A DNA stretch of 64,000 nucleotides. Source: an uncultured Lachnospiraceae bacterium (GTDB lineage Bacteria; Bacillota; Clostridia; Lachnospirales; Lachnospiraceae). The notes beneath the pieces are model-generated. The model was not told the origin of the DNA. It saw only the letters and a list, made by a program, of their open reading frames with translations, and ran no database searches. Shown here one piece after another: positions 1-64,000 of this stretch; position 1 is the first letter of the stretch, and each line of letters opens with the position of its first letter. The DNA lies in the NCBI GenBank assembly GCA_946405625.1, contig CAMJHQ010000005.1:62001-126000 (forward strand), given 5' to 3'. The position numbers and the translations under genes are program-made.

Positions 1-555
1 CGTCTCTCTCTTAAACACCTTAGATAGATAGGTCTCATTAAGTCCGACAAAATCTGCAAGTTCAGACACTGTAATAGTATTATGGAGATTTTCATTAATG
101 TAGTCAATACACTTAATGACCTGCTTGGACTTGACCCTGAACTTAACCCTGTCTCTCATAATATCGTTAAATGTATTTACCATTTCCGACTGTACTGCAA
201 CAATCTCATCAGCACTGCCCATCTTGTCTGCACGCTGAATAAAATAATCACTCAACTTATAAGCAACATCCTGATCAAGGCCGTGATTAATACAAACCCT
301 CGTGATCATCGTGATCATCGAAACGAAATGATACATTGCATTTCTAACGGGATTTTCTGACAGAACTCCTCTTGTCTTATCATCCGGTCTGGGTTTATCT
401 CCCCATCTCAGATCCAGATTTTCAATCTTTCCGTCTGCCACAAGATTGTAAAATGCCATCTCACTGTCATATGAAGGATGTTTGCCTTCCGGACTCTCTT
501 CTCTTTCATCAAAAACACTTTGAATGATACTATCAATAATCCTATCCACTGCCAC
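1..555 (-). CDS. AraC-family transcriptional regulator, partial (C-terminal HTH end runs off the window start)
   Basis: Reverse-strand reading frame, open to the window edge, ends ...KVIKCIDYINENLHNTITVSELADFVGLNETYLSKVFKRET, a typical AraC HTH. GTG starts at 555 or 549. Not listed in the ORF track because it is truncated. Confidence 0.8.
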   Translation of the reverse strand, partial: MAVDRIIDSIIQSVFDEREESPEGKHPSYDSEMAFYNLVADGKIENLDLRWGDKPRPDDKTRGVLSENPVRNAMYHFVSMITMITRVCINHGLDQDVAYKLSDYFIQRADKMGSADEIVAVQSEMVNTFNDIMRDRVKFRVKSKQVIKCIDYINENLHNTITVSELADFVGLNETYLSKVFKRET

Positions 556-934
556 TACCCCCTTTATAATTTATTAACAAATGGACCGACCCATTTGGTA
601 AAACTCAAACTACCGCACTGCTAAAAAAATAATTTCTTAAGATAATATTATACTCTTGCAATAATCCCCTTCTTAGGTTATTATTATCAAGTACAAAGTT
701 TTCGAAAAGACTATCACAAAATGGTTTTTAAAACTTTTTCGTCAAAGTTCACAAAATCATCTGTATATATTATATAATCTTTTCGGGGCATTAGTCAAAA
801 ATTTTGATAAAAAAAACATAAAAATTATAGAATTAAGAAATGTCATCAATTATAATGATGACAATAACAAAGCCCCCTGTTAAAGAAGATTATTCTTCTT
901 TAATCATATAAATACTTTTAACCTTCACTAATGG

Positions 935-977
935 TAAAAGGACGTATTCATTATTGGGTACGTCCTTTTATCTTTTT
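935..977. terminator. intrinsic terminator hairpin
   Basis: TAAAAGGACGTA-N12-TACGTCCTTTTA followed by TCTTTTT. Confidence 0.75.
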
Positions 978-1017
978 ACCCGGATTATCTTCATGATTCC
1001 TTAATATCTTTCTTAAG

Positions 1018-1068
1018 AAAAAATGAAGGAGCGGGGCATCTTTCCGGGATACTCTGCTCCTTCATTTT
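1018..1068. terminator. terminator at the end of the fab operon, A/T-flanked on both sides
   Basis: AAAAAATGAAGGAGC...GCTCCTTCATTTT stem just downstream of the marR stop on the minus strand. Confidence 0.75.
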
Positions 1069-1096
1069 CAATCAGATTTTCTGAATATTATAAAAC

Positions 1097-1534
1097 CTAT
1101 GGATTTAATTCAGGCATCAGCTCATCCGATACCTTCTTCATTATCTTATTAAAGAACTCATACTCTTCATCCGTAAGAGAATTCTTTATTCTTTTTTCAA
1201 CTATCTCAAAGTATTTCTCACTAAGGTTCCAATACTTATAATATCTGTCGGTAACCTGAAGATGAAACTCTCTCTTATCGGTCTCTGACTGAACCTTCTT
1301 TACATATCCTTTTTTTATCAAAGAATTAACCTTATAGGTTGCATTTGGGGATGATATTCCGATAAAGCCTGCAAATTCATTTATAGTAGGGCATCCCAAA
1401 GAATGAATGATTTCTACGCAATAAGCTTCAACCGTAGTAAGGCTGAGCTCTCTGTTTTGGATTCTGTTAAATACATCTCTGTAATAATGAACCCTGAACT
1501 TTCCGTAAACCTCTGAAAGTGCACTTCTTTCCAT
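1097..1534 (-). CDS. MarR-family regulator, candidate FabT-like fatty-acid synthesis regulator
   Basis: 145 aa winged-helix MarR pattern (NEFAGFIGISSPNATYKVNSLIKKGYVKKVQSETDKREFHLQVTD). Last gene of the fab operon. Confidence 0.8.
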   Translation of the reverse strand: MERSALSEVYGKFRVHYYRDVFNRIQNRELSLTTVEAYCVEIIHSLGCPTINEFAGFIGISSPNATYKVNSLIKKGYVKKVQSETDKREFHLQVTDRYYKYWNLSEKYFEIVEKRIKNSLTDEEYEFFNKIMKKVSDELMPELNP

Positions 1535-1543
1535 GCTAACTCC

Positions 1544-1969
1544 TTATCCTATTGCAAATGATATCTCCGCCTGACATGCTACTTTGCCGTTAACTGTAGC
1601 AACCGCTTTTCCGAATCCCACAGGTCCCTTTCTCTCAATGATCTCACATCTGAGATTAAGTACATCTCCCGGCTTAACCTGCTTCTTAAACCTTGCATTC
1701 TTAATTCCACCGAAGAAAGCAATCTTTCCCTTGTTTGCTTCTTCCGAAAGAATAGCTACCGCACCTGTCTGCGCAAGAGCTTCAATGATAAGCACTCCCG
1801 GCATAACATGAGCTTCAGGAAAATGTCCCTGAAAGAACGGTTCATTTACAGAAACACATTTCACACCCTCAGCCCAGACTCCCGGCTCAAAATCCGTAAT
1901 CTTATCTACAAGCTGCATAGGAAATCTGTGAGGTATGATCTCTCTGATCTGATTTGAATCAAGTTCCAT
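1544..1969 (-). CDS. fabZ: 3-hydroxyacyl-ACP dehydratase FabZ
   Basis: [14 protein letters not shown]...[23 protein letters not shown] motif. Start placed at MELDSNQ (1969), just after the fabF stop. Confidence 0.95.
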
Positions 1970-1970
1970 A

Positions 1971-3209
1971 TTAGTCCTCCCATTTCTTAAATACAACGCT
2001 CGCATTATGTCCGCCAAAACCGAGTGCATTAGAGAGAGCGTAATGAATATCTGCCTGTCTTCCTACATTAGGAACTATATCAAGGTCACATTCAGGATCC
2101 GGTGTCTTGTAATTGATCGTAGCAGGTACAAAACCGTCCTTAAGTGCCATTGTTGTAAAGATTGCTTCAATTGCGGCAGCGGCACCCATAAGGTGTCCTG
2201 TCATTGACTTTGTTGAGCTTACCATAAGCTTATAAGCGTGATCTCCGAATACTTCCTTGATTGCCTTTGTCTCACCTGCATCATTAAGATGTGTTGATGT
2301 TCCGTGAGCATTTATATAATCAATATCCTTAGGTGCGATTCCCGCATCCTCTACAGCCATCTTCATACATCCTGCAGCACCCGCTCCCGAAGGATCCGGA
2401 GCTGTTATATGATAAGCATCACAGCTTGCACCGTAACCTACTATCTCGCCGTAGATCTTTGCACCTCTTGCCTTTGCATGCTCGAGTTCCTCAAGTACGA
2501 GGATACCTGCGCCTTCACCCATTACAAATCCGCCACGCTCTGCATCGAATGGAATTGATGCTCTGTTCGGATCTGTTGATGTTGAAAGAGCCTTCATGAC
2601 TGTGAATCCACCGAGTCCCATAGGACAGATACATCCCTCAGCACCACCTGTAAGCATTACATCCTGATATCCGTCTCTGATCTTGTGGAATGATTCTCCG
2701 AGTGAGTTGTTACCGCTGGCACATGCTGTAACTATACATTCGCATACACCTTTAAAACCTGTATCAATTGCGATTTCACCTGAGCACATATTTGAAATAG
2801 ACATAGGAATGAAGAATGGTGATATCTTCTCATATCCTCTCTCAAGTCCTCTTGCTGTCTGGTCTGTGATCGTAATAAGTCCTCCGATACCTGATGAAAC
2901 GATTGTTCCGCATCTGAACGGATCTTCCTTCTCAATATCAAGTCCGCTGTCCTTTATAGCCTCTCTTGCTGCTATAATACCGAACTGTGTATAGCGGTCC
3001 ATCTTACGGGCTTCCTTCTTGTCCAGATAATCCTCAGGATTGTAATCCTTAACCTCTCCGGCAACCTTTACCTTAAAATCCGTAACATCCATCTGCTTTG
3101 TAAAGTCTATACCACAGACACCGTTCTTTGCATTTGTCCATGCTTCCTCTAAGTTATGTCCCACCGGATTGATAGTTCCCATTCCGGTAATCACCACGCG
3201 TCTTTTCAT
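1971..3209 (-). CDS. fabF: beta-ketoacyl-ACP synthase II FabF
   Basis: [51 protein letters not shown]. Confidence 0.95.
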
Positions 3210-3281
3210 CTTATGTAAACCTCTTTCTTGTATTTCATTTTAAATGTGCCCGAAGTATTCCATGAGTCATATAGTTTAACT

Positions 3282-4031
3282 CTATACTCTCATTCCTCCG
3301 GCAACCTCGATAACCTGTCCTGTTACGTATTCAGCTTCGTCTGAAGCGAGAAATGCAACAACCTTTGCAACATCCTCAGGCTGTCCTGCTCTTCCGAGTG
3401 CAATAGACTTTACCATTTCCTCTTTAACCGCATCAGGAAGGACCTTTGTCATATCTGTTTCAATGAATCCCGGTGCAACTGCATTGCATGTGATTCCTCT
3501 GCTTCCGAGTTCCTTTGCAACAGACTTAGTCATACCGATAACGCCTGCTTTGCTGGCTGAATAATTCACCTGTCCCGGATTTCCGTAAACACCTACGACA
3601 CTGCTGATATTTACGATACGTCCGTAACGTGCCTTCATCATCGGACGCGCTGCAGCCTTCATCATATTGTATGTACCCTTAAGATTTGTTGAAATAACAA
3701 GATCAAACTCTTCTTCCTTCATCTTCATAAGAAGATTGTCTCTTGTAACACCTGCATTGTTTACAAGTATATCAACCTTACCGAAAAGCTCTGTTGCCTG
3801 CTTGAAGAGATTCTCTGCATCTTCTAAAGATGTAACATCAGCTTTAAATGCAGCGCCCTTAACACCTTCAGCTTCAATAAGCTTAACAGTTTCCTCTGCT
3901 GCATCAGCGATAACGATATCACAGATAATTACATTTGCTCCCTCTGAAGCAAGCTTAACACTGATAGCACGGCCTATTCCTCTCGCGCCGCCTGTTACTA
4001 TGGCTGTTTTACCTTCTAATCTTTTACTCAT
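3282..4031 (-). CDS. fabG: 3-oxoacyl-ACP reductase FabG
   Basis: SDR: TGGARGIG, NNAG, YSASKAG. Start at MSKRLEG. Confidence 0.95.
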   Translation of the reverse strand: MSKRLEGKTAIVTGGARGIGRAISVKLASEGANVIICDIVIADAAEETVKLIEAEGVKGAAFKADVTSLEDAENLFKQATELFGKVDILVNNAGVTRDNLLMKMKEEEFDLVISTNLKGTYNMMKAAARPMMKARYGRIVNISSVVGVYGNPGQVNYSASKAGVIGMTKSVAKELGSRGITCNAVAPGFIETDMTKVLPDAVKEEMVKSIALGRAGQPEDVAKVVAFLASDEAEYVTGQVIEVAGGMRV

Positions 4032-4062
4032 TACTGCCTCCTGGTATAACATTTAACCTGAT

Positions 4063-5001
4063 TTATAATCCGAGCTTCTCTTTCAGAACCTCAATATCTT
4101 CTACTTTATCTACCTTAATACAAGGAACATCAGGTGTAGTCTTCTGAACGAACTTTGAAAGCGTATTTCCCGGTCCGATTTCTACAAAAAGCTCAACTCC
4201 CTGATCAACCATATATCTTATCGAATCATCCAGATACACACTGCTCTGTACCTGCTTAACGAGAATATCTGAAATCTTCTCATCATCCTTCTTAGCGCTG
4301 CCGTATGAATTAAATACAACAGGGATATTCATTTCGCCGAAATTCTCCGAAGCGAATCTCTCACGGAGAGCTTCACCCGCCGGCTTCATAAGTGAAGTAT
4401 GGAAAGGACCGCTTACCTTAACAGGAAGGCATCTCTTAGCTCCGAGTTCCTTAAGAACTTCTGCAGCTCTGTCAACTGCTTCCGAATCACCGGATACCGT
4501 AATCTGACCCGGACAGTTAAAGTTTGCAGGCTCGGCTATAAGTCCTTTATCTTTAAATTCCTCATTAACCTTTGCACAGCCTTCCTTAACCTTATCCTTA
4601 TCAAGTGCGATGACCGCGATCATCTTACAATCACGTCCCGCAGCTGCTTCAACCATTGCCTTGCCTCTATATGCCACAAGCGGAATAACCTGATCCTCAG
4701 TAAATACACCTGCTGCATAAAGCGCCGAATACTCACCCAGCGAAAGACCTGCTGCAATATCCGGACGTATTCCCAGTTTATCGAGCACCTTTGTGACACC
4801 TACAGCAAATGCGACCATACATGGCTGTGTATTTGCCGTAAAGTTGAGTTCATCTTCCGGTCCCTCAAAACATATTCTCTTTACATCAACTCCGAAATCC
4901 TTATCAAAGGTTTCCTTAAATTCAGGATACGCCTCATAAAAATCCTTGCCCATTCCGACATAGTGCGCACCCTGTCCTGCGTATAAAAATCCTATCTTCA
5001 T
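4063..5001 (-). CDS. fabD: ACP S-malonyltransferase FabD
   Basis: FLYAGQGAHYVGMGKDFY, GLSLGEYSAL, KVSGPFHTSLM. Confidence 0.95.
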   Translation of the reverse strand: MKIGFLYAGQGAHYVGMGKDFYEAYPEFKETFDKDFGVDVKRICFEGPEDELNFTANTQPCMVAFAVGVTKVLDKLGIRPDIAAGLSLGEYSALYAAGVFTEDQVIPLVAYRGKAMVEAAAGRDCKMIAVIALDKDKVKEGCAKVNEEFKDKGLIAEPANFNCPGQITVSGDSEAVDRAAEVLKELGAKRCLPVKVSGPFHTSLMKPAGEALRERFASENFGEMNIPVVFNSYGSAKKDDEKISDILVKQVQSSVYLDDSIRYMVDQGVELFVEIGPGNTLSKFVQKTTPDVPCIKVDKVEDIEVLKEKLGL

Positions 5002-5025
5002 TCCTGTCACCTCAGTCAGTCTGTA

Positions 5026-5946
5026 TTAGAGATTGATAACTACTTTTTTAGCATCCTCATAGAGCGTTTTTAAAATGTCTGCCACCGGACGGATTTCAGT
5101 CAGCTGTCCGCAGACCTGTCCTGCCATAACAGAACCGTTCTTAACATCACCGTCTACTACCGCACGTCTGAGTCCACCGAGCGTGATCTGCTCAAGCTCT
5201 TCTCTCGAAGCTGCCTGAGCCTCAAGCTTCAGATATTCTCTTGCCATAGCATTCTTGATGATCCTGACAGGAGCCTGAAGACTTCTTCCGGTAACTGTTG
5301 TGCTGTTATCTCTGGCTCTTATAAGTTCATTCTTATAATTCTCATGAATCGGACACTCCTCACTTACGAGAAGGCATGTTCCGATCTGTATTCCGATTGC
5401 TCCGAGACACATTGCTGCTGCAAACTGACGTCCGTCGGCAATTCCTCCTGCTGCGATTACAGGTATATCTACACTGTCAACAACCTGAGGAACGAGTGTC
5501 ATCGTTGTCATATCACCTACATGGCCGCCGCTCTCGCCACCTTCGGCTATTACAGCATCAGCGCCCATTTTTTCCATTTTTCTTGCGAGTGCACAGCTTG
5601 CCACAACAGGAATGACTGTTGCGCCGCTTGCCTTCCAGGCTTCCATATATTTACCCGGAGAACCTGCTCCTGTTGTGATAACACGTATATTCTCTCTTGC
5701 AAGCAGATCTGCAATATTATCAACATCAGGATTGAGAAGCATAAGATTAACACCGAACGGCTTATCGGTTGCACGTCTTGCATCCGCAATCTCCTCTTCG
5801 ATCCTTGCCGCATCATATCCGCCCGAAGCTATAAGGCCAAGACCACCTGCTTCTGAAACTGCAGCAGCAAACTTACCTGTTGCAATATTTGCCATTCCAC
5901 CCTGAATGATGGGGTATTTAATACCTAACATTTCATTTAATAACAT
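5026..5946 (-). CDS. fabK: FMN-dependent enoyl-ACP reductase II FabK
   Basis: NPD-like fold: KYPIIQGGMANIATGKFAAAVSEAGGLG, AEGGESGGHVG, VIAAGGIADG. Confidence 0.9.
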   Translation of the reverse strand: MLLNEMLGIKYPIIQGGMANIATGKFAAAVSEAGGLGLIASGGYDAARIEEEIADARRATDKPFGVNLMLLNPDVDNIADLLARENIRVITTGAGSPGKYMEAWKASGATVIPVVASCALARKMEKMGADAVIAEGGESGGHVGDMTTMTLVPQVVDSVDIPVIAAGGIADGRQFAAAMCLGAIGIQIGTCLLVSEECPIHENYKNELIRARDNSTTVTGRSLQAPVRIIKNAMAREYLKLEAQAASREELEQITLGGLRRAVVDGDVKNGSVMAGQVCGQLTEIRPVADILKTLYEDAKKVVINL

Positions 5947-5990
5947 TTTTTCAACCTCCGGAACCTGTTGCCAGATTATCTATCTATTGA

Positions 5991-6932
5991 TCATTTTTTT
6001 CTGTTTCTGACAAGTATATCTATATCTCTGAACTTACGATATCTTTCCTCGGCTATCTCATCCGGACTCATGGTCATGAATCTCTTCAGTTCATGCTTCA
6101 GTCTCTCATCGATATCCTTGTAAACCTTTTCAGGATTATGCTGCATACCGCCGAGCGGCTCTCTGATCACATCATCTATAACACCGAAACCGTAAAGATC
6201 ATCAGCAGTAAGCTTCATGAGATCACACGCTTCGGCTGCTCTTTCGGAATCCTTCCAGAGTATGGATGCAAATCCTTCAGGCGAAAGAACCGAATAGACC
6301 GCATTTTCAAGCATATATACCGTGTTTGCGACACCTATCGCAAGTGCGCCACCGCTGGAACCCTCTCCTGTTACAATAGCAATAACAGGAACCTTGAGTG
6401 CGCTCATCTCCGCAAGATTGGTGGATATCGCAATACTCTGGCCGTTTTCTTCAGCCTCGAGTCCCGGATAGGCACCCGGTGTATCAATAAATGTAATAAT
6501 AGGTCTCTTAAACTTCTCTGCCTGCTTCATCATCCTGAGAGCCTTACGGTATCCCTCAGGACCCGGCATTCCGAAATTAAATTCTATATTTTCGTTTATG
6601 TTTTTACCTTTTCTATGTCCGAGGACTGTGACCGGCATTCCATGAAAAAGTGCAATTCCGCCATAAATGCTCTTATCCTCTTTACCGATGTAATCTCCTC
6701 TCTGAATAAAGAAATCATCGAACAGTGCATTTATAAAATCATCGACCTTTGGTCTCTTCATATTTCTGGCGAGAAAAACCTTATCATGCGCAGTCAGATG
6801 TTCAGCCTCTTTACTTACCGTCTCATATTCCGACGAAAGCTGACGGATAAGCACCGTATCATTCTTATCCTTTGCTTCTATTATGCCTTTTGACAATTCA
6901 GTAAGTTTTTCGTCAATCTCTCTGATAGTCAT
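5991..6932 (-). CDS. accA: acetyl-CoA carboxylase carboxyltransferase subunit alpha
   Basis: FIDTPGAYPGLEAEENGQSIAISTNLAEMSAL, EGSSGGALAIG, LSPEGFASILWKD. Confidence 0.95.
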   Translation of the reverse strand: MTIREIDEKLTELSKGIIEAKDKNDTVLIRQLSSEYETVSKEAEHLTAHDKVFLARNMKRPKVDDFINALFDDFFIQRGDYIGKEDKSIYGGIALFHGMPVTVLGHRKGKNINENIEFNFGMPGPEGYRKALRMMKQAEKFKRPIITFIDTPGAYPGLEAEENGQSIAISTNLAEMSALKVPVIAIVTGEGSSGGALAIGVANTVYMLENAVYSVLSPEGFASILWKDSERAAEACDLMKLTADDLYGFGVIDDVIREPLGGMQHNPEKVYKDIDERLKHELKRFMTMSPDEIAEERYRKFRDIDILVRNRKK

Positions 6933-6960
6933 TTTCTTTTCCTCTGGTTATGTTGTTCTG

Positions 6961-7845
6961 TTACTTGTGAAGTCTGAGAATCTGAGCAAGAACAGTTCTC
7001 ATGTCTCCTCTATCTACTATCTGATCTACAAAGCCGTGATCAAGCTGAAATTCAGCTCTCTGGAATCCCTTCGGCAGCTTCTGTCCTATAGTCTGCTCTA
7101 TAACTCTTGGACCCGCAAATCCAATAAGTGCTCCGGGTTCAGCAAGTGTTATATCCGCAAGAGTTGCAAAGCTTGCACTTACACCTCCTGTTGTAGGATG
7201 AGTAAGAACCGAAATATAGAGTCCTCCGTTTTCACTGTATTTCTTAACAGCGGCAGATGTCTTAGCCATCTGCATCAGCGACAGGATTCCTTCCTGCATT
7301 CTTGCACCGCCGCTTGCCGTAAAAATGATTATCGGAACTCCGAGTCTTTCAGCAGCCTCAAAGCTTCTGGTAATCTTCTCTCCTACAGCTATACCCATGC
7401 TTCCCATAAGGAACTCACCGGCCATAACAGCTACAACACATTTGTTTCCTTCTATTTCGCATACTCCCGAAAGCACACCTTCATCAAGTCCTGTGTCATT
7501 CTGGAGTTTTTTGATCTTTGAATCATAATCCGGATATCCGAGCGGATCCAGTACCGGAATATCAATTTTGAGTCTTCTGAATGTTCCTTTGTCGGCGAGT
7601 GCTCTCACACGTCTGAGTGCAGAAATCCTGCTGTGCTGCCCGCATTTCGGACATACATACAGATTCTTCTTCATCTCTGACAATGTGGTTACAAAGTTAC
7701 ATCCGGAGCACGTAAAGCTTTCATCGCTTTCCGGCTCCGGATTTGTATCTTCGTCACTATACTTCGCCGGTTCCATGAACTCTACAGACTCCTTGGATGC
7801 ACTGCTTTTAACCACAGTACTTTTCTTCTTTCCAAAAAGCTTCAT
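6961..7845 (-). CDS. accD: acetyl-CoA carboxylase carboxyltransferase subunit beta
   Basis: N-terminal CxxC...CxxC zinc ribbon, GGARMQEGILSLMQMAKT, GGVSASFATLADI. Confidence 0.95.
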   Translation of the reverse strand: MKLFGKKKSTVVKSSASKESVEFMEPAKYSDEDTNPEPESDESFTCSGCNFVTTLSEMKKNLYVCPKCGQHSRISALRRVRALADKGTFRRLKIDIPVLDPLGYPDYDSKIKKLQNDTGLDEGVLSGVCEIEGNKCVVAVMAGEFLMGSMGIAVGEKITRSFEAAERLGVPIIIFTASGGARMQEGILSLMQMAKTSAAVKKYSENGGLYISVLTHPTTGGVSASFATLADITLAEPGALIGFAGPRVIEQTIGQKLPKGFQRAEFQLDHGFVDQIVDRGDMRTVLAQILRLHK

Positions 7846-7867
7846 GTCCGTCCTCCGAAGTTTTGTC

Positions 7868-8092
7868 TTACTTATGCTCCTCTACGTAATCTACAAGATC
7901 CTGAACTGTCTTGATGTTTGGAAGGTCCTCATCTGAGATAGCTACACCAAGGTTCTCCTCGATAGCCATTCCAAGCTCTACTGCATCAAGAGAATCAGCA
8001 TCAAGGTCATCTGAAAGAGATGCCTCAAGAACTACCTTGTCCTCATCACAATTGAGAACATCAACAATAATTGCCTTGATTTCTTCGAACAT
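7868..8092 (-). CDS. acpP: acyl carrier protein
   Basis: [20 protein letters not shown]...[20 protein letters not shown] with the phosphopantetheine Ser (DADSLD). AAGGAG lies upstream of the ATG at 8092. Confidence 0.95.
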
Positions 8093-8137
8093 TTCTAAAA
8101 TCTCCTTTTTCTTCATGAAGTTGTTTGGCAGCAAAAG

Positions 8138-8157
8138 AATATTTAAAATTCTTTAAC
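8138..8157 (-). promoter_or_regulatory. candidate operator copy 1 (GTTAAAGAATTTTAAATATT), just downstream of the fab -10
   Basis: 19/20 identity to the motif at 8201-8220. Confidence 0.55.
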
Positions 8158-8168
8158 TATCGAAGTCT

Positions 8169-8196
8169 ATTATAGACATGTATCCTGATATGTCAA
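8169..8196 (-). promoter_or_regulatory. fab operon promoter, TTGACA-N16-TATAAT
   Basis: -35 at 8191-8196, -10 at 8169-8174 on the minus strand, both exact consensus. Confidence 0.75.
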
Positions 8197-8200
8197 TATA

Positions 8201-8220
8201 AATATTTAAAATTTTTTAAC
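8201..8220 (-). promoter_or_regulatory. candidate operator copy 2 (GTTAAAAAATTTTAAATATT), between the divergent promoters
   Basis: Direct repeat of 8138-8157. Sits 4 bp from both the fab and acs -35 boxes. Confidence 0.55.
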
Positions 8221-8223
8221 CAC

Positions 8224-8252
8224 TTGACAAACCCCTTCTCTCTTTATATTAT
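8224..8252 (+). promoter_or_regulatory. acs promoter, TTGACA-N17-TATTAT
   Basis: -35 at 8224-8229, -10 at 8247-8252. Confidence 0.75.
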
Positions 8253-8271
8253 TATTGTGGCGATGGGGTAT

Positions 8272-8288
8272 GTAGTTTTGAAAACTAC
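8272..8288. promoter_or_regulatory. perfect palindrome GTAGTTTT-g-AAAACTAC in the acs 5' UTR
   Basis: 8-bp arms with a 1-nt centre, about 20-30 nt after the predicted start of transcription. Confidence 0.5.
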
Positions 8289-8332
8289 GTCTTGTCATGT
8301 TAAAAACCTCATCTCTGGAGGATTAAATCTTC

Positions 8333-10072
8333 GTGAATAACGCACTTGATAATATAACTAAAGATAATTCCGGAGAGGCCGGGTTCGTCCTCACTCCCGA
8401 AGAGGGTATAGCCGGAAGTTTCATATCAACCGCAGTCGATGAAAACGGTCTGCTGAAGAAGATTGCTTTTAAGGACGACGACAAATTCAATTTCGGATTT
8501 GATGTAGTGGATGTTCTGGCTCAGAAATGTCCCGATAAAGTCGCCATGATACACATCTCCCGCGAGGGTAAGGAACGTCGTTTCACCTTCCGCGACATGT
8601 ATTACTATTCCAATAAAACAGCAAATTATCTGATGTACCTCGGAATCAAAAAGGGCGACCGCGTCATGGTCGTTGTTAAAAGACATTATCAGTTCTGGTT
8701 TATTATGATCGCGCTTCATAAGATCGGTGCTATAGCCGTTCCTGCGTCCTATCTTCTGACCAGAAAGGATTTTGAGTACAGATTCCGTGTTGGTCATATA
8801 AACGGCATTCTCGCCACCTCTGACGGCGATGTGGCCGAAGAGATTTCCAAAGCAGCCAAAAACTATGACGGACTGAAATGCAAGGTTCTTGTCGGCGGCG
8901 GCACAAGAAAAGGCTGGTCACATTACAACAAGGATATCCAGTTCTTCTCTTCTCATCTTAAGAGAAACGAAGAAACCGCCTGTGGTGATGATCCTATGCT
9001 TATGTTCTTCACCTCAGGAACAACATCTTATCCTAAGATGGCGATGCATAATTATAAATACCCTCTTGGTCACTATATCACCGCCAAATACTGGCATCAG
9101 GTTGATAAGAACGGCGTACATTTCGCAATAAGCGATACCGGATGGGGAAAAGCTGTCTGGGGAAAGCTGTACGGTCAATGGTTATGCGAAGCTACGATAT
9201 TTACATATGACTATGATGAATTCTTCGGAAAAGAGATTCTCGGTCTTCTTGAAAAATATAAAATCACAACCTTCTGCGCACCGCCTACGGTATACAGAAT
9301 CCTTGTGCATATGGATCTGTCAAAGTTTGATCTGTCAAACCTGAAAAATGTAACCACTGCCGGTGAGGCTCTCAACCCGGCAATCTACAAAAGGTTTTAT
9401 GATTACACAGGCCTGAAGATCATGGAAGGCTTCGGTCAGACCGAAACGACTCTTACGATTGCCAACCTTAAAGGACAGGAACCGCGTCCGGGCTCAATGG
9501 GACGTCCTAGTCCTATGTATGATATTCATATACTTCGCCCCGATGATACGGAAGCAGATACAGAAGAAACCGGTGAAGTATGTATCAATATATCAAATGG
9601 AATTCCTAACGGACTCTTCATGGGATATTATCTGGATGAAGAGAAAACCAGATCCATCTGGCATGACGGATACTATCATACAGGTGATACGGCATACATG
9701 GATGCAGACGGATATATGTGGTATGTAGGACGTGTTGATGATATCATCAAGTCCGCAGGTTACAGAGTCGGTCCTTTCGAGATTGAAAATGAGATTATGA
9801 AGCTTCCTTATGTCCTTGAGACTGCTGTTACAAGCATACCGGATCTTATCAGGGGACAGGCTATCAAGGCTTCTATCGTTCTTACTGAAGGAACAGAACC
9901 GAGTGATGCACTTAAGAAGGAAGTTATGAAATATCTGAAAGCTAATCTTGCATCATACAAGAGGCCTAAGATTGTTGAATTCGTGTCAGAGCTTCCGAAG
10001 ACCTCAAGCGGCAAGGTAAGACGCGTAGAGATCAAGGAGAAAGACTGGAATACGGATGATGCAAAGCCTTAA
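8333..10072 (+). CDS. AMP-dependent acyl-CoA synthetase (medium-chain/acetyl-CoA synthetase-like)
   Basis: FFTSGTTSYPKMAMH, EGFGQTETT, YHTGDTAYMDADGYMWYVGRVDDIIKSAGYRVGPFEIE, PKTSSGKVRR. GTG start with GGAGG upstream. Confidence 0.9.
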   Translation: MNNALDNITKDNSGEAGFVLTPEEGIAGSFISTAVDENGLLKKIAFKDDDKFNFGFDVVDVLAQKCPDKVAMIHISREGKERRFTFRDMYYYSNKTANYLMYLGIKKGDRVMVVVKRHYQFWFIMIALHKIGAIAVPASYLLTRKDFEYRFRVGHINGILATSDGDVAEEISKAAKNYDGLKCKVLVGGGTRKGWSHYNKDIQFFSSHLKRNEETACGDDPMLMFFTSGTTSYPKMAMHNYKYPLGHYITAKYWHQVDKNGVHFAISDTGWGKAVWGKLYGQWLCEATIFTYDYDEFFGKEILGLLEKYKITTFCAPPTVYRILVHMDLSKFDLSNLKNVTTAGEALNPAIYKRFYDYTGLKIMEGFGQTETTLTIANLKGQEPRPGSMGRPSPMYDIHILRPDDTEADTEETGEVCINISNGIPNGLFMGYYLDEEKTRSIWHDGYYHTGDTAYMDADGYMWYVGRVDDIIKSAGYRVGPFEIENEIMKLPYVLETAVTSIPDLIRGQAIKASIVLTEGTEPSDALKKEVMKYLKANLASYKRPKIVEFVSELPKTSSGKVRRVEIKEKDWNTDDAKP

Positions 10073-10115
10073 AAAATAATTTCAAATAATTACTAATGAC
10101 ATATTAATTTCATAA

Positions 10116-10205
10116 GGTCAGCGTATTTAATTAGATCAGCGTATTTAATTAGGTCTGCGTATTCAATAAAGTCAGCGTATTTAATTAGGTCAGCGTACAG
10201 AAATG
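10116..10205. repeat. 18-nt tandem repeat, 4 units plus a partial fifth
   Basis: Units start at 10116, 10134, 10152, 10170 and 10188: GGTCAGCGTATTTAATTA / GATCAGCGTATTTAATTA / GGTCTGCGTATTCAATAA / AGTCAGCGTATTTAATTA / GGTCAGCGTAcagaaatg. Confidence 0.95.
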
Positions 10206-10260
10206 CCCCTGAGTGAGTATTCAATCGACTCATCTCAGGGGCATTATCTGTACGCTGACC
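10188..10260. terminator. long hairpin whose outer arm is the last tandem unit
   Basis: GGTCAGCGTACAGAAATGCCCCTGAG (10188-10213) pairs with CTCAGGGGCATTATCTGTACGCTGACC (10234-10260). There is no clear T-run, so terminator activity is inferred. Confidence 0.65.
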
Positions 10261-10349
10261 ATATTTATGCTTTAATCAGACTATATAAACAATATCATTA
10301 TGAACTATATCATTACAAACATTTGATCATTATCATTTGCATCATCTAT

Positions 10350-11030
10350 CTATTTTTGACTTATTCCAAATTTTCTGATCATCAGAATTCGTAACTTAAT
10401 GTATATAACAATCAAAGCTCCCGCTTCGACAATAGCCGCACATAAAAACTTAAACCAAAATATCGAACGATAATCTTTAGGTCTTGCATTAGCCTCTTTA
10501 TCTGTCTGTAAATGATTTTCATTTGGATTTAAAGGCTCATATACCACTACAACTTTATCGCGTAATTTAACTTCGTCTATAGACTCAAACTCACCCGAAT
10601 ATGTAACTCCGTCCACATCAAAATTATAAGTAGCTATATATACCTTTTTATATCCTAATACTCTTGCAGACCCTAAATCAGACGTTTCAACCTTTTTTTC
10701 CGTAGTACTTAGCTGCTTAACAAATCCTTCAACTGCCTTAGGAGCATTGGCAGCATCATTTTTTACTGCCCTTTTTGTACCGGAATATATAAAGATCAAG
10801 CTTATAATATAGCCACATATAAACAATATGTTAATGATGGTCAAAAATGTAAACTTGAATCTTGTTGAACCAACACTTACAGAAAGTTTCTGATCATATG
10901 CGGCTTTTATCGGTTCTCTTCTGTAATCATCCAAAGTTACATGGTTGATATTCGGAAGCGCATTAGAACTCTGTTCAGTATAACGTAAATCTTTAGAATT
11001 ATCATTTCCGTCACTATCTTTCAGTTTCAT
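10350..11030 (-). CDS. membrane protein, DUF3592-like
   Basis: Two predicted TM segments around a domain with ...YNFDVDGVTYSGEFESIDEVKLRDKVVVVYEPLNPNENHL. Confidence 0.55.
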   Translation of the reverse strand: MKLKDSDGNDNSKDLRYTEQSSNALPNINHVTLDDYRREPIKAAYDQKLSVSVGSTRFKFTFLTIINILFICGYIISLIFIYSGTKRAVKNDAANAPKAVEGFVKQLSTTEKKVETSDLGSARVLGYKKVYIATYNFDVDGVTYSGEFESIDEVKLRDKVVVVYEPLNPNENHLQTDKEANARPKDYRSIFWFKFLCAAIVEAGALIVIYIKLRILMIRKFGISQK

Positions 11031-11068
11031 TTCTTTATCCTCCGATAAATATAGTGAGAAATAATTTA

Positions 11069-11824
11069 TTAAAAATCTATATCCAGCTCCACAGGGCAGT
11101 GATCCGATCCGTAGATATCACTGAGAATCTTTGAATCCTGAATCTTATCTTTTATTTTGTCTGATACCAGGAAGTAATCTATACGCCATCCGGCATTTCT
11201 TTCACGTGAATTGAAGCGGTATGACCACCATGAATATGTATCCTTCTTATCCGGATAGAGATACCTGAAGGAATCTGTGAAGCCGGCAGCGAGGAGCTCT
11301 GTCATCTTTTCTCTCTCCTCATCCGTGAATCCCGGATTATGATGATTTGATGCAGGATTCTTAATATCAATATCATTATGAGCTACATTCATATCACCGC
11401 AGATGATCACCGGCTTTTTCTCAGCCAGCCCCGATACAAAATCACGGAAATCCTTCTCCCATTCCATTCTATAGCTGAGTCTCTTAAGTTCGTTCTGAGA
11501 GTTCGGAACATAGACTGTTATGAAGTAAAACTTATCCATCTCAAGCGTTATGAGACGACCCTCCTCATCATGCTGCTCTATTCCCATTCCGTACTTAACG
11601 CTTATAGGCTCATGCTTTGTAAAGATAGCCGTACCGGAATAGCCCTTCTTCTTTGCATAATTCCAATATTGATGATATCCCGGAAGGTCAAGCTCCAGTT
11701 GTCCTGCCTGCAGCTTACTCTCCTGAATAGAGAAAAAATCAGCGTCTATATCTTTAAAGAAATCCATGAACCCTTTACCGGTACATGCTCTGATTCCGTT
11801 TACATTCCATGAAACTAATTTCAT
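11069..11824 (-). CDS. xth: exodeoxyribonuclease III
   Basis: MKLVSWNVNGIRACTGKGF, IQESKLQ, GDMNVAHNDID, YGSDHCPVELDI. Confidence 0.95.
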   Translation of the reverse strand: MKLVSWNVNGIRACTGKGFMDFFKDIDADFFSIQESKLQAGQLELDLPGYHQYWNYAKKKGYSGTAIFTKHEPISVKYGMGIEQHDEEGRLITLEMDKFYFITVYVPNSQNELKRLSYRMEWEKDFRDFVSGLAEKKPVIICGDMNVAHNDIDIKNPASNHHNPGFTDEEREKMTELLAAGFTDSFRYLYPDKKDTYSWWSYRFNSRERNAGWRIDYFLVSDKIKDKIQDSKILSDIYGSDHCPVELDIDF

Positions 11825-11843
11825 TACTTAATCTCCTATAAAT

Positions 11844-12623
11844 CTAGCGTTCTCTCTGTCTGCTTCTCATATTTCTCTCATATCTCTCGTGGCTTCTTTC
11901 TTCGCCCCTGTCACTTACTCTTCTTCTGCTTCTTCTCGGGATCTTTGCCACAAAAGAAATCAGAAGTCCGAACATAAGCAGATATCCTATTCCGTCCGAA
12001 GCCGCAAAGATATCGTCAACAAGTGAATTTTCGAAGGTTTTGAGTGCAATCTCCAATACCACGAAGAAAAGCGGTGTAAATATCATCATCATTCTCGGAA
12101 TCAGAAGCCTTCCGATCATTACGAAATACATGAAGCCAACAGAAACACCTACTATTCCAACCCAGTAATATACATAGAACGGAATCGAAACATAATAGAA
12201 AACACTTTCTACCGTAGAAATGATCTCCGCTCCCATAAGCCGCGTATTAAACAGCTCCCGATAGAGAACAGGAAGCATAACGCTGACTGCCATATTGAAA
12301 AGCATTGATATAGCTGACGCATATGCACCCATAACGAAAAGCTTTGCCATATAAAAATCAACCGGATATCTCTTTCTTCTGGCTGTATTTATAGCTCTTA
12401 CCGCTCCTTGCACTCCGATAAGAAAAAGAGGTGCGGCAAGTGCCGTGATAAGTATGGCCAACCTGAAGCGTATGATCGGCATCTTAGCCCAGTTGCTCTC
12501 GATAAGACCGTTATGACTGTTTCCTTCGCCATAAGCAAAGAGAAGCCATGAAGCTGCCATATATAGTCCCACACCCAGCATTCCGTTAATTAAATTTTTA
12601 ACAACCTTCTCAGCGTTTTTCAT
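11844..12623 (-). CDS. hypothetical multi-pass membrane protein
   Basis: 259 aa with several hydrophobic segments and a highly charged C-terminus. Confidence 0.6.
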   Translation of the reverse strand: MKNAEKVVKNLINGMLGVGLYMAASWLLFAYGEGNSHNGLIESNWAKMPIIRFRLAILITALAAPLFLIGVQGAVRAINTARRKRYPVDFYMAKLFVMGAYASAISMLFNMAVSVMLPVLYRELFNTRLMGAEIISTVESVFYYVSIPFYVYYWVGIVGVSVGFMYFVMIGRLLIPRMMMIFTPLFFVVLEIALKTFENSLVDDIFAASDGIGYLLMFGLLISFVAKIPRRSRRRVSDRGEERSHERYERNMRSRQRER

Positions 12624-12636
12624 AAATTAAAACTCC

Positions 12637-12664
12637 AAAAGGGCAGCCGGTAAAGCGGCTGCCC
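12637..12664 (-). terminator. intrinsic terminator
   Basis: GGGCAGCCG-CTTTAC-CGGCTGCCC-TTTT on the minus strand. Confidence 0.7.
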
Positions 12665-12676
12665 GATATATTGTTT

Positions 12677-13453
12677 TTATCTGGTTCTTGTAAAAAGTCC
12701 TTGAGCATCACTGAGTTCCTGTTCATCCTGCATCGTAAATGTAACGAGCACCAGGATGTCTCCGCTCTTCTTTGCATAGCAGACTCTTCTGCCTGCAGGA
12801 TTCTGTTCTGCGGGAATATCCAGACATGACCAAAGCTCACCCATAAACTTTACTCTTTTGACTCTTAAGTTATCATATCTTCCAAGCGCCATCTCCAGAT
12901 ATTCATCAGATGTTATCTCTGGAAAGAGTGTAACACTCGGATTGACATATGAAACAATGATATTTGAACCTGTCTTTTTATCATATGCTATACAGCAATA
13001 TGATGTTTCGGCATCCTTCGTGGTCTTATAACCGTACCAGAAGTTATTTACATCTTCAACAGAAAGTCCTGTTGCCTTCGCTACTCCTTCAGCATTATAG
13101 AAATCCCAATCGGTTTCGTTTATATTTATCACGAATCCTCCAAGGCCGTTATAATACACTCCGTCACCGTATACACCCGCCTCGAGAGTTTCTGCATCGG
13201 AAACAGATGCCAGAATCTCTTCACTAATGTCATCAAGCGGTTCTGCATCATACATAAGCTCCGCATCACCAAATGTTGCATCTGTTACTGAAGCATTTTC
13301 CTTATTCGGATCAAACTTTGTATTATTTTCCGATTCGTTATGGAAGTCCGGAGAAACATATGGTTCCTTCTCCGGTTCTCCGCAGCCCGCAAGGGATACA
13401 AGGAGAATCGAGGCCGCTAAAAATGCTGCCGTCTTCTTCTTAAAAAAGAACAT
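12677..13453 (-). CDS. lipoprotein of unknown function
   Basis: MFFFKKKTAAFLAASILLVSLAGCGEPEKEP lipobox. GGGAGG upstream of the ATG at 13453. Confidence 0.75.
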   Translation of the reverse strand: MFFFKKKTAAFLAASILLVSLAGCGEPEKEPYVSPDFHNESENNTKFDPNKENASVTDATFGDAELMYDAEPLDDISEEILASVSDAETLEAGVYGDGVYYNGLGGFVININETDWDFYNAEGVAKATGLSVEDVNNFWYGYKTTKDAETSYCCIAYDKKTGSNIIVSYVNPSVTLFPEITSDEYLEMALGRYDNLRVKRVKFMGELWSCLDIPAEQNPAGRRVCYAKKSGDILVLVTFTMQDEQELSDAQGLFTRTR

Positions 13454-13472
13454 AAGCCCTCCCATTAATATG

Positions 13473-13889
13473 TTACTTCTTAGACTTTTTATCTTCTTTC
13501 TTATCTTTCTTCTCTTCCTTAGCTTCCTCTGCTGAATCACCATCATCTATTACAGAATCAGGATCTTCGATTTCAGCGATAGCCTTCTGATGCATCGGAA
13601 TACGACAATTCTTGTTGTTACCGAACTCAACGATAACTGTCTCTTCATCCGGAATGTCGATAACTGTTCCGAAGAATCCACCGGTAGTCATGATAGATAC
13701 ACCCGGCTTAAGCTTTGTCATCATCTCATCTCTCTTCTGAGCCTGCTTCTTAGATGGCTTGATCATAACGAAATAAATCATTACAACGAAAAATACTATA
13801 TAAAATACAAGCATTCCTATTCCACTGCCCGCAGGCATCTGTCCGGCTCCTGCATCTGCAGAAGAGAGTACTGTCAATAAATTCATCAT
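13473..13889 (-). CDS. yajC: preprotein translocase subunit YajC
   Basis: FVMIKPSKKQAQKRDEMMTKLKPGVSIMTTGGFFGTV. Confidence 0.9.
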   Translation of the reverse strand: MMNLLTVLSSADAGAGQMPAGSGIGMLVFYIVFFVVMIYFVMIKPSKKQAQKRDEMMTKLKPGVSIMTTGGFFGTVIDIPDEETVIVEFGNNKNCRIPMHQKAIAEIEDPDSVIDDGDSAEEAKEEKKDKKEDKKSKK

Positions 13890-13898
13890 AAATTCTCC

Positions 13899-15038
<1,140 letters not shown>

Positions 15039-15042
15039 TCAT

Positions 15043-16401
15043 CTATTCTGCCCTGAGTGTCACATCCAAGGTAACCTTGTTGTACTTACCCATCTCGGAT
15101 CTGTATACAACTATCTGGACAGTATCTCCCTCATTAAAAGTCTGAATTCTGCTCTTCAATTCTTCAACAGTATAAACTTCCTTACCTTCGATTTCAACTA
15201 TAATGTCTCCCGCAAACATCCCTGCCTGCTCAGCAGGTGAGTTACGTTCAACCTCTTTTACATAGATTCCTTCAGGGAATCCGTAAATCTGTGAATACTC
15301 TTTTCCGACTTCAACAGGTTTAACTCCAATATACAGTTCAGGCTTCTTCTCACCCTTGATAATGGAATTTATAATTTCCATAGCTTTATTGATAGGAATC
15401 GAAAATCCCATTCCTTCAACCTTTGAATCAACATATTTTACCGAGTTGATACCTATAACCTTACCTTCGGCGTTAAAGAGCGCACCTCCGCTGTTACCCG
15501 GATTAATAGCTGCATCAGTCTGAATGTATCTTCCGTCGCTTCCTTCAATGGTTCTGTCAAGTGCACTTATATATCCAACTGTTACAGACTGACCGTAACC
15601 AAGAGCATTACCTATAGCAATAGCCGGCTCACCGACTCTGAGCTCATCCGAATTTCCAATATCCGCAATTGTAACCTTCTCTGTGGTTGACGGCTTCATA
15701 TCGCTGAACTTTACGGATACAACCGCAACATCTTCACTCTCGTCATATCCGATAACATCGGCCTTTACTATCTCACCATCCGAGAATCCTACATTTATCT
15801 CATCAGCAGATTTAATAACATGATAATTTGTTGCGATATAGAGAACCTTATCCGATTTACCGATTATGATTCCCGAACCGGCGCCTGTAGCCTCATCCGT
15901 TCCCGCACTGAAGAAATATGTATAATCCGTTGTAACCTTTGTTGTGATCGATACTATTGAATTTTCAGCACTTTCAACGATATCCGCAACATCATAGGAA
16001 ATAGTCTGTGTTGAACCTCCCGTATTTACAGGCTGCTGTGATATAACATTCGCAGAAAGATCCGGATCCTCTTCAACTACACCTGCTTCCTTACTATTTC
16101 CAAATACCTTATTTGAAAACCTGTTTACTCCCTGAAATGTAATGCCTCCGACAAGTCCGAAAACCACTGCTGCAACCGCTGCCTTTGCAGCAAGCTTTCC
16201 GAAACCGCCTTTTTTAGAACTTTTTGGAGATGAGGACTTTTTAACCTTTTTTACAGCGTTCACAGACCCGGTACCGTTCTCAGGCTGAATTATCTGTCCC
16301 TGCATCATCGGTTGTCCGGATTGAGTATTATTCTTGTACATCCCCGGATCATAATTAAATCCGCCGTATCCTTTATTACCGCCATATTCGTTGTTATCCA
16401 T
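15043..16401 (-). CDS. HtrA/DegP-type membrane-anchored serine protease with PDZ domain
   Basis: TNYHVIKSAD (His), YDESEDVAVV (Asp), QTDAAINPGNSGGALFNAEG (Ser), C-terminal PDZ, single N-terminal TM. Confidence 0.9.
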   Translation of the reverse strand: MDNNEYGGNKGYGGFNYDPGMYKNNTQSGQPMMQGQIIQPENGTGSVNAVKKVKKSSSPKSSKKGGFGKLAAKAAVAAVVFGLVGGITFQGVNRFSNKVFGNSKEAGVVEEDPDLSANVISQQPVNTGGSTQTISYDVADIVESAENSIVSITTKVTTDYTYFFSAGTDEATGAGSGIIIGKSDKVLYIATNYHVIKSADEINVGFSDGEIVKADVIGYDESEDVAVVSVKFSDMKPSTTEKVTIADIGNSDELRVGEPAIAIGNALGYGQSVTVGYISALDRTIEGSDGRYIQTDAAINPGNSGGALFNAEGKVIGINSVKYVDSKVEGMGFSIPINKAMEIINSIIKGEKKPELYIGVKPVEVGKEYSQIYGFPEGIYVKEVERNSPAEQAGMFAGDIIVEIEGKEVYTVEELKSRIQTFNEGDTVQIVVYRSEMGKYNKVTLDVTLRAE

Positions 16402-16600
16402 TAAAATCACTCCTTACTGCGTTTGACATTTGTCTGTTATCATCTATAATTATGCTTATGATTATGATACGAAAATGTGAAAAAAGTGTGACGTCGACAT
16501 TTCATATTTCTGAAGATATAATATATCCGATTTTAATACTTTTTTTAAGCTTTATTTAAGCTTTTCGTAATTTCAAATGTAATGCATTACGGAGGACAGA

Positions 16601-16873
16601 ATGTTCAGAGTCTGGGGCAAAATCATAAAAGACAATCAACTTGTAAGAGACACCGTCATCGCGATAGATGACCCTGAAATGAGACGTACTCCGAAGGTCT
16701 ATAAAGCACTCGAAGATATGTGCTACGAATTTGACCTTGCAATTCCGATCTGGCTTGAATCCAACAAGCGGGATTTCATCATGCATTCAATTACACGTTT
16801 CACCAAAGACAGTTTTATTGAAACCATAGATTTTGATTATCTCGAATTCAGAGTTATCGAGGATGAGTTCTGA
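16601..16873 (+). CDS. small conserved hypothetical protein (90 aa)
   Basis: Intact ORF preceded by GGAGGAC; no recognisable domain. Confidence 0.65.
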   Translation: MFRVWGKIIKDNQLVRDTVIAIDDPEMRRTPKVYKALEDMCYEFDLAIPIWLESNKRDFIMHSITRFTKDSFIETIDFDYLEFRVIEDEF

Positions 16874-16902
16874 CAACCTATACATTTCCGAGGGGGACAG
16901 CT

Positions 16903-17577
16903 ATGCTGAAGCTTGATAAAGTTAACATTAATTATGGCAGAAAAAGAATACTCAGCGATGTATCCTTTACAGCCGAAAGCGGACAGCTGATCGGTCTTCT
17001 CGGTCTGAACGGTTCGGGTAAATCAACTCTTCTTACAATAATCGCAGGACTCAGACGTCCTCATTCGGGAAGTGTTAAGCTGGATGATACCGATATCACA
17101 TCTCCTTCATACAGGAAAAACTTCGGCTATGTGACTCAGGAAACCGCTCTCATACCCGAACTCAGTGCACTGGATAATCTCCGGTTATGGACTCCGATGA
17201 AAAAAGATGAAATAATCAGTCTTCTTTCAAATCCACCTCTTTCGATTCTGAAAGTGCAGGATTTTATTGATGTTCCCGTACGTTCCATGTCAGGCGGAAT
17301 GAAGAAACGTCTTCAGCTTGCAACAGTTCTTATCGGAAATCCCGAGGTCCTTCTTCTTGATGAACCTCTTTCGGCACTCGATATCCCGGCAAAGGAAGAT
17401 ATAATCAACTATATACTTGAATTCAGAAAAAGCGGCGGCCTTATAATTGCTGCATCGCATGATGACGAGCTTTTCTATGTATCAGACAGAATTCTCTTTA
17501 TAGACAGCGGCCATGTTTCGCCGGTTGCTCCCGGTACTGATTACCACGGACTTTTAAGAGGGCGGATACATGAATAA
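16903..17577 (+). CDS. ABC transporter ATP-binding protein
   Basis: GLNGSGKSTLL, MSGGMKKRLQLA, VLLLDEPLSALD. Confidence 0.9.
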   Translation: MLKLDKVNINYGRKRILSDVSFTAESGQLIGLLGLNGSGKSTLLTIIAGLRRPHSGSVKLDDTDITSPSYRKNFGYVTQETALIPELSALDNLRLWTPMKKDEIISLLSNPPLSILKVQDFIDVPVRSMSGGMKKRLQLATVLIGNPEVLLLDEPLSALDIPAKEDIINYILEFRKSGGLIIAASHDDELFYVSDRILFIDSGHVSPVAPGTDYHGLLRGRIHE

Positions 17578-18685
17578 AGGCCGTTTCGGAAGAGCCTGCA
17601 GAACAGTACTGCTGACAGGCCTTCACTATATTCCTTCAATCATACTTTATACTCTGGTCTTTCTTCTCACTGCAGGAATACTTATCTCTCTCGGGCGCAA
17701 GCTTCTGACTCACGACAGCACTCTCGGAATGGTAAAGATAGGATATTCCATCGAAGAAAATTCAGCACGTAACGAGTTTGCTCTTAATATTGTTACCGGC
17801 ATGGACAGCTTCCGTGAATCTGCAGAGCTTATTGAATACCCTTCACGTGAAGAGGGAGTGGATGCTCTGAACCGCGGAGAAATCGCCTGCCTTATTTTCG
17901 TTCCCGAAGGTTTTATCGATGAACTATTCGGAGGTCCTGAAAATGCAAATGGCATGGAGGTCCTGTTCCGCGATACAAAGACCATGGAAGGTCATCTGAT
18001 AAATGATCTTCTTCAGTCCGGTGCAAACATACTCGGAACTGCCCAGGGTGCTTATTTTGCACTGCATTTTACGGATATATCTCTGGAAATACCGGAGGAT
18101 ACAGCGTATGCTATCGAAAACTCTCTGGATACACGCAATCTCACTTATGTTCTCACAAGAACCGACCATTTTAATTATGAAAATTTCGAAGTACTTTCCG
18201 AATTCAGTATAAGACAGAAGCTCATCGCTTCCTGCCTCATTCTTATAATGTTTCTTTCGGTATTCGTAGTCGCATATATCTACAAATTCCAGAATCCTGT
18301 AATGCAGCTAAGACTTAATTCCATAGGTTTCTCCCGTTCGGGATTCTTCACTGCAGAAGCGCTTTCTGTTGCTGTATACATCTATGGTATATACATCATA
18401 ACCCTGACAGCTCTTATCATAGCCGGAGAAGACCTGTCCATGAAAGCCTTTTTATTCGGAATACCTGTCGTACTGATCTCCTCATTTGTGATTACTGTAT
18501 TTATATACATTTTCAAGAATCCGGTAACGACAGGGCTTTCAACACTGATCTTCACACTGATCATGATGTATCTTGCCGGCGGACTGATACCGACCGAATT
18601 TCTTCCTGCCTTTCTGCAGAAGGCTTCGGTCTATAACCCTTTTACGTACCTTATCAGATTCATGTTAAATGTTTTATGGAGATAA
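17570..18685 (+). CDS. ABC-2 type permease
   Basis: N-terminal TM, large extracytoplasmic domain, C-terminal TM cluster. Overlaps the ATPase stop. Confidence 0.75.
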   Translation: MNKGRFGRACRTVLLTGLHYIPSIILYTLVFLLTAGILISLGRKLLTHDSTLGMVKIGYSIEENSARNEFALNIVTGMDSFRESAELIEYPSREEGVDALNRGEIACLIFVPEGFIDELFGGPENANGMEVLFRDTKTMEGHLINDLLQSGANILGTAQGAYFALHFTDISLEIPEDTAYAIENSLDTRNLTYVLTRTDHFNYENFEVLSEFSIRQKLIASCLILIMFLSVFVVAYIYKFQNPVMQLRLNSIGFSRSGFFTAEALSVAVYIYGIYIITLTALIIAGEDLSMKAFLFGIPVVLISSFVITVFIYIFKNPVTTGLSTLIFTLIMMYLAGGLIPTEFLPAFLQKASVYNPFTYLIRFMLNVLWR

Positions 18686-19737
18686 AGATGCAGCATTTTA
18701 TCCGTTTCAAACTTATGATAAAGCGAACTCTTAAACAGCCGTTCTTCTATATAATGGCTGCTGTTCTTGTTATGCTCGCTATTCTCAGCCGCATCATACC
18801 CGAGTCCGAGAAAAGCACTTCTATTCCTGTAGCGGTTCTATGCCTTGATACTTCTGAGGATGCATCGGATACTGTCTCCGACATTCTGACGATGAATTCA
18901 ATCTTTGATTATTATACTGTTTCATCTTCCGATGAAATGTATCACGATATTGCTTCAGGCAAAGCCGATTCGGGCTTTATCATCCCTGAAGATTATTACG
19001 CGAGCTGCACGTCATATTCTACATTACAGGATATCCGCATCATCGTAACCGATGGTTCGACTTTTCCGTCACTTGCGGCCGACGAGATATATTCTGTCAT
19101 ATTCAGATATTCTGCAGCAAGGATTCTCCGTGACACGATCGAAACCGAAGAAATATACGGCGAATACTCAGATAAATATACAACTGACGAAATAGCTGAT
19201 TTCACATTGGAGAATTATGATCAGATTATTTCGGGAGACGGTATATTTCATGTAGAAGATATATCCGGCGGCAAGTACAATGAGCTCAGCATTAAACAAT
19301 CTGTTGAGCTTCCCGTAAAAAAGCTGTCCGCATTTTTCATTCTTACCGCTGCTCTTATAGGACTTCTCAACTTTATGAATGATAAGGAATACCGACTTTT
19401 CATACGTATGTCGGGCTTCGGACAATTCTTCATGAAGCTTTTTGAGATACTTGCACTTATGCTGCCTGTAAGTATTATTTCTTATATTGCAATACTTGTG
19501 GCGTGTCCGGATGAAAAGCCGATTTTGCTCCTTATGCATATGCTCGCTTATTTACTGATTGTATGCCTTTTCTCTTTCGTCATAGGGCTCATAATAAGAA
19601 AAAGCACTCTCTTAAAAGGAGTGCTTCCGGTATATCTTATTCTTACACTTATCTTTGGCGGAATATTCATTGACCTCTCAGGTTTCAGTGCCCTGATCAG
19701 GATAATATCAGGTTTTTTCCCGACTTTTTATTTCTGA
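18676..19737 (+). CDS. ABC-2 type permease (second subunit)
   Basis: Same topology as the preceding gene; overlaps it by 10 nt. Confidence 0.75.
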   Translation: MEIKMQHFIRFKLMIKRTLKQPFFYIMAAVLVMLAILSRIIPESEKSTSIPVAVLCLDTSEDASDTVSDILTMNSIFDYYTVSSSDEMYHDIASGKADSGFIIPEDYYASCTSYSTLQDIRIIVTDGSTFPSLAADEIYSVIFRYSAARILRDTIETEEIYGEYSDKYTTDEIADFTLENYDQIISGDGIFHVEDISGGKYNELSIKQSVELPVKKLSAFFILTAALIGLLNFMNDKEYRLFIRMSGFGQFFMKLFEILALMLPVSIISYIAILVACPDEKPILLLMHMLAYLLIVCLFSFVIGLIIRKSTLLKGVLPVYLILTLIFGGIFIDLSGFSALIRIISGFFPTFYF

Positions 19738-19742
19738 TCCTG

Positions 19743-20357
19743 TTATCTGCAGACTGTTTCCCTGCCCAGTTCTTCGGATGAAACCTGGCCCTTCGTTGTA
19801 TCCGTTATCTTTCTTAGGATATCTTCATCCTTATCTTCCGGAATATAAACAGTTATCGATATATCACTTCCATATTCCGTCTCAAAATCAGTTATCTCCT
19901 CTTTCTCAAGAAGAAATCTGATCTTATCATATTCCGGATAAGCAAATCTGAAACATCTTTTTACACAGGATATCAGTTCGCCTACCTCTGCATTTGCCAG
20001 TGCCTCTTTTGCCGCATCAGAATATGCTCTTACAAGACCTCCGGTTCCGAGAAGAGTACCTCCGAAATATCTGGTAACTATTATCAGGATATTCATTATA
20101 TCCGACCCTGTCACGACATCAAGTATCGGCTTTCCGGCCGTTCCCTTCGGTTCCCCGTCATCGGAAAACTTAAGTGCCGGATTCTTCTCACCGAGTGAAT
20201 ATGCATAGCATACATGTCTCGCATCATAGTATTTTTTTCTTGTCTCGGCTATCAGCGCCGCTGCTTCCTCTTCAGATTGTATCAGATGAGCTTCACCTAT
20301 AAACCTGGATTTCTTAACAACAACCTCTGCCTCACCGCTTCTTACTATCTGTTTCAT
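19743..20357 (-). CDS. YigZ/IMPACT family protein
   Basis: KKSRFIGEAHLI, YAYSLGEKNPALKFSDDGEPKGTAGKPILD, VTRYFGGTLLGTGGLVRAYSDAAKEAL. Confidence 0.9.
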   Translation of the reverse strand: MKQIVRSGEAEVVVKKSRFIGEAHLIQSEEEAAALIAETRKKYYDARHVCYAYSLGEKNPALKFSDDGEPKGTAGKPILDVVTGSDIMNILIIVTRYFGGTLLGTGGLVRAYSDAAKEALANAEVGELISCVKRCFRFAYPEYDKIRFLLEKEEITDFETEYGSDISITVYIPEDKDEDILRKITDTTKGQVSSEELGRETVCR

Positions 20358-20372
20358 ATTACCCGATCAGTA

Positions 20373-20822
20373 TTATTTGAGCAGCTTCTTAAGCTCATCC
20401 ATAAATGTATTAACATCCTTGAATTCTCTGTATACGGATGCAAATCTTACATATGCAACTCCGTCAAGGTCCTTGATCTTATCCATAACAATTCCGCCTA
20501 TTACAGAGCTGTCAATCTCTCTTACGCCCATGTTGTAGATCTCAAGTTCTATCTCATCAACACACGCCTCAATCTTCTCAAGCGGAACAGGTCTCTTATG
20601 ACATGAACGTATAACACCCTGCTCAATCTTTGCTCTGTCATAAGGTTCTCTGGTCTTATCTTTCTTTATTACCATAAGAGGAACAGTCTCAACCTTCTCA
20701 TATGTAGTAAACCTTTTTCCGCATACATCACATTGTCTGCGTCGTCTGATAGCAGAATTGTCATCAGCCGGACGTGAATCTATAACTCTGGTATTTTCAT
20801 CTCCGCAATAGGGACATTTCAT
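20373..20822 (-). CDS. nrdR: transcriptional repressor NrdR
   Basis: MKCPYCGDENTRVIDSRPADDNSAIRRRRQCDVCGKRFTTYE, ATP-cone domain. Confidence 0.95.
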   Translation of the reverse strand: MKCPYCGDENTRVIDSRPADDNSAIRRRRQCDVCGKRFTTYEKVETVPLMVIKKDKTREPYDRAKIEQGVIRSCHKRPVPLEKIEACVDEIELEIYNMGVREIDSSVIGGIVMDKIKDLDGVAYVRFASVYREFKDVNTFMDELKKLLK

Positions 20823-20993
20823 GATTAGCTCCTCCTAAATTGATTTACATAAGATAACAATACAACTTTATCATAAATAATTTTAAGATTCAACGATTAA
20901 TAGGCCTATAGTTGAAATCTTGGCGTAAATAAGGTAATATTCTGATTCGTAACCTCATAAACGGAAAACAGATTATTGTCGGAGAATTCAAAT

Positions 20994-22958
20994 ATGATAC
21001 TCTCATGTCAGAACATAGCCAAAAGCTTCGGTGACACAGTTATCCTGAAAAATGTAAGCTTTAATATAGAAGAACACGATAAAGCTGCGATAATAGGAAT
21101 TAACGGAGCCGGAAAAACCACGCTGCTTAAGATCATACTCGGACAGCTCTCGCAGGATTCGGGAAATGTTGTAACAGGCCGCGATATACGTCTCGGTTAT
21201 CTCTCGCAGCAGGCTGCCGAGCTTCTTGACGCAACCGTTATAGATGCCATGAAGGAAGCAAAATCCTATATCATGGATATGGAGAAAAGGATCAGAACTC
21301 TTGAGGAGGAAATGAAGGATAAAGAAGGCGACGAATTAAACAGCATTCTCGAAGCCTATAACCGCCTCACAACCCGCTATGACAGAGAAAACGGCTATGC
21401 ATATGAAAGTGAGATTACAGGTGTTCTTAAGGGTCTCGGATTCAGCACCGCCGATTATGAGAGACATATAAATACGCTCTCCGGAGGTCAGAAGATGCGT
21501 ATCGCACTCGGAAGACTTCTTCTCTCTCATCCGGATATCATTATACTCGATGAGCCGACTAACCATCTTGACATGCCATCCATAACATGGCTTGAGGGAT
21601 TCCTCTCATCCTATCCTGGTGCTGTCATCGTAGTAAGTCACGACAGATATTTTATAGACAGAATATCAAACAAGATAATAGAGATCGATCAGGGTAATTC
21701 CCGTGTATATAACGGAAGCTATTCCTATTACAGTGAAGAAAAGGCAAAGATCAGAAAAGCTGAGCTGAACGCTTATCTGAAGCAGCAGGCCGAGATACAG
21801 CACGAGCAGGCTGTAATCACAAAGCTGAAGCAGTTCAACCGAGAAAAGTCGATCAAGCGTGCCGAAAGCCGTGAAAAGAAGCTTGATAAGATAGAGCTTA
21901 TCGATAAGCCTACAGAAGCAAGAACCGATATGCGTCTTAAGCTCTCTCCGATCACCGAATCCGGCGAGGATGTTCTCTATGTTGAGAATCTTTCCAAAAG
22001 CTTTGGAACCAACAGACTTTTCAGTGATATCGAGCTCGATATAAAACGCGGAGATCATATAGCACTTATCGGCGGAAACGGAACCGGAAAAACTACAATA
22101 CTGAAAATAATAAATCGAATGGAATCAAAGGACAGCGGAACCATTACTCTCGGTTCACGCGTCAAGATCGGATACTTCGATCAGGAGCATCACGACCTCG
22201 ATCCGTCGAAAACAATCTTCGAAGAGATGTCGGATTCCTTCCCTGAAATGAATAATACCAAGATAAGAAGTGTACTCGCCGCTTTCCTTTTTACCGGCGA
22301 GGATGTATTTAAAAAGATAAGCGAGCTGTCGGGTGGCGAACGCGGACGTCTGTCGCTTGCAAAGCTCATGCTATCTCCTGCAAACTTCCTCATCCTCGAT
22401 GAGCCGACTAACCATCTTGATATTCCATCAAAGGAAATCCTCGAGGATGCTCTATCGGGTTATACAGGTACTATTCTTACGGTCAGCCATGACAGATATT
22501 TCATCAACAAAGTTGCAACCGGAATAGTCGAGCTCCGAAACAAGGTACTTACGGTTTATAAAGGAAATTATGATTTCTATGAAGAAAACCGCGACAGAAT
22601 GTACGAACTGCAGAATAAAGATAACGAGCATGCCGATAACGGACTAAATGTGACCCGTCAGGGATTCTCTGTTGTATCTACAGAGGACTATGCAAAAGAA
22701 AACAAAAAATCCTCCAGAGAAGAATATGAAAACAGCAAAGCCGAGTACGCTCGTCAAAGAAAACTTGCAAACGATCTTAAGAAGGTTGAATCGGGAATCG
22801 AAAGATGTGAAACCCGAATCAGTGAGATAGACGAAGAAATGAACCGCCCGGAAAACGGTTCCAATGTTGCTCTTCTCACCGAGCTCACTGCAGAGAGAGA
22901 ACAACTTGATGCAGAACTGCTTGATCTATATGAAAAATGGGAAGCACTACAAAGCTAG
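20994..22958 (+). CDS. ABC-F family ATPase (Uup/YdiF-like)
   Basis: Two ABC domains (GINGAGKTTLLK, GGNGTGKTTILK), two LSGG signatures, DEPTNHLD twice, no TM, C-terminal coiled coil. ATG at 20994 has GGAG upstream; the track start at 20976 is a TTG. Confidence 0.9.
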   Translation: MILSCQNIAKSFGDTVILKNVSFNIEEHDKAAIIGINGAGKTTLLKIILGQLSQDSGNVVTGRDIRLGYLSQQAAELLDATVIDAMKEAKSYIMDMEKRIRTLEEEMKDKEGDELNSILEAYNRLTTRYDRENGYAYESEITGVLKGLGFSTADYERHINTLSGGQKMRIALGRLLLSHPDIIILDEPTNHLDMPSITWLEGFLSSYPGAVIVVSHDRYFIDRISNKIIEIDQGNSRVYNGSYSYYSEEKAKIRKAELNAYLKQQAEIQHEQAVITKLKQFNREKSIKRAESREKKLDKIELIDKPTEARTDMRLKLSPITESGEDVLYVENLSKSFGTNRLFSDIELDIKRGDHIALIGGNGTGKTTILKIINRMESKDSGTITLGSRVKIGYFDQEHHDLDPSKTIFEEMSDSFPEMNNTKIRSVLAAFLFTGEDVFKKISELSGGERGRLSLAKLMLSPANFLILDEPTNHLDIPSKEILEDALSGYTGTILTVSHDRYFINKVATGIVELRNKVLTVYKGNYDFYEENRDRMYELQNKDNEHADNGLNVTRQGFSVVSTEDYAKENKKSSREEYENSKAEYARQRKLANDLKKVESGIERCETRISEIDEEMNRPENGSNVALLTELTAEREQLDAELLDLYEKWEALQS

Positions 22959-22971
22959 TGCTTCCCATTTT
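22934..22971. terminator. bidirectional terminator overlapping the last codons of the ABC-F gene
   Basis: AAAATGGGAAGCACTA-N6-TAGTGCTTCCCATTTT, 16-bp perfect arms. Confidence 0.85.
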
Positions 22972-23004
22972 GTATCTTATAAATATTGTTCTGAGTCTTA
23001 TGTT

Positions 23005-23871
23005 TTATCTTGCAAGCGGAGTAGGATCCGGCTTCTTGTTATCCATCTTATCATACTGCTCAGCAAGTCTGTCTATCTCGCTCATATTTTTCATAACACC
23101 GATCTGCGGAAGTTCAAATTCGAATCCGCTCTGCTTCAGGAACTTATGAGCTATCATAAATGTCATCTCATCGAAGTTTACAAGGAACATATTATTTACG
23201 TCTTTTATCATCTCATCAACCGAATAATATGATTTGCCCTGTACGGCTTTGAATATCTGAAGATATGAATTTATAACTATCGTTCTCTGAACATTTATGT
23301 CGGATGCTATATCCATTACCGGAAATGCCAGAAGATATGCTCTCAGCCAGTCTGTACTTGACTTAAGCCATTCAGCCGGAACATTATAATCCAGTGACAT
23401 ATCATATATTTCCTTCTCCCAGTAATATGAAACATATGAAGCATTCATTATTCTTTCTATCTGATCATCTGTAAGTCTCAGATTATATTTTTTATTGAAC
23501 TTGGAAACAATCTTGACTCTCCTGCCCGTAGATCTCGTGAGCTTATATTCCGCAGCAGCTTTGTCGTTCTTTTTTATTTCCTGATACTCTGTACTCTGCT
23601 CCCTCTTGGTCGCATTCTTCTTTCCGTTTGCTATGCCTTTAATTATAGAAATGATTATTATGAACGGTATGAGTGAACCGAATGAAGAAAAAAGTCCACT
23701 TACAACCGCTGCCATGACGATAAGAATTATAGATATCGGAAAGAACAGGAGCAGAGCTGCGATCAGCTTTCCCATTGTACCAAGTCCGCTTCTAAACTTT
23801 TTTCTGACGTTCGGGTTATCCTTTCCCGAAACAAAATACCAGCATATAGCAGCAATAATAACTGTTAACAT
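23005..23871 (-). CDS. hypothetical membrane protein
   Basis: N-terminal hydrophobic segments, soluble C-terminal domain, 288 aa. Confidence 0.65.
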   Translation of the reverse strand: MLTVIIAAICWYFVSGKDNPNVRKKFRSGLGTMGKLIAALLLFFPISIILIVMAAVVSGLFSSFGSLIPFIIIISIIKGIANGKKNATKREQSTEYQEIKKNDKAAAEYKLTRSTGRRVKIVSKFNKKYNLRLTDDQIERIMNASYVSYYWEKEIYDMSLDYNVPAEWLKSSTDWLRAYLLAFPVMDIASDINVQRTIVINSYLQIFKAVQGKSYYSVDEMIKDVNNMFLVNFDEMTFMIAHKFLKQSGFEFELPQIGVMKNMSEIDRLAEQYDKMDNKKPDPTPLAR

Positions 23872-23920
23872 TTATAAACCTTTCAAAAACTATCAGTTAA
23901 AATATAACCCTACAAGTATA

Positions 23921-25378
23921 TCACATTGTTTCATCCAGTACAATGCGAATACGTGTTCCGAGTTCGGTTCTTGAGAGAATTTCAAAATGCCCGTTATGCT
24001 TATCAACTATCCATTTGGCAATAGAAAGGCCCAATCCGGTTCCTTTAATCTCTCTGGTTTCATCGGATCTGTAAAAGCGTTCAAACATATGCTTTACATC
24101 TGCTTCTGCCATACCGATTCCCGTATCCTGAACCTGCAGATACTTCTGTCCCTTTTCATTATATCCTATCGCTAGCTTTATCTCGTCCTTCTCATTAGTA
24201 TACTTTGCAGCATTATCGATAAGGATTCTGACTGCCTGCTTCAGAAGAGTTTCATCTGCATTTATTGTTATTTCTTCTTCAGGTGCCTTATATTTATATA
24301 TATGATTCTCATCGATCATAAGTGATTCTTCATATATTTCCTGCATCATACTGTTAAGAGACAGTTCTTCTTTCTTCAGGATTGTTTTTCCGCTGTCTCC
24401 TCTTGCCAGGAAGAGAAGCTGTTCTACAAGCTTATTCATATGATCTGCTTCATGAACTATGGCATGTATGGATTCATCCAGAACCTCCGTATCATCACGG
24501 CCCCATCTTTCAAGCATATTGGCATATCCCTGGATTACCGCAATAGGTGTACGAAGCTCATGTGAAGCATCATTTACGAATCGTGCCTGCTGCTGATAGG
24601 TTTCCTTCATTCTTATAAGAAGGTTATTCATAGCAGCCTCTATACCTTCAAGATCCTTATCCTGCAGCGAAAGAGGTGCTTCCTCTCCCGGCTTGATGCT
24701 TTCAATCGCCGACTCGATCTCGAGATACTTACTGCCGTCCGAAAGAGTGAGTCTGTTCAACTGATCCGCCTTCATCGCGATCTCATTTATCGGCTTAAGA
24801 GTTTTTCTGATCCTTCTGTTTTCACGGAAAAGTCCTAAAAGGATCGTTGTATTCTGCAGAACAAAAAGAACTGCCATTGCTCCGATCAAATAATTCAGAT
24901 CCGGGAAAACATCTGTCCTTAACAGTTCCTTGCCATCAAGATCATATACGATATATTCCAGCTCACCTTCCACAGTTACAACGGATCTGGTCCTCTCAAG
25001 TTCAAAACCCGCCTGACTGTGTGACTCCTGCATATATGCCCATCCTGTGCACATAAAAGCCGCAATTATCAGATGCTCCCAAAAATAAAGCTTCATCTTC
25101 TTTCTGACCAGCTGCCAATGAAGCTTTCTTGTGATAGAAGACATCCTCTTTTTAGCAGTCTTTTTTGACGATATTCTTTCTCTAGGGCTGCGCCTTGGGT
25201 TCTTTACATACTCTTCGTCCTGATCATCCTCTTCAATCTGAGCATAATCTTCGGGAATTTCCGGAAGATCCGGCAGTTCCTTAATCTTCTCGATTTCTTC
25301 CTGATCAAGATTCTCGGACATGTATGCCACTCCACCCGATTCAATTGTCTCAACTTTCTTTCTTCTCTTGTCGCGCAT
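23921..25378 (-). CDS. sensor histidine kinase
   Basis: FVNDASHELRTPIAVIQGYANML, ILIDNAAKYTNE, QDTGIGM, RSDETREIKGTGLGLSIAK. Confidence 0.95.
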   Translation of the reverse strand: MRDKRRKKVETIESGGVAYMSENLDQEEIEKIKELPDLPEIPEDYAQIEEDDQDEEYVKNPRRSPRERISSKKTAKKRMSSITRKLHWQLVRKKMKLYFWEHLIIAAFMCTGWAYMQESHSQAGFELERTRSVVTVEGELEYIVYDLDGKELLRTDVFPDLNYLIGAMAVLFVLQNTTILLGLFRENRRIRKTLKPINEIAMKADQLNRLTLSDGSKYLEIESAIESIKPGEEAPLSLQDKDLEGIEAAMNNLLIRMKETYQQQARFVNDASHELRTPIAVIQGYANMLERWGRDDTEVLDESIHAIVHEADHMNKLVEQLLFLARGDSGKTILKKEELSLNSMMQEIYEESLMIDENHIYKYKAPEEEITINADETLLKQAVRILIDNAAKYTNEKDEIKLAIGYNEKGQKYLQVQDTGIGMAEADVKHMFERFYRSDETREIKGTGLGLSIAKWIVDKHNGHFEILSRTELGTRIRIVLDETM

Positions 25379-25447
25379 ATAAAAATATCCTCATCCCAAT
25401 CACAAAAAACAGGAAAATATTTTCCCTGCTCTGTAACATAAGATAAC

Positions 25448-25478
25448 GCAGGTGTCAGAACTCCGATCTGACACCTGC
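25448..25478. repeat. stem-loop between the response regulator and kinase genes
   Basis: GCAGGTGTCAGA / TCTGACACCTGC, 12-bp arms, no T-run. Confidence 0.75.
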
Positions 25479-25487
25479 CTCATATAT

Positions 25488-26213
25488 CTATCCTTCACTC
25501 TTAATAACGTATCCGACACCTCTGACAGTCTGGATCATTTTTACACCATACTCATCATCTATCTTCGAACGCAGATATCTGATATATACATCGATAACAT
25601 TTGTCTCGCCTACATAATCATATCCGCATACCTTTTCCAGGAGGGTATCGCGTGACAGTACAATATCCATATTCTGAAGCAGCGTCTGAAGCATCAGAAA
25701 TTCTCTGTTTGTAAGTTCTATCAGATGACCGTCATACTTTACTTCATGACGCGGTATGCTGAGAACAAGCTTCTCCCATTTCAGAACTCCTTCATCCTTT
25801 GCAGCTTCACTCTGTACTCCGGCGCCGGCATTTCCTCCGGATGTTCCGTGCAGCTTCAAAGCAACTCTTATTCGTGCCAGAAGTTCTTCGATAGCAAATG
25901 GCTTGGTTATATAATCAACCGCTCCGGCATCTAGTCCCGAAACCTTATCCATTACCGCATCTCTTGCTGTGAGAAGAATTACAGGAACCGACTTTTCTCT
26001 CGAAAGCCTTCTCATAACCTCAAGACCGTTAAGCTCCGGCAGCATGATATCCAGAAGTATGAGATCGTAATCGTTCTCAAGTGCCATCTCAAGCGCTTCG
26101 CGTCCGTTTCCGGACTTGCTGACCTCATAACCGTCATGCTTCAACTCAAGCTCAATAAATCTTGCAAGCTTTTCCTCATCTTCTACCACCAGTAAATGTG
26201 ACATTTCATCCAC
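25488..26213 (-). CDS. OmpR-family response regulator
   Basis: LLVVEDEEKL, LILLDIMLPELNG, TKPFAIEELLARI, winged-helix C-terminus. Confidence 0.95.
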   Translation of the reverse strand: MDEMSHLLVVEDEEKLARFIELELKHDGYEVSKSGNGREALEMALENDYDLILLDIMLPELNGLEVMRRLSREKSVPVILLTARDAVMDKVSGLDAGAVDYITKPFAIEELLARIRVALKLHGTSGGNAGAGVQSEAAKDEGVLKWEKLVLSIPRHEVKYDGHLIELTNREFLMLQTLLQNMDIVLSRDTLLEKVCGYDYVGETNVIDVYIRYLRSKIDDEYGVKMIQTVRGVGYVIKSEG

Positions 26214-26239
26214 CCCTTGTATCAGTTTGTTTTAATCGT

Positions 26240-26800
26240 TTACAGTTTGTCGAATTTTTTCTTTACATAGTCTGCAGCATCTGCGGCTTTATCTATAAGC
26301 ATATTCGCTTCCGAAAGCTTATCTCTTCCGACCAGCCTGTACCTCACTCCCATGAAAAGTGAGATTATAAAGACCACAATGCCGATATGCCATACAAAGA
26401 ATATAATTAACGCAGCAACCCAGAGAGGTATCTTCATAAATTCTTCTCCCCTATGAGTAATGCTGAGAAAATTATTCTTAAGAATATCGATGAATATACA
26501 GAAAAGATGCCTTATCTTGCTTCCGAAGGATCTTGAAGTTTCCCTGTCATAACGCTCAACCTTATCCTTTACATTTTCAAAGGATGTATGCTCTTCACGG
26601 TTTGTTGTTACAACTTCCTGATCCGGTGCGGCAACCTTTCCTTTCTTTTCCAGATAAACCATAGCATCCAGGAGATCCCCGTCGCATACCTTAAGAGCTT
26701 CAACAGCTTCCTCAAGTGAGACATCTGCTCTTTTTCTTAACTTTTCGGCTTTCTCCAACTCATTCATAATTATCTCCGCTCTTTCCAACGACTTTTTCAA
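26240..26800 (-). CDS. DUF4342-like protein with UBA/TS-N-like N-terminus
   Basis: SLEEAVEALKVCDGDLLDAMVYLEKKGK plus a C-terminal TM region. Confidence 0.6.
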   Translation of the reverse strand: MKKSLERAEIIMNELEKAEKLRKRADVSLEEAVEALKVCDGDLLDAMVYLEKKGKVAAPDQEVVTTNREEHTSFENVKDKVERYDRETSRSFGSKIRHLFCIFIDILKNNFLSITHRGEEFMKIPLWVAALIIFFVWHIGIVVFIISLFMGVRYRLVGRDKLSEANMLIDKAADAADYVKKKFDKL

Positions 26801-26967
26801 ACTGATGATGTAAATATATCAGTATCAAATTAAATCGTCTTTTGAGAAAGATTAAAATTAGATTAAATCATCGAATATATTTTATAGCAAAACCTGTCAT
26901 ATGTGAAGTGACAGCTGTCATCTATTCCGGACGTTTTCCCCTGAATCACATAGGCAGATCAAGCCTT

Positions 26968-28227
26968 TTACCTTTCGTCCAGAACCTGGAATATAAGGAA
27001 TTTCAGATAATAAGACATTTCATCTCCGGCCCAGAGTATCGGATGATCCGGTGCCTGAGTACGGAATTCGATCTGTCTCAGACGTTTATGTGCAGCCTTA
27101 GCAGCCTGTGCTATTACTTCAGTAAAAAGCTGCTGATCCATAAAATGTGAGCATGAACATGTAGCAAAGTATCCTCCGGATTTCACCAGCTTAAGTCCTC
27201 TGATATTTATCTCTCTATAGCCCTTTGCAGCTTTCTTTATCGTATCTCTCGACTTCGTAAATGCAGGCGGATCGAGTATTACTACATCATACTTTCTGCC
27301 CTCTTCCACATATTTAGGAAGAAGATCCAGAACATCGGCTACGGTAAAGATCATCCTGTCCGTAACGCCGTTCAGCTCGGCATTATTCTTCGCTTCATCT
27401 ATTGCAAGCTCAGATACATCCACAGCCTCAACCGAACCGGCACCACCCACAGCTGCATTAAGCGCGAAGGAACCTGTATGCGTAAAGCAGTCAAGTACCG
27501 AAACAGGTTCTCCATCAGCTGTTTTTCCTTCCGACAGCTTTCTGCAAAGCTCCTGTACTGCCATTCTGTTACCCTTCTGATCAAGGAAAAATCCTGTCTT
27601 CTGTCCGTTTACTATATCAACATGATACTTAACTCCGTTTTCGGTTATGGTAACATCTGTATCAAACTCTTCACCGATGAAGCCTTTTCTTCGCTCCATA
27701 CCTTCCTTGAGACGTACCTTTGCATCACTTCTCTCATATACTCCGCGGATTTTTATTCCATCTTCAAGCATAAGCTCCTTCAGGATTTCGATTATCCTTT
27801 CCTTCAGAATATCTATTCCGAGAGCCAGTGACTCAACCACAAGCACATCCTCATATTTATCTATTACAAGTCCCGGAAGGAAATCGGCTTCACCGAAGAT
27901 AACTCTGCAGGACGATGTATCGATAACCGCCTTTCTGTATTCCCATGCAGCCTTTACTCTTCTGTAGAGGAATTCATCATTCATTTCCTCTTCAGCATTA
28001 CGGGTAAGCATGCGGACCGTGATCTTCGACTTGGTATTTATAAATCCCCAGCCCATCGGATATCCGTCAAAATCTTCCACACGCAGGATATTTCCGTCCT
28101 TAAAGGAGCCATCTATCCTGTCGATTTCATTATCATATATCCAGCTTCCTCCGGCCTTTATGGTACGGCCTTCACCCTTCTTCAGAATGAGGACTGCTTC
28201 GCATAGGTTGTTCTTTAGAATATCCAT
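26968..28227 (-). CDS. class I SAM-dependent 23S rRNA methyltransferase, RlmI-like
   Basis: PUA-like N-terminus, NGQKTGFFLDQKGNR, VLDCFTHTGSFALNAA, VILDPPAFTKSRD. Confidence 0.9.
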   Translation of the reverse strand: MDILKNNLCEAVLILKKGEGRTIKAGGSWIYDNEIDRIDGSFKDGNILRVEDFDGYPMGWGFINTKSKITVRMLTRNAEEEMNDEFLYRRVKAAWEYRKAVIDTSSCRVIFGEADFLPGLVIDKYEDVLVVESLALGIDILKERIIEILKELMLEDGIKIRGVYERSDAKVRLKEGMERRKGFIGEEFDTDVTITENGVKYHVDIVNGQKTGFFLDQKGNRMAVQELCRKLSEGKTADGEPVSVLDCFTHTGSFALNAAVGGAGSVEAVDVSELAIDEAKNNAELNGVTDRMIFTVADVLDLLPKYVEEGRKYDVVILDPPAFTKSRDTIKKAAKGYREINIRGLKLVKSGGYFATCSCSHFMDQQLFTEVIAQAAKAAHKRLRQIEFRTQAPDHPILWAGDEMSYYLKFLIFQVLDER

Positions 28228-28246
28228 TTTTATACCTTTCTATTTC

Positions 28247-28343
28247 TTCAGCAGATTATGGCGATGAATGGTTTATGATCAAACAGAATCATCTTAGAAA
28301 ACAAGTTTTCACGATGCTTCTGCTTTGATCATAATCTGCTGAA
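28247..28343. repeat. long imperfect hairpin containing the shared core TTAGAAAACAAGTTTTCACRATG
   Basis: TTCAGCAGATTATG (28247-28260) / CATAATCTGCTGAA (28330-28343), then ATGATCAAA / TTTGATCAT, core at 28294-28316. Confidence 0.8.
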
Positions 28344-28349
28344 CAGTTA

Positions 28350-29690
28350 TTACCTTGTAATGTTTCTTACCCACTTATATTTCATATAATGCTTATAAAC
28401 CGCCGGAATTTTTACAAATTCATCCAGTGTGAGTATAAAAGCTACAACAAGTACCGGCAGCTTAAGTACGAAGGCTCCGATCATTCCCATCGGAACTACT
28501 ACGCACCAAAGAGTTATTATATCACACCACATACCGAATTTGGTATCTCCTCCTGCCGGAAAGATTCCGCCTATTATCGTAGAGTTGAGCGAGCCTCCGA
28601 TTATATAATAAGCCTGCATGAACATCATTATCTTCATGAAATAAAGCGCCTGCCCTTCGAGGGTTACAACATTTACGAGGATCGGTGTGATAAGGAGAAG
28701 TATCGCTCCCGATATCGCACCTATCAGAATTGAAAATCTGACAAAGCTGCCTCCGGCTTTCTTCGACTCTTCCAGCTCATCTCTTCCGAGCATCTGTCCG
28801 AGTATGATCGAAACACCTGATGCAACGCCCCAGCAGAAGCTTGCAACCATGCCTCTTACTATACTCGCTATCGAATTTGCAGCAACCGCATCACTTCCGA
28901 GTCTTCCCATTATAACCGAATACATTGTAACTCCGCCGCCCCAGCCGAGCTGATTCAGAAGAAGCGGAACTGTATATTTCCAATAATCCTTATGAATTAT
29001 CTTACTGCATTTTGCAGGGTTCACTGTTTTTATAATATCCAGTGAGATACATTTCTTCATGAAGATAAGAATGATCATGAATACAGTTTCAAATACTCTT
29101 GCAATCACCGTTGCAAGTGCTGCACCCTCTATTCCCATTTCCGGGAATCCCCATAAACCGAATATGAGGACCGCATTCAGGAAAATGTTCAGCACTACGG
29201 AGAGTGAACCGATAAGTGAACTGAGTCCGGCTCTGTCGCATATCTTCAGTATTCCGAAGTAAACCTGTGCGAAGCCTCCTATCACATAAGAAAGCGATAC
29301 CATTTTCAGATATCTTACACCACCCTCTATAAGCACCGGATCATTTGTAAAAATCCTCATTATCATTCCCGGTGCAAACATAGTTGCCGCGGTAAAAACG
29401 ACACCTACTATAAGTGTGTATCTCATGGTAACAGCCAGAACTTCCCTGACTGTTTCTTTATCGCCCTTGCCCCAGTACTGAGCTGCAAGAACCGAACAGC
29501 CATAAACAAATGCACCGAAGAACAGGCTATATACGAAGGCAACCTGAGCCGCAAGCGATACGGAAGACAGACTGTCCTTATCAATAAATCCCAGCATAAA
29601 TGCATCCGATGCCGAAACCAGCGACATCATCAGATACTGAAATGAAACCGGGAGAACTACTTTAAATAAATCTCTGTAAATCTTTTTCAT
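28350..29690 (-). CDS. MATE family efflux transporter
   Basis: 446 aa, about 12 TM, MATE-like repeats. Start overlaps the stop of the ABC-F gene (ATGA). Confidence 0.9.
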   Translation of the reverse strand: MKKIYRDLFKVVLPVSFQYLMMSLVSASDAFMLGFIDKDSLSSVSLAAQVAFVYSLFFGAFVYGCSVLAAQYWGKGDKETVREVLAVTMRYTLIVGVVFTAATMFAPGMIMRIFTNDPVLIEGGVRYLKMVSLSYVIGGFAQVYFGILKICDRAGLSSLIGSLSVVLNIFLNAVLIFGLWGFPEMGIEGAALATVIARVFETVFMIILIFMKKCISLDIIKTVNPAKCSKIIHKDYWKYTVPLLLNQLGWGGGVTMYSVIMGRLGSDAVAANSIASIVRGMVASFCWGVASGVSIILGQMLGRDELEESKKAGGSFVRFSILIGAISGAILLLITPILVNVVTLEGQALYFMKIMMFMQAYYIIGGSLNSTIIGGIFPAGGDTKFGMWCDIITLWCVVVPMGMIGAFVLKLPVLVVAFILTLDEFVKIPAVYKHYMKYKWVRNITR

Positions 29691-31216
29691 AAATCAATCA
29701 CCTTATCGGCGAGCTTCTCACGGAATCTTTCGTCATGCTCCACCATTATCATCGTCGGTCTGTAAGTTTCAATCAGTTTTTCTATCTGCATTCTCGAAAA
29801 AATATCTATATAGTTGAGCGGCTCATCCCATATATATAAATGCGCCTTGGTGAGAAGACTTGCAGCAATGAGCACTTTCTTCTTCTGTCCTTCCGAATAT
29901 TCTTCGATATTTTTTTCGAACTGCACTCTGTTCATATCAAGCTTTTTGAGAAGCGTGAGAAACAGGCTGTAATCCAGATCCTTTGCCTTTGCAAAATCCT
30001 TAAGGCTTCCCGTTAGTCCCGACGTATCCTGACTAACATATGATATCACAAGACCTGACGCCACCTCAAGCGTACCCGAAGTATATATCTTTGAAACATC
30101 AGATGTTTCTTCAGCATCAGCTGCCCTCAGGATTGCCTTGATCAGTGTCGATTTTCCGCATCCGTTTTCACCGGCCAGAAAGAGTATCTCTTCCTGCATC
30201 AATTGAAAGGAAATCTTATCCAGTACATTTTTTCCGTCTTCATATCCGAGTGAAAAATCCTTCATTTCAACCAGACATTTTTTGTGATGCGAAAGCGGCA
30301 TAAGCTTCAGATCATCAACTGTTTCGATATCCTTCAGCAGTCCTTCCTTTTCTTCAATTTCTCTGTCGATACGCTTTTCGAAATTCTTGACTCTCGACTG
30401 CATTTTCTTGGTCTTTGCTCCGATATAAGCTCTGGTTGAAATATTTCTGTCATGCTCCTTGATCGGGTCAAAACCTATCTTTGTATTTTCATTTTTGTCA
30501 GCCCATCTGCCGGCTCTGTCTGCAGCAGATCTGAGCTTACCTATTTCCTTCATATGCTTCTCGTTTTCGGCGATCGCATATGCATCTGCTTTTGCTTTGT
30601 TATCCTGCCAGGTACTGAAGTTACCCGTTATCACTTCTATCGATTCACGATTCAGTACCAGCATATGATCCGACACCGCATCCAGCAGATTTCTGTCATG
30701 CGAAACAAGTATGAATCCTTTCTTGCCTGACAGATAATCTCTTATTATATCTCTTCCCTTCTTATCCAGATGATTCGTCGGCTCATCGATAAGCAGGAAC
30801 TCGTTATCTCCCGAGAAAAGAACCGCGATCATAGTTTTGGTCCTTTCTCCCTGACTGAGTGTTCTGATCGGTCTATAGAGGACTTCAGGATCTACACCCA
30901 GACTGTTAAGCTCACAGATTATCCTCCAGCCTTCAACTCCCGGCTTCCAGATCTCACTCAGCTCATCCACTGTTTTATCCAGATCTTTTTCACTCACAGG
31001 GTAAGGGAAATAATCAAAATGCTTGTCCGTGGATATACTTCCCTCATACTCATACCCTCCCATAAGAAGTCTGAGAAATGTTGTCTTTCCTTTTCCGTTT
31101 CTTCCTATGAATCCCGTTTTCCAATCTGTATCTATAGAGAAAGAAACCTTATCGAAAATATTATCAAAGCTGCCTTCATATCCGAAGGTCAATTCCGAAA
31201 CTCTTAGTAATGACAT
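29687..31216 (-). CDS. Lsa-like ABC-F ribosomal protection protein
   Basis: LTFGYEGSFDNIFDKVSFSIDTDWKTGFIGRNGKGKTTFLRLL, LIDEPTNHLD, second ABC domain GENGCGKSTLIKAI, no TM. Start at MSLLRVSE with AAGGAGG upstream. Confidence 0.85.
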   Translation of the reverse strand: MSLLRVSELTFGYEGSFDNIFDKVSFSIDTDWKTGFIGRNGKGKTTFLRLLMGGYEYEGSISTDKHFDYFPYPVSEKDLDKTVDELSEIWKPGVEGWRIICELNSLGVDPEVLYRPIRTLSQGERTKTMIAVLFSGDNEFLLIDEPTNHLDKKGRDIIRDYLSGKKGFILVSHDRNLLDAVSDHMLVLNRESIEVITGNFSTWQDNKAKADAYAIAENEKHMKEIGKLRSAADRAGRWADKNENTKIGFDPIKEHDRNISTRAYIGAKTKKMQSRVKNFEKRIDREIEEKEGLLKDIETVDDLKLMPLSHHKKCLVEMKDFSLGYEDGKNVLDKISFQLMQEEILFLAGENGCGKSTLIKAILRAADAEETSDVSKIYTSGTLEVASGLVISYVSQDTSGLTGSLKDFAKAKDLDYSLFLTLLKKLDMNRVQFEKNIEEYSEGQKKKVLIAASLLTKAHLYIWDEPLNYIDIFSRMQIEKLIETYRPTMIMVEHDERFREKLADKVIDL

Positions 31217-31241
31217 ATAATTACCTCCTTGTAAAGCAAGA

Positions 31242-31273
31242 CAGCACCGCAAGAATTAATCCTTGCGGTGCTG
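31242..31273 (-). terminator. attenuator hairpin in the ABC-F leader
   Basis: CAGCACCGCAAG-GATTAATT-CTTGCGGTGCTG followed by TCTTGCTTT on the minus strand. Confidence 0.75.
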
Positions 31274-31388
31274 AAAAACCAAAGTAAGGCACTGATATGC
31301 CACATATTATTCGAATACACATATAGAATTATTTCTTGCATGGTGCAGCCTAAATAGAGCATAGCTCCGGTTAACTGCTAAACTTAAA

Positions 31389-31412
31389 TTATCTGCAAGA
31401 AATATTTCTCAT
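31389..31412 (-). CDS. putative leader peptide MRNISCR upstream of the ABC-F gene
   Basis: ATGAGAAATATTTCTTGCAGATAA with GGGAGG 6 nt upstream. Confidence 0.65.
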   Translation of the reverse strand: MRNISCR

Positions 31413-31444
31413 TGGTATCCTCCCTTTTGTCATAATCTTTTTGT

Positions 31445-31473
31445 AGTATAACGGGACAGTTCATAAAATGCAA
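31445..31473 (-). promoter_or_regulatory. promoter of the ABC-F/MATE operon, TTGCAT-N17-TATACT
   Basis: -35 at 31468-31473, -10 at 31445-31450. Confidence 0.7.
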
Positions 31474-31520
31474 CTATTTTTTTACTGTCTTGAACACTAT
31501 TTAATAATCAGCCCGATGAC

Positions 31521-32819
31521 CTATACCTTTTTTACAAGCAGTTCGACCACAAAGCCATTATCATTATAATATTCTATTCCGCCTTTCTGTTTATCCATAT
31601 AAAGCTTTACAAGATACATTCCGAGGCCGTAACCTGTTTTATCTCTTACATCACTTCCTCGATAATATTTCTCGGTAATAAGCGGCAGCTCTTCCTCCGG
31701 AACTCCCGGACCGTTGTCGCTGATCTTTATCTTTATATAATTTCCAGCCTCTTTATTCTCTGACTTACCGCCTTCAACCGTAATCTCACTGAAATTTACT
31801 CTTATATCGGTATCTGCATACTTGCGAGAATTGCCTATTATATTATCAATAACCTGCTCCATCCTGATCCTGTCTAAATATACAAGACATCGAGGTATAT
31901 GATTCTCCAGAATTACATTTCCGGAATTTTCCGTTCGTCCAAGATATTCTTCGATAAGTGTCGAATTTTCTTCCTTTACGGAAACCTCAATCTTCTCAAG
32001 CTCTTCAAGTGTTGCATGAAATATATTGCTTACAAGCCCATCGATAAGATCTGCCTTCGAAGATATTATCTGAACCTTATCAAGCATATTGGAGGCATCC
32101 GGATTTCCTTCTTCTGCCTTCTTCATAAGCTGCATATCAAGCACCTCACATGCAGCCTTTATAGTAGCAACCGGGGTCTTGATATCATGACTGAGCGCTG
32201 CCACCAATTCCTTTCTGGCTTTCTCGGATTCAATTTCTCTTTCCCTCGATGCCCGAAGTGCTTCCCTCATCATATCAAAGCTTTCCGTAAATGTACCGAA
32301 CAGATTCCTCTTATGTATCGGAAGCTCGATATCCAGATTGCCCTTTGCAATCTCCGAAGCGAATTCATTCATTTCATTAACAGGTTTTATAAGTGTAAAA
32401 TATATTAAAAATATAAAGCAGCTTCCTACGATCAGAATCACTGTCCAAAATGTGATCACCAGCCGTTTGATCTCATTATTATCTTTTTCGTTTTCAGAAT
32501 AATGATCATTCCAAACAACCTTACCGATGTACTCTCCATTAGGCGATAAGTCCAGTACCAGTGCCCCTTTGGAATAATAATCCGTAAGTTCGAGGCTGAT
32601 ATTTTCTGTTTTCAGAACAATATCACATTCATACTTTTTCTCAAGTTCTTCAATAGAAGCTCCTGCTTTATAATCATCACTCAATTCATAAAGCAGATCA
32701 TTGAAGTAAACCATATCTCTCTCTTTATATTTCTTCTGTCCGAAGGTAACGAGAAAGATTACCAAGGCAGCTGCCATAAGCAGTATAAAAGCCGCAAGTA
32801 TCTTACCAATCCATTTCAT
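31521..32819 (-). CDS. sensor histidine kinase
   Basis: Two TM, HAMP-like region, LVAALSHDIKTPVATIKAACEVL, DNIIGNSRKYAD, ISDNGPGVPEEELP, TGYGLGMYLVK. Confidence 0.95.
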   Translation of the reverse strand: MKWIGKILAAFILLMAAALVIFLVTFGQKKYKERDMVYFNDLLYELSDDYKAGASIEELEKKYECDIVLKTENISLELTDYYSKGALVLDLSPNGEYIGKVVWNDHYSENEKDNNEIKRLVITFWTVILIVGSCFIFLIYFTLIKPVNEMNEFASEIAKGNLDIELPIHKRNLFGTFTESFDMMREALRASREREIESEKARKELVAALSHDIKTPVATIKAACEVLDMQLMKKAEEGNPDASNMLDKVQIISSKADLIDGLVSNIFHATLEELEKIEVSVKEENSTLIEEYLGRTENSGNVILENHIPRCLVYLDRIRMEQVIDNIIGNSRKYADTDIRVNFSEITVEGGKSENKEAGNYIKIKISDNGPGVPEEELPLITEKYYRGSDVRDKTGYGLGMYLVKLYMDKQKGGIEYYNDNGFVVELLVKKV

Positions 32820-32906
32820 TTCTATGTCCTAATATTATGCCGACTGTTTCCGATTTATAGGATACGTTCTGACAGGATCCCGGTTTCTCAAAAAATAGAA
32901 ATCAGA

Positions 32907-33629
32907 TCAGCATAATTCAAGTATATATCCTGTTCCCCATATCGTCTTGATCATCTCCGGATCATTGGGGTTATCTTCGAGTTTCTCCCTAAGCTTTCTG
33001 ATATGAACATTCAGAGTTGCATCTGAATAGAAGCTGTCACCCCATACTTCATCAAAAAGAGTTTCTTTTGAGACTATCGTATTCTTATGTTCATATAAGC
33101 ATCTGAGTAAAGAAAACTCTTTAGCTTTCAGAGAAATTCTTTCTCCTTTAAGAACGGCAGACATGGTAGCCTCATCAAGACGAAGCAGATCGGAATCCTC
33201 CGAATCATCCTTTACAGCCGCTACAGTTTTTCCGCTTTCAGTCTTTTCTTTCAGAGCATTTAACTCTTCTACTTTCTTCAGGTTAACCCTTACCTTCGCT
33301 AGAAGAACCGATAAGCTGTAAGGCTTCTTTATATAATCATCTCCTCCGATACTGAGTGCGACAAGAACATCATCATCACTCTGTCTTGCACTTATAAAAA
33401 GAATCGGAAGATTATACTTTTCTCTTACTTTCCTGCATACCTCAAATCCACTGCCATCTCCGAGGTTGATATCGAGAAGCATGAGATCTACAGTGTTATC
33501 TTCCAAAAAACTATAGCATTCCTCAGAACTTCCGACATAAGCAGTACTAACATCAAACATCTGAAAATATTCAGCTGTCATTTTGGCGAGATCTGTCTCG
33601 TCATCAACTATCAGACACCTATAATGCAT
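32907..33629 (-). CDS. OmpR-family response regulator
   Basis: RCLIVDDETDLAKM, DLMLLDINLGDGSG, KKPYSLSVLLAKV, winged helix. Start at MHYRCL. Confidence 0.95.
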   Translation of the reverse strand: MHYRCLIVDDETDLAKMTAEYFQMFDVSTAYVGSSEECYSFLEDNTVDLMLLDINLGDGSGFEVCRKVREKYNLPILFISARQSDDDVLVALSIGGDDYIKKPYSLSVLLAKVRVNLKKVEELNALKEKTESGKTVAAVKDDSEDSDLLRLDEATMSAVLKGERISLKAKEFSLLRCLYEHKNTIVSKETLFDEVWGDSFYSDATLNVHIRKLREKLEDNPNDPEMIKTIWGTGYILELC

Positions 33630-33645
33630 TTCTTCACCTTTTGTT

Positions 33646-34692
33646 TCAATATCTGTTATGTACCTTTTCACAGAAGCACATAATATCTTTCAGCTTAAGC
33701 TCCGTACCATCATCCAGGATTACTGTTCCGCTCATTTTGCCGAACACCTGATGCTGATCGGACACTATCACTTTATAATCAAGATTTGCTGCTCTGTCTA
33801 GAACAGGAATAAACTCTGTCTCAAACCTTCCGTCTGATGAAGTAATCTTCCACGGATCAGTATAACCGCTTTCCGGAATATGAAATGTTACATCATCCAG
33901 TTTATGAGCTATTCCATCATAAAAGATTACATTTTCGGAAGCTGCACTCGTATTACCGAATCCGTAACCGATATTGAATCCAAATGGTTTTCCGTCAATC
34001 TCGGAATTGCCCGATCCCCAGAACCATGTATTATCGTATGTCCATACACCGCGTCCCCAGTCGAGTGTTCCGAAATTCCGCGATGGATTAAACTCATATC
34101 TCTTATCACCGAGCTGCATATAACCCGATGCACGCATACAATTAATCTTCTGATTATAATAAAAATGTTTCTTCTTATCCCATGGTGTAGCGATCACTAT
34201 TGTATCCATCTCGGGCTGTATAAGTGTGATGTCACATTTAAAGGTTTTACCCTCAAAGAAATCTTTAAACTGACATCTGATCCTTCTCATTCCCTGCTTC
34301 GCATCAAAACGCATCCGAAGTCTCTTATCGATATATTTCGAAACTCCTACTTTTGAAGTAAGCGGAAGCCGTGTCTTTCCCATAGGAAATGCATTCAGCA
34401 CGGTTTCTGTATGTTCCCATGGCTTAAGACCGAACTCCAGAAGTGACACAGACTGAAGGCCTATATAACCATCATCCGAAATGGTAAATGCCGCTCCAAA
34501 ACGATCACTCATTACTATATAGTAATCCCATTCTTTGAGTCGCCATTTGGGAGCCTTTATCATACTACGCTTATACTCCTGAACCATAGTCCTCGACCAT
34601 CCGGGTTCTCTGAGATTTCCCGATTCATCCAGCAGCATTCCTGCTTCAGTCACTTCATGATTTCGCTCCATATCATACCCCTTTACGATCAT
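33646..34692 (-). CDS. DUF2804 family protein
   Basis: Full-length DUF2804-like pattern (ISDDGYIGLQSVSLLEFG, NPSRNFGTLDWGRGVWTYDNTWFWGSGNSE). Confidence 0.8.
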   Translation of the reverse strand: MIVKGYDMERNHEVTEAGMLLDESGNLREPGWSRTMVQEYKRSMIKAPKWRLKEWDYYIVMSDRFGAAFTISDDGYIGLQSVSLLEFGLKPWEHTETVLNAFPMGKTRLPLTSKVGVSKYIDKRLRMRFDAKQGMRRIRCQFKDFFEGKTFKCDITLIQPEMDTIVIATPWDKKKHFYYNQKINCMRASGYMQLGDKRYEFNPSRNFGTLDWGRGVWTYDNTWFWGSGNSEIDGKPFGFNIGYGFGNTSAASENVIFYDGIAHKLDDVTFHIPESGYTDPWKITSSDGRFETEFIPVLDRAANLDYKVIVSDQHQVFGKMSGTVILDDGTELKLKDIMCFCEKVHNRY

Positions 34693-34741
34693 TTACCACA
34701 GATACCTTCCGGTAAATAATTTATTAATCACTCTACTATGT

Positions 34742-37700
34742 CTATAAATCGATCAGATCGGTCGACTTAAGGACATCACTATATGTGTAATTAATCTTTC
34801 TGTCGACCTGATTATCATTTACTGCCACCTTGTATCTTCCGTTTTCAACCCGGTAATCATCTTCCTTTATATAAGTATCTCTCTCAAGAGAATTATGTAT
34901 TTCTGCCCTGGTGTCTACGTTATGAAGCAGTACTTTCGAGTTCTCGTTATATCCGCCGAACATGATCGCTTTTTCTCCGGCTGATTCAACTCTTAAGGAA
35001 GCGAGACCAATATCAATGTCAGCACTTCCCTCCAAAGATCCTATACATGTTGATATATCTGCTCCGATAACGAATTCCGCAAATGAGTCATTCAGTTTAA
35101 AGCTTGTTGAAGCTTCACCTATAGAGCCTACTCCGACGAATTTTCTTCCGTCTCCGTTCACTTTAAAGAAACACTTTTCCATCTCGACTTTATTCGATCC
35201 GCTGATCGAACCTACCGCTGCACCCTCGGATACCGAAATATCTGTTTCAATCGAACAATTTCTTATCATTATTGATGAATCAGCATATAACGAACCCACT
35301 CCAACACAGTAGTTTCCGTTTATGTTTAACTGGTAAACTCCGCTCAATATGGATATATTTCCACCAAGTCCGGAGCCTATTCCGACTCCCGTTGTACCAT
35401 TGCTCTTAATTGTAAGCTTTCCGTCCTGAAGAAATGTAATATCACCGTGTTTTGAATCCTTATTGTTTCCTATACCGAAATATTCCTGCGAGTCCACATC
35501 TATCAACAGATTTCCGTTACCTTCAAGTGCGAAACGTGCTGACTCCGGAACGAGTATTCCACCGTCGTGAAGTTCATTATGACCTTCTACTATGCATACT
35601 ACATCTGATTTATCACCAAGTTCTATGACTGGTCTGTTCTTCAGATTCGACAGATATACATTTTCCAGAGTAATTCTTCCCTTATAACCGGCTTCTATAC
35701 GGATATGCAGATTGGTCTGAAGTGAGGGCATTCCGACTATGGTAATATCCTTATAGACCATACCTTCCCGGCCGATAACAATATCCGTGCATTCATCCTT
35801 CTCAAGAGAAAGAAGTGATACCCTGTTTGTTTTTCCGGCAATATATATCCTCTTTGTCTTTCCGTCAATGCGTTCCTGCTGATAATCGCGTATTTCGTTT
35901 ATTACATTTTCATCTATCTTTTCAAGGAAGAACGGCACCGGCTTAGCTGTATAGAAACCTTGTATCAGATCAACTCCGAGATGAATGACCATCCTCATTT
36001 CTTCCGTGGTTTCTACACCCTCTGCAAGCGCCTTGATTCCGCTGTCATGACAGAAGTTTATTATTTCTCTTACGAAATGCTGTTTCTGCGGTTTGTTCTG
36101 AATCTCACCCATAAGCGATCTGTCGATCTTGACGTAATCCGGCATATATCTGAGGAGATTATTTACATTGGAATATCCTGTTCCGTAATCATCAACCGCA
36201 ACTTCTACATTTACTCTATGGAAGAATTCCTTGAGTCTGCCCAGATCATCATCTTTAAGCTCTGCCTCTTCGGTAAGCTCAACAACAACTGTGTTCGAAT
36301 TCAGAGAAAGCTTCTTCTCTATCTCACTTTCATCCTTTACCCTGACTCCCGGAATACTGTTAATAAAGACCTTTGCATCACCGATCTTATCTTTATTCTT
36401 TTCTATTATCTCCAATACATTTTTAAAGGTTGCACTTTCAACATCGGAAAGCCTGTCCATCATTCCCGCATACTTTATGATTGTAAGGGGCGGTACATTT
36501 TTACTGGTATCGGATCTCATAAGTGCTTCATATGAATAAATACTTCCATCTACCGCACTTACGATCGGCTGGAAGAAATATCTGAGCTGGTTGCTGTCAA
36601 GTATATCTCTTACTGCTTCATAATCTTCCTTCTCTTCATCTGTAAGACTATCGTAAGCTGTCTCTGTCTTATCGAATTTTCCGACCTTGAGCTTATCAAG
36701 CTTATCCTTAGTTGCCTCAAGCTCGAGATACCTTCTCAGCGATTCGAAACCTCTGGATACCGTGCCGAGCCATTTTCTATATACCTCATCATAAACCCTC
36801 GCCTGATTCTTATAGCTCACTACCGCATATCCGAAGCAATAATCTTCATAGAAAACAGGATTGAAGAAATATACCGATGGCTTATCTCTTCCACGCGAAA
36901 GATCCGGCAGCATAAGAAAGCTGTCAAAGCTCTCATCAAGTCCTACCATATCATCCATATGGTCGGACGTATGTCTTATAGCATGTATCATCTTGCCCGG
37001 ATAGCCTTCGTTTTTCGGAAGCGACTTACTGCCCGAAGCCATATATTTTACTCCGTTTACGAGCATCAGATTAAAACTGTCTGCACCCTTTATCTGATAA
37101 GCATACGAATAAACCGTACTTATATAATCCATTACACTTGTCTGATTAAGCAGGTTTTCGAACATTGTATTAAAGATAGACTCATAACCCTCTTCATAGA
37201 TCACGGTATCCCACTCGGATCTCTTCATGCTCCAGGAAGGCATATTAATATCCTGGCATCCGCAGCTTTCGCCTATCACTATTCTTGCTTTACCTTCGAA
37301 CTTCTTCAGCTCTTTGGAAGCAGCTATATCTAAAACGCATTCCAATGCATATCTTCCGAATTCTTCAGCCGGAGAAATGTATGAGGTCAGAGATTTCGGA
37401 CTGGTCTGTCCTTCAGGTGCGGAATCGCAGCCCAGGACGATCATATCTTCCGGAACTTTTATGCCCTTTGAGAAAAGTGCCTTACAAAGACCGATCGCCA
37501 TCTGATCATTCGCGCAAATCACAGCCTCCGGAAGCTTTTTACCACTTGCATACAAGTAATCAAGACACTGCTCACCGCTCTTATACCAGAAGTCACCCTC
37601 TATGATCCTGTCAGCAGGAACTGTAAGCCCATGCCTTTGCATTTCTTCCTCGAAAGCTGATTGTCTTTCCTTGGAATGCCTGTGCCATTTCTTACCTGTA

Positions 37701-38119
37701 AGAAATGCTATATCCTTACATCCATGAACCTCGATAAGATGTTTTGTAAGTTCGGCAACCGGAGTAAAACCGTCAATAAAAATACTCTGATAGTATTCAC
37801 TTTCCTTATCAACTACTATTACAGGCCCCTTAAACTTCTCCTTCAGGCGTTTTTCAAGTTCTTCAGCTGCATTTGCAGTCTGTATAGTATCTTTAAGAAT
37901 TACAATTCCATCAAAAAAATCAGGACGCGCAAGCGTGAAGATATTTGAATCACCTTTTTCACGCTCAACCGTATCCTGATACTTTTTAAACATGGCAAAA
38001 ACACAGACGTCCATGTTATATTCAAATGCCGTCTTGGTAAAACCTGTTATAAACCTACTCTGAAAATATTCGTCAGGTTGTCCGACAAATAAAGCTAACC
38101 GCTTTCTGCTTTCTGCCAT
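34742..38119 (-). CDS. fusion protein: LacI/PBP1-type ligand-binding domain + EAL phosphodiesterase + C-terminal beta-helix-like repeat domain
   Basis: PBP1 features (VICANDQMAIGLCKALFSKGIKVPEDMIVLGCDSAPEGQTSPKSLTSY) without an N-terminal HTH. EAL motifs YSYEALMRS, DDYGTGYSNVNNLLRYMPDYVKIDRSLM, AEGVET, QGFYTAKPV. Repeats of GVGIGS/VGVGS every ~27-31 aa. No obvious TM or signal peptide. Confidence 0.85.
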   Translation of the reverse strand: MAESRKRLALFVGQPDEYFQSRFITGFTKTAFEYNMDVCVFAMFKKYQDTVEREKGDSNIFTLARPDFFDGIVILKDTIQTANAAEELEKRLKEKFKGPVIVVDKESEYYQSIFIDGFTPVAELTKHLIEVHGCKDIAFLTGKKWHRHSKERQSAFEEEMQRHGLTVPADRIIEGDFWYKSGEQCLDYLYASGKKLPEAVICANDQMAIGLCKALFSKGIKVPEDMIVLGCDSAPEGQTSPKSLTSYISPAEEFGRYALECVLDIAASKELKKFEGKARIVIGESCGCQDINMPSWSMKRSEWDTVIYEEGYESIFNTMFENLLNQTSVMDYISTVYSYAYQIKGADSFNLMLVNGVKYMASGSKSLPKNEGYPGKMIHAIRHTSDHMDDMVGLDESFDSFLMLPDLSRGRDKPSVYFFNPVFYEDYCFGYAVVSYKNQARVYDEVYRKWLGTVSRGFESLRRYLELEATKDKLDKLKVGKFDKTETAYDSLTDEEKEDYEAVRDILDSNQLRYFFQPIVSAVDGSIYSYEALMRSDTSKNVPPLTIIKYAGMMDRLSDVESATFKNVLEIIEKNKDKIGDAKVFINSIPGVRVKDESEIEKKLSLNSNTVVVELTEEAELKDDDLGRLKEFFHRVNVEVAVDDYGTGYSNVNNLLRYMPDYVKIDRSLMGEIQNKPQKQHFVREIINFCHDSGIKALAEGVETTEEMRMVIHLGVDLIQGFYTAKPVPFFLEKIDENVINEIRDYQQERIDGKTKRIYIAGKTNRVSLLSLEKDECTDIVIGREGMVYKDITIVGMPSLQTNLHIRIEAGYKGRITLENVYLSNLKNRPVIELGDKSDVVCIVEGHNELHDGGILVPESARFALEGNGNLLIDVDSQEYFGIGNNKDSKHGDITFLQDGKLTIKSNGTTGVGIGSGLGGNISILSGVYQLNINGNYCVGVGSLYADSSIMIRNCSIETDISVSEGAAVGSISGSNKVEMEKCFFKVNGDGRKFVGVGSIGEASTSFKLNDSFAEFVIGADISTCIGSLEGSADIDIGLASLRVESAGEKAIMFGGYNENSKVLLHNVDTRAEIHNSLERDTYIKEDDYRVENGRYKVAVNDNQVDRKINYTYSDVLKSTDLIDL

Positions 38120-38286
38120 ATACTTATTCTCCCCATAAGAATAGAGTAACTGCCGTTTATTTATTTTACCATTTTTAACATTTTCTTACCATATTTTTCT
38201 GCTTATTTACGAGAAAAAAGCAATATATATAATCTATTTTATAAAGCCTGCATTTTTAAGAAACCTCACTTCCATTTTTAGAAACA

Positions 38287-38313
38287 TCACACAAAACCTG
38301 TTCGTTTGTGTGA
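38287..38313 (-). terminator. hairpin downstream of the FtsX-type permease gene
   Basis: TCACACAAA / TTTGTGTGA arms, T-rich downstream on the minus strand. Confidence 0.5.
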
Positions 38314-38325
38314 GGCTTCAATCTG

Positions 38326-40719
38326 TCAATCCTCATTGATCATCTCAACCGGATGAAGGCGTCTTACCTTGAGTCCCGATAAACATGATGCAGCAAGAGC
38401 CACCGCAAGTATGCCCACTGCCGAAATAAACATCCAGGTTATCGAAATATTAAAATCAACATGCTTTATGCTGAAGAGTGAGAATATAAGTAACGTCAGC
38501 TTTGATCCAAGAAACTGTGACAGCGCAGTACCTATTATCACTCCGAGCAGTATAGCCGGTACATTTGACATCATAATCTCCGCAATAAGCTGTCCTGATG
38601 TCATGCCAAGCGCCTTGCTGATTCCCATGCCTCTCCATTCCTTAACTATCTTTGCTCTGATAACCAGTGACTCCACGAATAATACTATAAGTACAGTTAC
38701 AAGTGCGATCACTATGCAGATTGCCTTCATTGCTACAGTGACTATTCCCATTGTCTCTTCCATCTGCTTTGACAGATCTATTATATTGAAGCTGCCTTCA
38801 TGTCTTTCATCTATTATATCTACTTCCTTCTTCAGCTCATCATAGGTTATGCTTCCGTCAGTTGTTATTATGCTCTCGTACATTTTCGAGCCGGTTATGA
38901 TCCGTTCTCCTGCCTCTTCAGACATATATATGCCTCTGCCCATGCTGTCCATTCTCTGGTAGATTCCCGTCACGATATAATCAGCCTTTTTCTCACCGAA
39001 TCCGATCTCTACAACATCACCGCATTTTACTCCCAGATCTTCCGACACACCGTTCGTTATCAGAATCTCATTATCATGCTTTGCTTTTCTTCCATCTATC
39101 AAAGTAAGGTTAGTAGTATTCTCAATATCATCCATGATAAATGATTTTACACTCTGATCCTTATCTCCGTAACTTATATTCAGATCCAGGGAATAAAATG
39201 AAAGAACATTTTGAACGCCTTTAATCTCTCGGAGTTCACCGCCTATATCCTCCTGCGACATAACGTCCATCATTCCGTTTTCAAATCCCAGAATATCTAT
39301 AACCTTGCCCGGATCCTCACCGAAGTTTTCATACATCCCGAACCCTATCAGTGCTGATACTGTCAGTATTGCAACGATTATTACCATTACTATATTTCTT
39401 CCGAATCCGCCAAATGTATCCTTAAGAGACACAACCATCGGAATCGGAAGCGGCGTTCTCTCAAATGTAAAATAGTTTTTCTTATAATTATGTGTAGTTA
39501 ATCCGCCTCTTAAAGCATCCAGCACCGAAACCTTCTTATAAGTTCTGCTGCTGATCCTGCTTACCAAAAGTATTACAGCTGTAGGGATAACTATAGTCAT
39601 TGCCGCAACCGGTATATTCGCCGGCTGATTCCACTCCACACCTGCCGCAAGCTCCATTACTGCTGCGAATTTATCAAATGTGCATATTGCCAATACTGTT
39701 CCGAAAACAGCTCCCAAAGCTGCGACCAGCATTACCTGAAATGACATCGCCCCTCTGAGTTCTCTTACTGTATATCCGCTTGCTTCAAGTATTCCCGTAT
39801 TCTTCATATTTCTCTGTATGAAATTACTGATACTGAAGGAAATGATCACAACTGAGATCACTATTATGACTACTGCAAAAAGCATAATGATCGACATTAT
39901 TATAAGAGGAACAAACTGTGATCCGCCTCTCATCATCTGCCAGTTAACGCACAGATAATCTGTATATGCTTTCTCCGGATGCTCTTCAATATAAGGTTTA
40001 AGAAGTTCCTTATAACTGTCTGTTATCTCCTTCTCCAGATTCAGAGTCGAATAATCCTTTGTAAGATATGACTCATCCATCACACCCTTATTTTCATAAT
40101 ATGATTCAACTAATCCCGGATTTTCCTCTTTCAGCTTTTCGGTCATTTTTTCTGATATAAATACATAATAAACCGTAATATTCACCGACGAACTGAAGTA
40201 CGGGTCTGATACATATCCCGCAACATTAAAGTCATAAACATTATCTCCAATTTTTATATTCATAGTATCTCCGACCTTATAGGTACTCTGAACATAATAA
40301 GGAAGCAGAATATCATTATCGTTATACTTTGCCCCTTCAGGCAGATCATGCTCATACTTTGGTTTATCAGCCATGCTATGGACTATAAACTGGTACTGGC
40401 CATAATTCTCATCCTTTGCGTTCTTATGATCAACATTCATCATAAGACACGGTGTACTTTCAAAATCTATTATGTATCTATGTCCGCGCACTGCTTTCTC
40501 TATACATTCGAGTTCTTCTTCGGAAGCATGACTGTACAGAATAAAATGTGCTCCGTCACTCTCTTCAAATCTGCTGTCATATACCTTACCTAAACCCAAA
40601 ATGGCAGATCCCGCATCAAATATCAGGAATGCTGCGATCATTGTAAGTAAGAAGAGGGTTATCATATCGCCCTTCTGCTTTTTTATATTGTTTTTAGCGA
40701 TCATAAATAATCTATACAT
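38326..40719 (-). CDS. FtsX-like ABC transporter permease
   Basis: 797 aa, TM1 then an extracytoplasmic domain, FtsX-type TM clusters, YTVRELRGAMSFQVMLVAALGA, GISKALGMTSGQLIAEIM. Confidence 0.9.
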   Translation of the reverse strand: MYRLFMIAKNNIKKQKGDMITLFLLTMIAAFLIFDAGSAILGLGKVYDSRFEESDGAHFILYSHASEEELECIEKAVRGHRYIIDFESTPCLMMNVDHKNAKDENYGQYQFIVHSMADKPKYEHDLPEGAKYNDNDILLPYYVQSTYKVGDTMNIKIGDNVYDFNVAGYVSDPYFSSSVNITVYYVFISEKMTEKLKEENPGLVESYYENKGVMDESYLTKDYSTLNLEKEITDSYKELLKPYIEEHPEKAYTDYLCVNWQMMRGGSQFVPLIIMSIIMLFAVVIIVISVVIISFSISNFIQRNMKNTGILEASGYTVRELRGAMSFQVMLVAALGAVFGTVLAICTFDKFAAVMELAAGVEWNQPANIPVAAMTIVIPTAVILLVSRISSRTYKKVSVLDALRGGLTTHNYKKNYFTFERTPLPIPMVVSLKDTFGGFGRNIVMVIIVAILTVSALIGFGMYENFGEDPGKVIDILGFENGMMDVMSQEDIGGELREIKGVQNVLSFYSLDLNISYGDKDQSVKSFIMDDIENTTNLTLIDGRKAKHDNEILITNGVSEDLGVKCGDVVEIGFGEKKADYIVTGIYQRMDSMGRGIYMSEEAGERIITGSKMYESIITTDGSITYDELKKEVDIIDERHEGSFNIIDLSKQMEETMGIVTVAMKAICIVIALVTVLIVLFVESLVIRAKIVKEWRGMGISKALGMTSGQLIAEIMMSNVPAILLGVIIGTALSQFLGSKLTLLIFSLFSIKHVDFNISITWMFISAVGILAVALAASCLSGLKVRRLHPVEMINED

Positions 40720-40723
40720 AACT

Positions 40724-49548: not shown

Positions 49549-50901
49549 AATGTCCATCGCTTCCCGAATTGTAGAAACCGGGATTATCTCTATATCACTG
49601 ATGCTTTCGAGCTCGGAATTCATATTTGATTTCGGGATCATCGCTCTCTTATATCCCATCTTCGCCGCCTCGCGAACTCTCTGTCCGCAGGATCTCACTC
49701 CTCTGATTTCTCCGGCAAGACCAACCTCACCTATAATCACAAGATCATCTCCCACAGCTCTGTCACGAAAACTCGAAGTAATCGCACATATTATACCAAG
49801 ATCTGTCGAAGGCTCTGCAACCTTCATTCCACCTGCTATATTCACATAGCAGTCACATCCCGAAAGTGATATTCCGCCTCTTTTCTCAAGCACAGCTATC
49901 AAAAGATTAACTCTGTTATAGTCCACTCCGACAGCAGTACGTCTCGGCATATTAAAGCTGGAATCGGCACAAAGTGCCTGAAGCTCTACGAGAATTGCTC
50001 TGGTGCCTTCAATAGTACTTACTACCACAGATCCCGAAGCACCTGCAGGTCTTCCGTTCAGGAACATCTGCGACGGGTTTGAAACGCCCTCAAGTCCCTT
50101 GTCGGTCATATTGAATACACCGACCTCATTCGTCGAACCGAATCTGTTCTTCTCGGCACGCAGAAGTCTGAAGCCCGCACTGTCATCGCCCTCAAAGTAA
50201 AGCACGCAGTCAACCATATGTTCAAGAGTTCTCGGTCCTGCAACCGTTCCCTCTTTTGTAACATGACCGACTATAAAGACAGCTACACCGAGTCTTTTAG
50301 ACAGCTGAAGCATCCTCGAGGTCACTTCTCTTACCTGAGTTATGGTTCCCGGTGCAGAATCTACACCCGGTGCTTCCATAGTCTGTATGGAATCGATTAT
50401 CACCACATCAGATTTACATTCCTCTATAGCAGCCTCTATGTTGTCGATATCGTTATCGCTCATAATGAGAAGTCTGTCATCATAAGCACCGAGCCTGACG
50501 CCTCTCATCTTTATCTGTGACAGGGATTCTTCACCTGAAACATACAGAACTCCCGCATTCTTCTCTACCAGATTGCGGCACATTTCCAGAAGCAGTGTCG
50601 ACTTTCCTATTCCCGGAGCGCCGCCTACAAGAACCAGTGAGCCCTTGACTATTCCGCCGCCAAGCACTCTGTCCAATTCTCCGATTCCTGTCATTATACG
50701 TGTTTCTTCTGCCGAAGAAATTTCCTTTATACTTGAAGGCTTCGGTCGTTCCATAACACTGACTGTTTTGGAGCCTCTGACAGGTTTAACCTCCTGCTCA
50801 ACAAAGGTATTCCACTCTTTACATCCGGGACACTGACCAAGCCATCTGCCGGATTCATATCCACATTCCTTGCAGAAAAAGATTTTCTTCTCTTTTGCCA
50901 T
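49543..50901 (-). CDS. radA: DNA repair protein RadA
   Basis: CKECGYESGRWLGQCPGC, GGAPGIGKSTLLLEM, KNRFGSTNEVGVF. Confidence 0.95.
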   Translation of the reverse strand: MAKEKKIFFCKECGYESGRWLGQCPGCKEWNTFVEQEVKPVRGSKTVSVMERPKPSSIKEISSAEETRIMTGIGELDRVLGGGIVKGSLVLVGGAPGIGKSTLLLEMCRNLVEKNAGVLYVSGEESLSQIKMRGVRLGAYDDRLLIMSDNDIDNIEAAIEECKSDVVIIDSIQTMEAPGVDSAPGTITQVREVTSRMLQLSKRLGVAVFIVGHVTKEGTVAGPRTLEHMVDCVLYFEGDDSAGFRLLRAEKNRFGSTNEVGVFNMTDKGLEGVSNPSQMFLNGRPAGASGSVVVSTIEGTRAILVELQALCADSSFNMPRRTAVGVDYNRVNLLIAVLEKRGGISLSGCDCYVNIAGGMKVAEPSTDLGIICAITSSFRDRAVGDDLVIIGEVGLAGEIRGVRSCGQRVREAAKMGYKRAMIPKSNMNSELESISDIEIIPVSTIREAMDII

Positions 50902-50904
50902 AAT

Positions 50905-51318
50905 TTAGTTTTTCTCTACAGTGATATCAACCGCTTCCTTATTCTCAAGCTCTACAGAAAGAACAAGCTTTCCGCCGAGATTTGTCTTCATCTTGCCGAC
51001 ATTAACGTCATTAACAAAAACCTTATATTCTGTTTCAGGTTCAAGCTCGAGTGTTATCTGTGCATCTCTGTCACCCTCTACACTCATCACAACCTTCTCA
51101 CCGTTTGTCATAAAGCCGTGAACAGCTGTTCCCGGAACAGACTCATAAACGAAAAGTCCATTCTTCTCAAGCTTTGTAATTTCATTAAAGGTCTTTATCT
51201 TATAGCTGTCTCCGTTATAGTCAAAACCATCCTTCTTAGTCTTAGTGGTAAGCTCATAGTTACCGAAACTAAGTGATCCATTTTCTTCCTCACGGATAAG
51301 CTCCTCAATTACTGCCAT
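50905..51318 (-). CDS. conserved hypothetical protein (137 aa)
   Basis: Intact ORF between clpC and radA; beta-rich; no domain I can name with confidence. Confidence 0.7.
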   Translation of the reverse strand: MAVIEELIREEENGSLSFGNYELTTKTKKDGFDYNGDSYKIKTFNEITKLEKNGLFVYESVPGTAVHGFMTNGEKVVMSVEGDRDAQITLELEPETEYKVFVNDVNVGKMKTNLGGKLVLSVELENKEAVDITVEKN

Positions 51319-51350
51319 TTTTTAATACCTCCTAAAGCATTTACACATTA

Positions 51351-53807
51351 TTATTTCTTTGCAAAAACCACTTCTTCATTTTTTACTGATATTGTAACAT
51401 TATCACCTTCGCCAAATTCACCTTCGAGAATCTTCTCTGACATCGGATCCTCGATATAAGTCTGAATCGCCCTCTTAAGCGGACGTGCACCGAATTTTCT
51501 GTCGTATCCCTTCTTGAAAATGTAATCCTTCACCTTCGCTCCGAAGCTGATATGGATGTCCATATTCTTAGCAGCTCTCTGCTTCATTTCTTTAAGAAGA
51601 AGACCTGCTATATCTTTGACATTCTTATCGGTAAGCGATCTGAATACTATTATCTCATCAAGTCTGTTAAGGAATTCAGGTTTAAAGAGACGTTTAACCT
51701 CTTCCATAACACTGTCCTTCATTTTACTATGCTCATTCTCGAGATTATCTTCACCTGTTGAAAAACCGAGAGTCTTCGGTTCAACTATCTTCTGTGCTCC
51801 AATGTTTGAAGTCATAATGATGATCGTATTCTTGAAGTCTACACGTCTTCCCTTTGAATCCGTGATAACACCGTCATCAAGCACCTGAAGCAGAACATTG
51901 AAAACATCCGGATGTGCCTTCTCAATCTCATCAAAGAGAATAACACTGTATGGATTCTGTCTGACTCTGTCCGAAAGCTGTCCTCCCTCGTCATAACCGA
52001 CATAACCCGGAGGGGATCCGATCATTTTGGATACGCTGTGCTTCTCCATATATTCCGACATATCCACACGGATCATGTTCTTCTCATCTCCGAAAAGAGC
52101 CTCGGCAAGAGCCTTTGAGAGCTCTGTCTTACCGACACCGGTAGGTCCCAGAAACAGGAAAGATCCAATAGGTCTCTTCGGATCCTTAAGTCCGACACGG
52201 CTTCTCTTTATAGACTTTGAAACCGCCGAAACAGCCTCATCCTGACCTACTATCCTCTTATGAAGTATATCTTCCATCTTAAGGAGCTTCTGCTGCTCAC
52301 TCTGCGATATTTTAGCAACAGGAACTTTTGTCCATACGGATACTATTTCGGCCACATCCTCAGGCTCAACAGTAAGCACCTCAGCTTCCTTTAACTTCTT
52401 CTTTTTCCGTTCATTCGCTGCAGCCTTCTTCAGCATCTCATGCCTCAGCTCATTTGCTGCCTCATAGTCGCCGTCAGCGAGTGCATCGGTAATAAGCTTC
52501 TCATAATCCGGCTCGATCTTTTCTCCATCCTTAAACTTCTTAAATGCACCGGAGAAAACTCTGAGTTTCTTCTTAGAAGCTGCTTCATCAATAAGATCGA
52601 TCGCTTTATCAGGCTGGAACCTGTCATTGATATATCTCGTTGAATAATCAACTGCAGCAACTATTGCCTCATCGGATATCTTAACCTCATGAAATTCCTC
52701 ATATCGGTTCACAATGCCGCGAAGAATCGCTGTGGTCTCTTCTCTGGTCGGTTCATCTATATTAACCGGCTGAAATCTTCTTTCAAGTGCCGCATCCTTC
52801 TCTATATGCTTTCTGTACTCAGCAAGAGTTGTTGCTCCGATAACGCGGATTTCACCTCTTGAAAGCGCAGGCTTAAGGATATTGGAAGCATCTGTCGTTC
52901 CCTCTGCTCCTCCTGCACCGATTATTGAATGCAGCTCATCTATAAAGATAATTATATTATCATTTCTCTTAACTTCATTAATGAGATTTCTTATTCTTTC
53001 TTCGAAATCTCCTCTGTATCTGGAACCTGCTACCATTCCGGATATGTCAAGCTGATAGATTTTCTTATTTCTCATATCCTCAGGTACATTTCCGTCTGCA
53101 ATAAGAAGTGCAAGTCCTTCAACAACTGCGGTCTTTCCGACACCCGGTTCACCTACAAGACATACATTATTCTTCATACGTCTCGACAGAATCTGCATCA
53201 CTCTGAGAATCTCATCACGCCTTCCGATAACAGGGTCCAGCTTGCCCCTCTCAGCTTCTCTGGACATGTTTCTTGCATATCTGTCCAGCATAGGGGTTGC
53301 TGTTGCTCCGTTTGCTTTACCGGATTTAAAGAGCTTAAAATCCTGTTCTGCAAAACGTCGGCCAAGGCCGCAGCTTCTTATAATATCCTTATACATTTTC
53401 TCTGTATCAAGATTTATGGATTCTATAAGCTTATAAGCAGCGCAGTCCTTATTCTTCAGAATTGCAAGCAGAATATGCCCGGTACCGACCACTGTCGCAC
53501 CGAGCCTCTTGGATTCTGTATATGCATCCTCAATTATCTTCTCGAGCTTTGAGGAGTACTTCTTATTCCCGTCCTTTACATCCCTGTCTTCAGGATCATA
53601 CACGAGTCTTATCATATCCATAAGATTATCCGGCTTCATACCGGCCCCTGTAAGAATCCTGTAGGCTACACCCTTATGATAGGTGCTGAGTGCAAACAGA
53701 AGATGCTGGGATTCGACATTTCTGTTCTTCATTTTCTTTGCAGCAGCTTCTGCCTCATAAAGAACCTTGACCAGAACGTCGGAAAACTTGTATTCTTTAT
53801 TGCTCAT
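51351..53807 (-). CDS. clpC: ATP-dependent Clp protease ATPase subunit ClpC
   Basis: Clp_N repeats, two AAA+ domains (GEPGVGKTAVVEGLA, GPTGVGKTELSKALAE), UVR-like middle region. Confidence 0.95.
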   Translation of the reverse strand: MSNKEYKFSDVLVKVLYEAEAAAKKMKNRNVESQHLLFALSTYHKGVAYRILTGAGMKPDNLMDMIRLVYDPEDRDVKDGNKKYSSKLEKIIEDAYTESKRLGATVVGTGHILLAILKNKDCAAYKLIESINLDTEKMYKDIIRSCGLGRRFAEQDFKLFKSGKANGATATPMLDRYARNMSREAERGKLDPVIGRRDEILRVMQILSRRMKNNVCLVGEPGVGKTAVVEGLALLIADGNVPEDMRNKKIYQLDISGMVAGSRYRGDFEERIRNLINEVKRNDNIIIFIDELHSIIGAGGAEGTTDASNILKPALSRGEIRVIGATTLAEYRKHIEKDAALERRFQPVNIDEPTREETTAILRGIVNRYEEFHEVKISDEAIVAAVDYSTRYINDRFQPDKAIDLIDEAASKKKLRVFSGAFKKFKDGEKIEPDYEKLITDALADGDYEAANELRHEMLKKAAANERKKKKLKEAEVLTVEPEDVAEIVSVWTKVPVAKISQSEQQKLLKMEDILHKRIVGQDEAVSAVSKSIKRSRVGLKDPKRPIGSFLFLGPTGVGKTELSKALAEALFGDEKNMIRVDMSEYMEKHSVSKMIGSPPGYVGYDEGGQLSDRVRQNPYSVILFDEIEKAHPDVFNVLLQVLDDGVITDSKGRRVDFKNTIIIMTSNIGAQKIVEPKTLGFSTGEDNLENEHSKMKDSVMEEVKRLFKPEFLNRLDEIIVFRSLTDKNVKDIAGLLLKEMKQRAAKNMDIHISFGAKVKDYIFKKGYDRKFGARPLKRAIQTYIEDPMSEKILEGEFGEGDNVTISVKNEEVVFAKK

Positions 53808-55071
53808 CTATAGCCTTTCCTATATCATGTCGCATGTATTTGTTTTCAAAATCAACCCATTCGGTTGCCTTATATGCATTCGCTCTTGCTTCGAAAAGAT
53901 CCTTTCCGAGAGCTGTGATACCGATAACGCGTCCGCCGTTAGTAACAATCTTACCTTCATCATTGAACTTTGAACCTGAGTGGAACGCGAAATATCCGTC
54001 CTTATCCTTGAAGTTCTCAAGGCCCTTCATCTCAAAGCCCTTCTCATAGCTTACAGGATAACCGTCTGATGCAAGCATAACGCAGACAGCTGCATTGTCC
54101 TCAAACTCAAGCTCGATCTGATCGAGTGTTCCGTCAGCACAAGCTTCAAAAACATCCATGATATCATTCTTAAGTCTTGGGATAACAACCTGAGCCTCAG
54201 GATCACCGAAACGTGCATTGTACTCAACTACCTTCGGTCCGTTTGGTGTAAGCATGAGTCCGCAGTAAAGAACTCCCTTGAAAGGACGTCCTTCTGCAGC
54301 CATTGCATCTATCGTTGGCTGATAGATATTCTTAAAGCAGAACTCATCAATATCCTTTGTATAGAACGGACTTGGAGAAAATGTACCCATACCTCCTGTG
54401 TTAAGACCTGTATCTCCGTCTCCTGCACGCTTATGATCCTGTGCAGAAGTCATAGGACGGATCGTCTTTCCATCGCTGAAGCACAGAACCGATACTTCTC
54501 TTCCTGTCATAAACTCTTCGATGACAACCTTGTTTCCGGCAGAACCGAATTTAGAGTCGATCATCATTTCCTTAATGCCTTCCTTAGCCTCTTCAAGTGT
54601 CTGGCAGATAAGAACTCCCTTTCCGAGAGCAAGTCCGTCAGCCTTAAGAACATAAGGTGCATCAATTGTCTCAAGGTACTTCATAGCTTCATCCGCATCT
54701 GTGAATGTCTCGTACGCAGCCGAAGGAATGTTGTACTTCTTCATAAGATCCTTGGAGAATGCCTTAGAAGCTTCTATGATAGCAGCATTCTTTCTAGGTC
54801 CGAATGTCTTAAATCCCGCATCAAGAAATGCATCAGCAACACCTGCTGCAAGAGGATCATCCGGTCCTACAACTACGAAATCTATTTCCTTTTCTTTAGC
54901 AAAAGCAACAAGCTTCTCACTGTCCATAGCTGAAATATCTACGCACTCAGCAAGCTCTGCAATTCCGGCATTTCCCGGTGCAGCATAAATCTTATCTACT
55001 CTGGGACTCTTCGCAACTGCCCAGGTAATCGCATGTTCTCTTCCACCGCCGCCAACTATAAGTACTTTCAT
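53797..55071 (-). CDS. purD: phosphoribosylamine-glycine ligase
   Basis: MKVLIVGGGGREHAITWA, GPDDPLAAGVADA, NTGGMGTFSP, VVEYNARFGDPE. Confidence 0.95.
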   Translation of the reverse strand: MKVLIVGGGGREHAITWAVAKSPRVDKIYAAPGNAGIAELAECVDISAMDSEKLVAFAKEKEIDFVVVGPDDPLAAGVADAFLDAGFKTFGPRKNAAIIEASKAFSKDLMKKYNIPSAAYETFTDADEAMKYLETIDAPYVLKADGLALGKGVLICQTLEEAKEGIKEMMIDSKFGSAGNKVVIEEFMTGREVSVLCFSDGKTIRPMTSAQDHKRAGDGDTGLNTGGMGTFSPSPFYTKDIDEFCFKNIYQPTIDAMAAEGRPFKGVLYCGLMLTPNGPKVVEYNARFGDPEAQVVIPRLKNDIMDVFEACADGTLDQIELEFEDNAAVCVMLASDGYPVSYEKGFEMKGLENFKDKDGYFAFHSGSKFNDEGKIVTNGGRVIGITALGKDLFEARANAYKATEWVDFENKYMRHDIGKAIDEQ

Positions 55072-55095
55072 AGTTTCTCCTTTATATATATAATC

Positions 55096-55701
55096 TTATT
55101 CTCCGTATTTAACTTCACCTTTTGCAATCATATCAATTGCTTTCGGAAGTATGATCCATTCAGCCTGTTCCATAACTCTTCTCTGGAGTACTTCAGGTGT
55201 ATCTCCCGGAAGAACTTCTACTGCCTTCTGAAGAATTATCGGGCCTGTATCTGTTCCTGCATCAACAAAATGTACCGTAGCTCCTGTAATCTTTACTCCT
55301 CTTGCAAGAACTGCTTCATGTACTTTAAGTCCATAATAACCCTTACCACAGAAAGACGGTATAAGAGCCGGATGTATGTTGATAATTCTTCCCTCATATT
55401 TATCGATCACGATTTGAGGTATAACAACCAGACATCCCGCAAGTACCACGAGATCCGGAGCATACTTATCAATTGCCGCAAGAAGCGCTTCGTTAAAGTC
55501 CTTTCTCTCAGCATAATCCTTAGCTGAAACAACCTCTGCAGGTATCCCCGCCGCAGCAGCTCTTTCGAGAGCATATACTCCTCTGTTGTTGCTTATAACT
55601 CCGATTATCTCTGTATTAGAAATCTCACCCGACTTTACCTTATCGATGATAGCCTGAAGATTGGTTCCTCCACCTGATACGAGCACAAGAACTCTTAGCA
55701 T
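55096..55701 (-). CDS. purN: phosphoribosylglycinamide formyltransferase
   Basis: [50 protein letters not shown]. Confidence 0.95.
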
Positions 55702-56720
55702 ATGATTACTCCTTCTGTTCCTTCAACAACCTCACCGATTACAACTGCGCTGTCACCAGCACTTTCAAGTGCCTTGATTACCTTATCTGCATCAGCGCTG
55801 TCAACAGCAAGCACCATACCGATACCCATATTATATGTATTATACATTACGTGCTCTTCAACATTTCCCTTTGCAGCCATAAGCTTGAAAATAGCAGGAA
55901 CTTCGTAAGAAGACTTATCAATCTTTGCTGTAGTACCGTCAGGAAGCATTCTTGGGATATTCTCGTAGAATCCGCCACCTGTTATATGGCTTGCTCCCTT
56001 GATTCTGACACCGGCTTCTTTAACAGCTCTGAGTCCCTTTACATATATTCTGGTAGGTGTAATAAGAACTTCACCAAGTGTAGCTCCAAGCTCATCATAA
56101 TATGTATTAAGTGACTCTTCAGTCATATCAAATATACTTCTTACAAGCGAAAATCCATTACTGTGAACTCCACTTGACTTGATTCCTATAAGTGTATCAC
56201 CCGGCTTAATATCCTTACCTGTGATAAGATCCTTCTCATCTACGATTCCTACTGCAAATCCGGCAAGATCGTACTCGTCCTCAGGCATAAGTCCCGGATG
56301 CTCAGCTGTCTCACCACCGATAAGTGCACAATCAGACTGTACACAGCCTTCTGCAACACCACTTACTATAGTGGCAATCTTCTCAGGAATGTTCTTTCCG
56401 CAAGCTATATAATCAAGGAAGAAAAGTGGCTCACCGCCTGCACAAGCAATATCATTTACACACATTGCAACACAATCTATTCCGACTGTGTCATGCTTAT
56501 CCATAAGGAATGCAAGTTTAATCTTTGTTCCGACTCCGTCCGTACCGGACACCAATGTCGGCTTTTCCATATTCTTAAATTTTTCCATAGAAAATGCGCC
56601 GGAGAAACCGCCGATGTTTGTCAGCACCTCACTGCGCATAGTATTCTTAATATGTTCCTTCATGAGTTCAACTGATCTGTAGCCTGCTTCAATATCAACT
56701 CCTGAATTCTTGTAATCCAT
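55695..56720 (-). CDS. purM: phosphoribosylformylglycinamidine cyclo-ligase
   Basis: [62 protein letters not shown]. Confidence 0.95.
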
Positions 56721-56789
56721 TCCTTCTTCCTCCTTGGTATGGGTGTAAAATAATAAATCATTAAGTTATATGTGAACTGTTAGCAGGCG

Positions 56790-56865
56790 CATAAACGCTA
56801 TTCATAATGACGGTGCTTCGCACCTTGCTGTCTCCTGCGGAGACGCATTATTTCATACCGTTTAT
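56790..56865. repeat. 76-nt structured repeat, copy 1
   Basis: CATAAACGCTATTCATAATGACGGTGCTTCGCACCTTGCTGTCTCCTGCGGAGACGCATTATTTCATACCGTTTAT; inverted ends enclose two mini-hairpins. Confidence 0.95.
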
Positions 56866-56896
56866 TTTTTATCCCTGCAAGAACTTTGGCAGACCA

Positions 56897-56972
56897 CATA
56901 AACGCTATTCATAATGACGGTGCTTCGCACCTTACTGTCTCCTGCGGAGACGCATTATTTCATACCGTTTAT
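56897..56972. repeat. 76-nt structured repeat, copy 2
   Basis: 75/76 identical to copy 1, same orientation, 107 nt downstream. Confidence 0.95.
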
Positions 56973-56992
56973 GTGACCCTGCTTCGCAGGGT

Positions 56993-57055
56993 TGTCATGA
57001 ATCGAAAATCCATTTTAGAAAACAAGTTTTCACAATGGATTTCCGATTCATGACA
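56993..57055. repeat. 63-nt hairpin with the shared core TTAGAAAACAAGTTTTCACRATG
   Basis: TGTCATGAATCG...CGATTCATGACA, inner AAATCCATT/AATGGATTT, core at 57015-57037. Confidence 0.85.
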
Positions 57056-57067
57056 TCTGCCAAACAG

Positions 57068-57502
57068 TTACGCTTCGCTATTATAGTCTATTTCAAGACA
57101 TTTTTCAAATACAGCATATTCCTCCGGAAAATGCTTTTTCAGGTTAAGCGGAGTAAACTTATCATTCACGAAAGCATGTGCTGTTTCAGCCTTGTGAACA
57201 AGCTCTCCAGTTCCGGCATTATATATCTCATACTTCATACGGAACCTTACTGCAGTCAGCTTTATAAGATGAATATGAACTTCGATGGTATCACCGAATC
57301 CAACACTCCTGATATATTCATCATGAAGCTCAAGAACCGGGATTATGATTCCTTTCTTCTCCAGCTCATCATATGCAATACCTACCTGTATCATATAATC
57401 AAGTCTTGCTTCTTCAAGATATCTGGCATAATTAGAATGATGAACTATATTCATCCTGTCTGTTTCATAATAATTTACTTTTCTTCTGTAAGGTACTGTC
57501 AT
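57068..57502 (-). CDS. acyl-CoA thioesterase, YbgC/4HBT family
   Basis: YYETDRMNIVHHSNYARYLEEARLDYM hotdog-fold motif. Confidence 0.85.
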   Translation of the reverse strand: MTVPYRRKVNYYETDRMNIVHHSNYARYLEEARLDYMIQVGIAYDELEKKGIIIPVLELHDEYIRSVGFGDTIEVHIHLIKLTAVRFRMKYEIYNAGTGELVHKAETAHAFVNDKFTPLNLKKHFPEEYAVFEKCLEIDYNSEA

Positions 57503-57522
57503 GTCACACTTCCTATTATTAC

Positions 57523-58341
57523 TTATTCCTCGTCCTTCTTTACGCCGGCAACCTCAGCACTTCTGTCCATAGTTTTGATGATCGGCTCTTTCTTTACAGG
57601 CCTCTCGATTTTGACACCGGTCCTGTCAGGATTGATTATTTCCTTAGTCAATCCCTCTTCTGCTCCGCTCTTATCATCAAATTCAATTGAAAGCTGCTGT
57701 TCTCTGACTTTCTCTTCAGATGCCGCTTTCATTTTTTCCTGATAAAGTTCCTGTGACAGAAGACTTCCGAGTTCCATAATCTGAGTATATCTGTCCATCT
57801 TGCTGAGCTCTTCGAGATTTCCCATAAGCTCGGCTTTACTGTCACTCACTTCGTCTATCTTTTTCTTGAGAGTTTCAAGAATCCTTTTATATTCCTGCTC
57901 TATCTTTCCGTATGCATCATTTACCAGATGATCCACTTCCGTAAGCATCTCATCCGTATAAATAAGTGATGCGGCATATATATCATTTGCTGTTCTGAGA
58001 GCAGCCTTTTCATCATCGTTCAATTCAGCAACTCTGAAAGACGAAGTCTCCCACGGAGCTCTCTTTGTAACTCTTATTCTGCTTGCACTCTTCTGTGCCT
58101 CATACTGGATCTTATCCGAGAGAAGCTTTGCTTCATTTATTATCTTCGCTCTCTTATCCGTTACCGCTCTATACTCTGCAAATTCAGTACTGACAACCTC
58201 GCTGAGTCTATCCAGAAGGTTTATCATAACTGTCTTATCCACCGCCACCTTATCCTTTGAAGCGGTAGGTCTTGCATTCATTATCTCGCTTCGCATTCTG
58301 TCGATCAGAATACCTGCTCTGTCATTAACTCTGCTTTCCAT
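57523..58341 (-). CDS. coiled-coil hypothetical protein
   Basis: 272 aa, helical/charged, near the division cluster; no named domain recognised. Confidence 0.65.
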   Translation of the reverse strand: MESRVNDRAGILIDRMRSEIMNARPTASKDKVAVDKTVMINLLDRLSEVVSTEFAEYRAVTDKRAKIINEAKLLSDKIQYEAQKSASRIRVTKRAPWETSSFRVAELNDDEKAALRTANDIYAASLIYTDEMLTEVDHLVNDAYGKIEQEYKRILETLKKKIDEVSDSKAELMGNLEELSKMDRYTQIMELGSLLSQELYQEKMKAASEEKVREQQLSIEFDDKSGAEEGLTKEIINPDRTGVKIERPVKKEPIIKTMDRSAEVAGVKKDEE

Positions 58342-58356
58342 ATATCAAATAATCCT

Positions 58357-59109
58357 TTAAAAGAAATACTTTTTTATCCCATTCATAACATACATACACA
58401 TGTAATATAATGTTTCAAAAACACTGAGGCCTTCATACATATATACTTTAAAGGTCATAATAAAAGACTTCAGCTTGTTTCCCGACTTACTTCCGGCACT
58501 CATTCTGTATCTGAGAAGAGGCTGATCTATACCAACCGCAAAACTTCCATGGCGAAGAATATCCAGCCACATTGCAAAATCCTCATGCATATCGCCTTCC
58601 GGAAATTCAAACCGCTCAGCAACGTCTTTTCTCATAATAACTGATGAACAGTTGATCTGATTGCCTCTCAGAAGCCTTTCATAAGTAACAATTTTATCAC
58701 ATCCGAAATATTTCCCGGTAAACCTGTTCGCCGAATCAACTATAGCCCTTCCCGAAAAACATATAACCGGTGCGATTCCTTTGTATTTATACTTTTTCAT
58801 GACCTTAAGCTGTTTCTCAAGCTTATCTTCTCTCCAGTAATCATCAGCATCAAGAAATGCCACATATTCACCTCGTGCCGCACTGATGCCGAAATTCCTT
58901 CCCGCTGCCGCACTCAGCTTTTCATCAAAAGAATAAACTCTTACATTCGGAATATTCTCATTAAATGTTTTAAGCAGCTTTCGGTCAAGTGTTCTGTTAT
59001 TATCTATCACAATCACTTCGACATCCTGATAAGTCTGATTAAGTGCAGACATCACAGCACGCCTGATTGTGTCATTGCCCTTATAACAGGGAATAATCAC
59101 GCTTATCAT
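58357..59109 (-). CDS. family 2 glycosyltransferase
   Basis: ISVIIPCYKGNDTIRRAVMSALNQTYQDVEVIVIDN, EYVAFLDADDYW, MHEDFAMWLDI. Confidence 0.9.
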   Translation of the reverse strand: MISVIIPCYKGNDTIRRAVMSALNQTYQDVEVIVIDNNRTLDRKLLKTFNENIPNVRVYSFDEKLSAAAGRNFGISAARGEYVAFLDADDYWREDKLEKQLKVMKKYKYKGIAPVICFSGRAIVDSANRFTGKYFGCDKIVTYERLLRGNQINCSSVIMRKDVAERFEFPEGDMHEDFAMWLDILRHGSFAVGIDQPLLRYRMSAGSKSGNKLKSFIMTFKVYMYEGLSVFETLYYMCMYVMNGIKKYFF

Positions 59110-59202
59110 ATATTCTCTCCGAATCCGCGTTTATATAAATGCACATGATTGTACAGGATAGTATTATATCACAACTCCACTATTCTATCCACCATATGAA
59201 AC

Positions 59203-59235
59203 AAAAAACCGGTAACACAAATGTGCCACCGGTTT
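59203..59235 (-). terminator. ftsZ terminator
   Basis: AAACCGGT...ACCGGTTTTTT on the minus strand. Confidence 0.8.
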
Positions 59236-59249
59236 ATGATCTTATTTAA

Positions 59250-64000: not shown

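Follow-up and report, generated by a model that had tools for sequence, protein, structure and literature searches.

A putative ribosome-mediated attenuator found in front of Lsa-type ABC-F genes across Bacillota, including plasmid-borne lsa(E)

Whether an ABC-F gene of an uncultured, rumen-type Lachnospiraceae bacterium is controlled by its own leader RNA, and what such a leader would sense, is the question raised by the locus described here. The window, a stretch of 64,000 nucleotides of contig CAMJHQ010000005.1, carries on its minus strand a gene for a predicted antibiotic-resistance ABC-F protein, the best solved relative of which is LsaA (7nhk). Because it scored 613.6 bits against NF000167 (Lsa), below the curated cut-off of 750, the protein is called Lsa-like here and is not named Lsa. 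The ABC-F gene is followed by a MATE efflux gene, an order retained in the closest relatives, and the two are probably co-regulated under the same attenuator. Relatives of the window genome include the isolates NE2001, AC2031 and C6A11 and rumen MAGs. A sequence-only reading had proposed a promoter, a uORF encoding MRNISCR, four pairing segments and a terminator-like hairpin ahead of the ABC-F gene, and all of them were recovered at the claimed positions when the minus strand was read again (Table 1).

Table 1. Position of the leader elements and downstream genes in the window
Feature	Position	Strand	Basis or detail
MATE efflux gene	28350..29690	(-)	TIGR00797; start overlaps ABC-F stop (ATGA)
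Lsa-type ABC-F ribosomal protection protein, 509 aa	29687..31216	(-)	NF000355 above cut-off; start ATG 31216
U-tract UCUUGCUUU, weak, 3' of hairpin	31233..31241	(-)	Terminator scan
Segment 4 CTTGCGGTGCTG, terminator hairpin 3' arm	31242..31253	(-)	Fold, terminator scan, covariation
Terminator loop	31261-31254	(-)	With segment 4, partner of segment 2
Segment 3 CAGCACCGCAAG, terminator hairpin 5' arm	31262..31273	(-)	Sequence, fold, terminator scan
Anti-antiterminator domain (SD-uORF, apical stem, segment 2)	31303..31423	(-)	R1 match and pair counts
Segment 2 switching strand TGCAAGAAATAATTC	31326..31340	(-)	Covaries with segment 1 and segment 4
Segment 2 core TGCAAGAAATA	31340-31330	(-)	11/11 nt complementary to segment 1
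Segment 1 TATTTCTTGCA, inside uORF, partner of segment 2	31394..31404	(-)	Fold and pair counts; TTCTTGC 12-18 nt from the A of AUG
uORF ATGAGAAATATTTCTTGCAGATAA (MRNISCR), seven codons	31389..31412	(-)	Read from sequence
uORF Shine-Dalgarno GGGAGG	31419..31424	(-)	GGAGGA invariant in alignment A2
Promoter TTGCAT-N17-TATACT	31445..31473	(-)	TTGCAT 31473-31468, TATACT 31450-31445, 17-nt spacer; read from sequence

The window promoter fell below the threshold of the promoter tool, its TTGCAT box having three of six matches. The perfect complementarity claimed for segments 1 and 2 was confirmed, and only its extent had been understated: the pairing actually reaches from the Shine-Dalgarno (SD) spacer through the end of the uORF, with GAGACC/GGUUUC in most relatives. 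The MFE fold of the leader (-69.7 kcal/mol versus -49.1, sd 4.2, for shuffles; z -4.88; none of 200 shuffles equal) holds both hairpins, 1:2 and 3:4. The proposed hairpin 3:4, also returned by the terminator scan, comprises 14 bp, with 0.1 such sites expected in shuffles, and its U-tract in the window genome is weak (UCUUGCUUUA). The main SD sequence of the ABC-F gene is predicted to pair with UUACUUU. The window scored 95.3 bits with R1, a covariance model built from genus leaders, the window among its training set.

The sequence-only reading had been staked beforehand on complementarity of the segments being conserved in homologous leaders, and this is what was found. The ABC-F gene is present in 51 of the 61 genomes of the genus, and the same leader occurs in 27 fetched upstream regions, most of them with a promoter of the form TTG-N17-TA...T that precedes the SD of the uORF by about 20 nt. 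The uORFs of the genus encode MR[N/K/S/H/Y/T]ISC[R/K] and variants, segment 2 reads TGCARGAAATAATTC, and the hairpin reads CCGCARG-loop-CYTGCGG. Pairing 1:2 is retained in 89% of cells, as against 34-52% when slid, and six pairs are double-changed. Within the genus GCAAG accompanies CTTGC and GCAGG accompanies CCTGC; since both combinations share CCGCAGG as segment 3 and segment 1 is always CTTGC, the change follows pairing 2:4 and not the terminator stem. One genus leader, L020 (G041), has lost segment 2 with the uORF and hairpin retained, and is predicted to be locked off. Separately, long palindromic insertions with GAGCCAAAGTC / GACTTTGGCGAG-like ends separate the terminator from the ABC-F start at L009, L013, L032, L033, L039 and L046, and resemble a mobile or repeat element of genus-wide occurrence.

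The alternative pairing of segment 2 with segment 4, likewise part of the original proposal, was backed by both swap tests and tree-aware covariation. Among 36 leaders, one for each distinct segment 2, the own 2:4 duplex had -14.1 kcal/mol versus -10.4 (sd 0.39) with swapped terminators, and the own 1:2 duplex had -13.4 kcal/mol versus -11.0 (sd 0.33) with swapped uORF strands (p 2e-5 in each case). On a tree of 59 ABC-F proteins, a segment 2 A/G faced a segment 4 U/C as 41 AU, 16 GC, 2 GU and no AC pairs, giving about 6.5-7 concordant and no discordant independent pairs (p 0.016); because segment 4 base calls based on pairing favour pairs, motif-read bases were used in this test. Individual leaders vary in the same way: in L247 (MKNFFC) segments 1, 2 and 4 are altered together (TTTCTGC / GCAGAAA / TTTTCTGC), and in L062 segment 1 has TCC, segment 2 has G and segment 4 has C. 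Although outside the terminator stem, the terminator loop also tracks segment 2, and a T-run follows the hairpin in most leaders examined. The anti-antiterminator and antiterminator pairings, as predicted from these alignments, are mutually exclusive, and each is supported by covariation; the parts and both alternative pairings are thus present in the sequences, and the four-segment antitermination logic holds at this level.

Considering these results, we regard the element as very probably a ribosome-mediated transcription attenuator of the vmlR kind, triggered by a ribosome that a drug holds at the uORF start codon. Without drug, the ribosome would complete the short uORF and depart, segment 1 would bind segment 2 as anti-antiterminator, hairpin 3:4 would form, and RNA polymerase would halt before the ABC-F gene. 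A drug acting at the peptidyl-transferase centre (PTC) would hold the ribosome on the uORF start codon with segment 1 hidden under its footprint; the freed segment 2 would then pair with the emerging terminator loop and 3' arm, allowing readthrough into the ABC-F and MATE genes. In this scheme we infer the identity of the drug, the stalling at AUG and the terminated transcript, and the drug class is suggested by analogy with the Lsa family.

The element is not peculiar to the window genome. R1 matched in 13 of 397 family genomes, and the 11 matches outside the genus all lay immediately upstream of an Lsa-like ABC-F gene. An SC-type uORF was present in 69 of the 179 upstream regions fetched around genus and family homologues, some of these regions being duplicate or incomplete. 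A second model, R2, built from 30 diverse leaders, matched in 40 of 250 family, 28 of 392 class and 21 of 349 phylum genomes, the window's own included in each count. Nearly all of the 77 matched loci inspected were upstream of Lsa-type ABC-F genes, the exceptions being L238, where the contig ends, L285 and L286, which have ABC-F gene remnants, and L267 (G813), where an SC-type element precedes an ABC-F-like ATPase. As this ATPase is only 25% identical to the window's ABC-F, the element may have passed to another family. Further exceptions were two weak model matches without an ABC-F gene (L296 and L299), which were left out of the counts. Comparison of the sequences therefore confirmed a conserved element in the genus, in the family and in scattered families of Bacillota, nearly always before an Lsa-type ABC-F gene.

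Rfam gave no match in the window at gathering score and nothing credible at a permissive threshold, at which the best match was SpF11 (27.9 versus 54 bits required), and the scan of viral contigs returned no relative of the element. Plus-strand model matches over the same site were rejected as a mirror of the hairpin. The element was absent from the leader of lsa(B), which has a ATGATTTACTAA uORF, and from the Priestia and Paraclostridium plasmid leaders examined. At L063, L065, L067 and L168 the leaders and ABC-F genes are almost identical across different genera, which suggests recent transfer between Lachnospiraceae. Many homologues of about 55-70% identity (L030-L046, L069-L131) are preceded by a different leader, in which the uORF is very short and its last residue is Arg (MRR, MRIR or MIIR before the stop codon), often with a strand GCCGAATTRGATTATCG and a terminator ATAATCYGCTTTCGGC; these leaders are probably a second attenuator class.

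The sequence-only reading had also presented the peptide as a novelty, and the peptide did not prove to be the conserved unit. A peptide-specific arrest, in which the Ser-Cys(-Arg/Lys) end of the peptide is a drug-dependent stall motif that traps the ribosome instead of the start codon doing so, would account for the 69 SC leaders, whose six SC nucleotides vary only synonymously (TCT 61, TCC 7, TCA 1; TGC 69) and 65 of which have SC at codons 5-6. The SC dipeptide as sensor was our first idea. It is disfavoured by leaders whose short uORFs lack SC and yet have TTCTTGC at about the same distance: MK in L259, L260, L265, L268, L272 and L288, MI in L258, MRN in L275 and MKL in L264, each ended by a stop codon, and MDRM with its stop codon in a Paenibacillus plasmid leader, where the segment 1 strand is a few nt further from AUG. 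These short uORFs, of 2-4 codons, stop before segment 1, and in the chromosomal leaders among them a TTCTTGC-like strand keeps its usual place, about 12-19 nt past the A of AUG. Moreover, MxxFFC uORFs alter the peptide, with segment 2 compensating in L247, and in L011 an Ile to Asn change is accompanied by a compensating change in segment 2. Peptide-specific arrest is thus improbable, and the comparison of leaders indicates that the conserved unit is the TTCTTGC strand of the RNA together with its spacing from AUG. An attenuator for amino-acid starvation, in which the uORF codons would report on charged tRNA-Cys, tRNA-Ser or tRNA-Arg, would likewise explain why Ser and Cys codons are fixed in most uORFs; however, these codons are single and without repeats, some uORFs without Ser or Cys share the same RNA, and the gene downstream encodes a ribosomal protection factor and not a biosynthetic enzyme, which makes this explanation very unlikely. 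For the preferred start-codon reading, the 30S toeprint of the vmlR leader, 16 nt downstream of the uORF AUG (PMC9226507), would place the strand at the leading edge of a ribosome on the start codon, a placement that would be expected for lincosamides, pleuromutilins and streptogramin A.

It is also conceivable that attenuation is mainly translational, with the hairpin and its flanks masking the main SD until a ribosome on the uORF exposes it. The weak U-tract and the predicted UUACUUU pairing in the window are in its favour, and both levels are used by cplR and vmlR (PMC10201436; PMC9226507); owing to the poor U-tract, termination in the window may have a low efficiency, or masking of the SD may partly take its place. 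Against it, many relatives have strong U-tracts, and in some up to about 200 nt separate the hairpin from the gene start, so that the hairpin does not mask their SD; we consider a mainly translational mechanism unlikely. As for the suggestion that the hairpin is a plain terminator of the upstream histidine-kinase gene, which ends at 31521, with complementarity by chance, a separate promoter stands between that gene and the hairpin, the uORF is conserved, the association with ABC-F genes is constant and the alternative helices covary; the covariation tests refute it, and its probability is negligible. Transcription attenuation through a start-codon ribosome was further explored by folding with the ribosome footprint (-15 to +17) hidden and the transcript length varied. 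In lsa(E) and L259 the antiterminator was best at all lengths once formable; in the window and L016 it was best only during emergence of segment 4, and the completed terminator beat it by a few kcal in equilibrium folding. Given the greater predicted stability of the finished terminator, the switch in the window would have to act kinetically, during transcription.

The same element is carried by the clinical gene lsa(E). On plasmid pY13 of Enterococcus faecium its parts are GGAGGTGG, the uORF ATGTATAACTTTTCTTGCTAA (MYNFSC), TTGCAAGAAAGTTAA and GAGCCGTAAGAATTTACTTTCTTGCGGCTTTTAA. The lsa(E) leader scored 79.8 bits with R2, a near-identical leader, L177, being in the R2 training set, and the 386-bp leader was found at no less than 80% of its length in 102 plasmid records. 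Locus 524-905 of L218 (NZ_KR936172.1) is a clinical lsa(E) with the same attenuator and the uORF MYNFSC; the Lachnospiraceae loci L228, L229 and L231 have this uORF too, and their ABC-F genes have identical match figures. No earlier description of the lsa(E) attenuator was found in the literature searched, the 56-aa lsaE leader of PMC5916979 being an N-terminal protein extension distinct from it. A premature lsa(E) transcript would be expected to end after GCGGCUUUU without drug, and this end would vanish with drug. Taking these observations together, we lean, by a narrow balance, towards a broader proposal: one Bacillota-wide attenuator family would accompany Lsa-type ABC-F genes, clinical lsa(E) plasmids included, and sense any ribosome held at the start codon, with the RNA strand at its leading edge as sensor, the peptide irrelevant, and every inhibitor of initiation or of early elongation as a trigger.

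This offers a testable account in which Lsa-type genes may stay silent until drug is present, including mobile lsa(E) on plasmids of Enterococcus, Listeria and other Gram-positive bacteria, and resistance could therefore appear lower than it really is in uninduced tests. Whether the peptide or the ribosome position matters has been stated as an open question of the ABC-F field (PMC10201436), and the uORFs that occur naturally, 2 to 10 codons long, form a set that separates the two roles.

The attenuator kind is already known from vmlR, cplR, lmo0919 and tiaA, and the uORF attenuation logic was shown experimentally for the vmlR leader of Bacillus subtilis (PMC9226507) and for the cplR leader (PMC10201436). 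The vmlR leader is similar in having a uORF in an anti-antiterminator hairpin, an antiterminator, an intrinsic terminator, an ABC-F gene and evidence for a start-codon ribosome; it differs in RNA sequence and in its three-codon uORF, MIN, described in a hairpin bulge, whereas most uORFs here contain the pairing strand itself (PMC9226507). In Clostridioides difficile cplR and in lmo0919/vgaL, a short uORF, premature termination, induction by PTC drugs (theirs) and an ABC-F gene are combined in a like manner, but the uORF is MR[I/M], the gene is of ARE1 type and the terminator stem masks the SD of the gene (PMC10201436). Enterococcus faecalis lsa(A) shares an Lsa-family ABC-F gene and a short uORF, the reported MAGN being unlike the M-x-x-x-S-C type in this comparison by published uORF (PMC10201436). 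In Streptomyces coelicolor, PTC drugs stall ribosomes at the uORF start codons of tiaA and are5sc and so favour the antiterminator, although these leaders, from Actinomycetota, are unrelated (PMC12421871). The present element has the features of ARE-ABCF attenuators, namely a uORF with SD, exclusive pairings, a predicted intrinsic terminator and a downstream ABC-F gene. Beyond them, this sequence family, the breadth of its spread, its occurrence at lsa(E) and the comparative evidence for a dispensable uORF peptide seem undescribed in the literature searched.
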